A stretch of 64,000 nucleotides of DNA from Nonomuraea guangzhouensis (GTDB lineage Bacteria; Actinomycetota; Actinomycetes; Streptosporangiales; Streptosporangiaceae), in the NCBI RefSeq assembly GCF_019396345.1, contig NZ_JAHKRM010000031.1, positions 62,001 to 126,000 of the forward strand, given 5' to 3'. Positions 1-64,000 of the stretch are shown piece by piece (position 1 is the first letter of the stretch; every line of letters starts with the position of its first letter). Position numbers and translations under genes: made by a program. The notes under the pieces are model-generated. The model ran no database searches. It was not told the origin of the DNA and saw only the letters and a program-made list of their open reading frames with translations.

Positions 1-27
1 TTGGGATGTGCCGCGTACGGATGGCAT
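1..27 (-). CDS. N-terminus of a gene running off the left edge
   Basis: Nine codons (MPSVRGTSQ) are visible, preceded by a strong GGAGG ribosome binding site 6 bases before the ATG and lying 36 bp after the stop of the tail-like gene. It continues the leftward transcription unit. Nothing can be said about function. It could be chance, but RBS quality and position favour a real start. Confidence 0.5.
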
Positions 28-63
28 TGGCTACCTCCGGGCGCAGGCAGCGTCCATGATCAT

Positions 64-642
64 TTAGGAGAATGTGCAGGTTGCTGTAGCCGCCCAGGTT
101 TGGCCGGCCACCTTCGTGCCCTGAGCGATCGACGTCTTGTGGTTGAACAAGGTGGCGTTGACGGTGGCGCTACTGGTGACGGTGGGCGTACCGATGTCGA
201 TCCCGAATTCGTTCCAAGCGAAGTTTCCGTCGGCGGTGCCGAGGGTCGCCTTCAGCGTGAGCACTCCGGCGCTGACCTGCGGATAGGTGGCGTCCATAAT
301 TTGGAACCAGCGGTTGGCGGAGCCGGCGGAGGCCGACAGGTTGGTGTCGCCGACTGCTGCGGCGGGGCTGGTGGCGTTCCCGACGCCGATCCGGGCGCTG
401 GTGTTGGTGATGGCCTGCCCGCCGCCGGCGGTCAGAAGCGAGGTGAGGCGGGTGAGTCCGGCGGTGGTGACAAGGTTTCCGTGGACTTCGGTCGTCTCGT
501 AGGGCAGGACGCCGAGTCGAGCGAAATCGGCCGCGGACGGGGCAGCGAGGCAGGCGCGGCGCTGTACCCAGGTGGTCTGGTCGGCGTCGAACTTGTCGAT
601 CAGCCAGTGAGTGGTGGCGCGTGCGAGCTCGACGGCGGGCAT
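64..642 (-). CDS. Phage virion-associated (tail/fibre-like) protein, 192 aa
   Basis: The ATG at 642 (MPAVELARAT) has a CAGGAG ribosome binding site 8 bases upstream; an upstream-extended frame to 882 lacks support. The protein is rich in Ala, Thr, Gly, Ser and Asn with alternating beta-like stretches (for example TLKATLGTADGNFAWNEFGI) and a few charged residues, the composition of phage tail-fibre, minor tail or capsid-decoration proteins. A short polar N-terminal region precedes the repeat-like body. It opens the leftward block that would lead into virion genes outside the window. The structural role is inferred from composition and place, not from a recognised domain. Confidence 0.6.
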   Translation of the reverse strand: MPAVELARATTHWLIDKFDADQTTWVQRRACLAAPSAADFARLGVLPYETTEVHGNLVTTAGLTRLTSLLTAGGGQAITNTSARIGVGNATSPAAAVGDTNLSASAGSANRWFQIMDATYPQVSAGVLTLKATLGTADGNFAWNEFGIDIGTPTVTSSATVNATLFNHKTSIAQGTKVAGQTWAATATCTFS

Positions 643-690
643 GGGGCACACTCCTGGCAGTCGATCGAACGGGTGTACGAGAATGGCCTG

Positions 691-1032
691 ATGGAGCCGA
701 CTAGGGTGGACCTGCACAACTGGCCGCACGACTGCGGCGCGGGCGGTTGGGTGATGCCGCACGGCGACCCCATCGACCGGTGGGAAGTGATCCGCGTCCA
801 CGCCCGCTACGTGGCGCCCAGAGTCGAGGCCGGCACCGTGGATGAGCAGGGCCGCCGGTTGAAGATGCGCTTCGAGGCGCACGCTTATCTCGTCGACCTG
901 GACGGCTCATTCTCGGGGCTGCCCGATTACGAGCGGGTGCTGCTGCATCAGGAGCCGCCGGGCAACTGCTGGTACATCAAGGCCGTCGACGACGACTATC
1001 TGGAGCGGATCGACCGGTACAAAGTCGGCTAG
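691..1032 (+). CDS. Unknown 113-aa protein on the opposite strand
   Basis: From ATG 691 the product begins MEPTRVDLHNWPHDCG and has normal globular composition with many aromatic and acidic residues, ending IDRYKVG. It reads opposite to almost every gene around it, is divergent from the tail-like gene and overlaps the neighbouring HTH gene tail-to-tail by 4 bases. A GTG at 673 is an alternative start; neither has a convincing ribosome binding site. No family recognised. A rightward gene in a leftward array is often a late-acquired accessory gene expressed from its own promoter in the lysogen. Confidence 0.55.
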   Translation: MEPTRVDLHNWPHDCGAGGWVMPHGDPIDRWEVIRVHARYVAPRVEAGTVDEQGRRLKMRFEAHAYLVDLDGSFSGLPDYERVLLHQEPPGNCWYIKAVDDDYLERIDRYKVG

Positions 1033-1292
1033 GCGGCGTCCTGGAAGCGGGCGCGCAGGTCGGCCCGTAGTTGGTCGCGCAGTTCTGGCGTGGCGGGGAT
1101 GTCGTCGCCACGGGCGATGCAGCCATCAATGGTGGCGAGGTCGCGGTAGTCGTAGAAGACGACCCGGTCCACGGTGCCGAGCTGGCGGGCCTGGTAGCGG
1201 CGGGCCCACTGCCGGATGGTGATGGGGCTTCTGCCGAGCTGGGCGGCGGCGGCTTTCGCCGTGATCGGATCAGGGTCGGGGTCCACGCTCAC
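1029..1292 (-). CDS. Small helix-turn-helix protein
   Basis: This 87-aa protein has a MerR/HTH_17-like segment at about residues 9-40 (ITAKAAAAQLGRSPITIRQW), where AAAQLGRS and ITIRQWARR form the two helices. Such small HTH proteins in phages act as excisionase-like or transcription-modulating DNA binders. A GC inverted repeat lies just upstream (1308-1338). It overlaps the convergent + strand gene by 4 bases. DNA binding is well supported, the target is unknown. Confidence 0.7.
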   Translation of the reverse strand: MSVDPDPDPITAKAAAAQLGRSPITIRQWARRYQARQLGTVDRVVFYDYRDLATIDGCIARGDDIPATPELRDQLRADLRARFQDAA

Positions 1293-1307
1293 CCCCTGAA
1301 ACGCGTG

Positions 1308-1338
1308 ATGCCCTCGCGCGCATGTGGCGTGAGGGCAT
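1308..1338. repeat. Inverted repeat upstream of the small HTH gene
   Basis: ATGCCCTC and GAGGGCAT form a perfect 8-bp inverted repeat with a 15-base loop, 16 bp upstream of the HTH gene start on the minus strand. It could be an operator or a weak hairpin; no run of T follows on either strand. Confidence 0.45.
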
Positions 1339-1383
1339 TCGTGTTCTGTCCGCAGGAAGTGTTACACAGAGGGACAGAGTTCT

Positions 1384-1536
1384 TCAACTCGGCGTCACAC
1401 CGACCCACTCGGCGACCGTCAGCAGCATCGCCGACCTGGGGATATGGATCGGCAACAGGTGGGGGACGACGAGCACGCCGTCGGCGACGGGGTGCACGTC
1501 GCAGGGCAGCGTCTCAACGTCACACATGACACTCAT
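1384..1536 (-). CDS. Small 50-aa protein
   Basis: ATG at 1536 gives MSVMCDVETLPCDVH and ends EWVGVTPS. It is an uninterrupted 51-codon frame that fills the space between the membrane gene and the HTH gene, in the same direction as its neighbours. Two Cys (CDVETLPCDVHP) near the N-terminus could bind metal, but there is no second pair. An ATG one codon upstream (1539) is an alternative start. No function can be assigned. Confidence 0.5.
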   Translation of the reverse strand: MSVMCDVETLPCDVHPVADGVLVVPHLLPIHIPRSAMLLTVAEWVGVTPS

Positions 1537-1567
1537 CATCCCAGAAGTCACGGGAGTGTCACATCGG

Positions 1568-1810
1568 TCACGGTTGCTGGGTCTTCCACGAGTCGGCCAG
1601 CAGGAGCGCGATCACCACCGTCCCGATCGTGTTGAACATCGCGAGCGCGGCGCTGACCGGCCCCACCCACAGCGGATCGTTCGGCGTCCCACCCCATGCG
1701 CCCGTCAGCAGGTAGACGCCGACCGCCTGGCTGGCGACCATCAAGGCGACGAACGCCGCGCTCTTGCCCAGCACGCTGGCCCAGCTCGGGAAGTCGGTCA
1801 CGGCTTCCAT
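1568..1810 (-). CDS. Small two-helix membrane protein, 80 aa
   Basis: From ATG 1810 the protein has two hydrophobic segments, roughly residues 13-32 and 50-70 (AALAMFNTIGTVVIALLLAD), and a short polar tail, so it should sit in the cytoplasmic membrane as a hairpin. Its start lies inside the last codons of the upstream DUF6221 gene; a GTG three codons later overlaps that stop directly and is an alternative. Small membrane proteins of phages include exclusion factors and holins, but nothing here distinguishes these. Confidence 0.6.
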   Translation of the reverse strand: MEAVTDFPSWASVLGKSAAFVALMVASQAVGVYLLTGAWGGTPNDPLWVGPVSAALAMFNTIGTVVIALLLADSWKTQQP

Positions 1811-2124
1811 CTCTCTTGGTAGTCGTCGTGGTCGGCGTACTCCTGGGCGCGTAGGCGGCATGCCAGCTCAAGGGCCTCCCTGCGGCCTTCCTCGTAGCCA
1901 GTCTCTCGAAAGCCGCCTTGGACACGTAGCGCGTCGGCGTACTCGTCCACCAGTCTTCGGCCAGTCTCGACTGCACGGAGCACGCGGGCCGAGTCGAACC
2001 GGTCATGATGCGCCAGATCAGCATCCCCGCATTCATGCCAGCAGTCGACACCGGCGTACTGAGATGTCTGCTCGTCCTCGTCGAACTGTGCGCGTAGGAA
2101 CGCGATCAGGTCATCCACGCCCAA
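1798..2124 (-). CDS. DUF6221 family protein
   Basis: The start (MGVDDLIAFLRAQFDEDE), the central RVLRAVETGRRLVDEY and the C-terminal EGRREALELACRLRA followed by DHDDYQERWKP are the pattern of the actinobacterial DUF6221 family, which occurs widely in Streptomyces-type genomes and phages with no known activity. At 108 aa it is a usual family length. A Cys-His pair (CWHEC) sits near residue 28. It is coupled to the downstream membrane gene by overlap. Confidence 0.8.
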   Translation of the reverse strand: MGVDDLIAFLRAQFDEDEQTSQYAGVDCWHECGDADLAHHDRFDSARVLRAVETGRRLVDEYADALRVQGGFRETGYEEGRREALELACRLRAQEYADHDDYQERWKP

Positions 2125-2136
2125 CCTCCATCGTGG

Positions 2137-2421
2137 TCACGGCCCTTCGCTCAGGTCGAACAGCGTGTCGTACGGGTCCGGCTTCGCGTCCACGCGCAGC
2201 CAGTCGGGAAGTTGGTCGCGCGTCTGGTGCTGTGCGCGGTAGACGTCGGCGGCGTCGTCCGCGCACAGGTCGATCCAGTCGCCCGGCTTCATGTCTCGGC
2301 CCGCGAAACGGCCGTGCTCACGGGCGATGAACGCGGTCTTGGCCCGCTTGTCGCAGGTGGGCCGGATGCAGTCGTGGATCTCGTCGCGGACGCGGTGGTC
2401 GATCCGCTGGGCGTCGTTCAT
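2137..2421 (-). CDS. Unknown 94-aa phage protein
   Basis: Charged soluble protein starting MNDAQRIDHRVRDEIHDC, with two Cys (CIRPTC) near residues 18-23 and an acidic C-terminus (DPYDTLFDLSEGP). The ATG overlaps the stop of the upstream gene (ATGA). No family is recognised. Confidence 0.6.
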   Translation of the reverse strand: MNDAQRIDHRVRDEIHDCIRPTCDKRAKTAFIAREHGRFAGRDMKPGDWIDLCADDAADVYRAQHQTRDQLPDWLRVDAKPDPYDTLFDLSEGP

Positions 2422-2660
2422 CTGGTGCTCAACTCCTCATCGGCAAGGCTCGCGAGAAGCGCGGCGGCGGCCGACAGTTCCCTCAACTGGTCAGGATCCA
2501 TCTTCGCAAGCGAGTCACCCGCCCGCTCCAGGTCGCCCCGGTACGCCCACCCGAGCGCGGCCTGCCCGACGAGGATGCCGTTGGCGTGCCGCATCGTGCC
2601 GTAGAGGCGGGCGAGGCCCTCGTTGAACTCTGACGCCCAGTTGGGATGGTCGGCGGTCAC
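2418..2660 (-). CDS. Unknown helical 80-aa phage protein
   Basis: A GTG at 2660 overlaps the upstream stop (GTGA), giving VTADHPNWASEFNEGLARL. The chain is almost entirely helix-forming (LRELSAAAALLASLADEEL), soluble and acidic. The longer frame upstream of this GTG is rejected because it overlaps the neighbouring gene. Function unknown. Confidence 0.6.
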   Translation of the reverse strand: MTADHPNWASEFNEGLARLYGTMRHANGILVGQAALGWAYRGDLERAGDSLAKMDPDQLRELSAAAALLASLADEELSTR

Positions 2661-2896
2661 CGCTCTTGATCCTCTTTGAACGCGTCGGCCGTCCACTTCA
2701 CCGCCTCCGCCACGATCGCCGCGTTCCCCGCCACCGTCATCACCGCCAGCGGTTTCCCGGCCTCGTCCTCGATGCGCAGCGCCGCTTTGAACCCCGGAAA
2801 GGCGGCGATCACCGCCGTCTCCTGCTCCACAATCGACCCTCCTCGCTGTGAAAGCTGCCCGTTGACCTGGTCGAACAAGTCCACAAGGTCGGTCAT
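2657..2896 (-). CDS. Unknown 79-aa phage protein
   Basis: ATG at 2896 overlaps the preceding stop (ATGA) and gives MTDLVDLFDQVNGQLSQRG. The middle part alternates hydrophobic and charged residues as in a small alpha/beta fold, ending in a Lys/Asp/Glu-rich tail. Translational coupling to both neighbours supports a real gene. No function recognised. Confidence 0.6.
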   Translation of the reverse strand: MTDLVDLFDQVNGQLSQRGGSIVEQETAVIAAFPGFKAALRIEDEAGKPLAVMTVAGNAAIVAEAVKWTADAFKEDQER

Positions 2897-3651
2897 GCGT
2901 GCGCCTCCTGCTGCTCGTGGTCGTGCTCGTCCGCCTGCCGGGCGTACTCGTCGTCGTGCTCCCGCTGAGTCAACAGCCGACCGCAGGACTCGCACTCGTA
3001 GTAGCCGTCGTCCTTCCTGCGCACCTGCCGGTCGGAGCAGCGGGGGCAGCAGATCGGCGAGCGGGCGTTCGCCGGTTCGGTCTTCCCCATCGCCCTCAGT
3101 GTGCGCTGCCACTTGAGCACGGCCAGGCCGAACGTCACCGACCCCGGATGCAGGAGGATGTCGCCGATCTGGCCGCACAGCCAGGCGGCGGACACCATGC
3201 GGGCGTGCGCGCCCCTCCCCCGCTGAGTACGTGGAGGGTAGCCGCGAGCGGCCCTCCACTGGTCTTCCGTCTCCACGAGCGTCCCGAACAAGTCGTCCAA
3301 CGTCTCGACGATCGCCTTGTGGTCGCGGGCACGCTGCCCGTTCGGGCCCGCGATGGCAGCACCCCGGTAGCCGTCCACGTTCGCGGCCACCACCGCGGCA
3401 TCGTCATCGAGCCGGCGCAGCGCGCCCTCGATCATGCGGGCGCACCGCGAACACCAGACCGGGTCCCCGATCGTGACCGGCGTCTCCGGCTGCACGGGAG
3501 CGGCAGGTCGTTCAGGCCGGTCATCGCCAGGCAGCGCCAGCCACGCTTCCATGTCTGCGGCATGCCGGTCGTTAGCCTGGTCGTAGCCTTCCCAGTCGTC
3601 ACGCGCCGCGTTGTTGCACCGGCCTGGACAAGCATGCGGATGGATCGGCAT
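2893..3651 (-). CDS. Zinc-ribbon phage protein, 252 aa
   Basis: Three Cys clusters are visible: CPGRC near the N-terminus, CSRC near residue 68, and a C-terminal ribbon in which CCPRCSDRQVRR is followed about 15 residues later by CESCGR. The C-terminal ribbon resembles those of DNA- or RNA-binding proteins. The middle is helical and the tail is His/Glu/Gln-rich (DEHDHEQQEAHA). It is one of the largest proteins of this block and is translationally coupled to the next gene. Nucleic-acid binding is an inference. Confidence 0.65.
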   Translation of the reverse strand: MPIHPHACPGRCNNAARDDWEGYDQANDRHAADMEAWLALPGDDRPERPAAPVQPETPVTIGDPVWCSRCARMIEGALRRLDDDAAVVAANVDGYRGAAIAGPNGQRARDHKAIVETLDDLFGTLVETEDQWRAARGYPPRTQRGRGAHARMVSAAWLCGQIGDILLHPGSVTFGLAVLKWQRTLRAMGKTEPANARSPICCPRCSDRQVRRKDDGYYECESCGRLLTQREHDDEYARQADEHDHEQQEAHA

Positions 3652-3654
3652 CGG

Positions 3655-3846
3655 TCAGTCCCCCTGGTTGGCGGGCGGCAGAAACAGGTTGGCGGGCCAG
3701 TGCCCGTTGATGGTCTCGGTGCGGTGCTCGCCGCATTCACAGACGCTGAGGACGATGGTGGCCAGGCCGGGCACGATGGCGTACTCGCCGTGGGCAACAG
3801 ACTTGGCGGTCCATCGGTGGCGGTGGAACAGGCGGCGCAGGTTCAT
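3655..3846 (-). CDS. Unknown 63-aa protein
   Basis: ATG at 3846 overlaps the upstream stop (ATGA). The product starts MNLRRLFHRHRW and carries one CEC motif plus His residues (HRW, EHR), compatible with a small metal site. No family recognised. Confidence 0.6.
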   Translation of the reverse strand: MNLRRLFHRHRWTAKSVAHGEYAIVPGLATIVLSVCECGEHRTETINGHWPANLFLPPANQGD

Positions 3847-4154
3847 GGCGCCTTCACCGCCACGTACTCCCGGTTGAACACGTTCTTCAAGGTGTCCTCG
3901 TCCTCGCACCGCTTGGCCTTCCGCCTGGCTTCCTCGTAGCTGCTGTACCGGGTGTAGTTCAGGTGCCGGTACCACTCCTTGGTGCGATCCTCGTCCCGGT
4001 AGATGATCTCCAGGACCTGCCACTCGCCGCTGTCTTTGGTCTCCAGACCCGCGTCCGCGTTCGCGGCGCGGCGGCTGCGTAGCCACCAGCCGCAGCCGAA
4101 CGAGACGACTGAAATCAGTACTCCACCGGCAAGCAAGACGATGACGTCAGCCAC
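3843..4154 (-). CDS. Membrane-anchored 103-aa protein
   Basis: A GTG at 4154 overlaps the upstream reading frame and yields VADVIVLLAGGVLISVVSF, an N-terminal transmembrane helix followed by WWLRSRR, predicting a cytoplasmic C-terminal domain. That domain is aromatic and charged (IIYRDEDRTKEWYRHLNY) and ends at EYVAVKAP. It resembles small membrane-tethered phage proteins of unknown role. Confidence 0.6.
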   Translation of the reverse strand: MADVIVLLAGGVLISVVSFGCGWWLRSRRAANADAGLETKDSGEWQVLEIIYRDEDRTKEWYRHLNYTRYSSYEEARRKAKRCEDEDTLKNVFNREYVAVKAP

Positions 4155-4653
4155 GCTCGCCCTCCGCCCCGCTGTGGAAGGTGAGCGGCCACCGGCCGTG
4201 ACGGTCAGCCTCGAAACGCGCCACCCGTCGCAACGCCTGAACCGTGCTCTCAGACTTGTCCTGGTCGCCGTCGAGAGCCCGTCTAGTTGGGCACGGGGCC
4301 GGGCAGATGCACTCCGGACACAACAGCCCCGACTCGGCGTGCGTCGCGGCCAACTCCTCCGGACGTGGGTGCAGGTCCCGAACCCGAGCGCCCGCCCGCC
4401 GTAGGTCGTCGAGTGTGGCGATGTGATCCCCCAGCCAGCAGCGGTTCGCCATCTCGCTGTCGTCGATGATCCGCTCGACTCGCTTGAGGCGTTCGGCTGC
4501 GGTGGCCCGGTTCCAGCGGTGAATCCACTCGGCCGGGGTGGGCAAGACACCCTCCGGGGCGGGTTGCTCGGATTCGCCGGCGCGCAGTTGGGCCACCTCG
4601 TGGCGGAGCCGCGCGAGTTCCCCGTTCAAAGCCTCGACTTCGATCTCAGCCAC
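4147..4653 (-). CDS. Coiled-coil protein with Cys cluster, 168 aa
   Basis: GTG 4653 gives VAEIEVEALNGELARLRHEV, a heptad-rich N-terminal coiled coil. A middle helical domain follows, then a Cys cluster (CPECICPAPCP) near residue 120 that may bind zinc, and a charged C-terminus. Both ends overlap neighbours. No family recognised. Confidence 0.6.
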   Translation of the reverse strand: MAEIEVEALNGELARLRHEVAQLRAGESEQPAPEGVLPTPAEWIHRWNRATAAERLKRVERIIDDSEMANRCWLGDHIATLDDLRRAGARVRDLHPRPEELAATHAESGLLCPECICPAPCPTRRALDGDQDKSESTVQALRRVARFEADRHGRWPLTFHSGAEGERG

Positions 4654-4894
4654 GGTTGGTCTCCTCTCGTGCGGCGCGGACCTGGGCGCGAGCTTCATCG
4701 CGCTGCCGCACCGCGTACAAGACCGCGTACAGCCACACCGCATCCATCGGCACCGCCAGACGCGGACCCTCCCAGAACGGCATCAGCGACACGGCGGCGA
4801 ACAGGACAGCGGTCGGGATAGCCAGACTGCGGAGTATCCACGCGTCGTCGCTTCCGGGCGGGTCGACAAGGACACGCCACGCACGGCGGATCAT
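4646..4894 (-). CDS. Small membrane protein, 82 aa
   Basis: Two hydrophobic segments at about residues 21-38 and 46-63 separated by a short turn, then a strongly charged cytoplasmic tail (RQRDEARAQVRAAREETN) that looks helical. Coupled by overlap to the genes on both sides. Function unknown; a membrane-sensing or exclusion role is only a guess. Confidence 0.6.
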   Translation of the reverse strand: MIRRAWRVLVDPPGSDDAWILRSLAIPTAVLFAAVSLMPFWEGPRLAVPMDAVWLYAVLYAVRQRDEARAQVRAAREETNRG

Positions 4895-5565
4895 CTCGCC
4901 GCCTCCCCCGCTATCGCGAGCAGCTCCCGCGGTACGACGGTCGGCACCAACGCGCGCTGCCCCGGAGAGAGCTCTAGCGCGTCGAGGATCCGCGAGATCG
5001 CCCCGGCGAGTAGGGCACCCTGGGCCTCCGCCAGTCGGATCTCACGGTCGGCGATCCCCATGTCGTGCGCCGTCTTCGCGAAGCGGACGCACCGGTCACG
5101 CTCCTGCGCTTCGAGGAGGGCCAGGCCGCGGATCGCTTCGCCTGACTCGTACACGCCGACGCTCGGCGACGCGGAACGGGTGTGGCCGACCAGCCCCTCC
5201 CCCTGACCGACACCGCCCGGGGTTCCCGGATCGGCGTCCTCCAGTTGGCGCTCCAGCAGCGACGCGTACAGATGGAACCTCGCCCAACTGACCTGGAGCA
5301 TCGCCATCACCGCCTCCGCCGGCGACACGTCCACACGGCCCGGAACGGCACGCCACGCGGAGAGTGCCTCACCCTTGGCCTTCAACACCTCGCGGCGCTG
5401 CCCGCCATGCGTCTTACACGCGTTCGTGCCCCTGATAGCCAGGGCGTGACAGCGCTCCCCCGGACGGCGCTTCGACTTCTTCGAGCACTCCCAGCGGGTG
5501 TGCGTCTCGCAGTGCACGGCTCCGGCCTGTCTCATCAGGTCGTCCGTACTCAAGCGGGCGGTCAC
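4891..5565 (-). CDS. Phage protein with HGG-type Cys/His motif, 224 aa
   Basis: The N-terminal 60 residues contain CETH, WECSKKSKRRPGERC and NACKTHGGQ, a Cys/His arrangement ending in HGG that recurs in actinophage and Streptomyces mobile-element proteins, some sitting next to terminase large subunits. The rest is helical with a Gly-rich linker near residue 110. A terminase-small-subunit-like role is possible, but no large subunit adjoins it. The GTG start overlaps the stop of an 18-codon ORF. Confidence 0.6.
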   Translation of the reverse strand: MTARLSTDDLMRQAGAVHCETHTRWECSKKSKRRPGERCHALAIRGTNACKTHGGQRREVLKAKGEALSAWRAVPGRVDVSPAEAVMAMLQVSWARFHLYASLLERQLEDADPGTPGGVGQGEGLVGHTRSASPSVGVYESGEAIRGLALLEAQERDRCVRFAKTAHDMGIADREIRLAEAQGALLAGAISRILDALELSPGQRALVPTVVPRELLAIAGEAAR

Positions 5566-5618
5566 GCCGATGCCCTACAGGTTTCGCCGCTGTCGCACTT
5601 GGCGTGGTTGTCGGTCAT
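5562..5618 (-). CDS. 18-aa micro-ORF translationally coupled to the HGG gene
   Basis: ATG 5618 has the strong ribosome binding site GGGAGG, while its stop overlaps the GTG of the next gene, which has no such site of its own. The predicted peptide is MTDNHAKCDSGETCRASA. It is probably a leader that loads ribosomes for the HGG gene; whether the peptide acts is unknown. Confidence 0.45.
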   Translation of the reverse strand: MTDNHAKCDSGETCRASA

Positions 5619-5777
5619 GCCTGTTGCCTCCCCGATTGGTCGTACGCTTGCGGGGAGCCATCTGTGACATCAGGGGCGGGCGAGGTAGGGGGCGGCTCTC
5701 CATGGCGGTGGAGGGCCGCTTTCGCGTCTAGTGAGAGTGTCGCGTATTTCGGGACGGTGCAATCGGCAGTAATCGTC

Positions 5778-6023
5778 TCACGCGATCTGGCCCATGAGAC
5801 GCTCCCAGAAGCGTGTGAGCTCGTCGCCGGCGTATCGGGTGTAGTGGATGCGGTCGTGGTGGCGGTAGACGGCCACCTCGGTCACCGGCTCGCCGTCTGG
5901 GGTGAACGAGGTGTGCAGGTGGGTCCAGTCGTCGGGGCCTGGCCGCCAGTCGGGGAAGCTCGCGTGGGCGGCGTGCTGTTGGAGGGATTTAACCCACTGG
6001 TCCTGGCCTTGCGGGTGGTGCAT
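5778..6023 (-). CDS. Unknown 81-aa protein
   Basis: Starts MHHPQGQDQWVKSLQQ at 6023 and is rich in His, Trp and Tyr (DDWTHLHTSF, YRHHDRIHYTRYAGDEL). Longer starts upstream are possible. The region between this gene and 5618 (about 160 bp) is free of convincing genes and may hold the promoter of the next unit. No family recognised. Confidence 0.5.
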   Translation of the reverse strand: MHHPQGQDQWVKSLQQHAAHASFPDWRPGPDDWTHLHTSFTPDGEPVTEVAVYRHHDRIHYTRYAGDELTRFWERLMGQIA

Positions 6024-6042
6024 TAACCCACTTTGGCATCCC

Positions 6043-6261
6043 TTATCCGCAATCCTCAATGAGGCTGGTCTGTCCTTCGCAGTCCCCGCCGTCACGCCGG
6101 GAGAAGCGCGGCGCTGTCGGGACGATGATCCCTAGTCTCTCCGCGCAGTCCCTGCCGTAGCCGAGTTCGCGGTACTTCGGATCCCACAGGAACTTGCCGC
6201 AGCCGCCGAGGCAGAGCATCGGGGACAGAGGCGGGACGTCGAGGTCGAGGAGGAGGGTCAC
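6043..6261 (-). CDS. DUF6011-like Cys motif protein, 72 aa
   Basis: GTG 6261 overlaps the upstream stop. The core LCLGGCGKFLWDPKYRELGY followed by GRDC matches the general form of DUF6011 proteins (CxxCGxxLxDPxSxxxGxGxxC), a small zinc motif found in phages and plasmids of actinobacteria. The C-terminus adds a second CE..C pair. Role unknown. Confidence 0.6.
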   Translation of the reverse strand: MTLLLDLDVPPLSPMLCLGGCGKFLWDPKYRELGYGRDCAERLGIIVPTAPRFSRRDGGDCEGQTSLIEDCG

Positions 6262-6395
6262 GGCCGCCAAGCCTCGCGGTCCTCCCAACGGGGAGGTTCG
6301 TGCCAGACCTTGAAGGGTCGCCAGCGCACCTGTATGCCGTCGAGGGCGTGGAAGAGCTCCCAGAAGCTCTTTGCGAGCCTCTCACTCAGCCTCAT
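6258..6395 (-). CDS. Unknown 45-aa basic protein
   Basis: ATG 6395 lies within the end of the DUF2283 gene and gives MRLSERLAKSFWELFHALDG, an amphipathic helix, then an aromatic and basic tail (VRWRPFKVW). It is coupled at both ends. Too short for family assignment. Confidence 0.5.
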   Translation of the reverse strand: MRLSERLAKSFWELFHALDGIQVRWRPFKVWHEPPRWEDREAWRP

Positions 6396-6627
6396 CGGTC
6401 GTCTCCTCCTCGGGTACGGCTGACGTCTCGGGCTCCTCGGGCCACCACCTGGTGACGATTTCCACGCCGACCATCCGCCCGTCCTTATCGAGGTCGATGT
6501 TGACCACAGCGTCCACGGGCAGCGTGGCGTCCACACCTCCGCGTGGGATAGGGCCGCGGAGGGTGACGTACATGGCCTGGGCCTTCGGATTGAAGGTCCA
6601 CTCTCCGGGATGGCGCTCCAGGGTCAT
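6382..6627 (-). CDS. DUF2283 family protein
   Basis: An AGGAGG ribosome binding site precedes ATG 6627. The sequence FNPKAQAMYVTL, then VNIDLDKDGRMVGVEIV, is the DUF2283 pattern (xYDxxxDxLYIxL ... DxDxxGxxVGIEI). The family has 50-80 residues and is common in bacteria and phages without known activity. An acidic tail (EEPETSAVPEEETTDEAE) is added here. Confidence 0.8.
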   Translation of the reverse strand: MTLERHPGEWTFNPKAQAMYVTLRGPIPRGGVDATLPVDAVVNIDLDKDGRMVGVEIVTRWWPEEPETSAVPEEETTDEAE

Positions 6628-6998
6628 CGTAGGTTCCTCCTGCGTCGGCGGCGGCGGTTGTACTCGTGCCCGTTGATCGGCAACGACTTGGGGAAACCTC
6701 GCGGATTGCAGGTCGGGCAACGGCGGAAGTGCTTACGGTCGCCGACGTGGGCGCGCTTGTGGAAGGTCGCCTGCATCCCGCTCAAGACCGGGGCGAGTCC
6801 CTTGGTGAAGCCCTCCGCGAACGCCTGCGCTGCTCTTGCCAAGCCGTCTGCGAAGGCCGAGAAGTCCACTGAGAGAGCGATCGATAGGGCAGGCGTCGGC
6901 TCTGGCTGGTCTGGCGCCCATCGCATCGCATCGTCCGACACCACGTAGTCGTCCAGGCAGGAGTCGATTGCGGCCAGCACGCCGTCAGGGGTCGACAT
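6624..6998 (-). CDS. Unknown 124-aa protein with Arg-rich tail
   Basis: ATG 6998 has GAGGAT upstream; an ATG three codons earlier is an alternative. The N-terminal half is hydrophobic/helical (DFSAFADGLARAAQAFAEGF), followed by a CPTC pair and a run of seven Arg at the C-terminus (YNRRRRRRRNLR). The tail suggests contact with nucleic acid. Overlaps both neighbours. No family recognised. Confidence 0.55.
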   Translation of the reverse strand: MSTPDGVLAAIDSCLDDYVVSDDAMRWAPDQPEPTPALSIALSVDFSAFADGLARAAQAFAEGFTKGLAPVLSGMQATFHKRAHVGDRKHFRRCPTCNPRGFPKSLPINGHEYNRRRRRRRNLR

Positions 6999-7380
6999 GG
7001 GATCCATCCTCCTCGTTGCCGCGTCTCCACACGAGTTCGTAGTCCACACTGTCTCTGGCCGCGGCGTAGTCGCCCGGCCCGTAGGTGGTCACCTGTTGCG
7101 GACGTCCGTCTCTGTCCACTCGGACGGTCAAGACGACACCGCCGACGTCCATCCACCACACGCCGGCGTCCATCTGTTCCACGTGCAGCCATGAGCCGAC
7201 CACCAGCTCATCGAACTCGGTGTTCGGCAGGTGGTGGTACTTGGAGTGCTCCCCGTCCTTGCCTGGGGCGCTGGAGACGTGGTGTGAGGTGCCGTACAGG
7301 AGTCCGCTGTCCCTCTGGCGGCCGATCCACTCGTGGACGAGGAGACGCCAGCGGCCACCGGGGCGGCGCAGGCTACCCAT
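6985..7380 (-). CDS. Unknown 131-aa protein
   Basis: ATG 7380 sits inside the end of the preceding gene. The protein contains Trp-rich beta-like sequence (WLHVEQMDAGVWWMDVGGVV, then LTVRVDRDGRPQQVTTYGPG), suggesting a small beta-barrel fold. No family recognised. Confidence 0.55.
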   Translation of the reverse strand: MGSLRRPGGRWRLLVHEWIGRQRDSGLLYGTSHHVSSAPGKDGEHSKYHHLPNTEFDELVVGSWLHVEQMDAGVWWMDVGGVVLTVRVDRDGRPQQVTTYGPGDYAAARDSVDYELVWRRGNEEDGSHVDP

Positions 7381-7885
7381 TCTCGGTCCCCGCGGTGTCG
7401 TCGAGAGCGGGAGGCTCATCAGACAGGTACTTGGCCAGCATGAGCCCAGCAGCATGGTGCATGTCGCCCACGGGCCATGCCAGCCACTTATCTCTCAGGT
7501 TCTCAACGCGAGCGATCACGTGCTCCAGGTCTTCAGCGTGGTCTTTCGCCTCGTACCAACGCTGCTTGGCCGACTCGTACTTGACGCCGGTTTGGCGGGC
7601 CGACTCCAGCGCCCGGTCCCGCGCCTCCTCGCGCTGCATGCAGCCGGAGCAGACGTCCTTCTCGGCGTTGATCCGGAGGCGGGTGATCTCCTGTCGGAGT
7701 TCGTAGTTGATTTTGCGCTCGCGGGCGGCGGCAACCTGAGCCTTCTCGACTCGCTCCATCAGGTCCGCGAGGTCTCCGGCATCGATGAGCGCAGCCCGTT
7801 CGGGCATGCCCTGGCTCGGGTTGTTGGTGGTGATGACGTTCCAGCGGTAGTCGCCGTTCTCGTGGTGCTCGATCTCAGCAGCCAT
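7373..7885 (-). CDS. Coiled-coil protein, 170 aa
   Basis: Start MAAEIEHHENG overlaps the upstream stop (TGATG). Residues about 45-135 form a long charged coiled coil with a CSGC pair in the middle (KDVCSGCMQREEARDRALES), giving a zinc-hook-like appearance. The C-terminal part (GDMHHAAGLMLAKYL) resembles a conserved helix of other actinophage proteins. Function unknown. Confidence 0.6.
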   Translation of the reverse strand: MAAEIEHHENGDYRWNVITTNNPSQGMPERAALIDAGDLADLMERVEKAQVAAARERKINYELRQEITRLRINAEKDVCSGCMQREEARDRALESARQTGVKYESAKQRWYEAKDHAEDLEHVIARVENLRDKWLAWPVGDMHHAAGLMLAKYLSDEPPALDDTAGTENG

Positions 7886-8169
7886 CACGCGTGCTCCTCC
7901 CACCAGAACGGGTCCTGGATGGCACAGTTCACGAACAGGGGCGGCTGGAGGCGACCCGCCGCCAAGCCTTCACGGTGCTCGTCGAGCACGTGGTCAGTCC
8001 CGGCCCGCGCGGCTTCCCGCGAAAGGTTCCACGTGCCGGGGATGATCGCGCCGCACGTGGCGCAGCGCATGATCTCGATGTCCTGCATAGCCAGCGGCAG
8101 ATGATGAGGGACGGACACGTACGGGTCAGCCACCGTGTATTCCTTCTGCGTAGCGGTGGCGGAGGTCAT
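7885..8169 (-). CDS. Small Cys-pair protein, 94 aa
   Basis: Starts MTSATATQKEYTVADPY; a CATC pair near residue 36 and a following His (DHVLDEH) form a possible C2H2-like zinc site. TGATG overlap with the upstream gene. Nucleic-acid binding is possible but not shown. Confidence 0.55.
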   Translation of the reverse strand: MTSATATQKEYTVADPYVSVPHHLPLAMQDIEIMRCATCGAIIPGTWNLSREAARAGTDHVLDEHREGLAAGRLQPPLFVNCAIQDPFWWEEHA

Positions 8170-8495
8170 CAGCCACGGCCCAGCTCCTCGGTGATCTCTG
8201 CGTCGATGCCAGCTCTGGCGCGAGCCAGCCAGTAGACACTGCTCACCTCCACAATGGCGTCGGCGTACTTCCGGTCCAGTTCCTGCACGTCCACATCGAG
8301 CTGGTCGAACGGGACGATGCTCCTATGGTCCGGGCTGCTGCGTGACCTCCAGACTGCCCAGGCGTCGTGGACGTCCTCCATGCTGGCGTTTACGCCCTTC
8401 GTCATGGCCAGCAGGGTGTACAGGTCGAGCAGGGAGGGCTCCAGGCCGGGGAGGCGGGCTGCGAGCGAGTCTCGGACGTCATCCACGTAACTCAC
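8169..8495 (-). CDS. Unknown helical 108-aa protein
   Basis: A GTG at 8495 (VSYVDDVRDSLAARLPG) preceded by GAGAGG is chosen; a GTG three codons downstream overlaps the upstream stop and is also possible. The protein is helical with PSLLDLYTLLAMTKGVN and a block (MEDVHDAWAVW) like small phage proteins of the DUF7701-like type, but this match is uncertain. Confidence 0.55.
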   Translation of the reverse strand: MSYVDDVRDSLAARLPGLEPSLLDLYTLLAMTKGVNASMEDVHDAWAVWRSRSSPDHRSIVPFDQLDVDVQELDRKYADAIVEVSSVYWLARARAGIDAEITEELGRG

Positions 8496-8748
8496 CAGTG
8501 GTCCTCTCGGATAGGGCGGGGTCATTGCTTGTGGGCGCGACACAGTGGACGAGCCCAGCCATGACGAGGTCGAAGGCGGCGCCCTCCGCGCGGGACGGCG
8601 GGAGTTGCTGTTTCAGCACTTCCACCGCCTGCGCGCGGTTCAGGGCGCGTCCGCCTGCCACGTGCAGGGCTTCGGCGCAGCGTCCGGCGTCCGGCCACGA
8701 CATACGTCCTTGAAGGACCGCAGCGGTCTGCTCTCGGTCGTCAGTCAC
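8479..8748 (-). CDS. Unknown 89-aa helical protein
   Basis: GTG 8748 overlaps the end of the upstream gene. Sequence MTDDREQTAAVLQGRMSWPD, then several Ala/Leu-rich helices. Soluble, no recognised family. Confidence 0.5.
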   Translation of the reverse strand: MTDDREQTAAVLQGRMSWPDAGRCAEALHVAGGRALNRAQAVEVLKQQLPPSRAEGAAFDLVMAGLVHCVAPTSNDPALSERTTGELRG

Positions 8749-9079
8749 GGCCAGCCTCCGTCGCCGGGTGGGCGGCGATGATCGCAGCCCTTTCGGCGTC
8801 GTACTGCTTCAAGGTGGTCACCCGCAGCCGATACCGTTCGCGGGCCTCGTCCAGCTCACGCCGTCCGGCGGGAGAGACGCGGACGCTGAAGCTCGGCGGT
8901 TCCAGCAGACAGTCGTCGCAGCCCTCCACGCGCTCGTCGAGCCACCAGTGCTCGTCCTCGTGGGCCCGCTCAGCGCGGCGCGCCATGGCGAGTTCCTCGC
9001 GGTCGGCGTAGCCTCCGAGGTCGCACCACGCGGGGTGGCCCTCGGTCTGGCCGCAACCGACGCAGACGATAACACTCAT
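8741..9079 (-). CDS. Zinc-ribbon-like protein, 112 aa
   Basis: ATG 9079 overlaps the upstream stop (ATGA). The start MSVIVCVGCGQTEGHPAWCD has CxxC plus His/Cys, and CDDC follows near residue 48, giving four candidate zinc ligands. The C-terminal half is a charged helix. Function unknown. Confidence 0.6.
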   Translation of the reverse strand: MSVIVCVGCGQTEGHPAWCDLGGYADREELAMARRAERAHEDEHWWLDERVEGCDDCLLEPPSFSVRVSPAGRRELDEARERYRLRVTTLKQYDAERAAIIAAHPATEAGRD

Positions 9080-9570
9080 GACGGTGTCCTTTCGGGTAGG
9101 GCGGCGAGCAGTTCGAGAGCACGCGCGTGCGGGCATCCGTTCCAGGTGGATGTCGGCCCGTGGGCCTGGCAGTCGCCCCCGTGGTCGAACTCGCACGGGT
9201 CGGGATCGGCGAGCTCCCGTAGGAGAGCAAGCAGCTCGCGGCGCTCCTCAGCGGAGACGACGGCCAAGCCGCCCGCCTCTACGGCCCTCACGTGCTTCTC
9301 CGCCCGGCCCACGCAGATCTTGCAGGGGCGTCCGTCCTCTGGGCGGGAGCAGCCGGACAGGGCGATGATCTCAACCGGGGTCGCGGACTTGCTAGCTACA
9401 TGCGAGTTAGCATGCGCGCGTTCGGCGAGGATGGGAGCGGCAGCCTCCAGAGCCACCTTGGCTACGACCCGCTGGAAGTCGGCGAGCGTTGGGTAAGCGT
9501 CAGGGGCGTCGTCCACGGCCTGCAGAGCCTCGACTGCGGCTTGTACGGCTTCCTCGGGAAGGTCTGGCAT
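9076..9570 (-). CDS. Unknown 164-aa Cys-containing protein
   Basis: ATG 9570 (MPDLPEEAVQAAVEAL) overlaps the stop of a 37-aa ORF. The N-terminal two thirds are helical; Cys residues at GCSRPEDGRPCKIC and at CEFDHGGDCQAHG, then CPHAR, could form one or two metal sites. A near-perfect 8-bp inverted repeat lies inside the gene at 9390-9412. No family recognised. Confidence 0.6.
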   Translation of the reverse strand: MPDLPEEAVQAAVEALQAVDDAPDAYPTLADFQRVVAKVALEAAAPILAERAHANSHVASKSATPVEIIALSGCSRPEDGRPCKICVGRAEKHVRAVEAGGLAVVSAEERRELLALLRELADPDPCEFDHGGDCQAHGPTSTWNGCPHARALELLAALPERTPS

Positions 9571-9683
9571 CACGCCCCGCATTCGTGGTCGGGAATCTCG
9601 ATCTCGTCACCAGGGTCCACCTCGGTCCGCAGGAGCACTGCCCGGCAGTCTCGGCAGCGAAGCTCGATCGCAAGGTCAGCCAT
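9570..9683 (-). CDS. 37-aa mini zinc-knuckle protein
   Basis: MADLAIELRCRDCRAVLL followed by an acidic stretch and DHECGA. The CxxC and a later H-x-C could bind one zinc ion. Its ATG overlaps the upstream gene's end and its stop overlaps the downstream ATG (TGATG), so it fits exactly between its neighbours. Confidence 0.5.
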   Translation of the reverse strand: MADLAIELRCRDCRAVLLRTEVDPGDEIEIPDHECGA

Positions 9684-9864
9684 CGTCGCCCCCTTGAATT
9701 GCCTCGCGGACTGTCTTGCACGGCTCCCGCAGGCACGCCAGGTACTCGGTCGGGTACTCCGGCTCGGGGCTGTGCTTGAGGTGCTGCACGCGGGCGTGAG
9801 TCCACAGGGCTGCCTCGGAAGCGCGGTGGGCCTCCAGCAGCGCGTTCAGGACGGGCGTGGTCAC
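9676..9864 (-). CDS. Unknown 62-aa protein
   Basis: GTG 9864 overlaps the previous stop (GTGA). The product is one or two helices (LNALLEAHRASEAALWTHAR) with two Cys (CLREPC) and an acidic end. Unknown. Confidence 0.5.
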   Translation of the reverse strand: MTTPVLNALLEAHRASEAALWTHARVQHLKHSPEPEYPTEYLACLREPCKTVREAIQGGDDG

Positions 9865-10091
9865 TCGGATGCCTCCCTGAGTTCGGATTCGAGCATCTGC
9901 ACGAGCGGGTCGGAGGCGGGCACGCCGGACGCGCGTAACTCGTCGACGGTCAGCGCGGTGATCGCGTGGTTGTAGTCGTAGACGCCCTCCCGTCCCGTGA
10001 CCGTCCAGGTGCCGTCCGGGGAGCGGGTGGCCATGGTGTCGCAGGCGGTGGAGGACATGCGGCCCGCCTTGGGGTCGATCGTAAGAGCCAC
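9861..10091 (-). CDS. Unknown 76-aa protein
   Basis: GTG 10091 follows the upstream stop by 3 bases. The chain MALTIDPKAGRMSSTACD leads to a C-terminal helix (VQMLESELREASE). Soluble; no family recognised. Confidence 0.5.
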   Translation of the reverse strand: MALTIDPKAGRMSSTACDTMATRSPDGTWTVTGREGVYDYNHAITALTVDELRASGVPASDPLVQMLESELREASE

Positions 10092-10094
10092 GGG

Positions 10095-10466
10095 TCAGCC
10101 CTCCTCTGTGAGGGAGGAGTCCGGGGAGAAGCGCGCACGCAGTTCGGCCCCGGTCAGGTCCCGGTTCGCCTCGCTGTAGAAGCCGCGAGCCTCCAACTGC
10201 TGCGCCAGAGCGTGAGCCTCCGGGCGCACCAGCTCGGTCAGCGGGTCCTTGAGGATGTTGATGGCGAGGTCTACCCAGTGGTCCCATGGCCCTTCAGCGT
10301 TGCTGTTGCTGTTGCGCGGCGACCAGGAGGTGAACCAGTCGTCCATCCACGGAGTCCACTGGACGCCGCAGCGCTTGCCCGCGTTGATCGCGGGGATCTC
10401 CTCGAAGTTCGCGGCGGCCTGCTCGAAGTAGTCCTTCACGGCCTGCTCGTGTTCCGGAGTGGTCAT
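10095..10466 (-). CDS. Unknown 123-aa protein
   Basis: ATG 10466 has AAGGAGA 6 bases upstream. Trp-rich and acidic (VQWTPWMDDWFTSWS, EGPWDHWVDLAINIL), soluble, with a C-terminal ELRARFSPDSSLTEEG. It begins a unit just after a perfect 10-bp hairpin, so it may be expressed separately from the gene upstream. Confidence 0.55.
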   Translation of the reverse strand: MTTPEHEQAVKDYFEQAAANFEEIPAINAGKRCGVQWTPWMDDWFTSWSPRNSNSNAEGPWDHWVDLAINILKDPLTELVRPEAHALAQQLEARGFYSEANRDLTGAELRARFSPDSSLTEEG

Positions 10467-10502
10467 CGGGTCTCCTTGTCGTTGATCGCTTGAAGGTCTG
10501 CC

Positions 10503-10526
10503 GTCTCCCGGCAGGAGCCGGGAGAC
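10503..10526 (-). terminator. Perfect 10-bp hairpin between two genes
   Basis: GTCTCCCGGC-AGGA-GCCGGGAGAC lies 16 bp after the stop of the 10542-10883 gene and about 37 bp before the next ribosome binding site. No U-tract follows, which is usual for actinobacterial hairpin terminators. It is one of four such hairpins in this block. Confidence 0.55.
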
Positions 10527-10541
10527 AGGGGAAGGGGCGGG

Positions 10542-10883
10542 TCAGCAGAACTCGCTCTCGCAGAAGGGCACGCCACGCTCGGCGCGGAACGACACCGCCT
10601 TCCGCTCCCAGTCCCACATGCGCTTCTCGCCCGCAGTGATCGCGTCGGCAGGGCGCTTCGTGGCGTCGGCCATGAACGTCTCCCACGCCACCCCGTAACC
10701 GGACTCGGACTCGATGGTCACGTCCTCGCGGGACAGGAACTCGCGCCACGCTGCCACGGAGACGAGCCCGATGTCGCGGTGGGCGCGGAACAGGAACTCC
10801 TTGCCGCCCACGTGCTTGCCGATATGCAGCCCTTCGTCGCCGTCTGGTGTGTCAGGGGTGACCGCGTAGTAGTTGGTGCTCAT
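10542..10883 (-). CDS. Unknown 113-aa protein
   Basis: A GGAGAACC ribosome binding site precedes ATG 10883 (MSTNYYAVTPDTPDGDEG). The pattern MSTNYYAV..., HIGKHVGGKEFLFRAH and REFLSREDVTIESESGYGV resembles a family of small phage and bacterial proteins starting MG(T/A)NYY with a His-rich 'LHIGK' segment. Those have no known activity. Two hairpins bracket the gene. Confidence 0.65.
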   Translation of the reverse strand: MSTNYYAVTPDTPDGDEGLHIGKHVGGKEFLFRAHRDIGLVSVAAWREFLSREDVTIESESGYGVAWETFMADATKRPADAITAGEKRMWDWERKAVSFRAERGVPFCESEFC

Positions 10884-10919
10884 CTCGGTTCTCCGCTCAG
10901 GGTCGAGGGATTGAGGGGG

Positions 10920-10947
10920 TGGCCCGGTAGGGGAAGAGACCGGGCCA
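10920..10947 (-). terminator. 9-bp hairpin between two genes
   Basis: TGGCCCGGT and ACCGGGCCA pair perfectly around a 10-base loop, 7 bp after the stop of the 10954-11202 gene. It occupies the same position as the other hairpins of the block, between a stop codon and the next GGAGAACC start signal. Confidence 0.5.
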
Positions 10948-10953
10948 GCAGGG

Positions 10954-11202
10954 TCAGAGAGTCGCCAACCGAGAGCCGCAGGCGTACACCTTCGTCGCGT
11001 ACTTGAGCGCCTCACGCCAGGCGAGGCCGTCGCTGTCCACGTCGCTCATGTCGAACCAGCGCTCGTCCTCGTGCTCGCTGTGCTCTCGCGCCAGCTCGTC
11101 GCTGCGCTGGATCACCCGGTACTCGTCGCCGAGTTTGAGGATCAGCAGGGTGAGGTCCGATGGCTCCGGCAGCTCGTCGGCGAGGTTGGGCATGTCGCTC
11201 AT
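10954..11202 (-). CDS. Unknown acidic 82-aa protein
   Basis: GGAGAACCG precedes ATG 11202. The protein is acidic (EHSEHEDERWFDMSDVDSDG) with a hydrophobic beta-like middle (LTLLILKLGDEYRVI). The ATG overlaps the upstream stop. It may be an inhibitor-type acidic phage protein, but that is only a possibility. Confidence 0.55.
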   Translation of the reverse strand: MSDMPNLADELPEPSDLTLLILKLGDEYRVIQRSDELAREHSEHEDERWFDMSDVDSDGLAWREALKYATKVYACGSRLATL

Positions 11203-11390
11203 CGGTTCTCCAAAGCGCTGACGCGGTCGCGCAGGTCATCGATCAGATCGGCCAACTCGTCGCGGGCGATTGCCCGGATCTCGTCGGCGATCATGCCGAG
11301 TTCTGTCTCGTTCTCGCCTTTCCAGTTCGCTCCCGCCTCCTTGCAGGCAAGGCGCAGGTAGTGGATGAGGATGTCGGGCTGAGCGGACAT
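11199..11390 (-). CDS. Unknown helical 63-aa protein
   Basis: AAGGAGAACC precedes ATG 11390 (MSAQPDILIHYLRLACKE). It is nearly all charged helix, ending LIDDLRDRVSALENR, a probable coiled coil. Coupled to the next gene by ATGA overlap. Confidence 0.55.
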   Translation of the reverse strand: MSAQPDILIHYLRLACKEAGANWKGENETELGMIADEIRAIARDELADLIDDLRDRVSALENR

Positions 11391-11428
11391 GGTTCTCCTT
11401 GGTCGTCGTCGAGGGGGTTGAGGGTGGA

Positions 11429-11446
11429 GCCCCGGCGTACCGGGGC
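11429..11446 (-). terminator. 7-bp GC hairpin between two genes
   Basis: GCCCCGG-CGTA-CCGGGGC lies 10 bp downstream of the stop of 11456-11713 and upstream of the next AAGGAGAACC signal. Confidence 0.5.
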
Positions 11447-11455
11447 CGAAGAACG

Positions 11456-11713
11456 TCAGGCGGCGTGGCTCAGGGAGTCGCTTTCGTCGTCGTCCGCGTC
11501 GTCTTCGCCTGGCTCGGCGTCGCACTCCTCGCAGCCTTCCTTCGGCTGTTCCTCGTGGTCGGGGCAAATCTCGACGACGGACAGCGTGTAGTCGCGCAGA
11601 TAGGGCTCAGCGAACACGAGGTCGCCGATCCCCTGCTGCGCCTGCTCGCTGGAGCGGAAGCCGGTCTCGGCGAAGCCGCCGTCCTCGTCCACCCAGATGC
11701 CGAACTCGGCCAT
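11456..11713 (-). CDS. Unknown acidic 85-aa protein with Cys residues
   Basis: AAGGAG precedes ATG 11713 (MAEFGIWVDEDGGFAETGF). A middle segment resembles small 'state your attributes' phage proteins. The C-terminus has CPDHEE and CEECDAE followed by an extremely acidic tail (PGEDDADDDESDS). Possible zinc binding. Flanked by hairpins on both sides. Confidence 0.55.
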   Translation of the reverse strand: MAEFGIWVDEDGGFAETGFRSSEQAQQGIGDLVFAEPYLRDYTLSVVEICPDHEEQPKEGCEECDAEPGEDDADDDESDSLSHAA

Positions 11714-11801
11714 GATGTCGCTCCTTGATCGTTGAGGTCTTGGTCTCTGGCGCTCGCCCCGGGTCTCGCACACCGGGATGACTGCTGGTCGGACTGAGTG
11801 G

Positions 11802-11830
11802 CCCCGGGAGGTGCTGGAGTCCTCCCGGGG
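11802..11830 (-). terminator. Perfect 10-bp hairpin between two genes
   Basis: CCCCGGGAGG and CCTCCCGGGG pair around a 9-base loop, 11 bp after the stop of 11842-12087. This is the strongest of the four hairpins of the block. Confidence 0.6.
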
Positions 11831-11841
11831 AACGGATATGG

Positions 11842-12087
11842 CTACAGGGGGGCAGGACGAGCAGCGATGGAAGCGGCGCCGGAGAGGATGCGGAATCTGC
11901 CGTCCACCAGGCGGATGGTCACCTCGCGGTAGCGGGTCCGACCGGCCTGGCTGGTCGCGACGGGGTCGATGCGCTTGATGACCTCGACCACGCGCGACCA
12001 CTCGCCGCTCTGGTAGAGGTCCACATGCCAGCCCACGCGCACCTTGAGGGCGGGAATGTGGGTGGGGCCAAGATCGGCCATGCTCAT
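11842..12087 (-). CDS. Unknown 81-aa beta-rich protein
   Basis: ATG 12087 (MSMADLGPTHIPALKVRVGW) overlaps the upstream stop; an ATG two codons later is also possible. Alternating strands (VTIRLVDGRFRILSG) suggest a small barrel. No family recognised. Confidence 0.5.
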   Translation of the reverse strand: MSMADLGPTHIPALKVRVGWHVDLYQSGEWSRVVEVIKRIDPVATSQAGRTRYREVTIRLVDGRFRILSGAASIAARPAPL

Positions 12088-12344
12088 GCCTCCTTGCTGG
12101 TGCCGTAGATGCCGTTGACAGGTCCGCCCACGGCGTGGAGCCAGAAACCGTCACCGTGCTCGTCGCGGTAGCAGCCGCCGAGCTCCCAGCCGTCGAGGTG
12201 GACGACCTCGTTCCACGTCCAACACTGCGAGGAGGTCTCCCAGCCCTGCTCGGGCTTGTTCATGACGAACAGCTGACCGCCGGCGATGCGGACGAGAACG
12301 TCCGAGGTGAACGAGCGAAGTTCGGTCGACTTGGTGGCGGTCAT
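12084..12344 (-). CDS. Unknown 86-aa protein
   Basis: First gene leftward of the divergent regulatory region. GGGAGAACG precedes ATG 12344 (MTATKSTELRSFTSDVLVRI). The protein is rich in Trp and Gly (WTWNEVVHLDGWELGG). Its promoter should lie in the repeat-bearing spacer 12345-12480. Confidence 0.5.
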   Translation of the reverse strand: MTATKSTELRSFTSDVLVRIAGGQLFVMNKPEQGWETSSQCWTWNEVVHLDGWELGGCYRDEHGDGFWLHAVGGPVNGIYGTSKEA

Positions 12345-12368
12345 CTCGTTCTCCCTGGCGTCTCATCT

Positions 12369-12473
12369 TGTTTCGATACTCAGTACCGTAATAGCTGGAA
12401 CTGAGACTCGCAATAGAGTTTCGCCACTCAGTACCATGATTTTTCTTGAGTCTCGCTACTGAGTTTCGTATCC
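12369..12473. promoter_or_regulatory. Repeated operator-like motifs in a divergent, AT-rich spacer
   Basis: The 136-bp spacer between the genes at 12344(-) and 12481(+) is unusually AT-rich. It holds GTTTCG-n2-ACTCAGTACC twice (near 12369 and 12418) and a related 20-mer twice, GAGACTCGC...GAGTTTCG and GAGTCTCGC...GAGTTTCG, the latter with internal dyad symmetry (CTCGCTACTGAG). This is the look of a multi-site operator controlling both directions. Confidence 0.6.
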
Positions 12474-12480
12474 TTGCCCC

Positions 12481-12765
12481 ATGGACGCTCTCGATCGCCT
12501 CGACCAGGCCGACGACCAGTGGACGGCCGCCGAAGAGACCGCCGCCAAACTCAAGGCGGAACTCTTCGAGGCGTTCGCCGCCGCCGTCCGCGATGGCAAC
12601 ACCCCCGACGACCTTGCCGCCCGGCTGAAGTCCCGCAAGACGCCCGAGCAGGTCGAGGCTGGACTGACCTTCAGTGGCGCGTACATCCGCAGGAAGGTCC
12701 GCGAGATCGGCATTCCCGCACTGCCAACGGGACCGAAGCCTCGCAAACAGCCCGTCTCCGAGTAG
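12481..12765 (+). CDS. Small helical, probable DNA-binding regulator, 94 aa
   Basis: One of few rightward genes in the early block. The chain is helical throughout: a charged N-terminal coiled segment (ALDRLDQADDQWTAAEETAA), then LKAELFEAFAAAVRDGNTPD and a C-terminal GAYIRRKVREIGIPALP, similar in build to small actinobacterial proteins whose second half is a helix-turn-helix. It starts immediately after the repeated operator-like motifs, so autoregulation is plausible. It was not matched to a named family. Confidence 0.6.
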   Translation: MDALDRLDQADDQWTAAEETAAKLKAELFEAFAAAVRDGNTPDDLAARLKSRKTPEQVEAGLTFSGAYIRRKVREIGIPALPTGPKPRKQPVSE

Positions 12766-12769
12766 CCGT

Positions 12770-12991
12770 TCACCCCGCTCCCCAGACGTCGAATCGGGCA
12801 AACTCTGGCCAAGCAAGGGCGAAGGCCAGCAAGGCGGAGATGTGCTCCTGCTCGGCGGTCATAACGACGGACCAGACGCCTTCGCAGTACAGCGGGGTGA
12901 CCTGGGAGACGAGGTCTTGCGGCAGGTCCCGGGCAGCGATCTCCGTGTGTGCGTAGATCTTCACCCGCCAGCGCCGGGAGTAGCCGTTCAC
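12770..12991 (-). CDS. Unknown 73-aa protein
   Basis: GTG 12991 overlaps the upstream stop (GTGA). The protein VNGYSRRWRVKIYAHTEIAA has a DLPQDLVSQVTPL helix and ends FARFDVWGAG. Convergent with the small regulator, leaving 4 bp between stops. Confidence 0.5.
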   Translation of the reverse strand: MNGYSRRWRVKIYAHTEIAARDLPQDLVSQVTPLYCEGVWSVVMTAEQEHISALLAFALAWPEFARFDVWGAG

Positions 12992-13170
12992 CGGGACTCC
13001 CCCGCCGCTGCGCGCGTGCACGGACCGCAGTAGTGCTTCCCGTCCCGGACGCTCCAGTCGTAGCGTTCGATGGCGCGGCGGACCACGGTCTCCAAGGTGG
13101 GCCCGGTGATCTGGCAGTACGCCCAGCAGCCTGGAGTGTCGCAGTCGAGAGAGATGCCACGGATGCTCAC
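12988..13170 (-). CDS. Zinc-knuckle protein, 60 aa
   Basis: GTG 13170 overlaps the previous stop. Cys pattern CDTPGCWAYC near the N-terminus and HYCGPC near the end give two ligand pairs for one zinc ion. Between them is a helix (LETVVRRAIERYDW). Such mini-proteins recur in actinophages. Confidence 0.6.
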   Translation of the reverse strand: MSIRGISLDCDTPGCWAYCQITGPTLETVVRRAIERYDWSVRDGKHYCGPCTRAAAGESR

Positions 13171-13508
13171 CGGGCCGCCTCCGGCGCCGACGGCAGCAGT
13201 TCGTACGCCGCCACCCTGCCGACCAGCCGCGCGTAGCCGTCCTGAGCACGCAAGACCGTCGCCTGCTCGACCGGCCGGAGCGGAGGCCGCTCCACCACCA
13301 CACCGCCGTCCACGATGTGGCAGTCCTCGCACAGGTACAGGTCGCCGGCGCGGCGCCAGCCGTAGAAGTCGCCGCCGCCGAGCTTGGAGAACGCCTTCTC
13401 GATCTGGGCGGCGTCTACCCACAGGGCGACCGCTTCCTCGTCGTCGAGCCACGGGGTGTCGCAGCGGGAGCAGCGCAGGATGACCCGGACCACAGGCTCG
13501 ACGATCAC
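13167..13508 (-). CDS. Zinc-binding 113-aa protein
   Basis: GTG 13508 overlaps the upstream stop. CSRCDTPW near residue 13 and CEDCHIVDGG near residue 59 are the two halves of a zinc ribbon, separated by an acidic helical region. The family also occurs on actinobacterial chromosomes. Role unknown. Confidence 0.6.
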   Translation of the reverse strand: MIVEPVVRVILRCSRCDTPWLDDEEAVALWVDAAQIEKAFSKLGGGDFYGWRRAGDLYLCEDCHIVDGGVVVERPPLRPVEQATVLRAQDGYARLVGRVAAYELLPSAPEAAR

Positions 13509-13792
13509 AACGCCTCCCCAGCCTGCTGGGAGGTGGCGACGGGCTGGTACTCGGCGGCGAACACGTCCGGCTTGACCGCATAGAAGCCATCCGCGTCCTT
13601 GACGATCCAGTCGCCGAAGTCGACTTTCTCGCGCCCAGATCGGGTACAGATGGCGAGCCCGTCCAGGATGTGGTCCGCGTCGTGGTGGGGTTTGGCGTCG
13701 GCCCACTTCCACCACTCCCACACCAGTTGGCCGTTCTCGCGGGTGAGCTGGCGAGCCTCGACTTCAGCGTCGCCGTGGCGGTAGCGGGCCAT
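13505..13792 (-). CDS. Phage protein of the 'GDWI..K..F.A.Y' family, 95 aa
   Basis: ATG 13792 overlaps the upstream stop (TGATG). The segment FGDWIVKDADGFYAVKPDVF followed by AAEYQPV is the conserved tail of a widespread small phage protein family (GDWIxxGxxGEFYPCKPDIFxxTYE). Its role is not established. Confidence 0.7.
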   Translation of the reverse strand: MARYRHGDAEVEARQLTRENGQLVWEWWKWADAKPHHDADHILDGLAICTRSGREKVDFGDWIVKDADGFYAVKPDVFAAEYQPVATSQQAGEAL

Positions 13793-14232
13793 CAGGACGC
13801 CTCCCCGGACTCGCCGGCCGACATGATGTCCGTCATCCACTGACGGGCCGGGGTGAGAGCCCGCCGTTTGAGCTCGTCGAGGTAGTCGAGCAGCAGTTCG
13901 GGGGCGATCATGCCGCCGTCGTCGACTGCGTGTTCGACGTAGCCGCGCAGTTCGGCACACACTGAGTCGTAGTCGGCTGCGGGAATCGGGTTGGGAATGT
14001 CCAGCCACTCGATGCGGGTGGCCCCGCCGTGGCCGTGGACCTTCACCACGCCCTCATGGCCCTTGTTCAGCCATGTCACGATCGTCGGCTCGTTCATGGG
14101 CTCGCGGTCCAGCCAGTGCAGAACCGCCCAGCCGTCCGAGAAGACGACCCCTTCGGCAACCACACCCGTGCCGGAGACGCCTGATACGTCCTCGACGCGG
14201 TGCAGGCGGAAGCGGCGAGGCTCGGCGCTCAT
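13792..14232 (-). CDS. Actinophage-type protein with 'SGVSGTG.VAEGVVFSDG' motif, 146 aa
   Basis: The N-terminal 75 residues (RFRLHRVEDVSGVSGTGVVA, then FSDGWAVLHWL and HGHGGATRIEWLD) match a recurrent actinobacterial phage/plasmid domain that looks like a small beta-barrel. The remainder is helical. The function of the family is unknown. ATG 14232 overlaps the upstream stop. Confidence 0.7.
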   Translation of the reverse strand: MSAEPRRFRLHRVEDVSGVSGTGVVAEGVVFSDGWAVLHWLDREPMNEPTIVTWLNKGHEGVVKVHGHGGATRIEWLDIPNPIPAADYDSVCAELRGYVEHAVDDGGMIAPELLLDYLDELKRRALTPARQWMTDIMSAGESGEAS

Positions 14233-14624
14233 CGGCTTGCCGCCTCTCCGGAGAGCTCGGCGGCGACGGTGCACGGCTCGCACCGGTAGGTGCCGTCCTC
14301 CAGCACCGTCCACTCGTCCTCTGCCACGACCGCGCGGGCGTCCTCGACCGTCTCGAAGTGGACGCTTCGCCCCTCGCCCTCCTCGTCGTACGCCTTACCG
14401 CAGCAGCCGCATTTCACGATCAGGCACGGCTGGTCGAGCTGGCGGGGCGTGGTGTAGGCGAAGTAGCCGGGCGCCACGCCGCCTTCCGCAGCCCACGCCC
14501 CGTCGGCCCGCTTGCGTGCTTCGGCTTCGGTGGTGAAGTGCGGGACGAACTCGCCGTTGTCCGCTTGTGTGCCGTCGCTGTCGTAGGCCAGGATCCAGCA
14601 GTTCTCTACCGCAGAGCTGCTCAT
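14229..14624 (-). CDS. Zinc-binding 131-aa protein
   Basis: ATG 14624 overlaps the upstream stop. CGCCGK near residue 72 and CEPC near residue 115 form a split zinc site around an alpha-beta segment (SVHFETVEDARAVVAEDEW) resembling 'attribute' proteins that read codon-like helices. Unknown function. Confidence 0.6.
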   Translation of the reverse strand: MSSSAVENCWILAYDSDGTQADNGEFVPHFTTEAEARKRADGAWAAEGGVAPGYFAYTTPRQLDQPCLIVKCGCCGKAYDEEGEGRSVHFETVEDARAVVAEDEWTVLEDGTYRCEPCTVAAELSGEAASR

Positions 14625-14971
14625 CGGGCGGACACCTCGCGGTCCTGCTCGGCAGCCCGCCGCTTGGCGATCGCTTCCCTGGTGGCCTCTGCGGCCCTGG
14701 TCGCCATCCGCTCGGGCATGTACCGGAGGTCGTCCACGGAGAACCGCTCCTGGTCGTTCTCTGGGGCGGCCACCATCACCTCGGGTGGGGGCGAGCCACC
14801 GCGCCAGCCGTACGCCGCCTTCCGGCACACCTCGGCATCCTCCGTCTCGGCGTAGCGGCCCGCCGCCCAGACGTCATGCGTGTAGCCGCGCCTGTTCGGC
14901 CCCCACCAGGCGTCGTGCTCGTTAGACCACACCAAGTAGAGGCGGACGGGTGGTTCTTGGATATCTCGCAT
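14621..14971 (-). CDS. Phage 'VWSNEH..WW.PN..GYT' family protein, 116 aa
   Basis: AGAGAGGAA precedes ATG 14971. LYLVWSNEHDAWWGPNRRGY followed by DVWAAGRY matches a widespread phage and actinobacterial small-protein family with that signature. Members have no known activity. A charged coiled C-terminus (REAIAKRRAAEQDREVSAR) is added. It starts a unit after the hairpin at 15053-15079. Confidence 0.7.
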   Translation of the reverse strand: MRDIQEPPVRLYLVWSNEHDAWWGPNRRGYTHDVWAAGRYAETEDAEVCRKAAYGWRGGSPPPEVMVAAPENDQERFSVDDLRYMPERMATRAAEATREAIAKRRAAEQDREVSAR

Positions 14972-15052
14972 CGTTCGATTCCTCTCTCAAATCTCGCTCT
15001 TGTTGATGCTTTTCTTGATCGCTTTCCGTACTGGTGATCCATTTGCGAGGCG

Positions 15053-15079
15053 CTGAGAGCCCCGGAGAAGCTCTCAGCC
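15053..15079 (-). terminator. Hairpin terminator after the DUF397 genes
   Basis: GCTGAGAGC and GCTCTCAGC pair perfectly (9 bp) with a 9-base loop, 11 bp after the stop of the DUF397 gene at 15090. The 80 bp beyond it are AT-richer and probably hold the promoter for the next unit. Confidence 0.6.
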
Positions 15080-15089
15080 GGACCGAGCC

Positions 15090-15515
15090 TTAGATGGGTG
15101 CGGAATCCGCCTCAGAAACGGCGACAGGCGGCACAGAGGCGCGCACACGGCCGGTCCCGTCCGAGCCGTGCGTGCCGGATGCGACGAGTCGCGCGACATC
15201 GAAGTCACCCGCCTCGACCCCGGCGACGAACGCATCCACCTCCCGCCGGTCGAACGACAGCACCACGTCCGGCTCGTCGCGCAGCCACACCAGCCACCCG
15301 CCGTCGACGTCCCCCACCCAGAGGACGCCCCTGTAGGTGAGCACCTGGTTCGTCTTGACGGCCGCCAGGAACGACCACCAGGCCGGAACCGGGACGCGCA
15401 GGATCGGCGAGGCGTCGCCGAGCTTGGAGTCCCGCACCCACACCTCATCGGCGTTTGCGCAGGCCACGGTCACACAATGTCCGTTGTTGCTGGCAGACGA
15501 CTTGATCCACCTCAT
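15090..15515 (-). CDS. DUF397 protein, duplicated or extended form, 141 aa
   Basis: MRWIKSSASNNGHCVTVACA and VWVRDSKLGDASPILRVPV are the DUF397 signature (WxKSSxSxxxxxCVEVA ... VxVRDSKxPxxPxLxFxxxxWxxF). A second half with VWLRDEPDVVLSF and VDAFVAGVEAGDFD looks like a partial repeat of the same fold. DUF397 proteins typically pair with XRE regulators and control development in actinobacteria. ATG 15515 overlaps the upstream stop. Confidence 0.85.
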   Translation of the reverse strand: MRWIKSSASNNGHCVTVACANADEVWVRDSKLGDASPILRVPVPAWWSFLAAVKTNQVLTYRGVLWVGDVDGGWLVWLRDEPDVVLSFDRREVDAFVAGVEAGDFDVARLVASGTHGSDGTGRVRASVPPVAVSEADSAPI

Positions 15516-15739
15516 GCGCGGGCCTCCAGACTGGCCAGGTCGAATTCGTTGTCCCGTACGCCCGCTGTGAAGGCAGCCCACTCCGAAGGCGTGAAGACCA
15601 ACATCGGGCCGTCCTGCTCCTTGCCGTCTCGAAGCGCCACGTTGCCGTTCGCGAGTTCGGCCACCTCCACGCAGCTGCTCGCCCCGTTGCAGAAGCTGGA
15701 CTTGCGCCAGCCGCCGGCTTGGGTCTCGATGTCAGCCAT
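15512..15739 (-). CDS. DUF397 protein, 75 aa
   Basis: A full-length canonical DUF397: WRKSSFCNGASSCVEVAELA, VALRDGKEQDGPML and EWAAFTAGVRDNEFDL. It is directly coupled (4-base overlap) to a second DUF397 gene downstream. The usual XRE partner is not adjacent. Confidence 0.9.
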   Translation of the reverse strand: MADIETQAGGWRKSSFCNGASSCVEVAELANGNVALRDGKEQDGPMLVFTPSEWAAFTAGVRDNEFDLASLEARA

Positions 15740-15989
15740 GGACCGACGCCTCCAGGACTGCGACGTGACTCAGTGCGATGCACGACACCTCGCCCTCCAC
15801 CCACACGACCGCCGTGTGGCCGCCAAGAAGCTGGGCTGCCGTGCGGGTGCGGCTGGTCTTGCCGTCACCTTCACGCCAGCCAGTCCAGTAGCGAACCGGC
15901 GTTCCGACCGGGACAGTCGCGTTCCATCCGGCGACGGCGAGAGCCTGCATCTCACGGGCCGCCTGCACAGACGGCTCAATCTCGGGCAT
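15732..15989 (-). CDS. Actinophage beta-barrel-like protein, 85 aa
   Basis: ATG 15989. PVRYWTGWREGDGKTSRTRT, QLLGGHTAVVWVEG and CIALSHVAVLE match a recurrent actinobacterial phage protein of unknown function. Probably a small SH3-like barrel. Overlaps its neighbours. Confidence 0.65.
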   Translation of the reverse strand: MPEIEPSVQAAREMQALAVAGWNATVPVGTPVRYWTGWREGDGKTSRTRTAAQLLGGHTAVVWVEGEVSCIALSHVAVLEASVHG

Positions 15990-16206
15990 CAACGGACACC
16001 TCCTCTGCGTTCTCGCCGTGCACGGGACAGTCCGGGTGCGGGTAGGCGACCGGGTTGCCATCCACGAACACGCCGACGTCGTACGCGGTTACGCACAGCC
16101 CCGCGCAGGTGCGGGTCGGCTCGGACGCCTGTTCAGCGTCGTCCTGCCAGCCCTGCACGTCGGCGAGGAATCCTGCTAGCTGCTCAATCCCGTCAGGGTC
16201 AACCAC
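15976..16206 (-). CDS. Unknown 76-aa Cys/His protein
   Basis: GTG 16206 overlaps the upstream stop. CAGLC and a later HPDCPVHG give Cys/His ligands, and the sequence between (VTAYDVGVFVDG) is beta-like. Possible metal site. Unknown. Confidence 0.55.
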   Translation of the reverse strand: MVDPDGIEQLAGFLADVQGWQDDAEQASEPTRTCAGLCVTAYDVGVFVDGNPVAYPHPDCPVHGENAEEVSVDARD

Positions 16207-16687
16207 GGTTCGCCTCCTGCGGCGCGCTCCCGTTGACGATCCGAGCCACAGCCAGCGGAGCGGTCCAGCAGGGGCACGGAGGACCTTGCCGAGGCGAGGC
16301 AGGAGCGAGCAGGTTGCCGCACCGATCGCAGACCGCTACCTGCTCATGTCCGGGGCAGCCTGGCTCGCAGACGCCCCGGTGACATGCGCCTTCCTCCTGG
16401 TAGACCTCCTCCTCGTAGTCCTTCGCCGCCTGCTCCAGCCAGGAGGCGAGAGGCTCACGGGCGTTGAGCAGCGCCGCCACCAAGCGGGCCAGGACGCGGT
16501 CCTTCACGTCGAACAGGACGCAGTTCCGGCAGGTGACCGCCGACTCGTCGTGGATGCTGCCGCACAGCACCACGATGGCCGTCTGCGGCAGCACCTCAGC
16601 GACCACGTGCGGCAGCAGGTGCTCGCGGGAACGTGCTGCCGCTTCTCGGAGTTCTTCGGCGATCGTCTTCTCGTCGGTGTCAACCAC
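16199..16687 (-). CDS. Multi-Cys protein, 162 aa
   Basis: GTG 16687 overlaps the end of the DUF5131 gene. The first 90 residues are helical (TIAEELREAAARSREHLLPH). The rest has CRNC, CHRGVCEPGCPGH, CDRCGN and CPCW, enough ligands for two zinc ions. Unknown family. Confidence 0.6.
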   Translation of the reverse strand: MVDTDEKTIAEELREAAARSREHLLPHVVAEVLPQTAIVVLCGSIHDESAVTCRNCVLFDVKDRVLARLVAALLNAREPLASWLEQAAKDYEEEVYQEEGACHRGVCEPGCPGHEQVAVCDRCGNLLAPASPRQGPPCPCWTAPLAVARIVNGSAPQEANRG

Positions 16688-17756
16688 GAGAGGCCACCTC
16701 CTGCGGCATGGCAGCGGGGAACTCGTCCCAGGTTCGGCCGTCGAGCAGCCGTCCGGCCTTGCCTTTCGGGTAGCGGCGCATGACGCAGGCGTCGCGGGTG
16801 CCGTCCTGGATGCCCCAGCCGGGCCATGGGCGGCCACGCAGGGCTCCGGCCTTGGTGACGACCTGGCAGGCGTCCTCGTTGGTGACGTGGCCGAAGACGG
16901 ACTGCCCGTGGTCGGGGTGAGGCGGGCACCAGGCGCCCCACTGCTTGAACAGATAGGCGACGCCCGCCTGCTGGCACTGGTCGCGGAGCCCGCGCGGCCA
17001 GTCGAGGTGCATCGGCCGAGCACCAGGGCCGGACTCGCCGCCAGCGATCACCCAGTCGAGGACGCTCGGCGTGCTGGAGTAGACCGCGCCGTCGGACGGA
17101 TCCTTTACATCGCCGCCGAGGCAGTCGATTCGGCCGCCACGCAGGTTGCGCAGATCGACCGGGCCGAGCAGCGGTTCCGCCGAGATGAACCGCACGGCGG
17201 CGGGCGTCTCCAGGAGTGCCGGGATGCGGATGTCCGCCCACTTCTGATCCTCGACACTGACCCCCGCCCAGACATTCGCCAGCGGCCAAGCGCCGAACAT
17301 CACTGAGTCGTGCATGGCGTCGCCGTTCTCGCACGTCTGCCCCGCCCAGTACGCGACCTCGGGGCGAAACTCCGGCGACGACAGCAGCGAGCGCATCCGG
17401 CCGTGGCGCTTGGTGAGGACCTGGAACGAATGACGCGGAGTCGCAGCCATGACCGCGAACACCCTGGCGATGTAGCCATCCGGAACGTCCTTGTGGAACA
17501 GGTCAGCCATGTCCGAGACGAAGATCTTGCGGCCCTTGCGCCACTTGAACGGCCAGTTGAGCCGGTCGGGCAGGAGTCGGACCTTGCCGTTGAACCGGCC
17601 CTTCTCGGCCAGCCCTTCGTACGCGGGCAGGTGCTTGAGCCTGCCGCCGGTCAGCTTCGCCGCGTAGCAGTTATCGCATCCGGCGGAGATGTGATCGCAT
17701 CCGGTGACGACGGGCCAAGAGGCGTCCGTCCACTCGATGCTCGTTTTGTCGGCCAT
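16680..17756 (-). CDS. DUF5131 (phage Gp37/Gp68-like) protein
   Basis: ATG 17756 begins MADKTSIEWTDASWPVVTGC. The N-terminal Cys arrangement (GCDHISAGCDNCYAAKLTGG), the QVLTKRHGRM and ANVWAGVSVEDQ segments, FISAEPLLGPVDL and WVIAGGESGPGARPM define the DUF5131/Gp37-Gp68 family (PF07505), about 250-350 aa. It is common in actinophages and some bacteria. The three Cys resemble a radical-SAM-type cluster site, but the reaction is unknown. It lies in the same unit as a DNA methyltransferase, so a role in nucleic-acid modification is plausible (inference). Confidence 0.92.
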   Translation of the reverse strand: MADKTSIEWTDASWPVVTGCDHISAGCDNCYAAKLTGGRLKHLPAYEGLAEKGRFNGKVRLLPDRLNWPFKWRKGRKIFVSDMADLFHKDVPDGYIARVFAVMAATPRHSFQVLTKRHGRMRSLLSSPEFRPEVAYWAGQTCENGDAMHDSVMFGAWPLANVWAGVSVEDQKWADIRIPALLETPAAVRFISAEPLLGPVDLRNLRGGRIDCLGGDVKDPSDGAVYSSTPSVLDWVIAGGESGPGARPMHLDWPRGLRDQCQQAGVAYLFKQWGAWCPPHPDHGQSVFGHVTNEDACQVVTKAGALRGRPWPGWGIQDGTRDACVMRRYPKGKAGRLLDGRTWDEFPAAMPQEVASRG

Positions 17757-17765
17757 GAGGCTCTC

Positions 17766-17954
17766 CTAGGGGATCGTTTCGGGTGGGGTGTTGCTCGGTT
17801 CGGCTTCGCTGACGAAGTTCTCGTCGGCGACCATGAGGATCAGCGCCCAACGACGGGCACCGATCAGCCGGTACCAGTGCGAGCGGTTCTCGTTTCGGCG
17901 GGCGGCGTTGGTGAGCTCCCAGCCCTGCCGTTTCCGGAAGCTGATCTTCAGCAC
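17766..17954 (-). CDS. Unknown basic 62-aa protein
   Basis: GGAGGAGC precedes GTG 17954 (MLKISFRKRQGWELTNAAR). A positively charged N-terminal half with Trp residues, then an acidic C-terminus (ENFVSEAEPSNTPPETIP). Possibly nucleic-acid-binding. Its start overlaps the stop of a 36-codon ORF. Confidence 0.55.
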   Translation of the reverse strand: MLKISFRKRQGWELTNAARRNENRSHWYRLIGARRWALILMVADENFVSEAEPSNTPPETIP

Positions 17955-18058
17955 GTGGGCTCCTCCGTGTCTGTCCGGTTAACGGCTGATGCGCCGTCGT
18001 CCCCAGGCGTTTGCACAGGTGTGGACGGTGATGTCCGGCCTGGCGGGGAGACGATCAC
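17948..18058 (-). CDS. 36-aa linking micro-ORF
   Basis: GTG 18058 overlaps the methyltransferase stop (GTGA) and its own stop overlaps the following GTG. The product is Pro/Thr/Ser-rich (VIVSPPGRTSPSTPVQTPGD). The exact fit at both ends suggests a translated coupling element, but composition is unremarkable and a functional peptide is not shown. Confidence 0.4.
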   Translation of the reverse strand: MIVSPPGRTSPSTPVQTPGDDGASAVNRTDTEEPTC

Positions 18059-19059
18059 GCGGACTCCCCGAACAGCGCAGCCTGGCCATCTACGGCCAGC
18101 GGAGGCCTCGGAACGTCAAGCGCCCGAGCGCGCTCTCGGGGATCGCCCGTGCGCCACCGAGCGAGGCGGCAGTAGCCCGCGGACAGGTCGACCGTTACGC
18201 CGCGGCGGCCGAAAACGGACGCCGTGAGCGCGCTGGTGCCGGTCCCGCCGAACGGGTCGACTACGAGGCCTCCGGGTGGGCACCAGCCCTGGATGATCCG
18301 GCGCGGAATCTCGAACGGGAAGGCCGCATAGTGATCGTCGTCCAAGTGGTCAGGCACGTTGAGCGGCTGGCTGGCGATCTCCCACACGCTGCCCGGCAGT
18401 GCGCCGAGCGGGTTCACCGTGTCCGCCATGGCACGACGCCGCTGTCCGGGCGGGGTCGAGCGGCGGGCGCCTGGCTTGCGCTCGTAGTCGCTGGCAGGAG
18501 TCCGGATCTCGTCGATCGCCGAGTAGTACACGGGCAGCTTCGTCAGATGGACGATGTCCTCGTGCGCGGACTTGACCCGGTCGGTCACACGTTCCGGCAT
18601 GGCCGACGGCTTCGACCAGATGATCACCGAACGGGCGATCAGCCCGAGCTGGTCGACGCACCCGATCCGGTACCGCTCGGGCAGCATCAGCCGGGACTTG
18701 CGCGGCGCCATCGCCGTGGACGACCGCCCGGGCGGCATGACCGCGGCACGGTCCTCACGGCCGGACCGCGCCGAAGACGGCCCGCCATCAGCGCGATCGG
18801 AGTACTTGTCACCCAGAACCACGAAGATCGAGCCGGACGGCTTGAGGACCCGCATCCACTCCGCGGTGCACTCCCACAACGCCTCCAGGTACTCCTGCGG
18901 TGAGGCCTCGGCGCCGATCTGTCCGGCAAGGCTCTCGTCGCCGTCGCGGTAGTCCCTCAGCGACCAGTACGGCGGAGACGTGCAGATGAGATCCACGCTC
19001 GCATCCGGCAGTGGCAGGTTGCGGGCATCACCGCGGACGACGATCGCGCGGCCACTCAC
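18055..19059 (-). CDS. DNA methyltransferase, N4-cytosine/N6-adenine, beta-type
   Basis: AAGGAGACC precedes GTG 19059. The catalytic motif TSPPYWSLRDYRD comes near the N-terminus (residues about 30-40) and the AdoMet motif DPFGGTGTSALTASV near the C-terminus, the order of beta-class amino-methyltransferases (PF01555). Length 334 aa is typical. A central region, about residues 95-230, is the likely target recognition part. No restriction endonuclease gene is adjacent, so it should be an orphan protecting or marking phage DNA. TSPPYW is more often seen in N4-cytosine or N6-adenine enzymes; the base cannot be chosen from sequence. Confidence 0.92.
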   Translation of the reverse strand: MSGRAIVVRGDARNLPLPDASVDLICTSPPYWSLRDYRDGDESLAGQIGAEASPQEYLEALWECTAEWMRVLKPSGSIFVVLGDKYSDRADGGPSSARSGREDRAAVMPPGRSSTAMAPRKSRLMLPERYRIGCVDQLGLIARSVIIWSKPSAMPERVTDRVKSAHEDIVHLTKLPVYYSAIDEIRTPASDYERKPGARRSTPPGQRRRAMADTVNPLGALPGSVWEIASQPLNVPDHLDDDHYAAFPFEIPRRIIQGWCPPGGLVVDPFGGTGTSALTASVFGRRGVTVDLSAGYCRLARWRTGDPRERARALDVPRPPLAVDGQAALFGESA

Positions 19060-19133
19060 AAGGTCTCCTTCAGGTCGGGGAGCCGGTCCAGGAGGCCGGC
19101 CACTGCTGCGTACGGGGAAGGACGGGCGGTCAC
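19056..19133 (-). CDS. 25-aa micro-ORF between two genes
   Basis: GTG 19133 overlaps the previous stop (GTGA) and its stop overlaps the methyltransferase GTG. Its last codons contain the methyltransferase ribosome binding site (AAGGAGACC). Peptide: VTARPSPYAAVAGLLDRLPD then LKETL. A coupling ORF is likely; a free role is unproven. Confidence 0.45.
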   Translation of the reverse strand: MTARPSPYAAVAGLLDRLPDLKETL

Positions 19134-19414
19134 GCGGCACCTCGCAGAGCCGCGGCGAGAGCGGCCCGGAGCCGGTCAATCTCAGCGAGCAGGTCCAGCG
19201 CCTCGAAGCGGACCATCCCCTGCAACGGCTCCGAGTTCGGGCAGAGCACCTCCCCGATCAGCGCCTGCTCGACGTCCTTCTCGGCGCGGTCGATGAGCCA
19301 GGCGCGGCCGGACTCGGCGCAGACCGACACGATGATGTCCCGCTCGGCGGCGTGAGAGCGGATCTGGGCGACACGGGCGGAGTCGGTGAGCAGGTCGCGG
19401 ACATTGACGGTCAC
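19130..19414 (-). CDS. Unknown 94-aa protein
   Basis: GTG 19414 overlaps the upstream stop. VRDLLTDSARVAQIRSHAAE, then a helical C-terminus (EALDLLAEIDRLRAALAAAL). A central 'IGEVLCPNSEPLQGMVRFEA' resembles short helical domains of other phage proteins. Unknown. Confidence 0.55.
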   Translation of the reverse strand: MTVNVRDLLTDSARVAQIRSHAAERDIIVSVCAESGRAWLIDRAEKDVEQALIGEVLCPNSEPLQGMVRFEALDLLAEIDRLRAALAAALRGAA

Positions 19415-19674
19415 GCGATCTCCTCCACCGCGGCGTCGACAAGCATCGGCCTGCCTGTCTCCGAGTTCAGTGGCACGCCGTACGGCATGCCGTCCGCGGC
19501 GAGCGCCTCTTCGATCTGCCGCTTGAAGTCGTCGGCAACGCGGCGAGCGTCCGCTGGGTCGGCGTACGATCCGTCGATGATCAGCGCGACGTCATAGCCG
19601 CCCCACCGGTTCGGGACGACGACCACCCGGAAGTGATCCTCGCGGCGCCTGAACAGGTCCGCGGTGGCGCTCAC
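19411..19674 (-). CDS. Unknown 87-aa protein
   Basis: GTG 19674 overlaps the upstream stop. FRVVVVPNRWGGYDVALIID and an adjoining helix (DARRVADDFKRQIEEALAAD) suggest a small alpha/beta fold. No family recognised. Confidence 0.55.
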   Translation of the reverse strand: MSATADLFRRREDHFRVVVVPNRWGGYDVALIIDGSYADPADARRVADDFKRQIEEALAADGMPYGVPLNSETGRPMLVDAAVEEIA

Positions 19675-20045
19675 CGGGACACCTCGCGGATGCGCGTGTC
19701 GGTGCCCTGGATGAGGCTCTCCAGCATGTGGTCCCAGCCGGTGGCGGCGAACCACGTTTTGCCCATGAGGTGGGCGGTCCACTTGACCAGGTCCTTGTAC
19801 GTGCGCAGGTCGCCGGACTCGATGGTGTAGCCGCAGGTGTTCGACTCACAGGCGTTGCAGTGCGCGGTCCACGCAGGCTCGACAGGCCCGGCCAGCAGGT
19901 CCTCGACGAACTCGCCGGCGCTCTCGATCGCCTTCCGGCCTGCCATCGCGGCCTGGTACTCGGCGATGACCTGTGTGTCGATGCCCAAGTGCCCGTCATC
20001 GATCGGCCGGCGGCATCTCTGGCAGACAAGCTGTAGCTGGATCAC
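19671..20045 (-). CDS. Zinc-binding 124-aa protein
   Basis: AAAGGACAA precedes GTG 20045. CQRCRRPIDDG at the N-terminus and CNACESNTCGY near residue 75 form a split zinc site, with an aromatic C-terminal part (LVKWTAHLMGKTWFAATGWD). Overlaps the next gene. Unknown function. Confidence 0.6.
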   Translation of the reverse strand: MIQLQLVCQRCRRPIDDGHLGIDTQVIAEYQAAMAGRKAIESAGEFVEDLLAGPVEPAWTAHCNACESNTCGYTIESGDLRTYKDLVKWTAHLMGKTWFAATGWDHMLESLIQGTDTRIREVSR

Positions 20046-20070
20046 GACGGTTGTCCTTTCGTTTGAGGGG

Positions 20071-21327
20071 TTAGGCGCTGACGGCTTCTTCGACCGGGTA
20101 GCCGCCGTCCCAGACGGCGTTCCACGGCCACGGGCTGGACCGTTCGAGGTGGTGGGGCCAGGCGCGTTCGTCGCGGTCGCCGCGGAACCGCTCCAGGTGG
20201 ACGCGGGTCGGCTTGTCCTTCGCCTTGCGCAGTGCCAGCCCGAACTCGGGCCAGCGGGACCACACGCCCGACCCCATCGGCCGGAGCGACCGCATGCCCT
20301 GCTGTTCCATCGGGGCGTGGGTTTCCAGCCACAAGGCGATGCCGTGTCGGGCCCGGAAGCCGTCGAGGACGCGGGCAACCTGCCCGTTGATCGTCTCGGC
20401 CTTCTCGCCCGACTCGGTGAAGGCTTTGTAGAGCGGGCCCATCGCGACGAACTCGGCCCGGCTCGCGGCGATCACCCGGTCCACCAGGTGCTGGTCGTGC
20501 GGTTTGCGAAGGTCAATACCGCCCGGCCGGGTCCACCGCCACGCCCGGTCGTCGTCCCAGCCGGAGTACTCGCGGCCGAGATCCACCAGGTGCCGCACCT
20601 TGCGACGGACCAGAGCGGGTGGATTCTCCAGGTCGATGTACAGGGTCCGCACCGCGGGGATGCGCGAGTGGTGGGCGAACGGGTGGACGCCAGCCGCGAG
20701 CTGTACGGCGATCTGGCGCGCAAGCGTGGTCTTGCCGGCCCCCTCACTGGCGACGACGATGACGCGGTCCATCCGCTCCAGCACGCCGGGGATCAGCCAG
20801 TCGTGGTCGGTGTCGGACTCGTCGATGAACGAGCCGAGCGTCGAGAACCCTTCGATCTCGTCCTCATCGGTGGCCAGCGCCCGGAAGCGGGTCAGCGCAT
20901 CCTCGGTGGCGACCAGCATCTCGTCGGAGGTGGTCGACTCGTGGTAGCCCTGCCCGGCGATGCGGGTCAGCTCCTCGATCGTGATCGCCTTGGTGCCGAG
21001 TTCCCGCACCTGGCCCACGTAGAAGTTGATGTTCGCTGCGGTTGGGACGAACGCCGCGAGGTCCGAGAGGTAGACGTCGCCGCCCGCCTCTCCCAGCTTG
21101 TTCCCCTTGGCCAACTCGGCGCGAACGCTCACCACGTCCACGGCGTCACCGCGGCGGTACAGACTCACCACAGCGCGGAAGATCAGCCGGTGTTGCGGTC
21201 TGTAGAAGTGATCCGCCGACAGGTGGGTGAACACGACGTTCGCAGCGTGGGGCGAGATCATGGCCGCGCCGAGAGCGGACTTCTCGGCGTCGATGTCGTG
21301 GGGTAGTGCCCGGTAGTCATCGGTCAT
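20071..21327 (-). CDS. Replicative helicase-like protein: DnaB N-domain fused to RecA-like ATPase
   Basis: Residues about 8-125 are a DnaB N-terminal domain (PHDIDAEKSALGAAMISPHA, FYRPQHRLIFRAVVSLY, AANINFYVGQV). Residues about 165-400 form an AAA_25/RecA fold with Walker A VVASEGAGKTTLARQ, the conserved LYIDLENPPALVRRKVR segment, EFVAMGPLYKAF in Walker B position (a Gly-Pro after the strand, as in RepA-like ATPases) and WLETHAP. At 418 aa it is near DnaB length, but the ATPase is of the RepA/AAA_25 type. It should unwind DNA during phage replication. The gene start lies within the end of the initiator gene, forming a two-gene replication module. Confidence 0.88.
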   Translation of the reverse strand: MTDDYRALPHDIDAEKSALGAAMISPHAANVVFTHLSADHFYRPQHRLIFRAVVSLYRRGDAVDVVSVRAELAKGNKLGEAGGDVYLSDLAAFVPTAANINFYVGQVRELGTKAITIEELTRIAGQGYHESTTSDEMLVATEDALTRFRALATDEDEIEGFSTLGSFIDESDTDHDWLIPGVLERMDRVIVVASEGAGKTTLARQIAVQLAAGVHPFAHHSRIPAVRTLYIDLENPPALVRRKVRHLVDLGREYSGWDDDRAWRWTRPGGIDLRKPHDQHLVDRVIAASRAEFVAMGPLYKAFTESGEKAETINGQVARVLDGFRARHGIALWLETHAPMEQQGMRSLRPMGSGVWSRWPEFGLALRKAKDKPTRVHLERFRGDRDERAWPHHLERSSPWPWNAVWDGGYPVEEAVSA

Positions 21328-22363
21328 GGTTGAACTCCTTCGGGGCCTGCTCTTCGACGTCATCCCAGGTGAAGTTGCCGTCGTCCTCGTCTTCCGGCTC
21401 AGGGTCGAAGCGTGCGTCGTTGAGCCAGGTGGACGGGTGCGGGGTGAAGCGTTTGGGGCTGCGGCGACGCTCGGGGTCGTCGCGGTAGGCCGCGGCGGCT
21501 GCGATGATCACGGCCGGGTCGGTGCGGTCCTTGATGGCCCTGCGCCATGCGGTTCGGGCTGATGGTTTGCCGACCTTGCGGGGGTAGGCGGTCCAAAACG
21601 CGACGAAGTCGGGGTCCTGGTCGCTACCGCATTCGGGAGGCTTCGGCTTCACGGGCAGCTTGAGGAGCACACCGTCCTCGTCGCTGCTCTCCGACTCCGC
21701 AGGAGGCGACTCGTTTTCACCGTGAGTTACAGACGTACGGTCAGAACCTTTAACACCTTCCCAAGCCCGTACCCGGTGCGCGCCCGCGCGCGAGCCATCG
21801 CTTGCCATCGTTTTGTCATCCTCGAAATGGCTTCCGGATGGCACTTTGCCATCGTCTGATGGCTCCTCGACATCACCTTCGTCTTCACTCGGGGCTGCAG
21901 AAGATTCGTCTAGCGAAGACGCGCCTTCGGCCATTTCGCTGCCATCGCCAGCCATAGGCTTGCCATTCGGTTTGCCATCAGACGATGGCAAATTGCCATC
22001 CGCCCGCTTGTTTCCCCAGCGTGAGGCCGCCCCCCTCTTACCTGCGGCAGACCTGGCGGCACTCACCTCCTTGCCAGGTAGGTACTCGGCGAAGTCGTGG
22101 ATCATCCACCCGTCCTCGACCTCATCCCACAGGCCAACCTCGACCAGCAGCCCAGCCCACGCCTTGCCATCAGGACCGCCGAAGCGGCGCGGCAGCGTGG
22201 ACGGGATCGAGCCGGGCGTCTTGCCCTTCTTGCGTGTGTTGCGGTGGGCGTAGGTCAGACACAACGTCCACAGCCCGAGCGCTGCCATGCCCTCGTCGAG
22301 GTCAAGCAGCGCCAGCACCTTCTCGTGATCGTCGAAGGCGTCATCTATGCGGGCCCATCCCAC
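21317..22363 (-). CDS. Phage replication initiator/helicase-loader-like protein, 348 aa
   Basis: GTG 22363 follows GGAGCACGTAA. The N-terminal ~100 residues (WARIDDAFDDHEKVLALLDL, ALGLWTLCLTYAHRNTR, WEVEDGWMIHDFAEY-like part) form a winged-helix-like initiator domain. The middle (about 110-240) is a long Ser/Asp/Glu/Gly-rich linker. The C-terminal ~90 residues (DFVAFWTAYPRKVGKPSART, RRSPKRFTPHPSTWLNDARF) are the conserved C-domain of phage replication proteins. It sits directly upstream of the helicase-like gene. The linker-coding DNA contains a dense array of TTGCCATC/GATGGC motifs that may be the origin. Confidence 0.85.
   Translation of the reverse strand: MGWARIDDAFDDHEKVLALLDLDEGMAALGLWTLCLTYAHRNTRKKGKTPGSIPSTLPRRFGGPDGKAWAGLLVEVGLWDEVEDGWMIHDFAEYLPGKEVSAARSAAGKRGAASRWGNKRADGNLPSSDGKPNGKPMAGDGSEMAEGASSLDESSAAPSEDEGDVEEPSDDGKVPSGSHFEDDKTMASDGSRAGAHRVRAWEGVKGSDRTSVTHGENESPPAESESSDEDGVLLKLPVKPKPPECGSDQDPDFVAFWTAYPRKVGKPSARTAWRRAIKDRTDPAVIIAAAAAYRDDPERRRSPKRFTPHPSTWLNDARFDPEPEDEDDGNFTWDDVEEQAPKEFNHDR
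21792..22002. repeat. Iteron-like GCCATC/GATGGC array, candidate replication origin
   Basis: About ten copies of GCCATC or its complement GATGGC (several as TTGCCATC) occur within 210 bp, including pairs facing each other at 21848/21858 and 21975/21985. They lie in the linker region of the initiator gene. Lambda-type phages place the origin inside the initiator gene in the same way. The repeats also encode a low-complexity Asp-Gly/Ser linker, so a coding explanation is not excluded. Confidence 0.5.
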
Positions 22364-22472
22364 TTACGTGCTCCAGTTGGTGAGTAGTTCTGCGATCAGG
22401 TCCGGAGCGGGACCTGTCTTCGGGGTTGGTCCACCGAGTCCCCCAGGTCACTCAGGTGTTCGAGTTAGTTGG

Positions 22473-22970
22473 TCAAACTGGAAGCGTGATCGTGAGCCCT
22501 ATGGGGCCGAATTGATCGACCAGATCGGCCCAGGCGCTGCCGCGAATGCGACTGCGCTTGGTGTGCCAGCTCCCCCGCGAGTAGCTCCAGGTGCGCCCCA
22601 GGGAGTCGCTGACAAGGGCCCCGGGGGGAGGCTCAGCGGGTGCGTCCGCCGAGATCCCAAGCTCGGCGAGTCGCCTGTGGAACCAAGGGTTGGCCAGGTA
22701 ACGGTCCGAACCTTCGGGGGCCGTCACGTTCCAGCCCGGCCGGTTCGCGTTGAGGCTGTTGCAGCGGTGGCATAACAGACCACGTACCGCCCAGGTGCCG
22801 AGTGCGTTCTCGTGGTCGATAAAGAGCTTCCCGCTGGTGTTGCCTTGCGGGGCGGTGCCGCAGATCTCGCAGCGCTGCCCAGACTCTTGGAGCATTTGCT
22901 CATAGGTGGCGCAGCTCAGGCCGTAGTGCTTGTGATGACAGTTGGCATGGCCGGGCAGCGTACGAATCAC
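22473..22970 (-). CDS. Recombination endonuclease VII-type HNH nuclease
   Basis: AAGGGAG precedes GTG 22970. CHHKHYGLSCATYEQMLQ, CEICGTAPQG, FIDHENALGTWAVRGLLCHR then CNSLNANRPG reproduce endonuclease VII (PF02945): two CxxC zinc pairs (CEIC and CHRC), the His of IDH as metal/general base, and VRGLLCxxCN. T4 endonuclease VII resolves Holliday junctions and branched DNA. Residues about 120-165 add a Trp/Arg-rich C-terminal extension. The gene diverges from the Phd-like antitoxin. Confidence 0.9.
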   Translation of the reverse strand: MIRTLPGHANCHHKHYGLSCATYEQMLQESGQRCEICGTAPQGNTSGKLFIDHENALGTWAVRGLLCHRCNSLNANRPGWNVTAPEGSDRYLANPWFHRRLAELGISADAPAEPPPGALVSDSLGRTWSYSRGSWHTKRSRIRGSAWADLVDQFGPIGLTITLPV

Positions 22971-23045
22971 CAGGGTCTCCCTTGCATCCAAGTGACACTC
23001 GTGTACACCAGCGTACTCCAGATGACCCACAGGTACACTAGGGTC
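22971..23045. promoter_or_regulatory. Divergent promoter region with GTAC half-sites
   Basis: The 75 bp between endonuclease VII (-) and the antitoxin (+) contains GTGTACACC, GCGTACTCC and GGTACACT in close order. TACACT is a good -10 hexamer placed so that transcription would begin at the antitoxin ATG (leaderless). Phd-type antitoxins bind such short palindromes in their own promoters. Confidence 0.5.
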
Positions 23046-23231
23046 ATGGCTCAGGCAGCGCAGGACCTCAGCACGCGCGAAGTACGCGCCAAGCTGGCCG
23101 ACGTCATCAACGACGCCGCGGCCTACGGCACGGTCACGTTCATCACGTCCCGCGGCCGGCGCATCGCCGCTGTGGTCCCCGTAGCCGTTGGCGAGGCTGC
23201 GATCGAGCCGGCCGATCCCTCCGACTCCTGA
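23046..23231 (+). CDS. Phd/YefM-type antitoxin without adjacent toxin
   Basis: The 61-aa protein has LSTREVRAKLADVINDA, TVTFITSRGRRIAAVVPVAV: the N-terminal Phd/YefM DNA-binding fold (short helix, beta strand pairs). The toxin-binding tail is very short (GEAAIEPADPSDS). No toxin gene follows: the next 538 bp are non-coding. It could be an orphan antitoxin acting as an anti-toxin defence or as a transcription repressor of its own and the divergent nuclease gene. Confidence 0.88.
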   Translation: MAQAAQDLSTREVRAKLADVINDAAAYGTVTFITSRGRRIAAVVPVAVGEAAIEPADPSDS

Positions 23232-23769
23232 CCGCGCCTCAACGCCCCCGAAGATCACGACGTCCTCCGTTCCGGCTCGGGCGGGGTTGGGAAGGCATGT
23301 CGCTGAGGGCTTGGCCCGTGACGACTGGAACAGATCGGTCGATGCGGCATGTGGGGCCCCTGTCGTGGAGCGGGTCGGGTTGGCGTGTCGGCATGGCAGG
23401 CACAGGTCATGGCTTGGCAGGTCGCACGGGGGTGTGGCGGATGTGGGCAGCGCAGTCGTGGTGTTGATGGGCTGAAGGCTCGGCTCGTCGGCCAGGATGG
23501 GAGTGGGGTGGACTGTCGCGATGGCCAGGTCGGATGTACGGCTCGGCCGGACGAGGCTCGTCGACGTGCGGCGGGGTGGCACGGCAGGGCTGGTCGGCCT
23601 GTAGTGGGCAGCGCGGGGATGGGCTGTCGGCGCGGGCCGGCATGGCGGGTTCGTGTCTAGGCATGAGGTGTCGAATCGGCGTGCCATGAGACAGGCGTGA
23701 CGAAGGCAAGTCGGATTTGGGCTAGCCGCATCGGCGTGCGCGGCGTCGCGGAACGTCACATCCATGGGG
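23232..23769. other. 538-bp non-coding tract with extreme G-over-C strand skew
   Basis: In 23281-23700 a hand count gives 197 G and 93 C on the + strand. No frame here looks like a real protein on either strand. The minus-strand transcript of the leftward unit would therefore be C-rich and G-poor. GGCATG, GGTCGG and CTCGTCG recur irregularly. A Rho-utilisation (rut) site, a structured RNA or a replication-linked element are possible. Confidence 0.5.
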
Positions 23770-24507
23770 TTAGATCCGCTCCCACGCGAGCAGCTCGAAC
23801 TTGCCGTCCGATCGGCCGCGGTCGGCGCCGATCCCGATGTCCTCGCCGCGCTCCCAGATGCGGCCCCACGCCTCCGTGGTGAGGAAGTCGTCGTGGACCT
23901 TCACTTCGAACTCGATGAGTGGGCGTTCGACGTACTCGACCCGGTTGATGCTGGACCGCGGGCCTTGCGGGGTCATGACGTGCTTGATGCGCTCCTCGAC
24001 ACCGGTTGGCTCTTTCACGCCGAGCCCGATGTAGACCTCGGGGACGAACGCGCGCTCCGAGATCGTCGCCATGAGGCCCTTGCGGAAGCCCTTCGGCAGC
24101 GGCCGGCCGACCTCCGTGTCGTGGGCGGTCTTGCCGTCCCAGTCGGTGCCGGGGTAGGCGCTGTTGGCCCACTCTTTGATGGCGGCTTTCATGCAGCGGC
24201 CCTCGTAGGCGAGCTCGCCGGTGTCGGGGATGCGCTTAAACCCGTTGATCGACGGCGCTGCGTCGGACTCCAGGAGGGCGTCGGCGAGTTCATCCGCGGT
24301 CGGCTGCCGGTCGGGGAACCGCTCGGCCAGCGTCTTCTGGGTGAGTTCCTGAAGGTCGCGGTCGCCGAGTTCCATGCGCGTCTTCAGCCAGCCCTTGATG
24401 ACCGACTCGCTTGACGGCACCCCGCCCACGATCTTGTCGAGGACCTGCAGGCGCACCCGGTAGCGGGCCACGCTTGACTGGACGCCGAAGATGTCCGTAG
24501 CGCCCAC
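23770..24507 (-). CDS. Conserved phage protein with RAMP-like Gly-rich C-terminal motif, 245 aa
   Basis: Start GTG 24507. Conserved blocks include KIVGGVPSSESVIKGWLKTR, YEGRCMKAAIKEWANSAYPG, KGLMATISERAFVPEVYIGL, HVMTPQGPRSSINRVEYVER and near the end WGRIWERGEDIGIGADRGRS followed by DGKFELLAWERI. This pattern is shared by a protein family of Gram-positive phages annotated only as hypothetical. The ending (GxGADR-S-GxF-V) resembles the glycine-rich loop of RAMP/Cas7-like folds. That relation is my inference. It forms a pair with the coiled-coil gene upstream. Confidence 0.7.
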   Translation of the reverse strand: MGATDIFGVQSSVARYRVRLQVLDKIVGGVPSSESVIKGWLKTRMELGDRDLQELTQKTLAERFPDRQPTADELADALLESDAAPSINGFKRIPDTGELAYEGRCMKAAIKEWANSAYPGTDWDGKTAHDTEVGRPLPKGFRKGLMATISERAFVPEVYIGLGVKEPTGVEERIKHVMTPQGPRSSINRVEYVERPLIEFEVKVHDDFLTTEAWGRIWERGEDIGIGADRGRSDGKFELLAWERI

Positions 24508-24508
24508 G

Positions 24509-24919
24509 TCAGCCCACCGCCTTCTGGGGCGCGGAGGGGACCGCGGCCAAACCCGGCCGGGCGGCCTGCTTCAGAGCCGCCTCAGCCTGCACCCGCTTGC
24601 GCTTCTCCTCGTCGACCTTCGCCTGCAGGTCCGCCACATAGTCGGCGATGGACTGCGGTAGTTCCTCCGGGTGGGCCAGCTCGACCCTGGTGCGGCGCAG
24701 CGCACGCTTGGCTTGCCCGTACTGGACGACCACTGCCTGCACCTGCGTGGCGCCCTGTACGGCGCGGAACAGGTTGAACAGGTCTCGCGGGCTCTTGCCC
24801 TTCAAGCTCTGGCCGGTGATCGTCTCGATGTCGGCGCGCAGATCCGGGTCGCCCTGGATCAGCGCCAGCACGGCGTCGAACTCCTCCGCGGTGTACTCCT
24901 GCGGCTTCTTCTGCTTCAT
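24509..24919 (-). CDS. Coiled-coil phage protein paired with the RAMP-like gene, 136 aa
   Basis: MKQKKPQEYTAEEFDAVLAL, then DLFNLFRAVQGATQVQAVVV and a C-terminal coiled coil (IADYVADLQAKVDEEKRKRV). It ends 2 bp before the next GTG, so translational coupling is likely. No family recognised. Confidence 0.6.
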   Translation of the reverse strand: MKQKKPQEYTAEEFDAVLALIQGDPDLRADIETITGQSLKGKSPRDLFNLFRAVQGATQVQAVVVQYGQAKRALRRTRVELAHPEELPQSIADYVADLQAKVDEEKRKRVQAEAALKQAARPGLAAVPSAPQKAVG

Positions 24920-24939
24920 GATCGTGTCCTTGAGGGTTG

Positions 24940-25248
24940 TCAGGCAGCGGGAATGCCGGCGCTCGCGGCGCGGCGCATACGACGGCGACGCTCGGAGGCG
25001 CGCTCGTCCTCGTTCAGGCCGCCCCACGTGCCGTACTTCTCGGGGCGGGACATGGCGTAGTCGACGCATTCATTGCGCACTGGGCACTGGCTGCAGATGG
25101 CTTTGGCCTTCCGCTCACGCACGTCACGCTCGGGCGGACGTTCGCCGTCCGGGCCGAAGAACAGGACAAGGTCCTCACCCCGGCACGCGGCGTCGTCCTG
25201 CCAGGCCCAGCTAGGGCGCGGGCGGTCGAGCTGTCGACGAATACTCAT
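24940..25248 (-). CDS. WhiB-like [4Fe-4S] transcription factor, phage-borne
   Basis: CGGAGGCGAACC precedes ATG 25248. The four cluster Cys are at residues 22, 52, 55 and 61 (C-x29-C-x2-C-x5-C), followed by the WhiB turn YGTWGGLNEDERASERRRR and a basic DNA-binding tail. The family is restricted to actinobacteria and their phages; phage members (such as TM4 WhiB) can shut down host whiB and affect superinfection. This one probably regulates host or phage genes through the sigma factor. Confidence 0.95.
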   Translation of the reverse strand: MSIRRQLDRPRPSWAWQDDAACRGEDLVLFFGPDGERPPERDVRERKAKAICSQCPVRNECVDYAMSRPEKYGTWGGLNEDERASERRRRMRRAASAGIPAA

Positions 25249-25451
25249 TGGTTCGCCTCCGTTCGGTGGTGTTCGAGGTCGGACGGATCCGTCCGGTGCT
25301 GTCCGGCTGCGACCGCGGAGCGTGCGAGTTGGGCCATGGCAGCCGCTCCAGCCCGTACCTCGGCAGGAGCGGACTCGTCAGCGGCGGCAGCGTCCAGGCA
25401 GGGGATGTGGCGGGCTATCCGTTCGAGGTCGTCAGCAAGGTCAGGCGCCAT
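25245..25451 (-). CDS. Unknown helical 68-aa protein
   Basis: ATG 25451 overlaps the upstream stop, and the end overlaps the WhiB start. Ala-rich helices (APAEVRAGAAAMAQLARSAV) with one Cys. Unknown. Confidence 0.5.
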   Translation of the reverse strand: MAPDLADDLERIARHIPCLDAAAADESAPAEVRAGAAAMAQLARSAVAAGQHRTDPSDLEHHRTEANQ

Positions 25452-25695
25452 CGGAGGGCACCTCCGCGGCGGGAGAGTCCTGCACGGCTGGCGCCGCAGA
25501 CAGGCGAGGCGGTACGGGCGGCAGCTCGCCGAGCTCACGGAGCTTCCTCACGTACTGGCAGATCGCTTCTCGGGACACGTCCATCGCTTCTGCGGCCTGC
25601 TCGTACGTCAGGCCGCGCACGCGGAGGGCCCGGTACTGGGCGAGACGCTGGGCCATGGGAGGGCCGCCGCGGGGGCGGCCGGGACGGTTAGGCAT
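25441..25695 (-). CDS. Helix-turn-helix protein, 84 aa
   Basis: ATG 25695 overlaps the upstream stop. LRVRGLTYEQAAEAMDVSRE followed by AICQYVRKLRELG is a sigma-70 region-4-like helix-turn-helix. The N-terminus is Pro/Arg-rich (MPNRPGRPRGGPPM), like an AT-hook (GRPRGG). It should bind DNA. Confidence 0.75.
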   Translation of the reverse strand: MPNRPGRPRGGPPMAQRLAQYRALRVRGLTYEQAAEAMDVSREAICQYVRKLRELGELPPVPPRLSAAPAVQDSPAAEVPSDGA

Positions 25696-26014
25696 CGGCC
25701 GGCACCTGCTTCCGCAGTGCACGGTCGTACCGCCGCGTCGTCTCCTCGCAAACGCCCAGGCGTGCGGCAGCCTGCTCGCGTGTCTCGCCCCACGAAAGGA
25801 GGTCCACGTAGTCCTCCCGGCGGCCCTGCACCACGGCCTGGTACGCCGCACGCGCATGTGCCGCACACTCCAGCCGGGACAGCGGCTGCGGCGGCCCGTC
25901 TTCCGGGCGTCCGGCTCTCTTCCAACGCTGATAGCAGGCCGAGCACCAGCCGAACGCGCCGTGCAGCCCGAAGTGTGTGCAGAAGGAGCATCGGACGATC
26001 TGGGAGCTGGTCAC
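25688..26014 (-). CDS. Zinc-finger plus helix-turn-helix protein, 108 aa
   Basis: GTG 26014 overlaps the upstream stop. CSFC near residue 9 and CSACYQRWKRAGRPE near residue 24 form a zinc ribbon. WGETREQAAARLGVCEETTR followed by RYDRAL is a C-terminal HTH. Proteins of this build recur in actinophages and are probably transcription regulators. Confidence 0.75.
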   Translation of the reverse strand: MTSSQIVRCSFCTHFGLHGAFGWCSACYQRWKRAGRPEDGPPQPLSRLECAAHARAAYQAVVQGRREDYVDLLSWGETREQAAARLGVCEETTRRYDRALRKQVPADA

Positions 26015-26154
26015 AGCAGCGGCCCTCCTTGCTGGGGCTCGTCGGGAAGGTCGGGAAGGGCGCCGGTTGGCGGGTCCTCACGGCGGGCGTCGCACACCGC
26101 CCAGTGGTCCAGGAGGGCTTGCTGGCAACAGGGGCGGAGATCGGGGGATGTCAC
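26011..26154 (-). CDS. 47-aa linking ORF
   Basis: GTG 26154 overlaps the stop of the cytosine methyltransferase, and its stop overlaps the next GTG. The product VTSPDLRPCCQQALLDHWAV has CC and a later C, then a Pro/Asp-rich tail. Exact coupling at both ends supports translation; function unknown. Confidence 0.5.
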   Translation of the reverse strand: MTSPDLRPCCQQALLDHWAVCDARREDPPTGALPDLPDEPQQGGPLL

Positions 26155-28100
26155 GCGACCTCCTCGGCGTGAAGGGAGGCGCGGAGTCGGCTGCCGATCC
26201 AGTGCCCGACCGGAGGGCTGACGGCGTTGCCGAAACCGTCGACCTGGTCGCGCGCGGAGCCCCAGACGGTGAAGGTGCCCTTGTGGTCGGCGAAGTCGAC
26301 GTCGAAGCCGCAGCCGGCGCCGACCTCGTGCGAGGCCATCATGCGGAAGTAGCAGTCTTCGAGCTTCAGGTTCGCGAGGACCTCGCGCCATTGGGTGTGG
26401 GGTGGTTCGGCGCCGTTCTGCGTGTGCCAGCCGGAGAAGAGCATGCTCTGGGTGATCGCGGATCCGACGACAGTGCCGAGCGGGTCGTCGAGGCCGTGGG
26501 CGCGGTACTTCGCTTCGTCGATCGACCCGTTGTTCTTGATGGTCCCGGCTGCGGTGAGCACGCCGGGGATCTGGTCGGACGTGACGGTGGGCATGGCTTC
26601 GGCATGCGATGTCGGGGTGGTGTTCTTCCGGAACGGAAGGACACCGGTAGAGAGCAGCGCCATGGTCTCCGAGCCGCCCTGTGTGGGGAGTGTCTCGTCG
26701 ACGCCACGAGGTGCGCCCTGGAAGTTGTTCACCGCGACCAGGACCGCCTTCTCGTGCGTGCTCGTGACCGTGTCCATCGGCTGGGTGATGTGCTTGCCGT
26801 CGCCGTTGTGCCGGTGCGCGACCATCACCTGTCCGGTCACCAGGGCGACCGGGGGCGCGAGAAGTGCCTGGGTGTTGGTCGCGGTCTGCGAGGGCAGAGG
26901 CGCGCCCAGGTCGCGGGTGCGGCAGTCGGAGCCGGGGCGTTCGTAGGTGTTCCCGGCGGCGGCGATGAGCGCGCCGGTCGAGAGGATCGAGGTCTCCTGC
27001 TGGCTGGTCTGCGTGACGAGGGGCTGCCACGGATGGCGTTCGGATCCGCGCTGGGATTTGGCCGGCATGAGGACGGCGGGAAAGTCGGCGAACCGCTGCT
27101 TGCATCGCTCGGCCCTGGCCATGGTGGCTGGTGCGAGCGGGCTGAGGATGGTCTCGCCGGTCGTCTTGTCCGTGAATTCGCGGAGCGGCTTGTCTCCGAT
27201 CCGGGTGCCGAGGTTGGACAGGTCGAGCGCGTTCAGCGACGGCGCGAATGGGGGGATCACGACACGCCTGCATGAGGGGCACCGATAGTCGTACTGCTTG
27301 CCGTAGCGGACGCTGCCGGTGGGCGGGATCCCGGTCTTCCACGTCCATACGGCTTGGACGATGGTGCTGCATCCGGAGCACCACGACTCGGGCCGGTGGT
27401 CGAGGTCCGGGGTGGGCAGGCGTTCGTCCCAGAAGATCCAGTAGCCGCGGTCGCGGGACTGCGGGACGCCGAAGAACATGCTGTTGAGGTAGAGGACGCG
27501 GTGCTTGTAGCTCAGGACGCCGAACTGCTTGAGCCACCACCGGTACGTGGAACCGTCGCCGTACTTCTTGCCCTGCACGGCCGGGCCCCACGAGGTGAGT
27601 TCGGTGGTGCACTCAATGAGGGCCATCCGAGGGTGGTGCTCGGCGACGTAGTGAAGCGCGCAGTTCGCCGTGGCGCGGTCGCGCTCTGATCGGGTGACGC
27701 GCTCTTCGAAGTCGGGGTCGTCGAGCTCGAACAGCGCCAGGCCCTGCTCGTAGGCCTTCTGGGTGTTGGCCTGCGAGTGGTTGACGCAGCTCACGCCGGC
27801 GACCAGGAGATCAGCCGGGGGCAGGTCCCTGACGGAGTGGTAGTCGGACGACTCCCGGTCGACCAGGTCCGCGATCCAGTGCTCGGCGTTCGGGTGGTTG
27901 GCCTCGTGGACCTCGACCTTGTAGGCGTTGTGGTTCGCCGCCATGATCGTGGTGAACCCCGCGAGCTCGATGCCCTGCGTCAATCCACCGAATCCGCTGA
28001 AGAGGTCAACGGCGATGAGGTCGTCGTGGCGGAACCGGCGCCGGCGTACGGCGGGGCGATGTGTCGCAACGCGGTGCGGCTGCGAAGGTCGGCGACTCAA
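26151..28100 (-). CDS. Divergent C5-cytosine DNA methyltransferase
   Basis: TTG 28100 follows GGAGGAG. Motif I VDLFSGFGGLTQGIELAGF binds AdoMet. The motif IV Cys is residue 105 in AGVSCVNHSQANTQ, where the usual Pro-Cys is Ser-Cys. Motif VI normally has ENV but here reads LIECTTELTSWGP (E163, C164). Motif VIII is FFGVPQSRDRGYW with Q214 and R218; motif X is DGFGNAVSPPVGHWI. A zinc ribbon (CSGC... CPSC near 245-280) and a long target-recognition region with repeated Thr/Ser patterns are inserted. It is one of the few long genes of the element. The Cys-variant motifs resemble a phage-specific subgroup that carries S-x-x-C-T/V-x-H-S, so the product may be an unusual base modification. Confidence 0.9.
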   Translation of the reverse strand: MSRRPSQPHRVATHRPAVRRRRFRHDDLIAVDLFSGFGGLTQGIELAGFTTIMAANHNAYKVEVHEANHPNAEHWIADLVDRESSDYHSVRDLPPADLLVAGVSCVNHSQANTQKAYEQGLALFELDDPDFEERVTRSERDRATANCALHYVAEHHPRMALIECTTELTSWGPAVQGKKYGDGSTYRWWLKQFGVLSYKHRVLYLNSMFFGVPQSRDRGYWIFWDERLPTPDLDHRPESWCSGCSTIVQAVWTWKTGIPPTGSVRYGKQYDYRCPSCRRVVIPPFAPSLNALDLSNLGTRIGDKPLREFTDKTTGETILSPLAPATMARAERCKQRFADFPAVLMPAKSQRGSERHPWQPLVTQTSQQETSILSTGALIAAAGNTYERPGSDCRTRDLGAPLPSQTATNTQALLAPPVALVTGQVMVAHRHNGDGKHITQPMDTVTSTHEKAVLVAVNNFQGAPRGVDETLPTQGGSETMALLSTGVLPFRKNTTPTSHAEAMPTVTSDQIPGVLTAAGTIKNNGSIDEAKYRAHGLDDPLGTVVGSAITQSMLFSGWHTQNGAEPPHTQWREVLANLKLEDCYFRMMASHEVGAGCGFDVDFADHKGTFTVWGSARDQVDGFGNAVSPPVGHWIGSRLRASLHAEEVA

Positions 28101-28270
28101 CGAGACTCCTCCTCGGGGAACACGTCGTGCAGGTCGTCGGCGAGGGCGTCGCGGACGAGTTGCTCGTGACGAGGCGGGATGTGCTCGTCGCGAAGGATGC
28201 GCGAGACGATGACCAGGTAGCCGACGATCATGGCGATCACGGCGACGGCGGGGAGGATGAGGTCAGCCAC
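28097..28270 (-). CDS. Small membrane protein, 57 aa
   Basis: GTG 28270 overlaps the upstream stop. One N-terminal transmembrane helix (VADLILPAVAVIAMIVGYLV), then a cytoplasmic tail with HEQLVRDALADDLHD. It overlaps the methyltransferase start, so both should be co-translated. Unknown role. Confidence 0.6.
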   Translation of the reverse strand: MADLILPAVAVIAMIVGYLVIVSRILRDEHIPPRHEQLVRDALADDLHDVFPEEESR

Positions 28271-28676
28271 CGGACACCTCCCCGCGTAGCCGCTTGACCT
28301 CGTCCAGGTGGGATGCGGCGCGCTCATCCGCCAAGCGGACCTTCAGGCGAAGATCGGCGACCTGCTGCCTAAGCTGCTGGTTGGTGGCGGACGTGACCGT
28401 GAGCTCGGCGGCGAGCAGGGCCAGATCATGTTCGGCCACGCGTCCCTGAGCGCGTGAACGGCTGCGGCCGAGGTCGAAGCCAGCCAGCCCACCGAAGACG
28501 CCGGCGACCAGCATGCAACTGGCTGCGAGGAGGAACGCGCCGTACCCGAGCCCGATCAGGATGGCGACGCCGATCGTGCTGGTGGCGGTGGCGGCCAGGG
28601 CCAGCTTGTGCGCCTGGACGCGATCGGCGAGGTCTCTGAGGCGGCGGCGTACGGCCTCCGCGATGATGAGGGCCAT
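28263..28676 (-). CDS. Membrane protein with coiled-coil tail, 137 aa
   Basis: ATG 28676 overlaps the upstream stop (TGATG). Basic N-terminal helix, two transmembrane helices at about residues 28-47 and 50-70 (LAASCMLVAGVFGGLAGFDL), then a cytoplasmic coiled coil to the C-terminus (NQQLRQQVADLRLKVRLADE). A sensor or scaffold is possible. Unknown. Confidence 0.6.
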   Translation of the reverse strand: MALIIAEAVRRRLRDLADRVQAHKLALAATATSTIGVAILIGLGYGAFLLAASCMLVAGVFGGLAGFDLGRSRSRAQGRVAEHDLALLAAELTVTSATNQQLRQQVADLRLKVRLADERAASHLDEVKRLRGEVSGG

Positions 28677-28888
28677 CACTGGCCCTCCTGCTCGGCCGCC
28701 TGAGCGCGGAGGCGGGCGTTCTCGCGATTGAGACGCTCTATCTCGGCGACAAGGTCAGGGACCGCGTTCCATGCGGTGAGGCCATCCACGCCCATCTGCA
28801 TGGGCTCGTACAGGCTGCTGTAGTAGGCGGCCACGATCGAGGCGCGGCGCTCGTCGGACAGTGGGGCGATCTGGTCGAGGGCCTTCAT
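28676..28888 (-). CDS. Unknown 70-aa protein
   Basis: ATG 28888 overlaps the upstream stop. MKALDQIAPLSDERRASIVA, then a C-terminal coiled coil (VAEIERLNRENARLRAQAAE). Unknown. Confidence 0.55.
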   Translation of the reverse strand: MKALDQIAPLSDERRASIVAAYYSSLYEPMQMGVDGLTAWNAVPDLVAEIERLNRENARLRAQAAEQEGQ

Positions 28889-29106
28889 GAGGTGCTCTCC
28901 GTCCCGGCCTGGGCGGCGCGGCGGTGGAAGCGGGTGCCGACCACAAGCACGGCGGTAACGGCGACACCGAACACCGTCGCCCCGAGGTGGGGCCAGGTGA
29001 ATGGCTTCGCGATCAGGTCGTAGGCGGTCCACGCCGTGGCCGCGATGCCGACGACAGCGCCCAGAGCGAAGACGACAGCGAAAAACCGGTGCTGGGCGGC
29101 GGTCAC
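28885..29106 (-). CDS. Small membrane protein, 73 aa
   Basis: GTG 29106 overlaps the upstream stop. Two transmembrane helices at about residues 7-28 and 42-58 with a short WPHLG loop, both termini cytoplasmic by the positive-inside rule. Unknown. Confidence 0.55.
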   Translation of the reverse strand: MTAAQHRFFAVVFALGAVVGIAATAWTAYDLIAKPFTWPHLGATVFGVAVTAVLVVGTRFHRRAAQAGTESTS

Positions 29107-29444
29107 AGGGCACCGTCCTGGGCGTCGTCTCCAGCGAGTACGGCGATCTGCTCAGGCGTCAGCGCTGCGAGAGCGCCGTTCACCTCGTAGATCATGCTGA
29201 CGGCCTGCTCGGTGGACAGGCTTCCGGCGGTGGCGTGAGCTCGGTACAGGGCGCGGGCAGCAGCCAAGAACTCGGGGCTGGCGACGGCCGCCTGTGAAAG
29301 CTTGTCGCTGAGCGTCAGCACGTCCGCCATGAGGCGCTGGTATCCGGCGATGAGCATTAGTACCGTCGCGCTCTCAACCATGCGCGGTTCGCAGGCGAGG
29401 CTGAGGCGAAGGGCCTCCACCTCTTCGGGAGTGAACTCGCTCAT
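29103..29444 (-). CDS. Unknown helical 113-aa protein
   Basis: ATG 29444 overlaps the upstream stop. MSEFTPEEVEALRLSLACEP, later TEQAVSMIYEVNGALAALTP. Wholly helical and soluble. Unknown. Confidence 0.55.
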   Translation of the reverse strand: MSEFTPEEVEALRLSLACEPRMVESATVLMLIAGYQRLMADVLTLSDKLSQAAVASPEFLAAARALYRAHATAGSLSTEQAVSMIYEVNGALAALTPEQIAVLAGDDAQDGAL

Positions 29445-29683
29445 GCTGCATCGCCTTTCGGAGAGTCGTAGGGGTGGCGGTAGGCCCCTGAAGGGGCGAC
29501 GGGAACGACGTCGTCCTCCACGACCGGGCAGAGCGCCAGCGGCGTGGAACGGCGGCGGGTGAAGTACTCGGTCGGCGCGGCGGGAACGATCCGGGCCAGC
29601 GACGACCAGCCGGTGTACGAGCCGGCGTGATGACGGGAAGGGATCAGGCCCAGCAGGCGGGCCGCCCGGTGCAGCGCGGTCAC
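29441..29683 (-). CDS. Unknown 80-aa protein
   Basis: GTG 29683 overlaps the upstream stop. An amphipathic start (VTALHRAARLLGLIPSRHHA) and a Pro/Val-rich centre (PLALCPVVEDDVVPVAPSGA). No recognised domain. Confidence 0.5.
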   Translation of the reverse strand: MTALHRAARLLGLIPSRHHAGSYTGWSSLARIVPAAPTEYFTRRRSTPLALCPVVEDDVVPVAPSGAYRHPYDSPKGDAA

Positions 29684-30207
29684 GACTCGGCCTGCTCGTC
29701 GAGCTCGGCCACCCCGCTGGCCGGGTCGTCCGGGTTGCACGTCGCGCCGTAGGAGTGGCGGGCGCCCTTCGGGCTGGCAGGGGTGGTCGACACCCGCCAC
29801 GCAGGCTGGTTGCAGTGGATGCAGTACCCGTCCGGGTTCGTCTCTGGGAAAGACGCGGCGCCGAGTATCTGGGTGGGCTCGATGACCGCCGACCCGAGCC
29901 CGCCGAACGTGGCAGCAAGCTCGTCCGGGTCTCCCTGCGAACCGGGCAGCAGCGGAACCTCGCGGCCGGGCGGCAGTAACGAGATCAGGTCGCCGCGCAT
30001 CTTCGCCTGACGCCGGCCGATCGTCTCGTTCAGGTCGGCCATCACATCGTCGATGGAGGCGATCTCGGCGGTGAGCTCCGCGCGGGTGGCGCGAAGGTCT
30101 TCCAGTTCCTTCTCGTCGCGGTAGTTGAGGGTCCGGTAGCGGTCGATTCCTGACTCGGTAAGGCGACGAAGCGGGGCCTGGTCGGTGACGGGGTACAGGT
30201 TGCTCAT
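29680..30207 (-). CDS. Coiled-coil protein with CxxC, 175 aa
   Basis: AGGAGAACC precedes ATG 30207. Residues about 15-75 form a coiled coil (EKELEDLRATRAELTAEIAS). A CIHC pair lies near residue 129 and a C-terminal HSYGATCNPDD may complete a zinc site. Possibly DNA-binding. Unknown. Confidence 0.6.
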   Translation of the reverse strand: MSNLYPVTDQAPLRRLTESGIDRYRTLNYRDEKELEDLRATRAELTAEIASIDDVMADLNETIGRRQAKMRGDLISLLPPGREVPLLPGSQGDPDELAATFGGLGSAVIEPTQILGAASFPETNPDGYCIHCNQPAWRVSTTPASPKGARHSYGATCNPDDPASGVAELDEQAES

Positions 30208-30280
30208 TGCTTTGGTTCTCCTGGTGCAGGTGCTGTTCGGTTGGCCACGCATGCCCGCACAGGCGCGGGCAGCGGGTCGT

Positions 30281-30736
30281 CTACGGGGAGGGGATCTCGG
30301 CCTGGTCGGGGTGAACCTCAGGCGAGGCGCCTGCAGCCTTGGCGCGGATGTTCTGCGTGACCTGGTCGGCAGCCCGCTCGATGACCTTCATGTCCAGCCC
30401 GAACTCGCTGGCGGTCTGCCACAGCCATCCGGCCACGGCGTCCCCGGCCTCCCACGAACTCCACAGTTCGCGGGCTGCGGCGTCAGCCGCCTGAAGGCCA
30501 GCCTTGTCTTCCAGTTCGGCGAGCATGTAGGCGGTGGTGAAGCTGGACACGACGCAGGCGACGGACTGGCGCCACTGCGTGTCTTCCTTGCCGGGCACGA
30601 ACTCCGTGGCCAGCCAGTTGTGCATCAGCCCGAACGCGGCGAAGTGCTTGACCAAGGCGTCGGCCGTGGCGTCGTCGACCGTTGCCGGGTAGGGGGCGAT
30701 GTCCGCGAGAGGGTGACGCTTGATCTTGTCGGTCAT
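30281..30736 (-). CDS. Unknown 151-aa protein
   Basis: GAGGAGAG precedes ATG 30736. Mainly helical with Trp-rich segments (ELWSSWEAGDAVAGWLWQTA), soluble, ending EVHPDQAEIPSP. The ATG overlaps the antirepressor stop. No family recognised. Confidence 0.55.
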   Translation of the reverse strand: MTDKIKRHPLADIAPYPATVDDATADALVKHFAAFGLMHNWLATEFVPGKEDTQWRQSVACVVSSFTTAYMLAELEDKAGLQAADAAARELWSSWEAGDAVAGWLWQTASEFGLDMKVIERAADQVTQNIRAKAAGASPEVHPDQAEIPSP

Positions 30737-31437
30737 CAGGACTCTCCTCGCTTGAGCGGCATGATGTGCTGGCCAGAGCCCTCATCGAGGCGGGGCTGCT
30801 GCCAGGGAAGGGGTGTGAGTTCGCGCAGGATGTTGTCGAACTCGCCGAAGAGGATCGGCAGCGCCCACGAGCGGATCTCCCAGGACGTGCCGTTGAACCA
30901 GAAGTACTTGCGCTTCTTACGGCGAGGAACGCAGCCGCCCTGCCGCAGATAGCCGGCGAGGCGCAGGCCCTGAGTGAAGAATGGGGTCGGGTAGTCGAAG
31001 CCGTACTCCTGGCCGTACAAAGCCATCGCGTCGTCGAAGGTGACGGCCATCGGGGCGAGGAACGCCTGCCGCATACGCGGGTTGATTACATGGCCCTTGG
31101 TGAAGTACGCCTCGATCACGTCGGCGACTTCGCTCTGGAACTGGATGAGCAACCCGCGAACGTCCTCGTGGACGCGGTGCTCGTCGATCGTGGCGAGCAG
31201 CATGAGGAACGTCCGCACATCCACGGTGGTGTGCTCGCGCCTCTGGCTGTCGCCGGGAAGCTGCATGGTCCTGAGCACCATGCAGGCCCACGACTTGCGG
31301 CGGAGCTTCTCGTGCTGGTTCTTGTAGTCGAGCCCGAGGTGCTCAAGCGCAGGCTTAAGGATCACGAACGGCTTGCCGCCGTCCTCCACGGCGAGCACCT
31401 CACGGCCGTGAAAGGGGATCTGGACGATCTCGCTCAC
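30736..31437 (-). CDS. Phage antirepressor, P22_AR N-terminal type, 233 aa
   Basis: TTAGGAGACC precedes GTG 31437. The N-terminal IVQIPFHGREVLAVEDGGKP, ILKPALEHLGLDYKNQHEKL, HTTVDVRTFLMLLATID is the P22_AR_N domain of phage antirepressors that relieve CI-type repression. The C-terminal half (about residues 120-233) is different and Arg/Lys-rich (PRRKKRKYFWFNG). It probably modulates the switch at 36.5 kb or a superinfecting phage. The start is well supported. Confidence 0.85.
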   Translation of the reverse strand: MSEIVQIPFHGREVLAVEDGGKPFVILKPALEHLGLDYKNQHEKLRRKSWACMVLRTMQLPGDSQRREHTTVDVRTFLMLLATIDEHRVHEDVRGLLIQFQSEVADVIEAYFTKGHVINPRMRQAFLAPMAVTFDDAMALYGQEYGFDYPTPFFTQGLRLAGYLRQGGCVPRRKKRKYFWFNGTSWEIRSWALPILFGEFDNILRELTPLPWQQPRLDEGSGQHIMPLKRGES

Positions 31438-31495
31438 GCGGTCTCCTAAGGGTTGGGACGGTGGGCGCCCCCGATAGGCCACCCACCGGCAGGGG

Positions 31496-31726
31496 TTAGG
31501 GGGTATCGATGTCGGGCTGGGGGCCGACCGCGCCTGCCGGGCAGTTGTGATCGGCCGGAAGCGTTGTGCGGCAGTAATCGCAGAACCGCATGTCCTGCAC
31601 CTGCGACACGAGGAGCGGCACATCGTCCGGGCGGGCCAGGGAGCACTCCTCGCAGACGAGTTCCGTGCCGTTCGAGGCGTGCCGGGTCGGCTTGAGGCAG
31701 GTGGGGCACCAGACAGGCCACGTCAT
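31496..31726 (-). CDS. Double zinc-ribbon mini-protein, 76 aa
   Basis: ATG 31726 overlaps the upstream stop. CPTC (residue 7) and CEEC (25) form one zinc site; CDYC (49) and a later C form part of another. Small two-ribbon phage proteins often contact nucleic acids or RNA polymerase. Unknown target. Confidence 0.6.
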   Translation of the reverse strand: MTWPVWCPTCLKPTRHASNGTELVCEECSLARPDDVPLLVSQVQDMRFCDYCRTTLPADHNCPAGAVGPQPDIDTP

Positions 31727-32115
31727 GACGCCACCTGGAGCTGACCTCGAACGGGCTCAGCAGGCTCACGCGGCTTTGGCGGGATGGTGTCCACCAACGG
31801 CTCACACCGGTGTTCCGACTTCCACCGGTCGGCGTCCTTCTTCGTGAAGGGGCCGTCCTGGTCGGCGCCCCACTCCTCAGACATGGAGTAGTCGCACGTC
31901 CTGCAGACGGCGTCCCACGACGGCTCAGGCTCAGCAGGCGGCTCGGCGACACCACGGCACATCGGGCAGAAAGTGCGCTTCACCTGGTCGCCGCCGAGCG
32001 TGATGCCTTCCCAGACGATCCACCCCTTAGCGCGGGCGCCGTCCACCACGGAGCCCTTTGCGGCGACAGGCCACACGTAGACGTCGCGGCAGGACTGGCA
32101 GGAGATGTCGGCCAT
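31723..32115 (-). CDS. Zinc-binding 130-aa protein
   Basis: ATG 32115 overlaps the upstream stop (TGATG). CQSC at residue 6 and CPMC near 50 form one ribbon; CRTC near 71 and a following C near 102 another. The sequence VVDGARAKGWIVWEGITLGG is a recurrent actinophage segment. Function unknown. Confidence 0.6.
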   Translation of the reverse strand: MADISCQSCRDVYVWPVAAKGSVVDGARAKGWIVWEGITLGGDQVKRTFCPMCRGVAEPPAEPEPSWDAVCRTCDYSMSEEWGADQDGPFTKKDADRWKSEHRCEPLVDTIPPKPREPAEPVRGQLQVAS

Positions 32116-32879
32116 CACGCCACCTGCTCCAGGTAGAAGGGGGTGGAGCCGCAGGAGCACTGGTAGAGCCCTTCGCGGGGCTGCGGCCGGCTCGGGCAGT
32201 CGGCGTGCCCGAACCGGGTCACGGCCTCGACGAACGCACCCTCGGCCTTGATGAGCTCCCACACGCCGAGCCCGATCACCGGTATCGGCCGCTTGCCGTC
32301 CGGGTGCGTGCCAGGCGGGGCCGACCTGCAGCCGCCGCTGTCGTCCAGCAGCACCCAGCGGAACCGCTCGTGCAGGACCGGAATCTCCTGCGGGCGGGCG
32401 ACGCCGGCACGGACCTTCAGACCGAGCCGTTCCGCGCGGGCGGGCTGCTTGTTGTCGATCAGGTCATGACAGGCCCGGCACGACCACAGCAGGTTCGACG
32501 CCAGGTTCGACCACGCCTTGTCGGTGCCGCCCGTCCCTTTGCCCTCACGGTGTGCAGGGTCTACGCCGAACGCTCGGCCTCCGCAGACCAGGCCGACCTC
32601 GCAGGCGCCGCCCGACCGCTTGGCCAGGATCCGCTTCACCGCGGCCGGGGCGCTCTTCGGCCTCGACAGCTTCTTTGTGGCGGTCCGTTTCAACGGCTTG
32701 CGTGGCTTCTGCTCCTTCGGCGGGAAGGTGAGGTGCCAGCCGCGTATGCACTGCTCCACATCCGTGGGCAGTTCACGCCGCAGGCCCAGACCCTCCATCC
32801 GGGCCCAGTAACGGCGAGCCTCCTCCTCGGAGGCGAACGTCGCCTTGTTACAGCACGAGGTCTCCACGCGGGTCTTCAC
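32115..32879 (-). CDS. HNH endonuclease-like protein, 254 aa
   Basis: GTG 32879 overlaps the upstream stop. GGACEVGLVCGGRAFGVDPA, then HREGKGTGGTDKAWSNLASN and LLWSCRACHDLIDNK have the HNH layout (CxxxxxC, D-x-A-H, Asn in the middle, C-x-x-C-H), so it should cut DNA or act as a homing or packaging HNH. The N-terminal part is Lys/Arg-rich and the C-terminal part has CPSRPQPREG and CSCG, a further zinc site. It lies next to the recombination ATPase genes. Confidence 0.78.
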   Translation of the reverse strand: MKTRVETSCCNKATFASEEEARRYWARMEGLGLRRELPTDVEQCIRGWHLTFPPKEQKPRKPLKRTATKKLSRPKSAPAAVKRILAKRSGGACEVGLVCGGRAFGVDPAHREGKGTGGTDKAWSNLASNLLWSCRACHDLIDNKQPARAERLGLKVRAGVARPQEIPVLHERFRWVLLDDSGGCRSAPPGTHPDGKRPIPVIGLGVWELIKAEGAFVEAVTRFGHADCPSRPQPREGLYQCSCGSTPFYLEQVA

Positions 32880-33307
32880 CGGCCACCGCCCCGGTAGGTG
32901 CCGAAGTGGTCGGTGGCGTTCTTGTTCAGAGACCGCATGATCTCGACCTGCTTTCCGACCTGACTCATGTAGGCGCCGGCGTTCTGCCGCTCCAGCACGG
33001 CGTTCTTCCACGCCCAGTACGGGTCAGGGATGCGCCGCTCGAACCACGCCTCCTCCGCTTTCGCGGTCACTTGACCGGCGCCGCGCCCGACTTCGGGGCA
33101 GTCCGGGTGGAGTTCGTGCGGCTTGCGGGCGTCCGAGTAGTCCTTGAACCGGTCCAGTTCGACGCGCCGCGCCTCGCGATACGCCAGACCGGCCGTGGCC
33201 AGTTCGTTGTTCAGTAGGCGAAGAAACCGGTCGGTCTCCGGCGGGGTGAGGACGTCACCCTCTTCGAGGAACTGGAAGCCCCCGTCGCGCTTCTCGAAGG
33301 TGGTCAC
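32876..33307 (-). CDS. Unknown 143-aa protein
   Basis: GTG 33307 overlaps the upstream stop. MTTFEKRDGGFQFLEEGDVL, later EEAWFERRIPDPYWAWKNAV and a coiled C-terminus. Located between an HNH protein and the RecA-like block. A recombination-associated role is suggested only by context. Confidence 0.55.
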   Translation of the reverse strand: MTTFEKRDGGFQFLEEGDVLTPPETDRFLRLLNNELATAGLAYREARRVELDRFKDYSDARKPHELHPDCPEVGRGAGQVTAKAEEAWFERRIPDPYWAWKNAVLERQNAGAYMSQVGKQVEIMRSLNKNATDHFGTYRGGGR

Positions 33308-33807
33308 GGCTCGCTCCTGCGGATGCCGAGCAGTGCAGCCAGGTCGATGTCGCCCAGGTCTGGCAGGTCCTTCTCCTCGACGACCGCCAGCAGGGCGTCG
33401 GCGCCGTCGTCGGGGTAGAAGCGCTGCTGCGGGGAAGCCCCGTAGCCGAGCCCGACGCCGGGGATCTCCTGCCCGTGCTCGTCCACAGGGCCGCCCATGC
33501 GGGCGACGGTCTCCAGCACCTTCGCCTGGTAGGCGGCGCGGACGGTCGGTACCTGCTCGACCTCGGTCGGCGCCGTCTCCTGCACGTAGGCGACGAACTT
33601 CTCCCGGTCCGTCACCTGGGGCTTCACCTCAGGCTCGGTCATCGCGACCTTGCCGAGCCGTGCCGCGCCCAGCTTGGCCGCGTTCTTGTCGCCGGGCTCC
33701 TGCTCGATGAACGGCATCACCAGCTTCAGGGCCTGGCTGAGCTGCGACTGGCGCATCTTCAGCAGGGCGAAGGCGAGGCGCGCTTCCTTCGGCGTCAAGT
33801 CGTTCAT
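33304..33807 (-). CDS. Unknown 167-aa protein of the recombination block
   Basis: MNDLTPKEARLAFALLKMRQ, then LKLVMPFIEQEPGDKNAAKL, and a second half with RFYPDDGADALLAVVEEKDL. Both ends overlap neighbours. It neighbours the AAA_24 ATPase. Unknown family. Confidence 0.55.
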   Translation of the reverse strand: MNDLTPKEARLAFALLKMRQSQLSQALKLVMPFIEQEPGDKNAAKLGAARLGKVAMTEPEVKPQVTDREKFVAYVQETAPTEVEQVPTVRAAYQAKVLETVARMGGPVDEHGQEIPGVGLGYGASPQQRFYPDDGADALLAVVEEKDLPDLGDIDLAALLGIRRSEP

Positions 33808-34829
33808 GCCGCAGCCCCGTTCGACTCGGCGGTCATCTGCTGGCTGAGGTGCTGAATCCGCTGATTGACGAACTCCGCTTCAGCGGTGACGATCTCGCCG
33901 GACTTGAGCAGCGGGTTGATGGCGGTCCACACCAGGCGCAGCGCCTCGACGTTGGCCGCGTCCTCGGCCTCACTCAGGAGCTGCTTGGCGGCGTCGGAAA
34001 GGGTGTCCAGGTCCGGTGACTCGCTTCCGGGCTTGATCTCCGTCAGGTCCCGTACGCGCGCCACGGTCGGGTCGCACTTGAGCACGTCGAACACCAGCCA
34101 TTCGAGGGTGAAGTTCGGCGCGGGAACAGGCCGATCGACGCCGGGCCGGATGCCGACGTGAACGGATCGAGCACTCACAACGATCGGCGGGTGCTCACGC
34201 GACAACCGCACCCACACCGAGGCGTCGTAGCCGAGCGTCTTGTGGCCCTCGACCTTGTACTCCTTCGACCCCTCGATCGGCCGGCCAGAGGCGTCCATGG
34301 ACGCGACTTCTTTGCCGCGGGCGGTCATGACGACGATGCCCGGGAAGGTCATCAGCATCGTCATCAGTCGCCGGTGCCTGGCCGTGGCGTCGTTCCACAG
34401 GTTCATCGGCGCTTTCACTTCAGCGCTCGGGTCTGCCGCAAGACGCTTCTGATTCGCTGGCGAGCCTTTGGCACGGTTGGTGACCCAGTCCTTGAGCAGG
34501 TCCCATTCGGCCGTCATGGAGTCGATGACCAACACCACGGGCGGCTCCCCCGCGTCGGCGGCGCGGCAGGCCTCCTGGCGGATCTCGGCGACCTGCGCGA
34601 CGATGTCAGCCCAGGTGCCGTTGTGCTCTACGACCAGGTAGCGGGTGCCGGGGATGGCGCCGTACTCGTCGGCTGCACCCTCGTTGAGGTCGATCCAGTA
34701 CGTCTGGCCGACCTTCTCCGAGGCGGAGAACTCGGCCGCCGACCAGCTTTTGCCAGCCTTCTCGCCGCCCTCCAACAGGATCAGCGGCCACGGAACCGCG
34801 CCGGTCGGCTTGCGGGTCTTGATCGCCAT
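33804..34829 (-). CDS. RecA-like phage ATPase, AAA_24/Sak4 type
   Basis: ATG 34829 overlaps the upstream stop (TGATG). Walker A is LILLEGGEKAGKSWSAAEF, Walker B-like PPVVLVIDSMTAEWDLL, then GIVVMTARGKEVASM in the sensor position. The final 60 residues form a helical tail. The AAA_24 (phage nucleotide-binding) fold includes Sak4-type single-strand annealing/recombination proteins. 341 aa is a usual size. It should act in recombination-dependent replication of the phage. Confidence 0.85.
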   Translation of the reverse strand: MAIKTRKPTGAVPWPLILLEGGEKAGKSWSAAEFSASEKVGQTYWIDLNEGAADEYGAIPGTRYLVVEHNGTWADIVAQVAEIRQEACRAADAGEPPVVLVIDSMTAEWDLLKDWVTNRAKGSPANQKRLAADPSAEVKAPMNLWNDATARHRRLMTMLMTFPGIVVMTARGKEVASMDASGRPIEGSKEYKVEGHKTLGYDASVWVRLSREHPPIVVSARSVHVGIRPGVDRPVPAPNFTLEWLVFDVLKCDPTVARVRDLTEIKPGSESPDLDTLSDAAKQLLSEAEDAANVEALRLVWTAINPLLKSGEIVTAEAEFVNQRIQHLSQQMTAESNGAAA

Positions 34830-35140
34830 CAGTTCTCGCGCTCCCTGTCGTAGTCGTAGTTGTCGGCGGGGCTCATCTCGGCCTCGGCTGGGTTGGCCGG
34901 GTCCCGAGGGATGAGCGGCTGCGCGTTCTCGGCCAGGTCGTCGCCCCCGTGGGCGGCCAGCTCCGAGACGCAGTAGGCGGTGACCGACTGCTCAAGGACC
35001 GAGTAGTGCTCGTGCTCGTAGCGGACCTTCAGGCGGTCCAGATGGCCGAGCGCGATTACGTCGTCCATCGACACGGCCTCGCCAGTCGCCTGCGAGATGC
35101 GGGAAGCGGCCTTGCTCAAGGTCAGCCAGGCGCCGGTCAT
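34829..35140 (-). CDS. Unknown 103-aa protein
   Basis: ATG 35140 overlaps the upstream stop. MTGAWLTLSKAASRISQATG resembles the first half of a small HTH/excisionase fold (MDDVIALGHLDRLKVRYEHE), followed by an acidic tail (NYDYDREREN). Possibly DNA-binding. Uncertain. Confidence 0.55.
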   Translation of the reverse strand: MTGAWLTLSKAASRISQATGEAVSMDDVIALGHLDRLKVRYEHEHYSVLEQSVTAYCVSELAAHGGDDLAENAQPLIPRDPANPAEAEMSPADNYDYDREREN

Positions 35141-35367
35141 GCCGCGTCTCCCGCCTGCTGGGTCGGCAGGTTCCGCACACCGTGGCGGGGGTACACGTTG
35201 ACCTTGTCGTCGCGCTCCAACGTCATTGACCAGGAGCCGGAGAACACCTCACGCGCTCCGCAGGCGATCGCCTGACCGCCATCGGCGGGGACCAGCTTGG
35301 AGATCAGCAGTTCGCGGCCATCGGGCATCACGAGCGTGTCGCCGACCACCAGGGCCGGGCCGGACAT
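35137..35367 (-). CDS. Unknown 76-aa beta-rich protein
   Basis: ATG 35367 begins MSGPALVVGDTLVMPDGREL and contains FSGSWSMTLERDDKVNVYP. A small barrel is likely. Unknown. Confidence 0.5.
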   Translation of the reverse strand: MSGPALVVGDTLVMPDGRELLISKLVPADGGQAIACGAREVFSGSWSMTLERDDKVNVYPRHGVRNLPTQQAGDAA

Positions 35368-35378
35368 CGGAATGCCTC

Positions 35379-35627
35379 TCAACGGGCACCGCCCCACGGC
35401 TGCCACGGGCCGGTGCCGACCCGCCACCAGATGCTGGCGTCAGTCGGAAGCTCCCAGCGCTCCTGGTATTCGAGGATCCGCGCGCACTCCAGATCCGCCT
35501 CAGCGATCCCGTCGACCGGGTCGCTGCCCATCTGCTGGTCGCCCTCGGAGTCCAGGCAGGTGTACCTGACCTGGTACTGGGCGATCCCGGTGGGTCTTAC
35601 GGCCTCGACCGTCGTACTCTGTTGCAT
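35379..35627 (-). CDS. Unknown 82-aa protein
   Basis: AAGGAGACGG precedes ATG 35627. MQQSTTVEAVRPTGIAQYQV, ARILEYQERWELPTDASIW. Soluble, no recognised family. It starts a unit after a 90-bp gap that may hold a promoter. Confidence 0.5.
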   Translation of the reverse strand: MQQSTTVEAVRPTGIAQYQVRYTCLDSEGDQQMGSDPVDGIAEADLECARILEYQERWELPTDASIWWRVGTGPWQPWGGAR

Positions 35628-35717
35628 GACTCCGTCTCCTTTGACTGGTCTGATCGGTCGGTTCCTGAGCGGGGTCTATGGGCTCCAGTCGTTGCCTCGA
35701 CTGGGGCCCGACCTCGT

Positions 35718-35882
35718 TTAGGAAGTGGCGGACTTCGTGTCGCACTCGGCGCGGTCCTGTTCGTGCAGTTCGGACATGCGAACCGACAGGCCAGCGGTGG
35801 CGTACGCGGCAGCGATGGAGCCGAATGTCACCCTGGAGCGAAGCTGAGATCCGCCGCTGTCACAGACCTGAAGTTCGATCAC
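35718..35882 (-). CDS. 54-aa protein
   Basis: GTG 35882 overlaps the excisionase-like gene's stop (GTGA). VIELQVCDSGGSQLRSRVTF leads to a helix (RMSELHEQDRAECDTK). Perfect coupling upstream supports it. Unknown function. Confidence 0.5.
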   Translation of the reverse strand: MIELQVCDSGGSQLRSRVTFGSIAAAYATAGLSVRMSELHEQDRAECDTKSATS

Positions 35883-36217
35883 TTCGCACCGCCGTCCCGG
35901 TACAGCCGCGACACGGTCCAGTCAGCGACGGGGACGTTGGCGGTGTTTGTTGAGGCGGCGGGCTTCGGCTTCCGCTGTACCTTGGGCTTGGCCGGCTGCT
36001 GCTTTGGCTTCGACCGCTCAGGCTGGGGTTCGGGCTGCTTGGGCTGCTGGGCGCCATCGCGGATGATCTGGGTGAGTTGCTCGTCGGTCCACGACACGTG
36101 GTGACCGATCTTCGTGCGGGGGATCGCGCCCGCTGCGCCCTTCTGGTACATCCAGCTTTGGCTCTTGCCGACGATGGCGCCTGCCTGCTTCGCGTTGTGC
36201 CGGACGGGCGGAGTCAT
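35879..36217 (-). CDS. Excisionase-like helix-turn-helix protein, 112 aa
   Basis: ATG 36217 overlaps the upstream stop. Residues about 8-50 (NAKQAGAIVGKSQSWMYQKG, IPRTKIGHHVSWTDEQLTQI) are a MerR/excisionase-type winged HTH. A long Pro/Lys/Gln linker (PEPQPERSKPKQQPAKPK) joins a short C-terminal domain. It is the second gene of the leftward unit starting at the immunity region, fitting a directionality factor. Confidence 0.75.
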   Translation of the reverse strand: MTPPVRHNAKQAGAIVGKSQSWMYQKGAAGAIPRTKIGHHVSWTDEQLTQIIRDGAQQPKQPEPQPERSKPKQQPAKPKVQRKPKPAASTNTANVPVADWTVSRLYRDGGAK

Positions 36218-36450
36218 CGGTCTGTCTCTTCGGTGCGGACTTCGAAGATGTCTTCAAAGCCGAGGCCGTCGATCTGGAGGAGCAAGCCCGACAGTTTCGG
36301 TCCGGGGGTAGAGATTCCTCGGATGGCTCGGCTCCATGTGGCTTCGTTGACGCCGATGTTCTTGGCGACCTCGCGTGACGTAGAGCATCCGAAGCGTTTC
36401 ATCAGCAGGTCGTTGACGCCTTCGCGGATGCGGATGGTGGGTGCCACCAC
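36214..36450 (-). CDS. Cro-like XRE regulator, 78 aa
   Basis: GGGAGG precedes two adjacent GTG codons (36450, 36447). LMKRFGCSTSREVAKNIGVN then EATWSRAIRGISTPG is an XRE-like helix-turn-helix. It is the first gene of the leftward early operon and faces the operator region, so a Cro-type role is likely. Confidence 0.8.
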   Translation of the reverse strand: MVAPTIRIREGVNDLLMKRFGCSTSREVAKNIGVNEATWSRAIRGISTPGPKLSGLLLQIDGLGFEDIFEVRTEETDR

Positions 36451-36490
36451 GTTTCCTCCCTTCGTTGATGCATGCCACCATACGCACGTG

Positions 36491-36514
36491 CATGCGCCTT
36501 GCGCAAGACGCATG
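36491..36514. promoter_or_regulatory. 24-bp operator dyad in the immunity region
   Basis: CATGCGCCTTGC and GCAAGACGCATG form a 24-bp inverted repeat with a single mismatched pair around the perfect palindrome CTTGCGCAAG. It sits between two divergent HTH genes and is a strong candidate repressor operator. Confidence 0.7.
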
Positions 36515-36622
36515 TGCAATTCGGAAGGTGTAAAAGGGCTGTAAGGAAGTTTTGTGATGCGCGAAACTGGACTTACATACAGGCTGACCAGGAGGGTTGT
36601 GTCCCACGCAAGCTGGACAGCG

Positions 36623-36652
36623 CTTGCGCAAGGCTCTATCGTCATGCGCATG
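36623..36652. promoter_or_regulatory. Second operator element overlapping the repressor start
   Basis: A second exact copy of CTTGCGCAAG (36623-36632) is followed by the palindrome CATGCGCATG (36643-36652), which contains the ATG codons of the repressor. Both halves repeat the arms and core of the main dyad. Confidence 0.6.
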
Positions 36653-37159
36653 GTCAAGACGCCCGACTGGCCAGCCGACAGGTTCAAGGCGCTCATCGAC
36701 CGAGTCCTGGACGAGACTGGCCTCAACAAAGCACAGCTCGCCGCATTGCTGGGCATCAACCCATCCCAGGTGAGCAGATGGACCAGCGGCTCAACCCGCC
36801 CTAGGTTCGACAACCTCGTAGCACTCGGCACTGCGCTGAATGCCCGTTTCCCAGCCCTGGATGTCAGCGTCCTCGACGTCCTCGCCGCGGCCGGCTACTC
36901 GACGGGTGGGCCGACCACCGAGGGTGACATCGCTGTCGCCCGCGAGCAGCCCAAGCCAGACTTCTCTGCCCTGCCGCCCAACCTCGCCGACATCAAAGAT
37001 CCGACCCCCTATGAGGCGGCGATGCTTGCCGCCATCGCCACTATGCGGCAGGAGATGGCGAACGAGAGGCAGGAGATGGCGAACGAGATCCGCTCGCTCA
37101 ACGAAGACGTTGCCGAGTTGAAGCGGGAACAGGAGCGGCGAGATCGCAAGGGTGCATAG
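36650..37159 (+). CDS. XRE-family phage repressor with coiled-coil tail, 169 aa
   Basis: ATG 36650 (MVKTPDWPADRF); ATG 36644 and a longer frame to 36554 are alternatives. Residues about 10-65 form the XRE HTH (TGLNKAQLAALLGINPSQVS, RWTSGSTRPRFDNLVALGTA). The C-terminus is a coiled coil (RQEMANERQEMANEIRSLNE) for oligomerisation. No peptidase-type autocleavage domain is seen, so induction is not of the LexA-like kind. It is the likely maintenance repressor, transcribed opposite to the Cro-like gene and toward integrase. Confidence 0.82.
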   Translation: MVKTPDWPADRFKALIDRVLDETGLNKAQLAALLGINPSQVSRWTSGSTRPRFDNLVALGTALNARFPALDVSVLDVLAAAGYSTGGPTTEGDIAVAREQPKPDFSALPPNLADIKDPTPYEAAMLAAIATMRQEMANERQEMANEIRSLNEDVAELKREQERRDRKGA

Positions 37160-37334
37160 CGTCAGAGCTTGATGCAGCTTCGGGCATCACAAGCACGCAT
37201 TGTCACGGTTTGACCACGATTCGTTTTACGGTCTGGACCGGTAACCAAAAAAGGCGTCTTGTGGTCTTCCCGACAGCATTAAACCCGCGGGGTAGCACAA
37301 ACGATCTGCGCACTCACAGGGGGGTGCCGACGTT

Positions 37335-37694
37335 TTGACGTCCCCATGCACATCCGACCAGTCCATCGACAACCTGATCGCAAAAGCGCTGCGCCTCATA
37401 AGTGGCCGCACCGCACGAGAACGAGCACTTGCGGAGGTGTTCAAGAACTACCAGGCGCAGTTCCAAGAACGCAGGCCAGGCAGGCACCGCGTCATCACGG
37501 GGGGAACACCTCACGAGGTCGTCGACGCCCTACGTGCGCCCGTGGGCGTTGACCGCGTCGTCACCGTGTACGACAACGGGGTAGTGATCAGGGCTGTGCT
37601 CCATCCTCACGGCAGGCCCGATCTTGAGCGTGAGGCCGCGGTTTGGCAGTGCTTGCGTGCACAGGCGGACGCGAAGCGAGGTGACCGGAAATGA
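37335..37694 (+). CDS. Unknown 119-aa protein near integrase
   Basis: TTG 37335 with GGGGGG about 9 bases upstream. SIDNLIAKALRLISGRTARE, then RHRVITGGTPHEVVDALRA. Soluble, no recognised family. It overlaps the next gene (ATGA). The 175-bp gap before it is AT-richer and probably holds a promoter. Confidence 0.6.
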   Translation: MTSPCTSDQSIDNLIAKALRLISGRTARERALAEVFKNYQAQFQERRPGRHRVITGGTPHEVVDALRAPVGVDRVVTVYDNGVVIRAVLHPHGRPDLEREAAVWQCLRAQADAKRGDRK

Positions 37695-38476
37695 CCGGTG
37701 ATGAGCCTCACTCGGGAAATGTTCACCCGTACCGGCGGGAGAAACTCGAACCCGAGATCGCCGCAATGTCCATCGAAACCGAAGACGACGACCAGCCGAC
37801 GGTGATCGTCAATATCGACGACCCGGCCGCGAAACCCGCCATTCGGAAAGTGATCATTCTGGTAGGTGCCGCTTTCGGCGGACTCGCAGAACTGATCAAA
37901 CGGGTGGCGAGTGAGCACCACCGCACCATTACCGCCGTCGCGAGCACGGCGGTCGTCACGGTGACCGCCACCACAGTCGTTCCGGCAGTCCTCGACGACA
38001 GGCACCGTCCACCGCCAATCGCGATCGAACGGGTCATCACCCTCTCGGCACCGTCGCGGCCGGCTGCGACGGAGACAACCACCATCACATGGAGCCCTCC
38101 ACCGTCCGCGGCGCCGCCTACGCAGCCATCGCAATCGGCCGAGCCAGCTGCGTTCCGGACGCGATTACCGACCGCGGATCCGACCCGGTCTGCCAGGACG
38201 AGTTCGCCCATCCCGACTCCCGCGAAGACGCCCACTCGGAACCGGAAGACGCCCACACCCGCTCCTCAGGCCGACGACGACGAGCCGGCGGCAGCGCTCC
38301 CCGCGACCATGCCGACACGTCAGCCGCCGAGCGACACTCCGGCACCGGAACCTGAAGCGTCACCCGAGCCGCCGAGCCAAGACCCGGCACCGACAGTGGC
38401 AGTCGCGGGATGCGGCGGCATCATCCATGCGCACGTGGATGTAGTACTGGACGTGGACGTGTGCGTGCTCGGCTAA
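37691..38476 (+). CDS. Membrane protein with Pro/Thr-rich extracellular part, 261 aa
   Basis: The N-terminal ~80 residues are cytoplasmic and acidic. A transmembrane helix follows around residues 85-105 (TITAVASTAVVTVTATTVVP). The remaining ~150 residues are low-complexity Pro/Thr/Ser/Ala-rich, as in surface-exposed stalks, ending VAVAGCGGIIHAHVDVVLDV. It is coupled to the preceding gene. As a lysogen-expressed gene beside integrase it may alter the host surface (inference). Confidence 0.65.
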   Translation: MTGDEPHSGNVHPYRREKLEPEIAAMSIETEDDDQPTVIVNIDDPAAKPAIRKVIILVGAAFGGLAELIKRVASEHHRTITAVASTAVVTVTATTVVPAVLDDRHRPPPIAIERVITLSAPSRPAATETTTITWSPPPSAAPPTQPSQSAEPAAFRTRLPTADPTRSARTSSPIPTPAKTPTRNRKTPTPAPQADDDEPAAALPATMPTRQPPSDTPAPEPEASPEPPSQDPAPTVAVAGCGGIIHAHVDVVLDVDVCVLG

Positions 38477-38511
38477 CCTGACCTCCACTTCCCAAACCCT
38501 CAGGAGCCGTC

Positions 38512-40212
38512 ATGGCGTTCCATCAAGTACGCAAGGACGGCGTCATCGTCGCCCGGTGGAAGAAGGCCGACGGCTCCTGGGGGACCAAGTCCCGCAATCC
38601 CGACACGGGCGAGCACTGGGCTACTCCTGGTGAAGCGGAGACGTGGGGCGCCTGGATGGAGGACCTCGAACGGCGTGGCCTCGCCCCCGACTACTCCCGC
38701 AGAAGGAAGCCTGCTTCTGATCCCGAGCCGGGGCAGGACGACGACGCCATAACCGTCAACGAATGGTTCGCCCGGTGGTGGCCCGGCATCGACCTCAGCC
38801 TCAAAGGGCGCAACAACTACGCCTACATCTTCCGCGCTCACGTCCTCCCAGAGTGGGGGCACTGGGCGCTGAGAGACATCAAGTCTTCCGACGTGAACGC
38901 CTGGGAACAGCGGATGATCGCCGCCGGATATAGCCGGAGCGGTGTGGCTCAGAGCGCCCGCACAAGGCTGACCACCCTCCTGGGGGACGCCGTCATCGAA
39001 GGGCTGATCGACTCCAACGCCGCTCTGCGTCAGCGCCACCGCGGACGCCGGTCTGGCGCCGGTACGGCCGGCCGTGGCCAGGAGAAGCGGGCACTCTCCC
39101 CGTTCCAAGCACTCACCACCGCGGAGCGCATGGGCGTCATGTCGGGCAGGGATGACGAGTTCATCTTCGGAATGACGGTCGCCTGGTGTGCTCTGCGCGA
39201 CGGGGAAGCGTTCGGGCTGCAGCGGCCTGACGTGCGACTCGGGAGGATCCGCCTCGACTGGCAACTACTCGAAGAGGACGGGGAGTTCTATCGGCTCCAC
39301 CCCAAGGACGACAGCAACCGCGACATCGACATTCCGCCCTTCCTCCAGGAGTTGCTGAACCGGCAGATCGCCGCCCATCCAGACCAGCGCTGCGCATGCA
39401 AGCCGAAGACGATCCCAGATCAGGAAGAGCAGCCGTGCCAGGGGGGCCAGCCCTACATCTTCCTGGGCGAGAAAGGGGCGCATCCTCGCCGTTCGAATTT
39501 CAGCCGGCGGGTCTTCTACCCGGCGATGGACGGCTGGTATCCGAGCGGCAAGGGCAAGCGCCGGGCGGGAGCTCCTGTCCTGGTGGAAGTGGAGTCGTCG
39601 TGGCCGGGCGTACCGGTGCCGGCGTGGCCGAAGGCGGTCAAGGACGAGCCGTGGGAGCCGCAGCTCGTTCGGGGCTACCAGCGGCGTCCGCTCGGGCTCG
39701 GCGTGAACGTGGCGTCATCTAAGGCGGACCTGGTTGCGTTCGCGGTCACACAAGGGTTGCCGGAGAGGCTTGCGCGACAGATGACCCGCGAGCAGATCCT
39801 TGCCCGCTTCATCCGGCCGGTTGCTCCGGACGCGTCGGTAGCGACGTGGCTTCCGATCGAGAAGGGGTTGACCCTGCACGAGCTGGGCCGGCACACCCAT
39901 TCGACGTGGCTGATGGACCTGAGTTGCCCGTTGCAGCTCCGCGACGACCGGATGGGGCACGCCTCGCCGGACATGCGGGGGATGCGGGAGCGGTACTCGC
40001 ATGTGACGCCCGAGTCGCGCGCATGGCTGCGGGCCGAGCTGGAGCGGGTCAAGGATGCGGCTCTGGCGCGGCGCGCGTGGTTCGGTCCGCATTCCCCTGT
40101 GGCGGCACTGGACGAGATGTTGGCTCCGTTCCGTGACGGGTTGCGGAAGCCGATCGCCCCGTATGAGGCGCGCGGAGAGGTCCTCGAATTCCCTACCTTC
40201 CGTGCAGGTTAA
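38512..40212 (+). CDS. int: Tyrosine-type site-specific integrase, 566 aa
   Basis: N-terminal arm-binding part (WKKADGSWGTKSRNP), SAM-like core-binding domain about 80-170 (ITVNEWFARWWPGIDLSLKG), then the catalytic domain: R229 in WCALRDGEAFGL, H456 and R460 in LHELGRHTHSTW, H483 in DRMGHASPDMRG and nucleophile Y495 in RERYSHV. H-x-x-x-R has one extra residue compared with the usual H-x-x-R. About 100 extra residues lie between box I and box II, including a Cys-rich loop (RCACKPKTIPDQEEQPC). Actinobacterial tRNA-associated integrases of this size are common. It points at the tRNA-Ala 3' end, its presumed attB. Confidence 0.95.
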   Translation: MAFHQVRKDGVIVARWKKADGSWGTKSRNPDTGEHWATPGEAETWGAWMEDLERRGLAPDYSRRRKPASDPEPGQDDDAITVNEWFARWWPGIDLSLKGRNNYAYIFRAHVLPEWGHWALRDIKSSDVNAWEQRMIAAGYSRSGVAQSARTRLTTLLGDAVIEGLIDSNAALRQRHRGRRSGAGTAGRGQEKRALSPFQALTTAERMGVMSGRDDEFIFGMTVAWCALRDGEAFGLQRPDVRLGRIRLDWQLLEEDGEFYRLHPKDDSNRDIDIPPFLQELLNRQIAAHPDQRCACKPKTIPDQEEQPCQGGQPYIFLGEKGAHPRRSNFSRRVFYPAMDGWYPSGKGKRRAGAPVLVEVESSWPGVPVPAWPKAVKDEPWEPQLVRGYQRRPLGLGVNVASSKADLVAFAVTQGLPERLARQMTREQILARFIRPVAPDASVATWLPIEKGLTLHELGRHTHSTWLMDLSCPLQLRDDRMGHASPDMRGMRERYSHVTPESRAWLRAELERVKDAALARRAWFGPHSPVAALDEMLAPFRDGLRKPIAPYEARGEVLEFPTFRAG

Positions 40213-40250
40213 TGGATCCTCATCGCGAATCCATCGCGAAAACCGAGAAC

Positions 40251-40280
40251 GCCCCGCTTCCGGATCTTCCGGAGCGGGGC
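40251..40280 (+). terminator. Hairpin terminator after integrase
   Basis: GCCCCGCT...AGCGGGGC encloses a nested TCCGGA/TTCCGG, a long GC stem 39 bp after the integrase stop. Two direct copies of CATCGCGAA lie just before it. Confidence 0.7.
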
Positions 40281-40301
40281 GCTTCCATGTTCTGACCTGT
40301 G

Positions 40302-40374
40302 TGGAGCCTAGGAGATTCGAACTCCTGACTTCCTGCTTGCAAAGCAGGCGCTCTGCCAACTGAGCTAAGGCCCC
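40302..40374 (-). tRNA. tRNA-Ala (TGC anticodon), phage attachment site
   Basis: The 73-nt sequence folds into a full cloverleaf: acceptor GGGGCCT/AGGCTCC with the G3-T70 pair that marks tRNA-Ala, D-stem GCTC...GAGC, anticodon loop TTTGCAA (anticodon TGC), T-arm AGGAG-TTCGAAT-CTCCT and discriminator A. CCA is not encoded. Its 3' end faces the integrase gene. Confidence 0.98.
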
Positions 40375-40388
40375 TCGACGAAGATAGC

Positions 40389-41117
40389 TTACCGGTCCGT
40401 GGCACCCATCTGCTGCCTGCTCAGATCTTCGCTCAAGATCAAGCCAGGGAAGTCCGCGATCGAGTCCAGAATGTGCGTGGCGCCGCCCTTGAGCAGCCGC
40501 TCCCGGCTGTGCACCCCCGTCATCACCCCAGCCACCACAGAAGCACCCGCTCGACGCCCGCAGAGCATGTCGCTTTCCGAGTCGCCGATGACCGCCACCT
40601 GTCGTACGTCCTCGATGCCGAGGCGGAGTATGGCGTGCAGGATCATGTCGGGCCAGGGGCGGCCGCGGCCGCCGGCGTCCTCGGGGCAGATGGCGAGGTC
40701 GATCTTGTCGTGCCAGCCGAGCACGCTGAGGACGCGGCTCAGGGTGACGCGGCTGAAGCCGGTGATCAGGGCCAGGCGCAGGCCGGAGCCGCGGAGTTTG
40801 TCGAGGACTTCGATGACGCCGGGCATGGGAACGAGACCTGCTCGGTCGAGCGCACCCTCGTACGAGCGCTCGAACGTCAGGTTCGCCGCCTGGGCCTGGG
40901 CCTCGTTGTCAGGGAAGATCCCTCGGAAGACATCGATCTTGGGGCAGCCCCGGGACCGGTGCACGTGCACCATGGCGCGCGCGTACGCTCCGGTCCCGGG
41001 GACGATGCCTTGAGTGGCTATCGCTTCGGCGAAAGCACGCTCGACCATGGCGATGTCACCGACTGTTGTGCCGGCCAGGTCCAGGCACGCCAGCTTGATG
41101 GGGACGACGTCACTCAT
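40389..41117 (-). CDS. HAD hydrolase, phosphonatase-like, 242 aa
   Basis: The nucleophile motif ACLDLAGTTVGDIAMVERA matches phosphonoacetaldehyde hydrolase-like HADs (D-x-A-G-T-T). Motif II is LALITGFSR, and motif III/IV VIGDSESDMLCGRRAGA carries the acidic Asp pair. A cap domain lies at about residues 20-90. ATG 41117 starts MSDVVPIKLACLD. It is likely to dephosphorylate or dephosphonylate a small metabolite. It sits between tRNA-Ala and DLW-39 in the host. Confidence 0.88.
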   Translation of the reverse strand: MSDVVPIKLACLDLAGTTVGDIAMVERAFAEAIATQGIVPGTGAYARAMVHVHRSRGCPKIDVFRGIFPDNEAQAQAANLTFERSYEGALDRAGLVPMPGVIEVLDKLRGSGLRLALITGFSRVTLSRVLSVLGWHDKIDLAICPEDAGGRGRPWPDMILHAILRLGIEDVRQVAVIGDSESDMLCGRRAGASVVAGVMTGVHSRERLLKGGATHILDSIADFPGLILSEDLSRQQMGATDR

Positions 41118-41133
41118 CGCCTCGCCAGGTCGA

Positions 41134-41253
41134 TCAGTTCTCGCTGCCGGTGGCCTCGGTCCAGAGATCGAGCTCGGCGCGGTCAGCCTGCACTTTGCGC
41201 CAGACCAGCAGCCCCCCAAGGGCGATCAGCGCCAGAACGACAAGCTTCTTCAC
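41134..41253 (-). CDS. DLW-39 family protein
   Basis: GTG 41253 gives a 39-aa protein with an N-terminal transmembrane helix (VKKLVVLALIALGGLLVWRK) and the defining DLDLWTEAT-like end (ELDLWTEATGSEN). DLW-39 proteins are tiny and usually lie downstream of gyrA and tRNA-Ile/tRNA-Ala near the actinobacterial origin. Its function is unknown. Confidence 0.92.
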   Translation of the reverse strand: MKKLVVLALIALGGLLVWRKVQADRAELDLWTEATGSEN

Positions 41254-41445
41254 GGTGTGACCCCACTTCTTCGACGGCCTCACCTGCCGGGGTGAGACCC
41301 AACGGTTGACATGCAGCCTAGCAAGGGATGGCTGCGGTCCCTGTGTTGTGCACGAACCAGATGTACCGGATGTGCAAAGAGCGAGGGAACATACCCAGGT
41401 AGGACCGGTTATATCCGTCCCATTTTGGACACCGGGTGGATCATG

Positions 41446-42645
41446 TCAAACCCGGTCAGGGGTACGTACACCGGGGGTCCGCGAAGCCCAGTTTACGGCC
41501 GGGCCCATCGCGGCGCCGGCCGCCACGAAGACCCCGCCGACCAGCAGCCATCCCAGCGTTCCCCCGCCGATGACGAGCGTGGTGAGGACGACGGGCCCGA
41601 GCATCCTGGCCACCGCCACCCCGGTCCCGAAGAACCCCTGGTACTGCCCCTGTTTGTCAGCCGGAGCCAGCGCGAACCCGATCTCCCAGGCGCCCGCCCC
41701 CAGCAGCATCTCGCCGTACACCTGGAGCCCGGCCGCGGCCAGCAGGATCAGCCCGGCGAGCCAGGCCGACGAGCCGATGGACGACATCGCGAACACCGCG
41801 CAGGCCGCCAGCATGACCAGGCCCGCGTGCCGTACCGACCGGGACGCGTCGGCGAGGCCCCTGACCCGCCGCGCGAGGCGCACCTGGAACAGCAGCACGC
41901 TCACCGTGTTCACCAGGAGCAGAGCCGAAACCAGCCAGGTCGGTGCCGTGGTGCGCTGGACGATCCAGAGGGGGACGATCAGGCTGAGCAGCGGCATGTA
42001 GAAGAGCATGACCGCGTTGATCAGCGTGATCACCGCGTACGGCCGGTCCCTGAGCACGGCCAGCTTCGGTCCGGCGACGGCCGGGACGGGGGCGACGGCG
42101 GGCAGCCTCAGCAGCAGTGCGGCGGCGGCCAGGAAGCTGACCGCGTCGACCGCGAACACCGCCAGATACGCCTCCCGGGTGCCGAAGTGCAGCGCCAGCC
42201 CGCCCAGCGCGGCGCCCACCGCCAGACCGCCGTTGAGCGTGGACTGGAGCACGGCCCGGACCTCGGTGCGCTTGTCCGGTTCGATCAGTCCGGCGAGCAG
42301 CGCCTGCCGGGCCGCGGACAGGCCGGTCTGCGCGGTGCCGTACAGGCAGGCGACCAGCGTGAACAGCGCGAACGACCGCACGAACAGGAACGACGCGACC
42401 GCGACGGCGGTCATCAGGGCGAGGAGGACGGCCACGCCGCGCGGCCCGCGCCGGTCGGCCAAGTGCCCGAGCGGGACGCCCGCGACCGTGCCGACCGCCC
42501 AGCCCAGCGTGAGCCCGAAGCCGATCTCCGTCGCCGACAGACCGACGATCCTGGCGAAATAGAGAGCCGAGGTGACCAGGTAGGCACCGTCGCCGATCGA
42601 GTTCGCCAACTGCGCCTGGGCGAGGAGCCGCCTGCGGACTGTCAT
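41446..42645 (-). CDS. MFS transporter, 399 aa
   Basis: ATG 42645 overlaps the AhpD-like stop (TGATG). Twelve hydrophobic segments are visible. The loop 2-3 motif reads PLGHLADRRGPRGVA (G-x-x-x-D-R-x-G-x-R), typical of drug/H+ antiporters. The C-terminal end ASRTPGVRTPDRV is cytoplasmic. It is a likely efflux pump co-expressed with the AhpD-like gene. The substrate is unknown. Confidence 0.88.
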   Translation of the reverse strand: MTVRRRLLAQAQLANSIGDGAYLVTSALYFARIVGLSATEIGFGLTLGWAVGTVAGVPLGHLADRRGPRGVAVLLALMTAVAVASFLFVRSFALFTLVACLYGTAQTGLSAARQALLAGLIEPDKRTEVRAVLQSTLNGGLAVGAALGGLALHFGTREAYLAVFAVDAVSFLAAAALLLRLPAVAPVPAVAGPKLAVLRDRPYAVITLINAVMLFYMPLLSLIVPLWIVQRTTAPTWLVSALLLVNTVSVLLFQVRLARRVRGLADASRSVRHAGLVMLAACAVFAMSSIGSSAWLAGLILLAAAGLQVYGEMLLGAGAWEIGFALAPADKQGQYQGFFGTGVAVARMLGPVVLTTLVIGGGTLGWLLVGGVFVAAGAAMGPAVNWASRTPGVRTPDRV

Positions 42646-43094
42646 CAGGCTTTGTACGACTCGGGGGTCATGCGGGTGGCCACGCCGATCCGGTTCCAGG
42701 CGTTGATCGTGGCGACGGCCACCACGAGTGCGGCGAGTTCCTGGTCGTCGAAGTGTTCGGCGGCCTGCTGCCAGATCTCGTCGGTGATGTCGTCGGTCGA
42801 GAGCCTGGTGGCGGCCTCGGTGAAGGCCAGGGCGGCCCGTTCCTGGTCGGTGAAGAAGGGGGCCTCCTGCCACACGGCCACGGCGTGCAGCCTGGCATCG
42901 GACTCGCCCGCCTGCTTGGCATCGCTGCTGTGCAGGTCCACGCAGTAGACGCAGCCGTTGATCTGCGAAGCGCGTAGTCGTACCAGCTCCAGCAGGGGCG
43001 CGGGCAGCGTGCTGTGCTTGACGTACCGCTCCAGGCCGGCCATGGCTTTGTAGGCTTCTCCGGCGAGTTCGCCGATATTCATGCGCTCTGTCAT
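42645..43094 (-). CDS. Carboxymuconolactone decarboxylase/AhpD-family protein
   Basis: ATG 43094; MNIGELAGEAYKAM at 43082 is an alternative start. INGCVYCVDLHSSDAKQAGE carries the CxxC and following His of alkylhydroperoxidase D-like proteins, and RLHAVAVWQEAPFFTDQERA the family helix. The two Cys should be redox-active, against peroxide or reactive substrates. It is the first gene of an operon with an MFS pump and diverges from a MocR regulator. Confidence 0.93.
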   Translation of the reverse strand: MTERMNIGELAGEAYKAMAGLERYVKHSTLPAPLLELVRLRASQINGCVYCVDLHSSDAKQAGESDARLHAVAVWQEAPFFTDQERAALAFTEAATRLSTDDITDEIWQQAAEHFDDQELAALVVAVATINAWNRIGVATRMTPESYKA

Positions 43095-43162
43095 AGCCCC
43101 AAATCTAGGGCCCACCTTGTCCCGACATAAGCTCCAATTTCCGGTTAAATGATTGGGCCAAG
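43095..43162. promoter_or_regulatory. Divergent promoter region of the AhpD/MFS operon and MocR gene
   Basis: The 68-bp spacer contains CCAAT...ATTGG around an AT-rich core (near 43133-43157), and ATAAG/TTAAAT stretches unusual in this high-GC DNA. MocR regulators commonly bind direct or inverted repeats in such spacers and control the divergent gene and themselves. Confidence 0.45.
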
Positions 43163-44521
43163 ATGGATGTCCATGTAAGTCTCCACGGCCGGGGTGACCT
43201 GGCCGCACAGGTCTACCGGCAACTGCTGGACGCGATCCTCGACGGCCGCCTTCGATCGGGCGAACGCCTGCCGCCGACCCGCGAGCTGGCCAAGCGGCTG
43301 GAGATCTCCAGGAACACGGTCGCGGTCGCGTACGACCGCCTGGTGGCCGACGGCTTCCTCGTCGGCCGGGCGGGCGCGGGCACGTTCGTCTCCGCGGAGC
43401 GCGTACGCGCCAGGTCGGCACCCCAGGGCGTCGTACGCCCCCGCGCCCTCTGGCGCTCCATGCCCACCCGGCCACCAACCCCCACTCCCGAGTACGACTT
43501 CGGCGTCGGTATGCCGGACGCGCGGCTGTTCCCGATGGAGACCTGGCGCAGGCTGGTGGCCCGCGAGCTCCGCACCAGCCTCGCCGGATATGCCGACCCC
43601 TCCGGCCATGAAGGTCTAAGAGACGCTATTTCGCGACATATAGGCATCAGCCGTTCCGTACGCGCGAGCGCCGACGACGTCCTGATCACCAACGGCGCCC
43701 AGCAGGCGCTCGACCTCATCGGCCGGGTGCTCATCGACCCCGGCGCCTGCGTGGCGGTCGAGGAGCCGGGCTACCCGCCCGCGCGCCTGCTGTTCCGCTC
43801 GCAGGGCGCCCGGGTGGCCGGAGTCCCGGTGGACGGCGAGGGTATCGATGTGGCCGCCATCCCGAACGCCGCCCGGATGGCCTACGTCACCCCGTCCCAC
43901 CAGTTCCCGCTCGGCACCCCGATGTCGCTGGCCCGCCGCGCCGCCCTGCTGGCCTGGGCCGAACGGCGGCGCGCGGTGATCGTCGAGGACGACTACGACA
44001 GCGAGTTCCGCTTCGGCGACCGGCCGCTGGAGCCGCTCCAGAGCCTGGACCGGGCGGGCCGGGTCATCTATGTCGGCTCGTTCTCCAAGACGCTGCTGCC
44101 CATGTTGCGGCTCGGCTTCCTGGTCGCCCCCGCCTCGCTCATGCCCGCCCTGCGCGCCGCCCGGCAGCTGACCGACTGGCACGGCGAGCTGCCCACACAG
44201 GCCGCGCTGGCCCGCTTCATCGACGAGGGCCTGCTGGCCAGACACATCAGGAAGGCAACCCGCGAGTACGCCGCCCGGCACGCCCTCATCGTCGACGCCC
44301 TCGCCGGCGACGACCGGCTGCGCTTGGTCCCCTCGGTCGCGGGCCTGCACCTCTGCGCCCGCTTCGCCCCAGGGGTGTCCGTACGGCCGTCGCCCCGCCT
44401 CGCCGTGGAACGCCTCGACTCCTACTGCGGCGAGACGCCCGCCCAGAACGGCCTGGTCCTGGGCTACGGCGCGATCCAGCAGTCCCAGATCCCAGAGGGT
44501 CTCCGCCTGCTGAGAAACTAA
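43163..44521 (+). CDS. MocR-type GntR/aminotransferase regulator, 452 aa
   Basis: The N-terminal ~75 residues are a GntR winged helix (LAAQVYRQLLDAILDGRLRS, TRELAKRLEISRNTVAVAYD). A class-I PLP aminotransferase fold follows from about 110 to 450: ITNGAQQALDLI, EEPGYPPARLLF, VIVEDDYDSEFRF and the PLP-binding Lys in VGSFSKTLLPMLRLGF. It belongs to the MocR/PdxR group, which sense PLP-linked or amino-acid signals. It probably regulates the divergent AhpD-MFS operon. Confidence 0.95.
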   Translation: MDVHVSLHGRGDLAAQVYRQLLDAILDGRLRSGERLPPTRELAKRLEISRNTVAVAYDRLVADGFLVGRAGAGTFVSAERVRARSAPQGVVRPRALWRSMPTRPPTPTPEYDFGVGMPDARLFPMETWRRLVARELRTSLAGYADPSGHEGLRDAISRHIGISRSVRASADDVLITNGAQQALDLIGRVLIDPGACVAVEEPGYPPARLLFRSQGARVAGVPVDGEGIDVAAIPNAARMAYVTPSHQFPLGTPMSLARRAALLAWAERRRAVIVEDDYDSEFRFGDRPLEPLQSLDRAGRVIYVGSFSKTLLPMLRLGFLVAPASLMPALRAARQLTDWHGELPTQAALARFIDEGLLARHIRKATREYAARHALIVDALAGDDRLRLVPSVAGLHLCARFAPGVSVRPSPRLAVERLDSYCGETPAQNGLVLGYGAIQQSQIPEGLRLLRN

Positions 44522-45036
44522 AAGTGCTTCCGGCTCCAGAACCGCCGCGTCCGCTCCCCCGGCAGTTGCGGCTCGTCCGGCGGCGTCGGCTGGCGGACGA
44601 TCACCACCGTCGTCTTGGCGTGCCGCGCGCAGTACATGCTCGTCGAAGGCAGGAACAACCGGCTCAACACCCCCCGCTTGCCCCGCCCGAGCACCAGCAG
44701 ATCGCCCTCACGCGCCAGATCGACGAGGTGATAGCCGGGATCGCCGACCCGTCCGACCACCGCCGTGGTGAGGTCGGCGGGCAGCCCACCGGCCACGTCG
44801 TCGAACACCCCCGCGATCACCTCGTTGCACCGCGCCTCCTCCCCTGCCCTGATGGCGTGCTGCACGGGCAGCGCCTCGGGGAAGGGGTGCATGGGCGCCC
44901 GGCTCACGTGCACGGCGATCAGCGCCATCCGGTGCAGCCGTGCCGCCCCGATGGCCCATGCCAGCGCCCAACGCGAAGCCGGAGACTCGTCCACTCCCAC
45001 GATCAGCCTCGCTCCGCCGGGCAGGTCCTGATCCAC
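44518..45036 (-). CDS. Universal stress protein, 172 aa
   Basis: AGGAGGG precedes GTG 45036. ARLIVGVDESPASRWALAWA at the N-terminus and GRGKRGVLSRLFLPSTSMYC at the C-terminus form the UspA nucleotide-binding loops (G-x2-G-x9-S-S/T). Soluble, ATP-binding type. It converges with MocR by 4 bases and diverges from the BTAD regulator. A C-terminal Arg-rich tail is extra. Confidence 0.9.
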   Translation of the reverse strand: MDQDLPGGARLIVGVDESPASRWALAWAIGAARLHRMALIAVHVSRAPMHPFPEALPVQHAIRAGEEARCNEVIAGVFDDVAGGLPADLTTAVVGRVGDPGYHLVDLAREGDLLVLGRGKRGVLSRLFLPSTSMYCARHAKTTVVIVRQPTPPDEPQLPGERTRRFWSRKHF

Positions 45037-45068
45037 CGCGACCCTCCTCGAAGAAGTACTCGACCATA

Positions 45069-45103
45069 GTGCGCCTCCCCACTGGTTACCGGGAGGTGGC
45101 ACT
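45069..45103. repeat. Imperfect inverted repeat between USP and BTAD regulator
   Basis: GTGC-g-CCTCCC and GGGAGG-tg-GCAC face each other around an 11-base loop in the divergent spacer. It may be a regulator site or hairpin. Confidence 0.4.
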
Positions 45104-45149
45104 TTGCGAACTCTGGAGTCGTTCGCGATCCCCGGCGTAGCATGCGTGG

Positions 45150-48100
45150 GTGGAACGTGGGTGGGTGCAACCCCGTCCCGCCCTCGACCGGCGGCTCGAC
45201 GGGGCGCTGACGCACAGGCTCACCACTTTGGTGGCCACCACGGGCTACGGCAAGTCGATCGCCCTGACGAGTTGGAGCGAGGATGTCGGGGCGGTGCTCC
45301 ACCGGCTCGGGCCCGCCGATCGCGACCTGACCACGCTGGCCGGCGCCCTGGTCGCGGCCCTGTCGGAGGCGGTTCCCGACCTGCCCGCCGAGCTCGTGGC
45401 CGCCGCCGAGTCCCCGCTCGGGCCCGACGCCGACGAGCTGTCCAGAGCGGCGGCGCTGGCGGGCGCGCTGGCCGAGGCGCTGGCCGGGCGGCTGCGACGG
45501 GGGCTCGCCCTGGTCTTCGACGGCATCGAGACGATCATCGGCGCGGCCGGCTCCGTACGCTATGTCGAGACGCTGATCCGGGCGGCCCCTCGCCATCTGC
45601 ACGTGGTCACGGCCTCGCGGGCGCCGCTGCCGTTCCCCACCGCCCGGCTGCGCCAGGACCACGAGGTGCTCGACCTCGACGCGACCGACCTCGCGCTCAC
45701 GATCGACGAGACCACGGCCTGGGCGCACGACCGGCTGGGCGAGCCGGGGGCCGCGATCGCCGCCACGCTGCACGACGCCTGCGGCGGCTGGCCCGCCGCC
45801 GTACGGGCCGCGCTCGACGCGCTGGCCCGCACCGATCCCGCCGCCTGGCCGGGCACCGCCGCGGGCCTGGCCGCCACCTCCGCCACGCTGGAGCGGCTCA
45901 CGCTGTCCGCGTTCGACGACTTGCCCGCGACGATGCGCGAGCTGCTGCGGGCGGCGACCGTACTGCCCGTGCTCACCGACGACCTCGCCACCGCGCTGGG
46001 CGCCCCGCCCGACACGCTGGCCTCGCTGACCAGCCGGGGCCTGTTCCTGGAGGCCGGCCACGACGGGCACGGACCGGCCGGCGTGCACGGACCGGCCCTG
46101 ACCCACGGCTATCGGTTAACCGCCACCAGCGCCCACGTACTGGCCGCGCACGCGCCGCTCGACCGGCACGAGGCGCACGACACGGCCGCCGTCGCCGCCC
46201 GCTGGTACGTCGAACACGACCAGCCCGAGCTGGCCCTGCGCGCCGCGGTGGCCACCCGGCACACCACGCTCGTCACCTCGCTGCTCGGCACGCACGGCCC
46301 GCACCTGGCCGAGCGCGGCGACGACGTGGTGGCGGCGCTCGGCTTGCTGCCGGAGCCGACCAGGCAGGCGCCCGCGATGCTCCGCCTGGCGGGCATCGCG
46401 GAGCAGAACCGCGGCGCCTGGAACCGGGCCCGGGACCTGCTCGCCCGCGCGGCGGCGACCTCGGTGTTCGACGCGTTCCTGGCCAGGCGGCTCGGCCTCA
46501 TCGACCACCTGCGCGGCGACCTCGACTCGGCCATCGCCATCTACACCAAGGGCTTCGAGTACGGCCTGCCGCCCGCCGACGCGGCGATGTGCGCGGCCTC
46601 CACCGCGTCGGTGCTCTGGCTGAAGGGGGATCGGGCGGGCTGCGCCGAGCTGGCGGACCGGGCGCTGGAACTGGCCAGCGCGCTGGGCGATCCGGGTGCC
46701 ATGGCCGCGGCCTGCACCGTGCAGGCCATGCTCGCCTCGCTCGACGGCGACCGGCGGGCCAACGACGCCTATTACCTGCGGGCACTGGAGTACGCCGAGC
46801 GGGCCGGGGACGTCGTCCAGCTCATCCGTATCCGGGCCAACCGCGCCTCCTGCCACCTCGACGAGGGCGCCTACGCCAGAGCGCTGGCGGAGGTCGAGAT
46901 CGCGGCCAGGCTGTCGGATCTGGTGTCGTTCGCCCCGTACGCCGCGCTGAACATCGCCAACCGGGCCAAGGCGCTCATCGGCCTCGGCCGGCTGGAGGAG
47001 GCGGCGATCGACGCCGCGGACGCGGCGGCCAGGTGGGAGGCGATGGGGTCGCGGTTCGTCGGCTACGGGCTGATCCGGCTGGCCGACGTACAGGTGCTGC
47101 GTGGCGACCGCAGGTCGGCGATGGCCATCTACCGGCGGATCATCGCGGACGCCGGCGCGTCCGGCGAGGTCCAGGAGCTGTCCAACGCGCTGAACAAGCT
47201 GGCCGTGCTGCTCGCGGACGACGATCCCGACGAGGCGGGCCGCGTGGCCGCGCGGGCGCTGAAGCACGCGGAGGGCATCGCCGGGGTGAACGCCAGGCTG
47301 GTCGCGGCCCGCGTCGCGCTGGCCGCCAGACGGTATGACGAGGCCAGGGCGCTGCTGGCCGAGGCCGAGCCCGTCGCGGTGCGCCGCAGGGACCACGCGG
47401 CCCAGGCCGCGATGGTGGAGCTGCGCGCCGAGCTCGACGGCGACTCCCTGCTGGCCGACGAGGCCGTACGCCGGTGGTCGGCGCTCGGCGATCCGGTCGG
47501 CCGGGCCAGGGCCGAGCTGATCAGGGCCACGCTGGGCGACGCGGTGACCGGCAGGGAGGTCGCGCACCGGGTCAGGAGCCGCATGCACGCGATCGGCTGC
47601 CGGGCGCTCGATGCCAGGATCGACGCGCTGGTCGGCCGGTTCACGCCAGCGGCGGAGGCTCGGGTGCTGGTCGAGACCATGGGAACGTTCCGAGTGCTGC
47701 GGGGCGCGGTGCCCGTCGCGCGTACCGCCTGGCAGTCGCGCAAGGCCCGCGACCTGCTGAAGATCCTGGTCAGCCGCCGGGGCGCGGCGATCAGCAGGGA
47801 GCGGCTGGTGGAGATCCTCTGGCCGGAGCAGGAGGGCGACACGGTCGGGCTGAAGCGGCTGAACGTGATGGTGTCCACGCTGCGGGCCGTGCTCGACCCG
47901 GAGCATGTACGTCCTGCGGACGAGTTCGTCGTCTCCGACGAAGGCGCGCTCCGGCTCGACCTGGCCAACGTGGACGTCGACGTGGAGGCTTTCCTCGGCC
48001 TGGTGGGCTCGGCCGTACAGCTGGATCAGGCGGGGAGGCCGGTGGAGGCGCTGGCGCGGTGGGCGGAGGCCGAGGCGTCCTACGGGGGCGACTTCTGCGA

Positions 48101-48392
48101 GGAGGATCCGTATGCCGACTGGGCCGTGGGGCTGCGTGAGGAGGCCAGGCTGGCGTACGTGCAGGCGGCCGCCAGGCTCGCGACGGCGCGGGCGGCCGAG
48201 GGGCGGCACGACGAGGCGGCCCGCTACTGGCTGCGGCTGCTCGAACGCGACCGCTACGACGAGCGCGCCCACCTCGGGCTGGTGCGGGTGCTCGACTCGG
48301 CGGGGCGGCGCGGCGACGCGCGCCGGCGCTACGCCCTGTACGCCGAACGGATGCGTGAGCTGGAAGTGGAGCCCGCGCCCTACCCCACCTGA
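45150..48392 (+). CDS. Large ATPase-TPR-BTAD transcription activator, 1080 aa
   Basis: GTG 45150 follows a TAGCAT -10-like hexamer and may be leaderless. N-terminus: MalT-like ATPase with Walker A VATTGYGKSIALTSW and FDGIETIIG in place of Walker B. Residues about 330-800 are TPR-like helices. The C-terminus holds an OmpR/PhoB-type winged helix (LVETMGTFRVLRG, RKARDLLKILVSRRGAAISR) followed by a BTAD helical domain (EASYGGDFCEEDPYADWAVG, ARRRYALYAERMRELEVEPA). The order, DNA-binding before BTAD at the C-terminus, is that of SARP-like giant regulators. Pathway unknown. Confidence 0.93.
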   Translation: MERGWVQPRPALDRRLDGALTHRLTTLVATTGYGKSIALTSWSEDVGAVLHRLGPADRDLTTLAGALVAALSEAVPDLPAELVAAAESPLGPDADELSRAAALAGALAEALAGRLRRGLALVFDGIETIIGAAGSVRYVETLIRAAPRHLHVVTASRAPLPFPTARLRQDHEVLDLDATDLALTIDETTAWAHDRLGEPGAAIAATLHDACGGWPAAVRAALDALARTDPAAWPGTAAGLAATSATLERLTLSAFDDLPATMRELLRAATVLPVLTDDLATALGAPPDTLASLTSRGLFLEAGHDGHGPAGVHGPALTHGYRLTATSAHVLAAHAPLDRHEAHDTAAVAARWYVEHDQPELALRAAVATRHTTLVTSLLGTHGPHLAERGDDVVAALGLLPEPTRQAPAMLRLAGIAEQNRGAWNRARDLLARAAATSVFDAFLARRLGLIDHLRGDLDSAIAIYTKGFEYGLPPADAAMCAASTASVLWLKGDRAGCAELADRALELASALGDPGAMAAACTVQAMLASLDGDRRANDAYYLRALEYAERAGDVVQLIRIRANRASCHLDEGAYARALAEVEIAARLSDLVSFAPYAALNIANRAKALIGLGRLEEAAIDAADAAARWEAMGSRFVGYGLIRLADVQVLRGDRRSAMAIYRRIIADAGASGEVQELSNALNKLAVLLADDDPDEAGRVAARALKHAEGIAGVNARLVAARVALAARRYDEARALLAEAEPVAVRRRDHAAQAAMVELRAELDGDSLLADEAVRRWSALGDPVGRARAELIRATLGDAVTGREVAHRVRSRMHAIGCRALDARIDALVGRFTPAAEARVLVETMGTFRVLRGAVPVARTAWQSRKARDLLKILVSRRGAAISRERLVEILWPEQEGDTVGLKRLNVMVSTLRAVLDPEHVRPADEFVVSDEGALRLDLANVDVDVEAFLGLVGSAVQLDQAGRPVEALARWAEAEASYGGDFCEEDPYADWAVGLREEARLAYVQAAARLATARAAEGRHDEAARYWLRLLERDRYDERAHLGLVRVLDSAGRRGDARRRYALYAERMRELEVEPAPYPT

Positions 48393-48427
48393 ACCTGACC
48401 TGAACCGTTCGGCGAGATGGTGCCGAA

Positions 48428-48589
48428 ATGAGGACGGTCATCGTACGGCTGGTCGAGCCGGAGCAGTCCGGCGGCCAGCTTCGCGGGCTGCTCGAAGAGG
48501 TCGGGGGCGATCCGGTGCCGTTCAGCGGGAGCGAGGCGGTGGTCGACCTGCTACTCTCCGCCGCCGGGCTGAAGCCGGATCAGCCCTGA
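48428..48589 (+). CDS. 53-aa protein between the two large regulators
   Basis: ATG 48428 gives MRTVIVRLVEPEQSGGQLRG, then EVGGDPVPFSGSEAVVDLLL. A short strand, helix and strand are predicted. The frame starts 35 bp after the BTAD gene stop and ends 48 bp before the LAL start, in the same direction. No family recognised; probably co-transcribed. Confidence 0.6.
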   Translation: MRTVIVRLVEPEQSGGQLRGLLEEVGGDPVPFSGSEAVVDLLLSAAGLKPDQP

Positions 48590-48637
48590 ACCTCCCGCGA
48601 ACCTTCCTCACCACCATCAAGGGTGAGAGGAGGCACG

Positions 48638-51229
48638 ATGAGCGAGCAGCTGGGGAGCGCATGGCCGTTCGTCGGGCGAGGGGGCCAGCTGGCGACCGTA
48701 CGGGAGACGCTGCGGTCGAGGGCTGGCGTGATGATCGCCGGGGACGCGGGGGTGGGCAAGAGCAGGCTGGCGGCACAGGCGCTGTCCGGTCTGAAGGGGT
48801 ACGGGGTGGTCCGTGCACTGGGCACGGAGACGGCGGCGGTGATCCCGTTCGGCGCGTTCGCGCACGCGCTGACCGGGCCGCCCGGCAGCGGCGAGAACCT
48901 GCTGCGGTGGGCCGCGCGGCACCTGCGGGTCAGCGCGGGGCGGGGCGAGCTGCTGGTGAGCGTGGACGACGCGCACCGGCTCGACCCGGCCTCGGCGGCG
49001 TTGGTGCACCACCTGGCGGAGAGCGGCGCCGCCAGGCTGCTGGTCACGGTGCGCAGCGGTGAGCCGCTGCCCGCGCCGGTCGCCGCGCTGTGGAAGGACG
49101 AGCTGCTCTGCCGGATCGAGCTGCCGCCCCTGACCGTGGCCGAGGTCGGGGAGGCGCTGGCCGGGGCGCTCGGCGGGGAGGTGGCCGGACCGACCGTCAG
49201 GCACCTGGCCAGAGTCAGCGAGGGGAACGTGCTCTACCTGCGCGAACTCGTACACGCCGGCCGTGCCGCCGGCTGCCTGACCGAGACCGACGGTCAGTGG
49301 CGCTGGCAGGGCGAGCTGTCGATGACCACCCGGCTGCGCGAGCTGGTCGACGCCAGGATCGGGCACCTCGACCAGGACGAGCGCGAGGTGCTGGAACTGG
49401 TGGCGTTCGGCGAGCCGCTCGGCACCGAGCTGCTGGTCTCGCTCACCTCGCCGAGCGCGACCGAGCGGGTGGAGGACCGCGGGCTGATCGTGGCCGTGCG
49501 CGACGGGCAGCGGGAGCACCTGCGGCTCGGCCACCCGCTCTACGGCGAGGTGGTACGCGGCGGCTGCGGCACGCTGCGGACGCGACGGCGGCTGCGGATG
49601 CTGGCCGAGGCGCTGGAGGCGAGCGGGCTGCGGCGGCGCGAGGACGTGCTGCGCGCGGCCGTGTGGCGGCTGGACAGCGGCTCGACGGCCGAGCCGGACA
49701 TGCTGCTCGTCGCCGCGGGCCTGGCCTGGGCCAGGCAGGATCCCCGCCTGGCCGCCCGGCTGGCCAGGGCCGCGATGGAGGCGGGGGCGAGCGTGGCCGC
49801 GGTCGCGCTGCTCGGCCAGGCGCTCATGGTGCTGGGTGACGCCGACGCCGCGCTGACGGCGCTGCGGCAGACGGCGCGGGCGGTCGTCACCGAGAGCGAA
49901 CGCGCGCAATACGCCATCAGCCTGGGCCTCAACCACGCTTGGGCGGGCGCGCTCGCCGAGGCGTGTCGGGTGCTCGGCGAGGCGGCGCGTACCCTCACCG
50001 ACCCGGCCTGGCGGCAGGAGGCGTACATCTACCTCGGTGTGGCCGAGTTCTGGGCGGGCCGGACCACCAGAGCCGTCGAGTCGCTGGACCGGGCCCGCGC
50101 GTGCACGCCGATCACGGTACGCGGCGCGGCGCACGTGGCCGCGCTCGACGCCTGGTCCAGCGCCTACTCGGGGCGGACCGAGCACACCATCGCGGTCGTC
50201 GAGCAGGCCCTGGCCGGGGCGGACGGCTGGGGGGACGAGACGCCGCACGCGCTGCCGACCATGCTCGACGCGCGCTGCGCCGCCGAGACGTTCGCCGGGC
50301 GGCTGGACGCGGCGGAACGCACCGCCGACTACGGCATGGAGCTGGCGGTGGCCGAGCTGTCCGTCTCCGGGTTCGGGGCCTTTCGGGCGCTGGTCAGCAG
50401 GCTGCGGGGCGATGCCGAGGGCGCCGTACGCTGGAGCCGCGACGACGCCGCCGGGCTGCACGACCGCTCACCATACCGGGGGCGGTGCCTGGCCGAGCAG
50501 GCGCACGCTCTGGCGCTGCTGGGCAGGACGGCGGAGGCGCGCGAGCTGCTGCCCGAGGCCGAGGAGCTCGCCTCCCGATGGGCGTTCACCCGGCATCCGA
50601 CGCTGCAGGCCGCGGTGTGGGTGGCGGCGGGCTGCGGTGACCTGGACGGGGCGGTACGCCTGTGCCTGTCGGCGGCCGATGTCGCGGAGAAGCACGAGCA
50701 GTTCGGGCACCTGATGTTCGCGCTGCACGATCTGGTGCGGCTGGGTGTTCCCGAGCCGGCCGCCGACCGGCTGTCGGCGCTGGCCGAACGGGTGGACGGG
50801 CCCCTCGTCGGGGTGCTGGCCAGGCACGCGCGGGCCACCCGCGACCCTGAGGGGCTGCGGGCGGTGGCGGCGGAGTTCGAGCGGCTCGGGATGATCCTGT
50901 ACGCCGCCGAGGCCACCGCCCAGGAGTCCGCCGCCTACCGTGCTCTGGGCCGGGGCGCCCTGGCCAAGGGGGCGCAGACCCGGGCGTGGGCGCTGGCCAG
51001 GCGCTGCCCGGGGGTGTCGACGCCCGCGCTGGTCGAGCTGGCCACGCCCGAGCTGACGCCGCGGCAGCGGGAGATCGTCCAGCTCGCGGCGGCCGGCCTG
51101 ACCAACCGGCAGATCGCCGACCGGCTCACGGTCTCCACCCGGACGGCCGCGAACCACCTGCAGGCCGTGTACGAGAAGCTCGGCGTCAACGACCGGGCGG
51201 AGGTGGGGCGGTTGCTGACGTCCCCCTAG
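48638..51229 (+). CDS. LuxR-family regulator of LAL type, 863 aa
   Basis: GAGAGGAGG precedes ATG 48638; an earlier in-frame start at 48623 is less good. Walker A is GDAGVGKSRLAAQ, Walker B region LLVSVDDAHRLDPASAALVH, and about 600 residues of TPR-like helices follow. The final 65 residues are a LuxR HTH (LTPRQREIVQLAAAGLTNRQ, IADRLTVSTRTAANHLQAVY). LAL regulators activate secondary-metabolism or catabolic genes in actinobacteria. It forms a pair with the BTAD regulator upstream. Confidence 0.95.
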   Translation: MSEQLGSAWPFVGRGGQLATVRETLRSRAGVMIAGDAGVGKSRLAAQALSGLKGYGVVRALGTETAAVIPFGAFAHALTGPPGSGENLLRWAARHLRVSAGRGELLVSVDDAHRLDPASAALVHHLAESGAARLLVTVRSGEPLPAPVAALWKDELLCRIELPPLTVAEVGEALAGALGGEVAGPTVRHLARVSEGNVLYLRELVHAGRAAGCLTETDGQWRWQGELSMTTRLRELVDARIGHLDQDEREVLELVAFGEPLGTELLVSLTSPSATERVEDRGLIVAVRDGQREHLRLGHPLYGEVVRGGCGTLRTRRRLRMLAEALEASGLRRREDVLRAAVWRLDSGSTAEPDMLLVAAGLAWARQDPRLAARLARAAMEAGASVAAVALLGQALMVLGDADAALTALRQTARAVVTESERAQYAISLGLNHAWAGALAEACRVLGEAARTLTDPAWRQEAYIYLGVAEFWAGRTTRAVESLDRARACTPITVRGAAHVAALDAWSSAYSGRTEHTIAVVEQALAGADGWGDETPHALPTMLDARCAAETFAGRLDAAERTADYGMELAVAELSVSGFGAFRALVSRLRGDAEGAVRWSRDDAAGLHDRSPYRGRCLAEQAHALALLGRTAEARELLPEAEELASRWAFTRHPTLQAAVWVAAGCGDLDGAVRLCLSAADVAEKHEQFGHLMFALHDLVRLGVPEPAADRLSALAERVDGPLVGVLARHARATRDPEGLRAVAAEFERLGMILYAAEATAQESAAYRALGRGALAKGAQTRAWALARRCPGVSTPALVELATPELTPRQREIVQLAAAGLTNRQIADRLTVSTRTAANHLQAVYEKLGVNDRAEVGRLLTSP

Positions 51230-51254
51230 ACCTCTAGACCCCTAGACCTCTAGA
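51223..51254. repeat. Tandem 16-bp repeat with two TCTAGA sites
   Basis: CCCCTAGACCTCTAGA is present twice head to tail, ending both converging genes: it contains the stop of the LAL gene and the stop of the next one. CTAG is rare in such genomes, so four copies in 32 bp are remarkable. Confidence 0.85.
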
Positions 51255-51972
51255 CCAGTGCCAGCAGGCCGTCGTGGAAGAGCGCGCGCTCGTGCTCGGT
51301 GAGCGCGCCGTACGGGGCGGCGGCCCGCTGGTTGGTCTCCCGCTCGATCCGGTCGCGCAGGGGCCCCGGCCCGAGCGCGACGATCTCGGCGGCGGTGAGA
51401 CCGGCGGCCCGCCAGGCGGCGGCGTGCGCGTCGGCGCGGTGGTAGCGCAGCGCGGCGAGCCGGTTGAACAGCAGCACACCCGCGGGCGTCCCCACCGGCT
51501 CGTACGGCGGCGCCATCGCGGCGAAAGCACCACCGGGCTCGCCACCGGAATCGGTACTTGAAGCACCGGCCGCGTCCAGCACCCGTCCGGCCAGGTCGGC
51601 GAGCGTCTGGAGGTCACGGCCCGCCCAGATCCGCTCGGTGGTGGCGGCGTGCACGGCATAGAGCCCGTCGATGAACGCCAGCGCCTTGGCCGTCGGCCGC
51701 AGCGCACCATCGCCGTCCTCCTCCAGCGTGCCCCGCTCCAGGTGGTCCCGGATCTCGGCGTCGAGCTCGGCCGCGTCGCCGTACCGGTAGATGGTGGCGA
51801 GCGCGCGCCGGGTCAGCGGGCGAACAGGGAGCGTGAAGCGCAGATCGATCAGGAAGCCGGGCAGCAGCCCGGCCACCTCCTTGCGGGCCGAGGCGTGCAC
51901 GTTCACGTGGACCGCGGCGATCACGGGACCGATGGTCTCCGCATACTCCGACAGGTCATGAAATTTCGGCAT
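51250..51972 (-). CDS. SCO6745-like uncharacterised protein, 240 aa
   Basis: Start MPKFHDLSEYAETIGPVIAA at 51972. The protein is helical with ERIWAGRDLQTLADLAGRVL, LFNRLAALRYHRADAHAAAW and a final ALTEHERALFHDGLLALV. Helical proteins of this make (SCO6745 and relatives) contain 'LRYHRADAHAAAW' followed by 'AGLTAAEIVAL'. No function is established. It converges with the LAL gene within the 16-bp repeat. Confidence 0.6.
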   Translation of the reverse strand: MPKFHDLSEYAETIGPVIAAVHVNVHASARKEVAGLLPGFLIDLRFTLPVRPLTRRALATIYRYGDAAELDAEIRDHLERGTLEEDGDGALRPTAKALAFIDGLYAVHAATTERIWAGRDLQTLADLAGRVLDAAGASSTDSGGEPGGAFAAMAPPYEPVGTPAGVLLFNRLAALRYHRADAHAAAWRAAGLTAAEIVALGPGPLRDRIERETNQRAAAPYGALTEHERALFHDGLLALV

Positions 51973-52015
51973 TGAGCGTCATTATGCCGGTGAAAAAGCG
52001 GCAGTGTTGATCAAC

Positions 52016-52390
52016 TCATTCGGGCGACATGACCTCGTAGAGGTTGCCGACCGCGTCGGTGAAGAACAGCCCGCGCGGGCAGAGCGGGTGGTCGATCCGC
52101 CCGTTGCCGGGGGTCGCGGGGTGGTTCCCGTACGGCACGCCGCGCTCCTGGATGCGGGCCAGGATCGCGTCGAACGTGGCGGGATCGACGTCGAACGCCA
52201 AGTGATGCCCCACGGGATTCTCGACGACCATGTAGTCCAACGTGAGGCTCTCGCCGACCCGCACAGGGGCGAAGTGCCCGCGGGCCCCCGAAGGCGGCAG
52301 GCGCTCCAGCCCCATGATCTCGGCGAAGAAGTCCGCCTCCCTGTTGTTGTCGGCCGCCGGAACGATCGTGTGGTTGAGGGAAACAGTCAT
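52016..52390 (-). CDS. VOC/glyoxalase-fold protein, 124 aa
   Basis: ATG 52390 overlaps the TetR stop. MTVSLNHTIVPAADNNREAD, FFAEIMGLERLPPSG, LAFDVDPATFDAILARIQER and GLFFTDAVGNLYEVMSPE give the beta-alpha-beta-beta-beta repeat and metal-site Glu of the vicinal oxygen chelate family. Likely a lyase, dioxygenase or resistance protein. It is co-transcribed with the TetR gene upstream. Confidence 0.9.
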   Translation of the reverse strand: MTVSLNHTIVPAADNNREADFFAEIMGLERLPPSGARGHFAPVRVGESLTLDYMVVENPVGHHLAFDVDPATFDAILARIQERGVPYGNHPATPGNGRIDHPLCPRGLFFTDAVGNLYEVMSPE

Positions 52391-52995
52391 GCCGGCTCCT
52401 CCTTGACGGCTCCGTGCAGGAACACCTCGACGAGCTCGCTCGTGGACAGGACGGCCGGCCGGGCGAACAGCAGGCCCAGGAAGACCTTGCCGACCGTCTC
52501 GGCGGGCAGCCGCAGCGACGCCTCATCCGGTTCGAGCAGGTCGGCGATCGCGTCGCCGATCAGCTGCATGGACGCCTCGCGGCTGCCCGGCTGCGGCTGC
52601 GGGCGGACGCCCGGCTCGCCGCGCCGGTGACCGGTGGAGTGCAGGACGCCGGCCACGGTGCCCATGCGCGCCAGGTGGGCGGAGAGCGCGTCGGCGGCCT
52701 CGGCGAGCCGCTCGGCCAGCGGCTGGTCGAGCGGGATGGAGGCGATCTCCGTGACGGCGTGGTCGGGCCGCATCGCCTCGATCATGCAGGCGTCGAGCAG
52801 TTCGTCCTTGTCGGCGAACACCCGGAAGATGGTGGCCTCTCCGATGCCCGCCGCTCTGGCGATCTGGCTGGTGGTGACCGCGGTGCCGTACTCGGCCACC
52901 AGGGGGAGGGCGGCGGCGACGATCATCGCGCGGCGCTCCTCGGGGCTCATTCCCGGCGCCCTGCGCCGGACTTGTTTCTCACTCATGCGGATCAC
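52387..52995 (-). CDS. TetR-family repressor, 202 aa
   Basis: GTG 52995, or ATG 52986 (MSEKQVRRRAPGMSPEERRA). The HTH is TTSQIARAAGIGEATIFRVF and the C-terminal helices form the ligand/dimer domain. Just upstream lie two dyads (53000-53044) that look like its own operators. It should repress itself, the VOC gene and, formerly, the divergent peroxidase gene. Confidence 0.93.
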   Translation of the reverse strand: MIRMSEKQVRRRAPGMSPEERRAMIVAAALPLVAEYGTAVTTSQIARAAGIGEATIFRVFADKDELLDACMIEAMRPDHAVTEIASIPLDQPLAERLAEAADALSAHLARMGTVAGVLHSTGHRRGEPGVRPQPQPGSREASMQLIGDAIADLLEPDEASLRLPAETVGKVFLGLLFARPAVLSTSELVEVFLHGAVKEEPA

Positions 52996-52999
52996 AGTA

Positions 53000-53044
53000 C
53001 GGAGTGAGCACTCACTCCGTCAATATCAGAGTGAGTATTCACTC
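53000..53044. promoter_or_regulatory. Two TetR-type operators
   Basis: CGGAGTGAG-CA-CTCACTCCG (53000-53019) is a perfect 9-bp dyad; GAGTGA-GTAT-TCACTC (53029-53044) is a second 6-bp dyad with the same half-site. They lie between the TetR gene and the broken peroxidase gene. Confidence 0.8.
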
Positions 53045-53046
53045 CG

Positions 53047-53606
53047 ATGCTTGATCGCGGGGCGGCCGATGACCGTGGCATGATGACGGCCGCCCGGCTG
53101 ACGATCACTTTCGGCTTCGACCCGGGGCTGTTCGCGGCGGCACCACCCTGGTGCTGCGCCGCATCCGCATGAAGCTGGAGACGTGGGACGCCGCCGACCG
53201 GGTGGCCAGGGAGTTCACCATCGGCCGCCGCCTCGACACGGGCGCCCCGCTGACCGGCCGGGCGGAACGCGACGAGCCGGACTACAGCCAGGTGAACCGG
53301 CTCGGCTTCCCGATCATCTCCGAGTACGCCCACATCAGGCGGGCCCACGTCACGGACCCGGGGCTGCGTATCCTGCGCCGTCCCTACAACTACGACGAGG
53401 GTCTCACCCCGGACGGCAAGTCGGACTCCGGGCTGCTGTTCGCCTCCTACCAGGCGGACATCGACCGCCAGTTCGTGCCCATCCAGCGGAACCTGGCCAA
53501 GGGCGACCTGCTGAACGAGTGGATCACGCCGATCGGCTCGGCCGTCTTCGCCATCCCGCCGGGCTGCACACCGGAGGGCTGGATCGGAGACACGCTGCTC
53601 AGCTGA
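53047..53606 (+). pseudogene. Dyp-type peroxidase remnant with internal deletion and frameshift
   Basis: An N-terminal fragment (RLTITFGFDPGLF), in frame from about 53077, ends abruptly at about 53130. In another frame the C-terminal part resumes as TTLVLRRIRMKLETWDAAD, with AREFTIGRRLDTGAPL, RRPYNYDEGLTPDGKSDSGL and FASYQADIDRQFVPIQRN, then ending IGDTLLS. The heme-ligand and catalytic GxxDG region between them is lost. The deleted part should span about 150-200 residues. It lies divergent to an intact TetR gene. Confidence 0.85.
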
Positions 53607-54093
53607 ACTCCCGGCCGGGCAGGCACGAAGGCGGGCGCCCGGAGGCGGGCCAGACATAGGCCAGGTCGTCGGGCTCGTCGCCGAACAGCGGCCGGTAGAA
53701 GCCGGGCGCCTTGCGCAGCAGGGCGGAGCGGTGACTGAGATGGAAGCCGGCGTCACCCAGCCACGGCGGCAGCTCACCGTCCGCCGCCAGGCGTGCCTGG
53801 CAGCGGACGTCTGTGCCGCCGCAGTGTTCGGCGAACTCCCTCGCCAGGGTGCCGGCACAGGTGTCGGCGCGGCCGATGGCGCACCACCGGCCGCACACGT
53901 CGAGCCCGTAACGCACCAGGGCCTCCTCGTAGCCCGCCCACATGCGCACGGCCGGGTGGTGCCGCCAGCCGTAGCCGGGGATCGTGAGGGCGCGCAGGAT
54001 CTGCAGGGTCTCGACCCGCTGCTTACCCAGCCGCAGCGGGTCGAGGACCGCCGCCGTACGCGCGAAGTCCGGATAAGGCAGGAACGTCTGCAC
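53599..54093 (-). CDS. MSMEG_6728-like protein (pyrimidine-dimer glycosylase-related), 164 aa
   Basis: Starts MQTFLPYPDFARTAAVLDPL, then LGKQRVETLQILRALTIPGY and RHHPAVRMWAGYEEALVRYG, later FHLSHRSALLRKAPGFYRPL. This is the MSMEG_6728 family pattern, which is annotated as related to endonuclease V/pyrimidine dimer DNA glycosylase. Repair activity is not shown here. It converges with the peroxidase remnant by 8 bases. Confidence 0.8.
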   Translation of the reverse strand: MQTFLPYPDFARTAAVLDPLRLGKQRVETLQILRALTIPGYGWRHHPAVRMWAGYEEALVRYGLDVCGRWCAIGRADTCAGTLAREFAEHCGGTDVRCQARLAADGELPPWLGDAGFHLSHRSALLRKAPGFYRPLFGDEPDDLAYVWPASGRPPSCLPGREFS

Positions 54094-54150
54094 AGCGCCT
54101 CATGACCACCGGCTACCCAGGGCGGCTCGCGACCAACCTAGAGTGGACCC

Positions 54151-54447
54151 GTGCTTCCCGACCTGATCAAGCAGCTCACCGAGTCGGACCTGCCACGCCA
54201 CCACTGGCGCGGCGACGACGAGCGTGGTGGCATCTGGCTGTTCGAGACCGTCGAGGGCGACGGCGAGCACTGGGCGGTCCGGCAGGTCGAGATCGGCCCG
54301 GACCGCACCGCCCACCGCTACTGGTGGCGCCACCTGCACGACGAGCACGGCTTTCTCACCGAGCAGGCGGTGGAGATCTGGGACATGACCGAGATCACCG
54401 GAGCGGCCTTCGAGGCCGTGTGGGAGGCTGCTGGGTCTACGACGTGA
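54151..54447 (+). CDS. Unknown 98-aa protein, possibly leaderless
   Basis: GTG 54151 lies 6 bp after a TAGAGT hexamer, suggesting transcription from the start codon. MLPDLIKQLTESDLPRHHWR, later FETVEGDGEHWAVRQVEIGP. Trp/His-rich, soluble. The last codons form part of a perfect 15-bp inverted repeat with the converging gene. No family recognised. Confidence 0.65.
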   Translation: MLPDLIKQLTESDLPRHHWRGDDERGGIWLFETVEGDGEHWAVRQVEIGPDRTAHRYWWRHLHDEHGFLTEQAVEIWDMTEITGAAFEAVWEAAGSTT

Positions 54448-54464
54448 CCTCGTAGACCCAGCAG
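54428..54464. terminator. Bidirectional terminator-like 15-bp inverted repeat over both stop codons
   Basis: CTGCTGGGTCTACGA and TCGTAGACCCAGCAG pair perfectly around the 7-base loop CGTGACC. The 3' ends of both converging genes lie within it, so it should terminate both transcripts. Confidence 0.75.
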
Positions 54465-56710
54465 TGCCCCGCTCGGAACCTCAAGGCGGCGAACCGGCCT
54501 AGTTCGGAGGTCAGAGCGGGATATCTGTCGTCGACGAACAGCCAGCGGACCCCATACGTGTCTCGCAGCCCACCGACCGTCTCGGTGGTGGGGCGGAGGA
54601 AGGCTGCGTCGTTGTCCGCCAGCCGTTTCGGGTCGCGGAACTCGAGGGTGCCCATGGTGGGCTGGCCTATCAGGGCTGCCCGGCTGTTCGCGCCATTGAT
54701 GTATCCCCAGCCCTCGACGAGGATCCGGCGTTCCGCGTACGCGGAGATCCAGAAGTGCCGGTTGTCGCACCTGCCCGCCGACCTGCGGCAGTGCGCGTTG
54801 ACCGCGACGAGATCGTCAGGAGAGGAGTGATCTCTCAGCCAGCGCGCCGCGGTCACCCCGCCCTCCGCGACATGCAGCCGCTCGGGATCTGTCACCGGCG
54901 CCGCCTCCGCGATGCTCCACAGGGGAGTCAACCGCGGCGCGTATCCCGAGTACAGGCAGCAGCCCAGCGCGAAGACCGGCACCGCGCACCAGGTCAGGCC
55001 ACGCCGTCCGGTCAGGACGAGCACCAGCGCGACGGCGGCCGCCGCCCCCGCCAGCAGCGCGTACGGGATCACCCGCTCGATCACGACGTTCCCGCCATGC
55101 GGCCGCGCGATGGCGACCCACGACTCGATGGCCCAGATCGCGACGGCCCCTGCCGCCAATGCGGGCAGAGCCACCCGCCATGGCCGCTTCTCGGGCAGCG
55201 TGGCGGCGAGACCCGTGGTGGCGAGGATCGTCAGGTACGGCGCGGCCGACCCGAGAAAGTACCCCTGACTGAGCCCCGGATGCCCGAACACGCACACGGC
55301 GCCCACCCCCGCCATGCCGACGCCCACGAGCAACACCACGGCTGGATCCGTCCGCCATCGCCGCCGGCGCAGCAACCCCACGGCACCGCCCCATACCGCC
55401 GCCCAGCTCACCAGGTAGATCGCCACCACGATCAGCAGCAGAACCGGTCTCTGGAGAGGTAGCCCGGCATCCCGGCCGAGCCTGTCCTCATGCCACCGCA
55501 TGAGGTGAAAGGGCGCGAAGCGCAGCCCTTTGTTCTCCCCCTGGAACACCACAATCTGGGCGAAGGCCACGTACGCCAGGCAGAGACCCGTCAGCACCGC
55601 CGCGGCCCTGTGCACCTTGCGGTGGACGATCAGGTGGACGGCGAGGACGAGCGTCACGCCCGCCAGGGCCAGCGGAAGGAATGTCGCCTTCCCCCCGACT
55701 TCCGCGAGCATCAGCACGGCCACCAGCACCCATCGCCCGTTCAGCCCACTGGGGCGACGCACCAGGTCGACCAGCAGCAGCGCCAGAGGGACGAACAGGA
55801 CCGCGCCGAAAGTCTGCGTGGGGCTCACCCAGGGCAAGCCCACGCCGCCGACGCTCGGCACCAGCACGCCCGTCCAGGCGTAAGGGTCCGGCGCGGTCAC
55901 GAAGAACGTGATCACCACGGCCGCGATGCCCGTCCACCACCGGCCGCTCAGCCGGTGGGCCAGCACGACGACGAGAACGGTGAAGACCGCGGCCATCGGC
56001 AGAGGCGACAGCCGGAACAGCAGCGTCTGGAGCTCCAGGCCGGTCGCCCAGCTGGTGGCCGCCAGATCGGCGTAGACGAACCAGTGGTCGTGCAGCGCCT
56101 CGCCGACCACGTTCGCGAACATCGCCGGGATGTGATGCTTGACGTCGCCCGCCATGGCCAGGTGGTAGGGGAGGTCGATGTACGGAGCACCGTTGCCCGG
56201 CCAGCTCAGCCCCTGGGTCCGGAAGAACGTGGCGGCGCTGTACAGGATCGCGTACCCGACCAGGCCCGCCATCCCCCACGACCACCCCACCGGCACCTCG
56301 CCTGGATTGCCGCGAGCCGGCCAGTGCCGTCGCAACGAAGGCATCGTGGCGAACAGCAGATAGGTCACCCCGGCCCAGGCGAGGAACGCCAGCGGCACGT
56401 CCAGCCAGCGCGCGGGGATGTAGGTCAGCACTTCCAGCGCGTAGCCCAGAGCCGTTCCCGCCGCCACGTCGGCGACCGGCGACCGCGGCGTACCGGAGAG
56501 GGCTCGCCACCAGAGCATCCCGGGCAGCGTCACGCCGAGGAGGATGTAGGCGCCGAACACCCCGATCTCGGGCAGAGGCACCGCATAGACGTTGAGGGTC
56601 ACGACCGCCAGAAGGACGACGAACGCGACCGGTAGCCGGCCGGATCGGAGCAGCCGCCATCGGCGAGCGGGCACGGAAGGGACGACGGCCGGAGACCGGA
56701 CCTCAAGCAT
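54437..56710 (-). CDS. Large integral membrane protein, probably a glycosyltransferase-like (GT-C) enzyme
   Basis: ATG 56710. About twelve hydrophobic segments cover residues 25-580 (for example VAFVVLLAVVTLNVY, MAGLVGYAILYSAATFFR), with a periplasmic loop (WPGNGAPYIDLPYHLAMAGD) bearing acidic residues as in GT-C folds. The C-terminal ~170 residues are soluble (LRDHSSPDDLVAVNAHCRRS and beyond) and end CWVYEVTS. Probable lipid-linked sugar transferase; not identified as a named family. Convergent with the small leaderless gene. Confidence 0.65.
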   Translation of the reverse strand: MLEVRSPAVVPSVPARRWRLLRSGRLPVAFVVLLAVVTLNVYAVPLPEIGVFGAYILLGVTLPGMLWWRALSGTPRSPVADVAAGTALGYALEVLTYIPARWLDVPLAFLAWAGVTYLLFATMPSLRRHWPARGNPGEVPVGWSWGMAGLVGYAILYSAATFFRTQGLSWPGNGAPYIDLPYHLAMAGDVKHHIPAMFANVVGEALHDHWFVYADLAATSWATGLELQTLLFRLSPLPMAAVFTVLVVVLAHRLSGRWWTGIAAVVITFFVTAPDPYAWTGVLVPSVGGVGLPWVSPTQTFGAVLFVPLALLLVDLVRRPSGLNGRWVLVAVLMLAEVGGKATFLPLALAGVTLVLAVHLIVHRKVHRAAAVLTGLCLAYVAFAQIVVFQGENKGLRFAPFHLMRWHEDRLGRDAGLPLQRPVLLLIVVAIYLVSWAAVWGGAVGLLRRRRWRTDPAVVLLVGVGMAGVGAVCVFGHPGLSQGYFLGSAAPYLTILATTGLAATLPEKRPWRVALPALAAGAVAIWAIESWVAIARPHGGNVVIERVIPYALLAGAAAAVALVLVLTGRRGLTWCAVPVFALGCCLYSGYAPRLTPLWSIAEAAPVTDPERLHVAEGGVTAARWLRDHSSPDDLVAVNAHCRRSAGRCDNRHFWISAYAERRILVEGWGYINGANSRAALIGQPTMGTLEFRDPKRLADNDAAFLRPTTETVGGLRDTYGVRWLFVDDRYPALTSELGRFAALRFRAGHCWVYEVTS

Positions 56711-56874
56711 GTGTCTCCTAGACGGAAGGTAGGTCGCTGAAGCCTTTCGGTCAGACCAGGGCCCGTACGCATCGTTTGCCGAAGCAGCGCCATATCCGGA
56801 CCATCTGGGGGGCCGCCCTGTGACGCGCCCCGATGCTGATGGACCGGGCGCGTAACCGCGCTCACAATCGGGCT

Positions 56875-59157
56875 ATGGCTGATGGTTACGTGGGTGCCAG
56901 GACGCCCCGCCGCGAGGATGCCCGGCTGCTGACCGGGCGCGCCCGGTACATCGCGAATGTCCGGCTGCCCGGGATGGCGTACGCCATCGTCGTCCGCAGC
57001 CCCATCGCCCACGGACGGCTGGTGAGCTGCGGCGCCAAGGAGGCGTGGACGGTCGACGGGGTGCTCGACGTCATCACACCGGGCGACGCGGCCGCGGTCC
57101 GGCTGCCCTGCGTGACCATGAGCCCCGGCCAGCCCATCACCTCCTATCCGGCGCTCGACGAGGCGATCCGCTACGTGGGCCAGCCGCTCGCCGTGGTGGT
57201 CGCGCGGACGCCCGAGGCCGCCAGGGACGCGGCCGACCTGATCGACCTCGACTACGAACCGCTGCCTCCGGTGATCGGGATCGAGCGGGCGCTGGCCGGT
57301 GACGCCCCGCTGCTCTATCCCGACTGGGGCGGCAATGTGCTGACCGACTTCACCCTCGGCGACCAGGACTGCGAGGCGGCCATCGCGGGGGCCGCGCACG
57401 TGGTCGAGATGACGTTCACCTTCGGCCGGGCCACACCGTACCCGCTGGAGCCGCGCGGGATCGTCGCCGACTACGCCGACGGCGAGCTGACCGTGCGTAC
57501 CTCGACGCAGGCTCCGCACCACGTACGCGAGCAGGCCGCGGACGCGCTAGGGCTCACGCACGACCGGGTACGCGTCGTGACCGGCGACGCGGGCGGCGGT
57601 TTCGGCGGGAAGGAGCACCTGTATCCGGACGAGGCGCTCATCTGCCTCGCCGCCATGCGCCTGGGCCGCCCGGTGAGCTGGACGGAGTCGCCCACCGACC
57701 GCCTCGCCTCGACCCTGCCGTCGCGGGCCGCCGTGCACCACGCCCGCCTGGCGTTCGACGCGGACGGGCGCTTCGTCGCGCTGCACGCCGACGTCGTCGG
57801 CGACCTCGGCGGCCACCCGTCGAACGTCGGCATCTCACCGTTCGCGGTCACCGCCACGATGCTGCCCGGCCCCTACCGCTTCGACCGGGCCGGGGTACGG
57901 CTGCGCGCCGTGGTCACGACGACCACCCCGACCGGCTCCTACCGCGGCTTCGGCCAGCCCGAGGCCACCTGGACCAGGGAGCGGCTGATCGACGAGGCGG
58001 CCAGGCGGCTCGGCGCCGACCCGGTGGAGCTGCGGCTGCGCAACATGCTCGGACCCGGCGAGCTCCCCTGTACGTCGCGGCTCGGCCAGTCGTACGACTC
58101 CGGCGACTACCCCCTGGCCCTGCGTACCCTGCGCGACCTGGTCACTCCCCCGGCCCGCGACGACGGGCGCAGGCGCGGCGTGGGCTACTCCTGCCATGTG
58201 GAGGCCACCGGACTGGGGTCGTCGATGGGTATGAAGGCCATGGGCATGCTGGCCGGCGGCTTCGAGACCGCGATCGTCCGCATGGAGCAGGACGCCTCGG
58301 TCATCGTCTCGGCGGGCGTGTCGGGGGTCGGGCAGGGCATCGAGACGGCGCTGTCCCAGATCGCGGCGGACCGGGTGGGGGTGCCGATCGACCGGGTACG
58401 CGTGGTGCTGGGCGACACCTCGGCCACGCCGTACTCCTCGATCGGCTCGATCGCCAGCCGCTCGCTCACGGTGGGCGGTGGCGCGCTGGCCCTGGCCGGG
58501 GACCGGCTGCGGGAGAAGATCGTGGCCCTCGCCGCCCACCGGCTCGAAGCGGCACCGGCCGACCTGGAGATCGTGGACTCCGCCGTACGCGTCAAGGGGG
58601 ATCCGCGGGTGTCGCTGACGCTGCGGGAGATCGCCACGTCGGCGTGGCGCGGATGGGACCTGCCCGAGGGGGCCGCACCCGGGCTGGAGGAGCGGGTCTC
58701 CTACGATCCGGCCGACATGACGTACGCCTACGGGGCGCACGCGGCGGCGGTCGCGGTCGACCCGGAGACCGGAGCGGTCGAGGTGGAGGGCTACTGGGCC
58801 GTCAACGACTCCGGTGTGCTGGTGAACCCGGCGATCGTGGAGGGCCAGGTCCGCGGCGGGATCGCGCAGGGCATCGGCATGGCGCTGACGGAGGAGATCG
58901 TCTACACCGAGGAGGGGCAGCCGGTCTCCGAGTACCTGCTGCCGACCACGCGTGAGGTCCCCGACATCCGGATCGCGATGCTGGAGGTGCCCTCGCCGCG
59001 TACGCCGGGCGGCATGAAGGGCGCCGGGGAATCGGGGACGATCGGCCCGCCGGCGGCCATCGGCAACGCCATCGCCGCCGCCCTGCCGGAGATCGCCGGC
59101 CGCATCACCCAGACGCCGTTGACCCCGGCGGTCCTATGGGCTCTACTCTCTGAATGA
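56875..59157 (+). CDS. Xanthine dehydrogenase-family molybdopterin-binding large subunit
   Basis: ATG 56875 (MADGYVGARTPRREDARLLT). Domain order is that of CoxL/XdhA: AYAIVVRSPIAHGRL, GQPLAVVVARTPEAA, VTGDAGGGFGGKEHLYPDEA, GSYRGFGQPEATWTRERLID, VSGVGQGIETALSQIAADRV, and the catalytic Glu in GGMKGAGESGTIGPPAA. The AYRGxGxPE-type motif is that of the form-II, non-CO group. 760 aa is the usual size of the isolated large subunit. No FAD (CoxM) or 2Fe-2S (CoxS) subunit gene is beside it, so partner subunits must be elsewhere or absent. Confidence 0.93.
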   Translation: MADGYVGARTPRREDARLLTGRARYIANVRLPGMAYAIVVRSPIAHGRLVSCGAKEAWTVDGVLDVITPGDAAAVRLPCVTMSPGQPITSYPALDEAIRYVGQPLAVVVARTPEAARDAADLIDLDYEPLPPVIGIERALAGDAPLLYPDWGGNVLTDFTLGDQDCEAAIAGAAHVVEMTFTFGRATPYPLEPRGIVADYADGELTVRTSTQAPHHVREQAADALGLTHDRVRVVTGDAGGGFGGKEHLYPDEALICLAAMRLGRPVSWTESPTDRLASTLPSRAAVHHARLAFDADGRFVALHADVVGDLGGHPSNVGISPFAVTATMLPGPYRFDRAGVRLRAVVTTTTPTGSYRGFGQPEATWTRERLIDEAARRLGADPVELRLRNMLGPGELPCTSRLGQSYDSGDYPLALRTLRDLVTPPARDDGRRRGVGYSCHVEATGLGSSMGMKAMGMLAGGFETAIVRMEQDASVIVSAGVSGVGQGIETALSQIAADRVGVPIDRVRVVLGDTSATPYSSIGSIASRSLTVGGGALALAGDRLREKIVALAAHRLEAAPADLEIVDSAVRVKGDPRVSLTLREIATSAWRGWDLPEGAAPGLEERVSYDPADMTYAYGAHAAAVAVDPETGAVEVEGYWAVNDSGVLVNPAIVEGQVRGGIAQGIGMALTEEIVYTEEGQPVSEYLLPTTREVPDIRIAMLEVPSPRTPGGMKGAGESGTIGPPAAIGNAIAAALPEIAGRITQTPLTPAVLWALLSE

Positions 59158-59930
59158 CCTATGCCCGATATGTCGCCCTCGGTGACAGCCAGACCGAGGG
59201 GCTCGGCGACGGCGACGACGTCCGGGGCCACCGCGGCTGGGCCGACCGGCTCGCCGAGCACCTGGCTGCGGCGAACCCCGACGCCCTGTACGCCAATCTG
59301 GGCGTACGCGGGCGCCTGGCCGGGCAGATCCGCGACGAGCAGCTCGGCCCGGCGCTGAAGCTGCGGCCCGACCTGGCCACGGTGATGGCCGGGATGAACG
59401 ACCTCATCAGGCCCGGCTTCGACGCCGGCGCGGTCGCCTCGGCGCTGGAGGAGATGTTCGAGCAGCTCACGGCGTCGGGCGCGTGCGTGGTGACCGTGAC
59501 CTTCCCCGACATCGGCAAGATCGCTCCGCTGGCCCGGCGGCTGCTCCCCCGGGTGATCGACCTCAACGCCCGGATCCGGGCGGCCGGCGCCCGCCACGGT
59601 GTCATCGTCGTCGACACCTTTCCGCACTCCTTCACCACCGACCCCAGGATGTGGACCAGCGACCGGCTGCACGCCAGCCCGCTGGGTCACGCCAGGATCG
59701 CCGCCGCCATCGCCCACGCGATCGGGCTGCCTGGCAGCGACGACACCTGGTCGGTCCCGCTCGCGCCGGTGCCCCGGCGGGCGGGCTGGCGGGTGGCGGG
59801 CGCGGAGGTGCGCTGGGTCGCCACCTTCGCCGGCCCGTGGATCTACCGCCGCCTACGCGGCCGCTCCTCAGGAGACGGCCGCGTCGCCAAACGCCCCGAC
59901 CTCGGCCCGATCGGTCTGCCACCGCAATAA
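59154..59930 (+). CDS. GDSL/SGNH hydrolase, 258 aa
   Basis: ATG 59154 overlaps the oxidoreductase stop (ATGA). Block I is VALGDSQTEGLGDGD with the catalytic Ser, block II YANLGVRGRL, block III MAGMNDLIRPG with the Asn, and block V TSDRLHASPLGHARIA carries the Asp-x-x-His. No signal peptide, so cytoplasmic. Translationally coupled to the molybdo-enzyme, but the link in function is unclear. The C-terminal 50 residues are Arg-rich. Confidence 0.93.
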   Translation: MTYARYVALGDSQTEGLGDGDDVRGHRGWADRLAEHLAAANPDALYANLGVRGRLAGQIRDEQLGPALKLRPDLATVMAGMNDLIRPGFDAGAVASALEEMFEQLTASGACVVTVTFPDIGKIAPLARRLLPRVIDLNARIRAAGARHGVIVVDTFPHSFTTDPRMWTSDRLHASPLGHARIAAAIAHAIGLPGSDDTWSVPLAPVPRRAGWRVAGAEVRWVATFAGPWIYRRLRGRSSGDGRVAKRPDLGPIGLPPQ

Positions 59931-59965
59931 CCGGCCGCGTGGTCGATCGGCGCGGCCGGTCGGGG

Positions 59966-62725
59966 TCATGCGTGGACGAGCAGCTCTGATACGGCGGTGG
60001 CGGTTTCGGGGTGGCGGGCCAGGAGGGCGCCCGCTTCGCCGGGGGACGGGCCATCGGCGGGCTGTTGCCAGCCGCCGTCGCAGCCGAGCAGCGCGGCCAT
60101 GGCGTCGGTCGCGGCCGGATGTCCGGACAGCAGGTCCGTTACCGGCCCCGCCGGCACGGGCACCGCCGCGACTGACGTCGCCGCCTTCGGTGACCAGGGC
60201 GGCGTCCACTGGTCGAGCGCGGACAGAGCGCCGGGGAACGTACGGCCCGCCTCCCGCACCAGTACGGGCACCATCTCGCCGGCCTGCTCGCGCAGAGTCG
60301 TGATCAGACCGGGCAGCCACGGCAGCAGGACGGAGTCGGGCAACCGGCCGAAAGCCTTCGACATCAGCTCGACCACGAACGACGCCAGCGCGGGCGCCGG
60401 CTCCATCGCCTGCGCGAACCCGCTCATGTACTCCGGAAACGCCGGAACGACCAGCGGGTTGTCCAGCAGCTCGTCACAGCGCGCCCGCAGCTCGGCCAGC
60501 GGCAGCGTGCCGAGCAGGTACTGGGCGGCCCACACCAGGGCCACCTTGGCCGGCTGCTCCGGGTGCGACTGCCGTACGGCGATCTCCAGCTGGGCCCGTT
60601 CGCAGCCCAGCGCCAGCGCCAGACTCTCCATGGTGAACAGGAAGCCGAGCATGGCCGACACCTGGCGAACCCCGGTGGCCTCGTCCACGAAGGCGGTCGG
60701 CAGCAGCGTGCAGTAATGCGCGAACCCCGCCGTGACGAACGCCTCGCACCAGGCCGGCAGCTCCGGCTCGGTCGAGCGGTAGTGGGCCAGCAGCCGCCTG
60801 ATCCGGCGCAGCACCTCCGGCGCGTCGTCCACGGACCGCTCGGCGGCCAGCAGCTCCACGGCCCGCGCGCCGAGCTCGTCGGTGAACCGCCGGCTGCGCA
60901 GGTAGAGGATCGAGTCCTCGACGGCCGCGAGCGCGTCGGCCGCGGTCGTCTTGGGGTCGTGCACGCGGCGCCGCAGCCGCTGTTCGAGCACCTGCTCGAC
61001 AGTGACGCCCTCGTAGCCCAGCTCGATGATCGAGCGCTGGTGCTTGCCGATCGTCAGGTCCCAGCTCTCCTGGATCGACCGCTCGCCCAGCCGCCGCGCG
61101 CCCATGATGGGCCGGACGGCGTCGTCGGGCAGCAGGTGATGCAGGATCCACAGCAGGTCGGAGCAGGGCACCAGATCCGGATCCGCCCTGAGGTCCATGA
61201 GCGCCCGCTGCACCGTGCGCTTGCTCAGGTCGAGTCCCAGCGGCTCCAGCCGGTCGAACACGTCCTGGGCCAGCGGCGGCATCGCGTGGTAGCCCACCTG
61301 GCCGATCCGGTCGCCGCCGAGCAGGATCTCGCACAGGCGGCGCACGTCCCGGCGCCCCGGCACGGTGTCCTTCTCGATGCAGGTGACCGCGGCGTCCTGG
61401 AAGTCGTACGGCGTGGGACGGCCCCGGTTGCGCAGCCCCGCGAGCAGGATGGCCGTCTCGAACACGGCGATGGCGTCGGCCGTGCTGGACTGGTAGCCGT
61501 TGCGCCGGGCCAGCCGGACGATGTCGACGGACCAGCCGAGCAGTTCGGCCTCGTCGAGGCCGTCCAGGACCGGCGGCTTGGCCAGGAAGCCGGACAACCG
61601 GTCGGTGACCGGTCCCGGCGCGGCCGGTGCCACCGGCTTCTTGCTCGCCTTCTTTTTTCCGGCCTTCTGGCCCGCGATCTGGAACGGCTTGACGTTGCCA
61701 CGCTGCAACGCCTTCTCCCAGGTGGCCGCGGCGATCGAGATCGAGCCGGAGGCCAGGCCGAACTGGGCCTCGATGGCGGAGTTGCTCGACGGGATGAGCC
61801 CGTACAGCCAGCGCGTGGCCGTACGGGGGCTGATCTCGAAGGGCGCGTCCGACGCCAGCCCGAACTGTTCCACCCGGCTGGCCGCGTGGAACGCGCCGCA
61901 GACGTACAGGCACTCGGCCGGGTCGGCACCCGTCGCGGCGAGGTGCTCGCGCATCCGCGTCCACATGTGGCGCTCGCGGTCCTCGTCGCGGTCCGTCCGC
62001 TGGTCCCCCTCGGGGCGCAGGCGCCGGAACAGGCTGCCGATCAGGACCATGACCTGCCGGTACGACTCGTAGTCCGCGCCGGTCAGCGGCTGTTCGACGT
62101 ACTGGTCCCACCACTCCGACCAGTGGCGGACCTTGCCGTGGTGCAGCAGGTGCTCTTCCAGCTCGGCGAAGCGGGGCCGCAGGTCGCCGATCTCGACGCC
62201 CACGGCGTCGCCGTGCAGGCCCGCGTCCTCTCCGCCCTGCTTGGCCTCGGCCGGTTCGCGGGGCAGCCACTGGAAGACGTGGTCCGACGAGCGGTCCACC
62301 AGCACCAGCTCGACGCCGGGCGTTTCCAGCGCGTACGAGATGGCCTGGTATTCGGCCGACGCCTCCGTGATGGGCGCCACCACGCTGAGCGGCTCCCAGC
62401 TCGCCGGGAAGCCGTCGACGTCCGTGGCGAACGCCTGCAACGCCACCGGCAGGCGGCAGTTGCGCAGCTCGTCGAGCAGCGGCCGCAGGTCCTCGCAGAG
62501 TTCCAGGTAGATGACCTTGGGCTGCTTCTCGCGCAGGCGCCGCACCATGGCCAGCGCCGAGGCCGGCGAGTGGTGGCACACCGGGAAGATCTCGAGCTCC
62601 TCGCTCAGTGCCCGGTCGACGTCGTCGACCAGGCCTGACAGGATCCCGGCCAGGGTGTCCGGCTCGCCGGCGAACGCGGCGGCGGCGTCCAGCAGCTGCT
62701 CGCGGAGTGCGCCGAACGGGCTCAT
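59966..62725 (-). CDS. DUF5682 family protein, 919 aa
   Basis: ATG 62725 overlaps the MoxR stop (ATGA). The N-terminal half has EIFPVCHHSPASALAMVRRL (PxxHHSP), PKVIYLELCEDLRPLLDELR, WEPLSVVAPITEASAEYQAI and the CLYVCGAFHAASR segment of ChaN/TraB-like folds. The C-terminal half is helical and leucine-rich. DUF5682 proteins travel with MoxR AAA ATPases and von Willebrand factor A proteins in chaperone-like or conflict systems. A Lys/Ala/Pro linker (KAGKKKASKKPVAP) splits the halves at about residue 365. It converges with the GDSL gene with 35 bp between them. Confidence 0.92.
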   Translation of the reverse strand: MSPFGALREQLLDAAAAFAGEPDTLAGILSGLVDDVDRALSEELEIFPVCHHSPASALAMVRRLREKQPKVIYLELCEDLRPLLDELRNCRLPVALQAFATDVDGFPASWEPLSVVAPITEASAEYQAISYALETPGVELVLVDRSSDHVFQWLPREPAEAKQGGEDAGLHGDAVGVEIGDLRPRFAELEEHLLHHGKVRHWSEWWDQYVEQPLTGADYESYRQVMVLIGSLFRRLRPEGDQRTDRDEDRERHMWTRMREHLAATGADPAECLYVCGAFHAASRVEQFGLASDAPFEISPRTATRWLYGLIPSSNSAIEAQFGLASGSISIAAATWEKALQRGNVKPFQIAGQKAGKKKASKKPVAPAAPGPVTDRLSGFLAKPPVLDGLDEAELLGWSVDIVRLARRNGYQSSTADAIAVFETAILLAGLRNRGRPTPYDFQDAAVTCIEKDTVPGRRDVRRLCEILLGGDRIGQVGYHAMPPLAQDVFDRLEPLGLDLSKRTVQRALMDLRADPDLVPCSDLLWILHHLLPDDAVRPIMGARRLGERSIQESWDLTIGKHQRSIIELGYEGVTVEQVLEQRLRRRVHDPKTTAADALAAVEDSILYLRSRRFTDELGARAVELLAAERSVDDAPEVLRRIRRLLAHYRSTEPELPAWCEAFVTAGFAHYCTLLPTAFVDEATGVRQVSAMLGFLFTMESLALALGCERAQLEIAVRQSHPEQPAKVALVWAAQYLLGTLPLAELRARCDELLDNPLVVPAFPEYMSGFAQAMEPAPALASFVVELMSKAFGRLPDSVLLPWLPGLITTLREQAGEMVPVLVREAGRTFPGALSALDQWTPPWSPKAATSVAAVPVPAGPVTDLLSGHPAATDAMAALLGCDGGWQQPADGPSPGEAGALLARHPETATAVSELLVHA

Positions 62726-63837
62726 GAGAGCGTCTTGATGGCCTGGCGGCCACCTTCGAGGAAGTCCGTCCACGGCCCGCCGTCTCTCTTGCTGCGGGGT
62801 TCGACGATGCCGTGCCAGTACTTGTTCAGGATGGCCAGGTCCTCCGGTTGGCGGCGGGCCAGCGAGCCCACCAGCGAGCCGCCGAGCGTCTCCGCCCGCA
62901 GCGTGCGGTCGCCGAAGAACTGGCTGTGCAGGATGGCGTCCTCGAGCACGCCGATCTGCTCGGCCGTGGACAGCGCCGATTCGAGCTTGTCGTCGTCGCT
63001 CTTGGCCGAGGCAGCCGCGGTCCGCAGGTCGGCGAAGCTCTGCAGCAGGATGTCGAGCAGCGTGGGCGGCAGCTCCAGCTCGATGCGGTGCCGGCGCAAC
63101 AGCTCCGTGGTGCGGAAGCGGACGATCTCCGCCTCGCTGGTCTTGCTGGTCACCACCGGGATGCGGACGAAGTTGAAGCGCCGCTTCAGCGCCGACGACA
63201 GGTCGTTGACGCCTCGGTCCCGGCTGTTGGCCGTGGCGATGATCGAGAACCCGGGCTGGGCGAAGACGATGTTGTCGTCGTCGAGCTCGGGGATGGAGAC
63301 GTACTTCTCGGACAGGATGGAGATCAGGGCGTCCTGGACGTCACTGGTCGACCTGGTCAGCTCCTCGAAGCGGCCGATCACGCCCCGCTCCATCGCCGTC
63401 ATGATGGGCGAGGGGATCATCGACTGGCGCGACTGCCCCTTGGCGATCACCATGGAGACGTTCCACGAGTATTTGATGTGGTCTTCCGTGGTGCCGGCCG
63501 TGCCCTGGACGACCAGGGTGGAGTTGCGGCTGATCGCGGCCGAGAGCAGCTCGGCGAGCCAGCTCTTGCCGGTGCCCGGGTCGCCGATCAGCAGCAGGCC
63601 GCGGTCGGAGGCCAGCGTCACGATGCTGCGCTCGACGAAGCTGCGGTCACCGAACCACTTCTGCGGGATCTCCCGGTCGAGCCCGTCCGAACGCTCGGAG
63701 CCGAGCACGAACAGGCGGACCATCCGGGGGCTGAGCCGCCACGAGAACGGCTTGGGGCCGTCGTCCACGGACTCCAGCCAGTCGAGCTCCTCGGCGTACT
63801 TGACCTCGGCGGGGGCACGCAGCATCTCGTCGGTCAT
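62722..63837 (-). CDS. MoxR-type AAA+ ATPase, 371 aa
   Basis: ATG 63837 (MTDEMLRAPAEVKYAEELDW). Walker A GLLLIGDPGTGKSWLAELLS, the segment after pore loop I, Walker B-like GVIGRFEELTRSTSDVQDAL, sensor I FSIIATANSRDRGVNDLSSA and arginine finger LKRRFNFVRIPV show a MoxR (AAA_5/AAA_3) ATPase. It should remodel or activate a partner such as a vWA protein. It is translationally coupled to DUF5682. Confidence 0.94.
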   Translation of the reverse strand: MTDEMLRAPAEVKYAEELDWLESVDDGPKPFSWRLSPRMVRLFVLGSERSDGLDREIPQKWFGDRSFVERSIVTLASDRGLLLIGDPGTGKSWLAELLSAAISRNSTLVVQGTAGTTEDHIKYSWNVSMVIAKGQSRQSMIPSPIMTAMERGVIGRFEELTRSTSDVQDALISILSEKYVSIPELDDDNIVFAQPGFSIIATANSRDRGVNDLSSALKRRFNFVRIPVVTSKTSEAEIVRFRTTELLRRHRIELELPPTLLDILLQSFADLRTAAASAKSDDDKLESALSTAEQIGVLEDAILHSQFFGDRTLRAETLGGSLVGSLARRQPEDLAILNKYWHGIVEPRSKRDGGPWTDFLEGGRQAIKTLS

Positions 63838-63848
63838 TCGCGGGTCTC

Positions 63849-64000
63849 CTAGGTGAGGAAGTTCTTGAGCTCGAGCACGAGCTTGCGGATGTGGCCAGAG
63901 ATCACGGGGGTGCCCAGGTCCTTCAGCTTCTCGCGGAACCACTGGTCCACGCTGGCGTACCCCGAGCTGTTCACGGAGCCGACCGGGATGAACTTCACCC
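63849..64000 (-). CDS. C-terminal part of a gene running off the right edge
   Basis: The last 50 codons are visible: VKFIPVGSVNSSGYASVDQW, REKLKDLGTPVISGHIRKLV, ending LKNFLT, with the stop 12 bp before the MoxR start. It is probably the first gene of the MoxR-DUF5682 operon. I do not recognise the family from the tail alone. Confidence 0.7.
   Translation of the reverse strand, partial: VKFIPVGSVNSSGYASVDQWFREKLKDLGTPVISGHIRKLVLELKNFLT

Follow-up and report, generated by a model that had tools for sequence, protein, structure and literature searches.

U-less, terminator-like hairpins behind stop codons in a small-gene operon of a Nonomuraea-type prophage, and gene junctions shared with related viruses

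The early terminators of phage phiC31 are reported to lack poly-U tails and provide an actinophage precedent for hairpin terminators of this kind (cited in PMC8355165 and PMC5335608). Among the 3' ends reported for Streptomyces clavuligerus, structured ends lacking a U-tract (353) outnumber U-rich ones (182; PMC8269248). A counterpoint comes from in vitro work, cited in the M. tuberculosis paper (PMC5335608), in which mycobacterial RNA polymerase depends on a U-tract. In the gal operon of E. coli, the galE intercistronic hairpin is described as blocking 3' exonucleases after Rho termination. For the ESAS of cluster K mycobacteriophages, the account of Pope 2011 (PMC3203893) gives little support for their hairpins acting in mRNA.

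The window analyzed here is a 64-kb stretch (C53:62001-126000) of a 13.67-Mb assembly, whose host is taken as Nonomuraea (Streptosporangiaceae), and the finding sits within a prophage of a Nonomuraea-type actinomycete. The prophage is marked by an integrase gene (phrog_1; 38512-40212) beside a tRNA-Ala gene (40301-40374), by a 44-bp copy of the tRNA end at C53:8164-8207, and by an encoded DnaB-like helicase; the ten best IMG/VR relatives of its terminase are 81–84% identical. Its left border is uncertain. Copies of the tRNA-Ala end lie to the left of the prophage at C53:6045-6083 (39 bp at 95%) and C53:8164-8207 (44 bp, exact), and some proteins encoded at C53:18-30 kb resemble FtsK/TraB by eye, so that there may be another integrated element in between. 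A 649-aa protein encoded at 26151-28100 carries a C-5 cytosine DNA methylase domain. No similarity at the DNA level to annotated phages was found for 9800-12600 (distant mode) or 1-25000 (near mode), and tRNA was the sole Rfam match at the gathering threshold.

All genes flanking the hairpins lie on the minus strand, in a leftward operon of small genes that we read as early because the genes are small and non-structural. As delimited by a simple gene caller written for this analysis, they are, from right to left, gene 12084 (12084-12344), a 79-aa gene (11842-12081), a small acidic 85-aa gene (11456-11713), a 63-aa gene (11199-11390), an 82-aa gene (10954-11202), a 113-aa gene (10542-10883; phrog_12436, unknown function) that served as the query for finding relatives, and a 123-aa gene (10095-10466) with homologues in five IMG/VR contigs. 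Eight genes from 10095 to 12765 were tested at E 0.01, of which two match a PHROG and none matches Pfam; the 79-, 85-, and 82-aa genes have no match in either. The 63- and 82-aa genes overlap by 4 nt, and their junction therefore has neither gap nor hairpin.

Upstream of the leftward gene 12084 lie four operator-like repeats (12374-12468), which are copies of WACTGAGWNNCG in alternating orientation between the divergent genes 12084(-) and 12481(+); the latter encodes a helix-turn-helix protein (phrog_686, E 3e-5). With a pattern drawn from these same copies, 0.25 occurrences are expected in the window and none of 100 shuffles reaches four, and the sequences examined from five relatives contain no exact match. 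These repeats are perhaps the operators of an early switch. Gene 12084 begins like a gene in each of the related sequences G341, G217, and G312: its leader and initial codons (ATGACCGCCACC; 12332-12364) recur there, after which the proteins differ by eye.

The sequence-only reading had located four near-perfect GC hairpins among these small genes, each between a stop codon and the next start. On the minus strand this proved right for all four, at the following positions, and the stems are in fact perfect. Hairpin A (11802-11830; stem 10, loop 9; -21.4 kcal/mol) begins 11 nt past a TAG stop. The other three follow TGA stops: hairpin B (11429-11446; stem 7, loop 4) after 9 nt, hairpin C (10920-10947; stem 9, loop 10; -16.3 kcal/mol) after 6 nt, and hairpin D (10503-10526; stem 10, loop 4; -21.3 kcal/mol) after 15 nt, with B the weakest of the four (-14.5 kcal/mol). 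That reading missed that the hairpins adjoin the stop codon and not the start. The distance from hairpin to ATG is 88 nt for A, 38 nt for B, and 36 nt for C and D, and the intervening minus-strand leaders are A (11714-11801; 88 nt, with AAGGAG), B (11391-11428; CCCTCAACCCCCTCGAC...AAGGAGAACC), C (10884-10919; CCCCCTCAATCCCTCGAC...GGAGAACC), and D (10467-10502; TTCAAGCGATCAACGACAAGGAG). Between 10467 and 11841, all four co-directional gaps of at least 40 nt hold a hairpin. A further gap of the same kind, unnoticed before (14972-15089, minus strand), has a significant hairpin (GCTGAGAGC...GCTCTCAGC) 11 nt past the stop. Hairpins in the gaps 25657-25687, 30208-30280, and 31438-31495 were considered as extra members and dropped, as they fail the 0.02 threshold or the gap is too short.

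Hairpins A, C, and D are clearly above chance. With 1000 dinucleotide shuffles per gap, the probability of an equally good perfect hairpin is 0.001 for A, 0.019 for B, 0.004 for C, and 0.001 for D; in a looser search allowing G-U pairs and loops up to 14 nt (100 shuffles), B alone of the four fails the 0.02 threshold. Taken as whole regions, the gaps do not fold clearly better than their shuffles (z -0.6 to -1.2).

Hairpins of this type extend beyond the four gaps. Seven sequences were scanned, comprising the window prophage, a Nonomuraea indica contig, two 40-kb genome slices centred on homologues of gene 10542 (which may not be wholly prophage), two IMG/VR contigs, and phiC31. Among their 165 co-directional gaps of 40–300 nt, 43 contain a significant hairpin (P ≤ 0.02), against about 3 expected. 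The window prophage contributes 5 of 21 gaps, leaving 16 without, and phiC31 contributes 10 of 26, six of these ten having at most two T in the tail. Of the 43 hairpins, 35 are closer to the stop than to the start and 8 are closer to the start; with the limit set at 20 nt, 30 adjoin the stop and 5 the start. This bias is partly expected because the Shine-Dalgarno (SD) site needs room ahead of the start. The 8-nt tail holds at most two T in 29 of the 43 and at least four in 7. In the same sequences, convergent gaps hold hairpins in 13 of 25 cases, and these are seemingly longer, with T counts that are the best of two strands and hence incomparable with the co-directional ones. In IMG/VR, the pattern TGACC-GGCCCGG..CCGGGCC occurs at no fewer than 122 sites; at 74 or more of these the TGA ends a frame of at least 45 codons or one reaching the contig edge, and at least 45 of the latter have an SD and a start within 90 nt. 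A narrower hairpin pattern matched no IMG/VR contig beyond one already known.

The position of the hairpins is partly retained in relatives. Homologues of gene 10542 are 81% (L008, in G341), 66% (L284), 62% (L288, N. indica), 54% (L285), and 51% (L289) identical; the N. indica contig (G021:C27, 54,762 bases) is taken as Nonomuraea indica NZ_PJOK01000087.1. Upstream of the homologue, the stem TGGCCCGG/CCGGGCCA occurs in both the window and L008, with altered loops; at this position L285 has by eye a different stem, and L284 and L288 have the leader and no hairpin. Downstream, a post-stop hairpin is present in the window (hairpin D), L008, L285, and L288, and none was found in L284 and L289; L008, L288, and L285 share GCTCTC...GAGAG stems with diverged loops, and the window stem is different. 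Five genes following the homologues were readable (none for L285), and they have no blastp matches among them; the preceding genes called for L285 and L289 seem to be in wrong frames and are left out. Within a comparison limited to these five, the downstream hairpin thus tends to travel with the gene that it follows. Ahead of the 10095 homologue, a hairpin gap was seen in one of five IMG/VR loci (L016), and at the other four the homologue closely trails coding sequence with no such gap, both by eye. Stem changes were judged by comparison, the sequences being too few for a formal covariation test. Absence of the hairpins from close relatives had been named as a refutation; they are present in some relatives and absent from others. 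Chance stems in GC-rich gaps could be argued for hairpin B, which taken alone is marginal. For the set as a whole we consider chance most improbable, given P values of 0.001–0.004 for three of the four hairpins, the excess over expectation in the scanned gaps, and the hairpins at orthologous places in some relatives.

None of hairpins A–D is followed by a U-tract, the mark of a canonical intrinsic terminator. The 8-nt tails hold one T in A and C and two in D and B (B tail, TCCACCCT), fewer than three in every case, and as GC-rich stem-loops past a stop codon the four have the form of U-less (I-shaped) terminators. One U-tailed terminator-like site occurs in 9500-12800, away from the hairpins, and this number equals chance. 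A sigma70 consensus scan found no promoter-like site in the gaps, with the proviso that phage and actinobacterial promoters may differ from that consensus, and the 36–38 nt between hairpin and ATG in B–D leaves little room for a promoter plus leader. With neither U-tracts nor promoter sites in the gaps, the operon may continue across them, which would suit hairpins acting solely as signals for mRNA decay or processing, such as RNase III cleavage, with no role in termination. Stems of 7–10 bp, as found here, are short substrates for RNase III. The intercistronic hairpin that acts as a 3' stabilizer in E. coli gal would be a parallel for such signals; however, U-less hairpins of actinophages are reported as terminators, and we regard an exclusive role in decay as quite unlikely.

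Because they stand behind the stop, lack U-tracts, and recur as stems at equivalent positions in some relatives, the hairpins are probably U-less, terminator-like 3'-end elements of the mRNAs of the preceding small genes, with junction exchange as a second layer. In the mRNA, the hairpin would fold right behind the stop codon after the ribosome departs. It may cause RNA polymerase to pause or partially terminate without a U-tract, either by itself or together with Rho acting on the C-rich leader, and it may block 3'-to-5' exonucleases. The small genes would then have a defined, stable message end, the genes downstream would be stepped down, and translation of the following gene would begin anew from the C-rich leader with its GGAG. 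The function of the RNA, the strength of termination, and its dependence on Rho are what we infer from the sequence.

In the folds predicted for gaps A and B, the segment behind the stop pairs with the SD and the start, which suggested a translational-coupling switch that a terminating ribosome would open. Over 33 hairpin gaps, however, the post-stop segment pairs with its own ribosome-binding site (RBS) at -10.1 kcal/mol and with those of other gaps at -10.3 kcal/mol (permutation P 0.65). Sequestration of the RBS by the post-stop segment was rejected on these 33 gaps, and such a switch is very unlikely.

The leaders resemble one another in part. The sequence-only reading saw a single intergenic unit copied several times, with related CCCTCAA...CTCGAC and GGAGAACC sequences in two of the gaps. 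Gaps B and C do share this likeness (score 31, shuffle P 0.001), and one of 156 background leaders matches leader C equally well, equaling the B–C score. Over 36 nt, the pairs B–C (shuffle P 0.001), A–D (0.0025), B–D (0.0035), and A–B (0.016) are alike, with the SD and C-rich composition contributing to these scores, and the same test gave no significant likeness for A–C and C–D. Likeness outside the stems after alignment, whose absence had been set as a refutation, is thus present for some leader pairs. The copied unit itself did not hold up: the four stems are unrelated in sequence by eye, and strong likeness between leaders of the same phage is rare. Among 139 leaders from six sequences, 66 of all 9591 pairs score at least 24 and three of these are same-phage pairs; the between-phage counts include orthologous junctions and starts inside coding sequence and are not used as proof. 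A repeat family within the phage was rejected on the count of three, and a common operator in the stems was rejected as well, since four differing stems offer no common binding site. The leaders thus have a common style and are in part related by descent, but they do not form a repeat array.

Leader and hairpin together could also form a start-associated unit, a cis element for translation initiation or protein binding like the SAS/ESAS of cluster K. Such a unit would account for the sequences common to leaders B and C, and for a near-identical leader that precedes two adjacent N. indica genes, once with and once without a hairpin, and recurs in G342. Yet the hairpins gather at the stop (30 of 43, vs 5 at the start), the 13-bp SAS GGGATAGGAGCCC has no match in the 64-kb window at up to two mismatches, and leader repetition within a phage is not general. 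We therefore consider a start-associated unit unlikely, and the 3'-end elements described above remain the preferred reading.

Certain junctions are conserved among related viruses even where no homology was seen between the adjoining genes. A BLASTN comparison of six sequences (E 0.001, one strand after orienting) gave 190 matches, of which 49 lie outside genes with any blastp homology (E 0.01, 60-nt margin), a set in which undetected remote homology could relate some genes counted as non-homologous. In 15 of the 49, the midpoint of the match is no more than 40 nt from a start codon in both partners; 2000 start shifts gave 0.69 such matches on average and at most 6 (P 0.0005). Eighteen contain or closely precede the start in both partners (shift mean 1.5, maximum 7); ten of these 18 listed junction matches come from the single pair N. 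indica (G021) and G342 and are not independent, and one match is a long collagen-like stretch that possibly reflects true gene homology. Under a looser definition, 16 of 55 matches fall on starts; inside homologous genes, 10 of 135 do.

Individual junctions illustrate this pattern. Two gaps, gap 1 (84% over 68 nt) and gap 3 (81% over 88 nt), are common to N. indica and G342, and the genes between them differ. Gap A matches a gap in the G217 slice (score 53, shuffle maximum 32; P 0.005, the test floor), where 11746-11794 of leader A is 80% identical and the flanking genes have no blastp homology. Gap C matches G341 (score 45) and G342 (score 39; shuffle maximum 32; P 0.005, again the test floor); the similar gaps hold hairpins both in L008/G341 and in G342, where the neighbouring genes are different ones. 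Gap D is borderline against the relatives (P 0.045), and no significant gap was found in them for gap B (P 0.17). In the region of the gap 14972-15089, positions 15050-15124 are 78% identical to G342. Homology confined to junctions with unrelated flanking genes, as in boundary sequences, is therefore found, with one pair dominant. Separately, a 26-nt gene-end/gene-start junction, CTCCTCCGAGGAGGGCTCCCGATGAG, is identical in N. indica (L292, 12479-12504) and G342 (L306, 3687-3712) beside different genes; G342 has a close second copy, and the window has no close copy above chance.

Junctions conserved beside non-homologous genes are as expected if small genes swap at these places, and from the sequences we infer that small genes may have been exchanged by recombination there. 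It is a tentative possibility that the hairpin junctions are modular boundary cassettes, each combining a terminator-like stem that ends the upstream gene with a leader that starts the next. They would provide homology patches for the exchange of single small genes among Streptosporangiaceae phages, as a promoter-less counterpart of the PeSL cassettes of T4-like phages. Our estimate for these cassettes was lowered slightly because the pair G021–G342 weighs heavily. The hairpins look ordinary for actinophages, and the conserved junctions look like the more interesting part; the junction finding, which draws on six sequences with one pair dominant and on simple gene calls, is mildly interesting. 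U-less post-stop hairpins point to a way in which high-GC phages with densely packed genes may insulate their small genes while saving the sequence that promoters would take up. Should the junctions truly guide exchange, they would offer a tractable case for phage mosaicism, in which boundary homology can be weighed against illegitimate recombination.

Compared with described systems, the locus is close to the phiC31 early terminators, which are likewise GC-rich hairpins of an actinophage in gaps past stop codons. It differs in that several phiC31 gaps carry the repeat GGTTGCCGAC..CCTTA, which we take to be the phiC31 early promoter. In the window this repeat has one match, with 3 mismatches, at 10954-10970, at the end of the gene 10954-11202 and within chance. 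With the I-shaped (U-less) terminators and U-lacking 3' ends described for high-GC Actinobacteria (PMC5335608, PMC8269248), the hairpins share a GC stem, a short loop, fewer than three U, and a position at gene ends; those reports draw on 3'-end or reporter data, whereas the present assignment draws on sequence. A search of the literature on actinophage hairpins and I-shaped terminators returned no title describing these junctions, and we do not claim their absence from print.

The start-associated repeats of mycobacteriophages, with which the sequence-only reading had compared the gaps, agree in form only. As described for cluster K (Pope 2011, PMC3203893), SAS/ESAS are a conserved stretch at the starts of different gene families in a non-structural region, with an inverted repeat at some sites only. 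The comparison fails at the 13-bp SAS itself, which is missing here, and at the 17-bp conserved inverted repeat next to it, in place of which the window has stems of 7–10 bp that differ in sequence; moreover, the hairpins here stand at the stop and, between relatives, keep their pairing while their sequence changes. The PeSL cassettes of T4-like phages (Arbiol 2010, Comeau 2014, via PMC4503421) are described as short stem-loop units between small exchangeable genes in related phages; the junctions here are likewise short intergenic units with a stem-loop between small, putatively exchangeable genes. Recurrence beside different genes, as in PeSL, is seen at junctions of the relatives and, among the window gaps, for A and C; it is borderline for D and is not seen for B. 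Unlike PeSL, the junctions show no promoter by the sigma70 scan, their stems differ, the host is high-GC, and the likeness is mostly between genomes. Finally, the boundary sequences reported in phage mosaicism (PMC3029335, PMC3233612) resemble this locus in having brief stretches of homology where genes meet, with different genes lying in between; what differs here is that several junctions, some with hairpins, are involved, in Streptosporangiaceae-associated prophages and IMG/VR contigs, where the similarity at the boundaries may reflect exchange.
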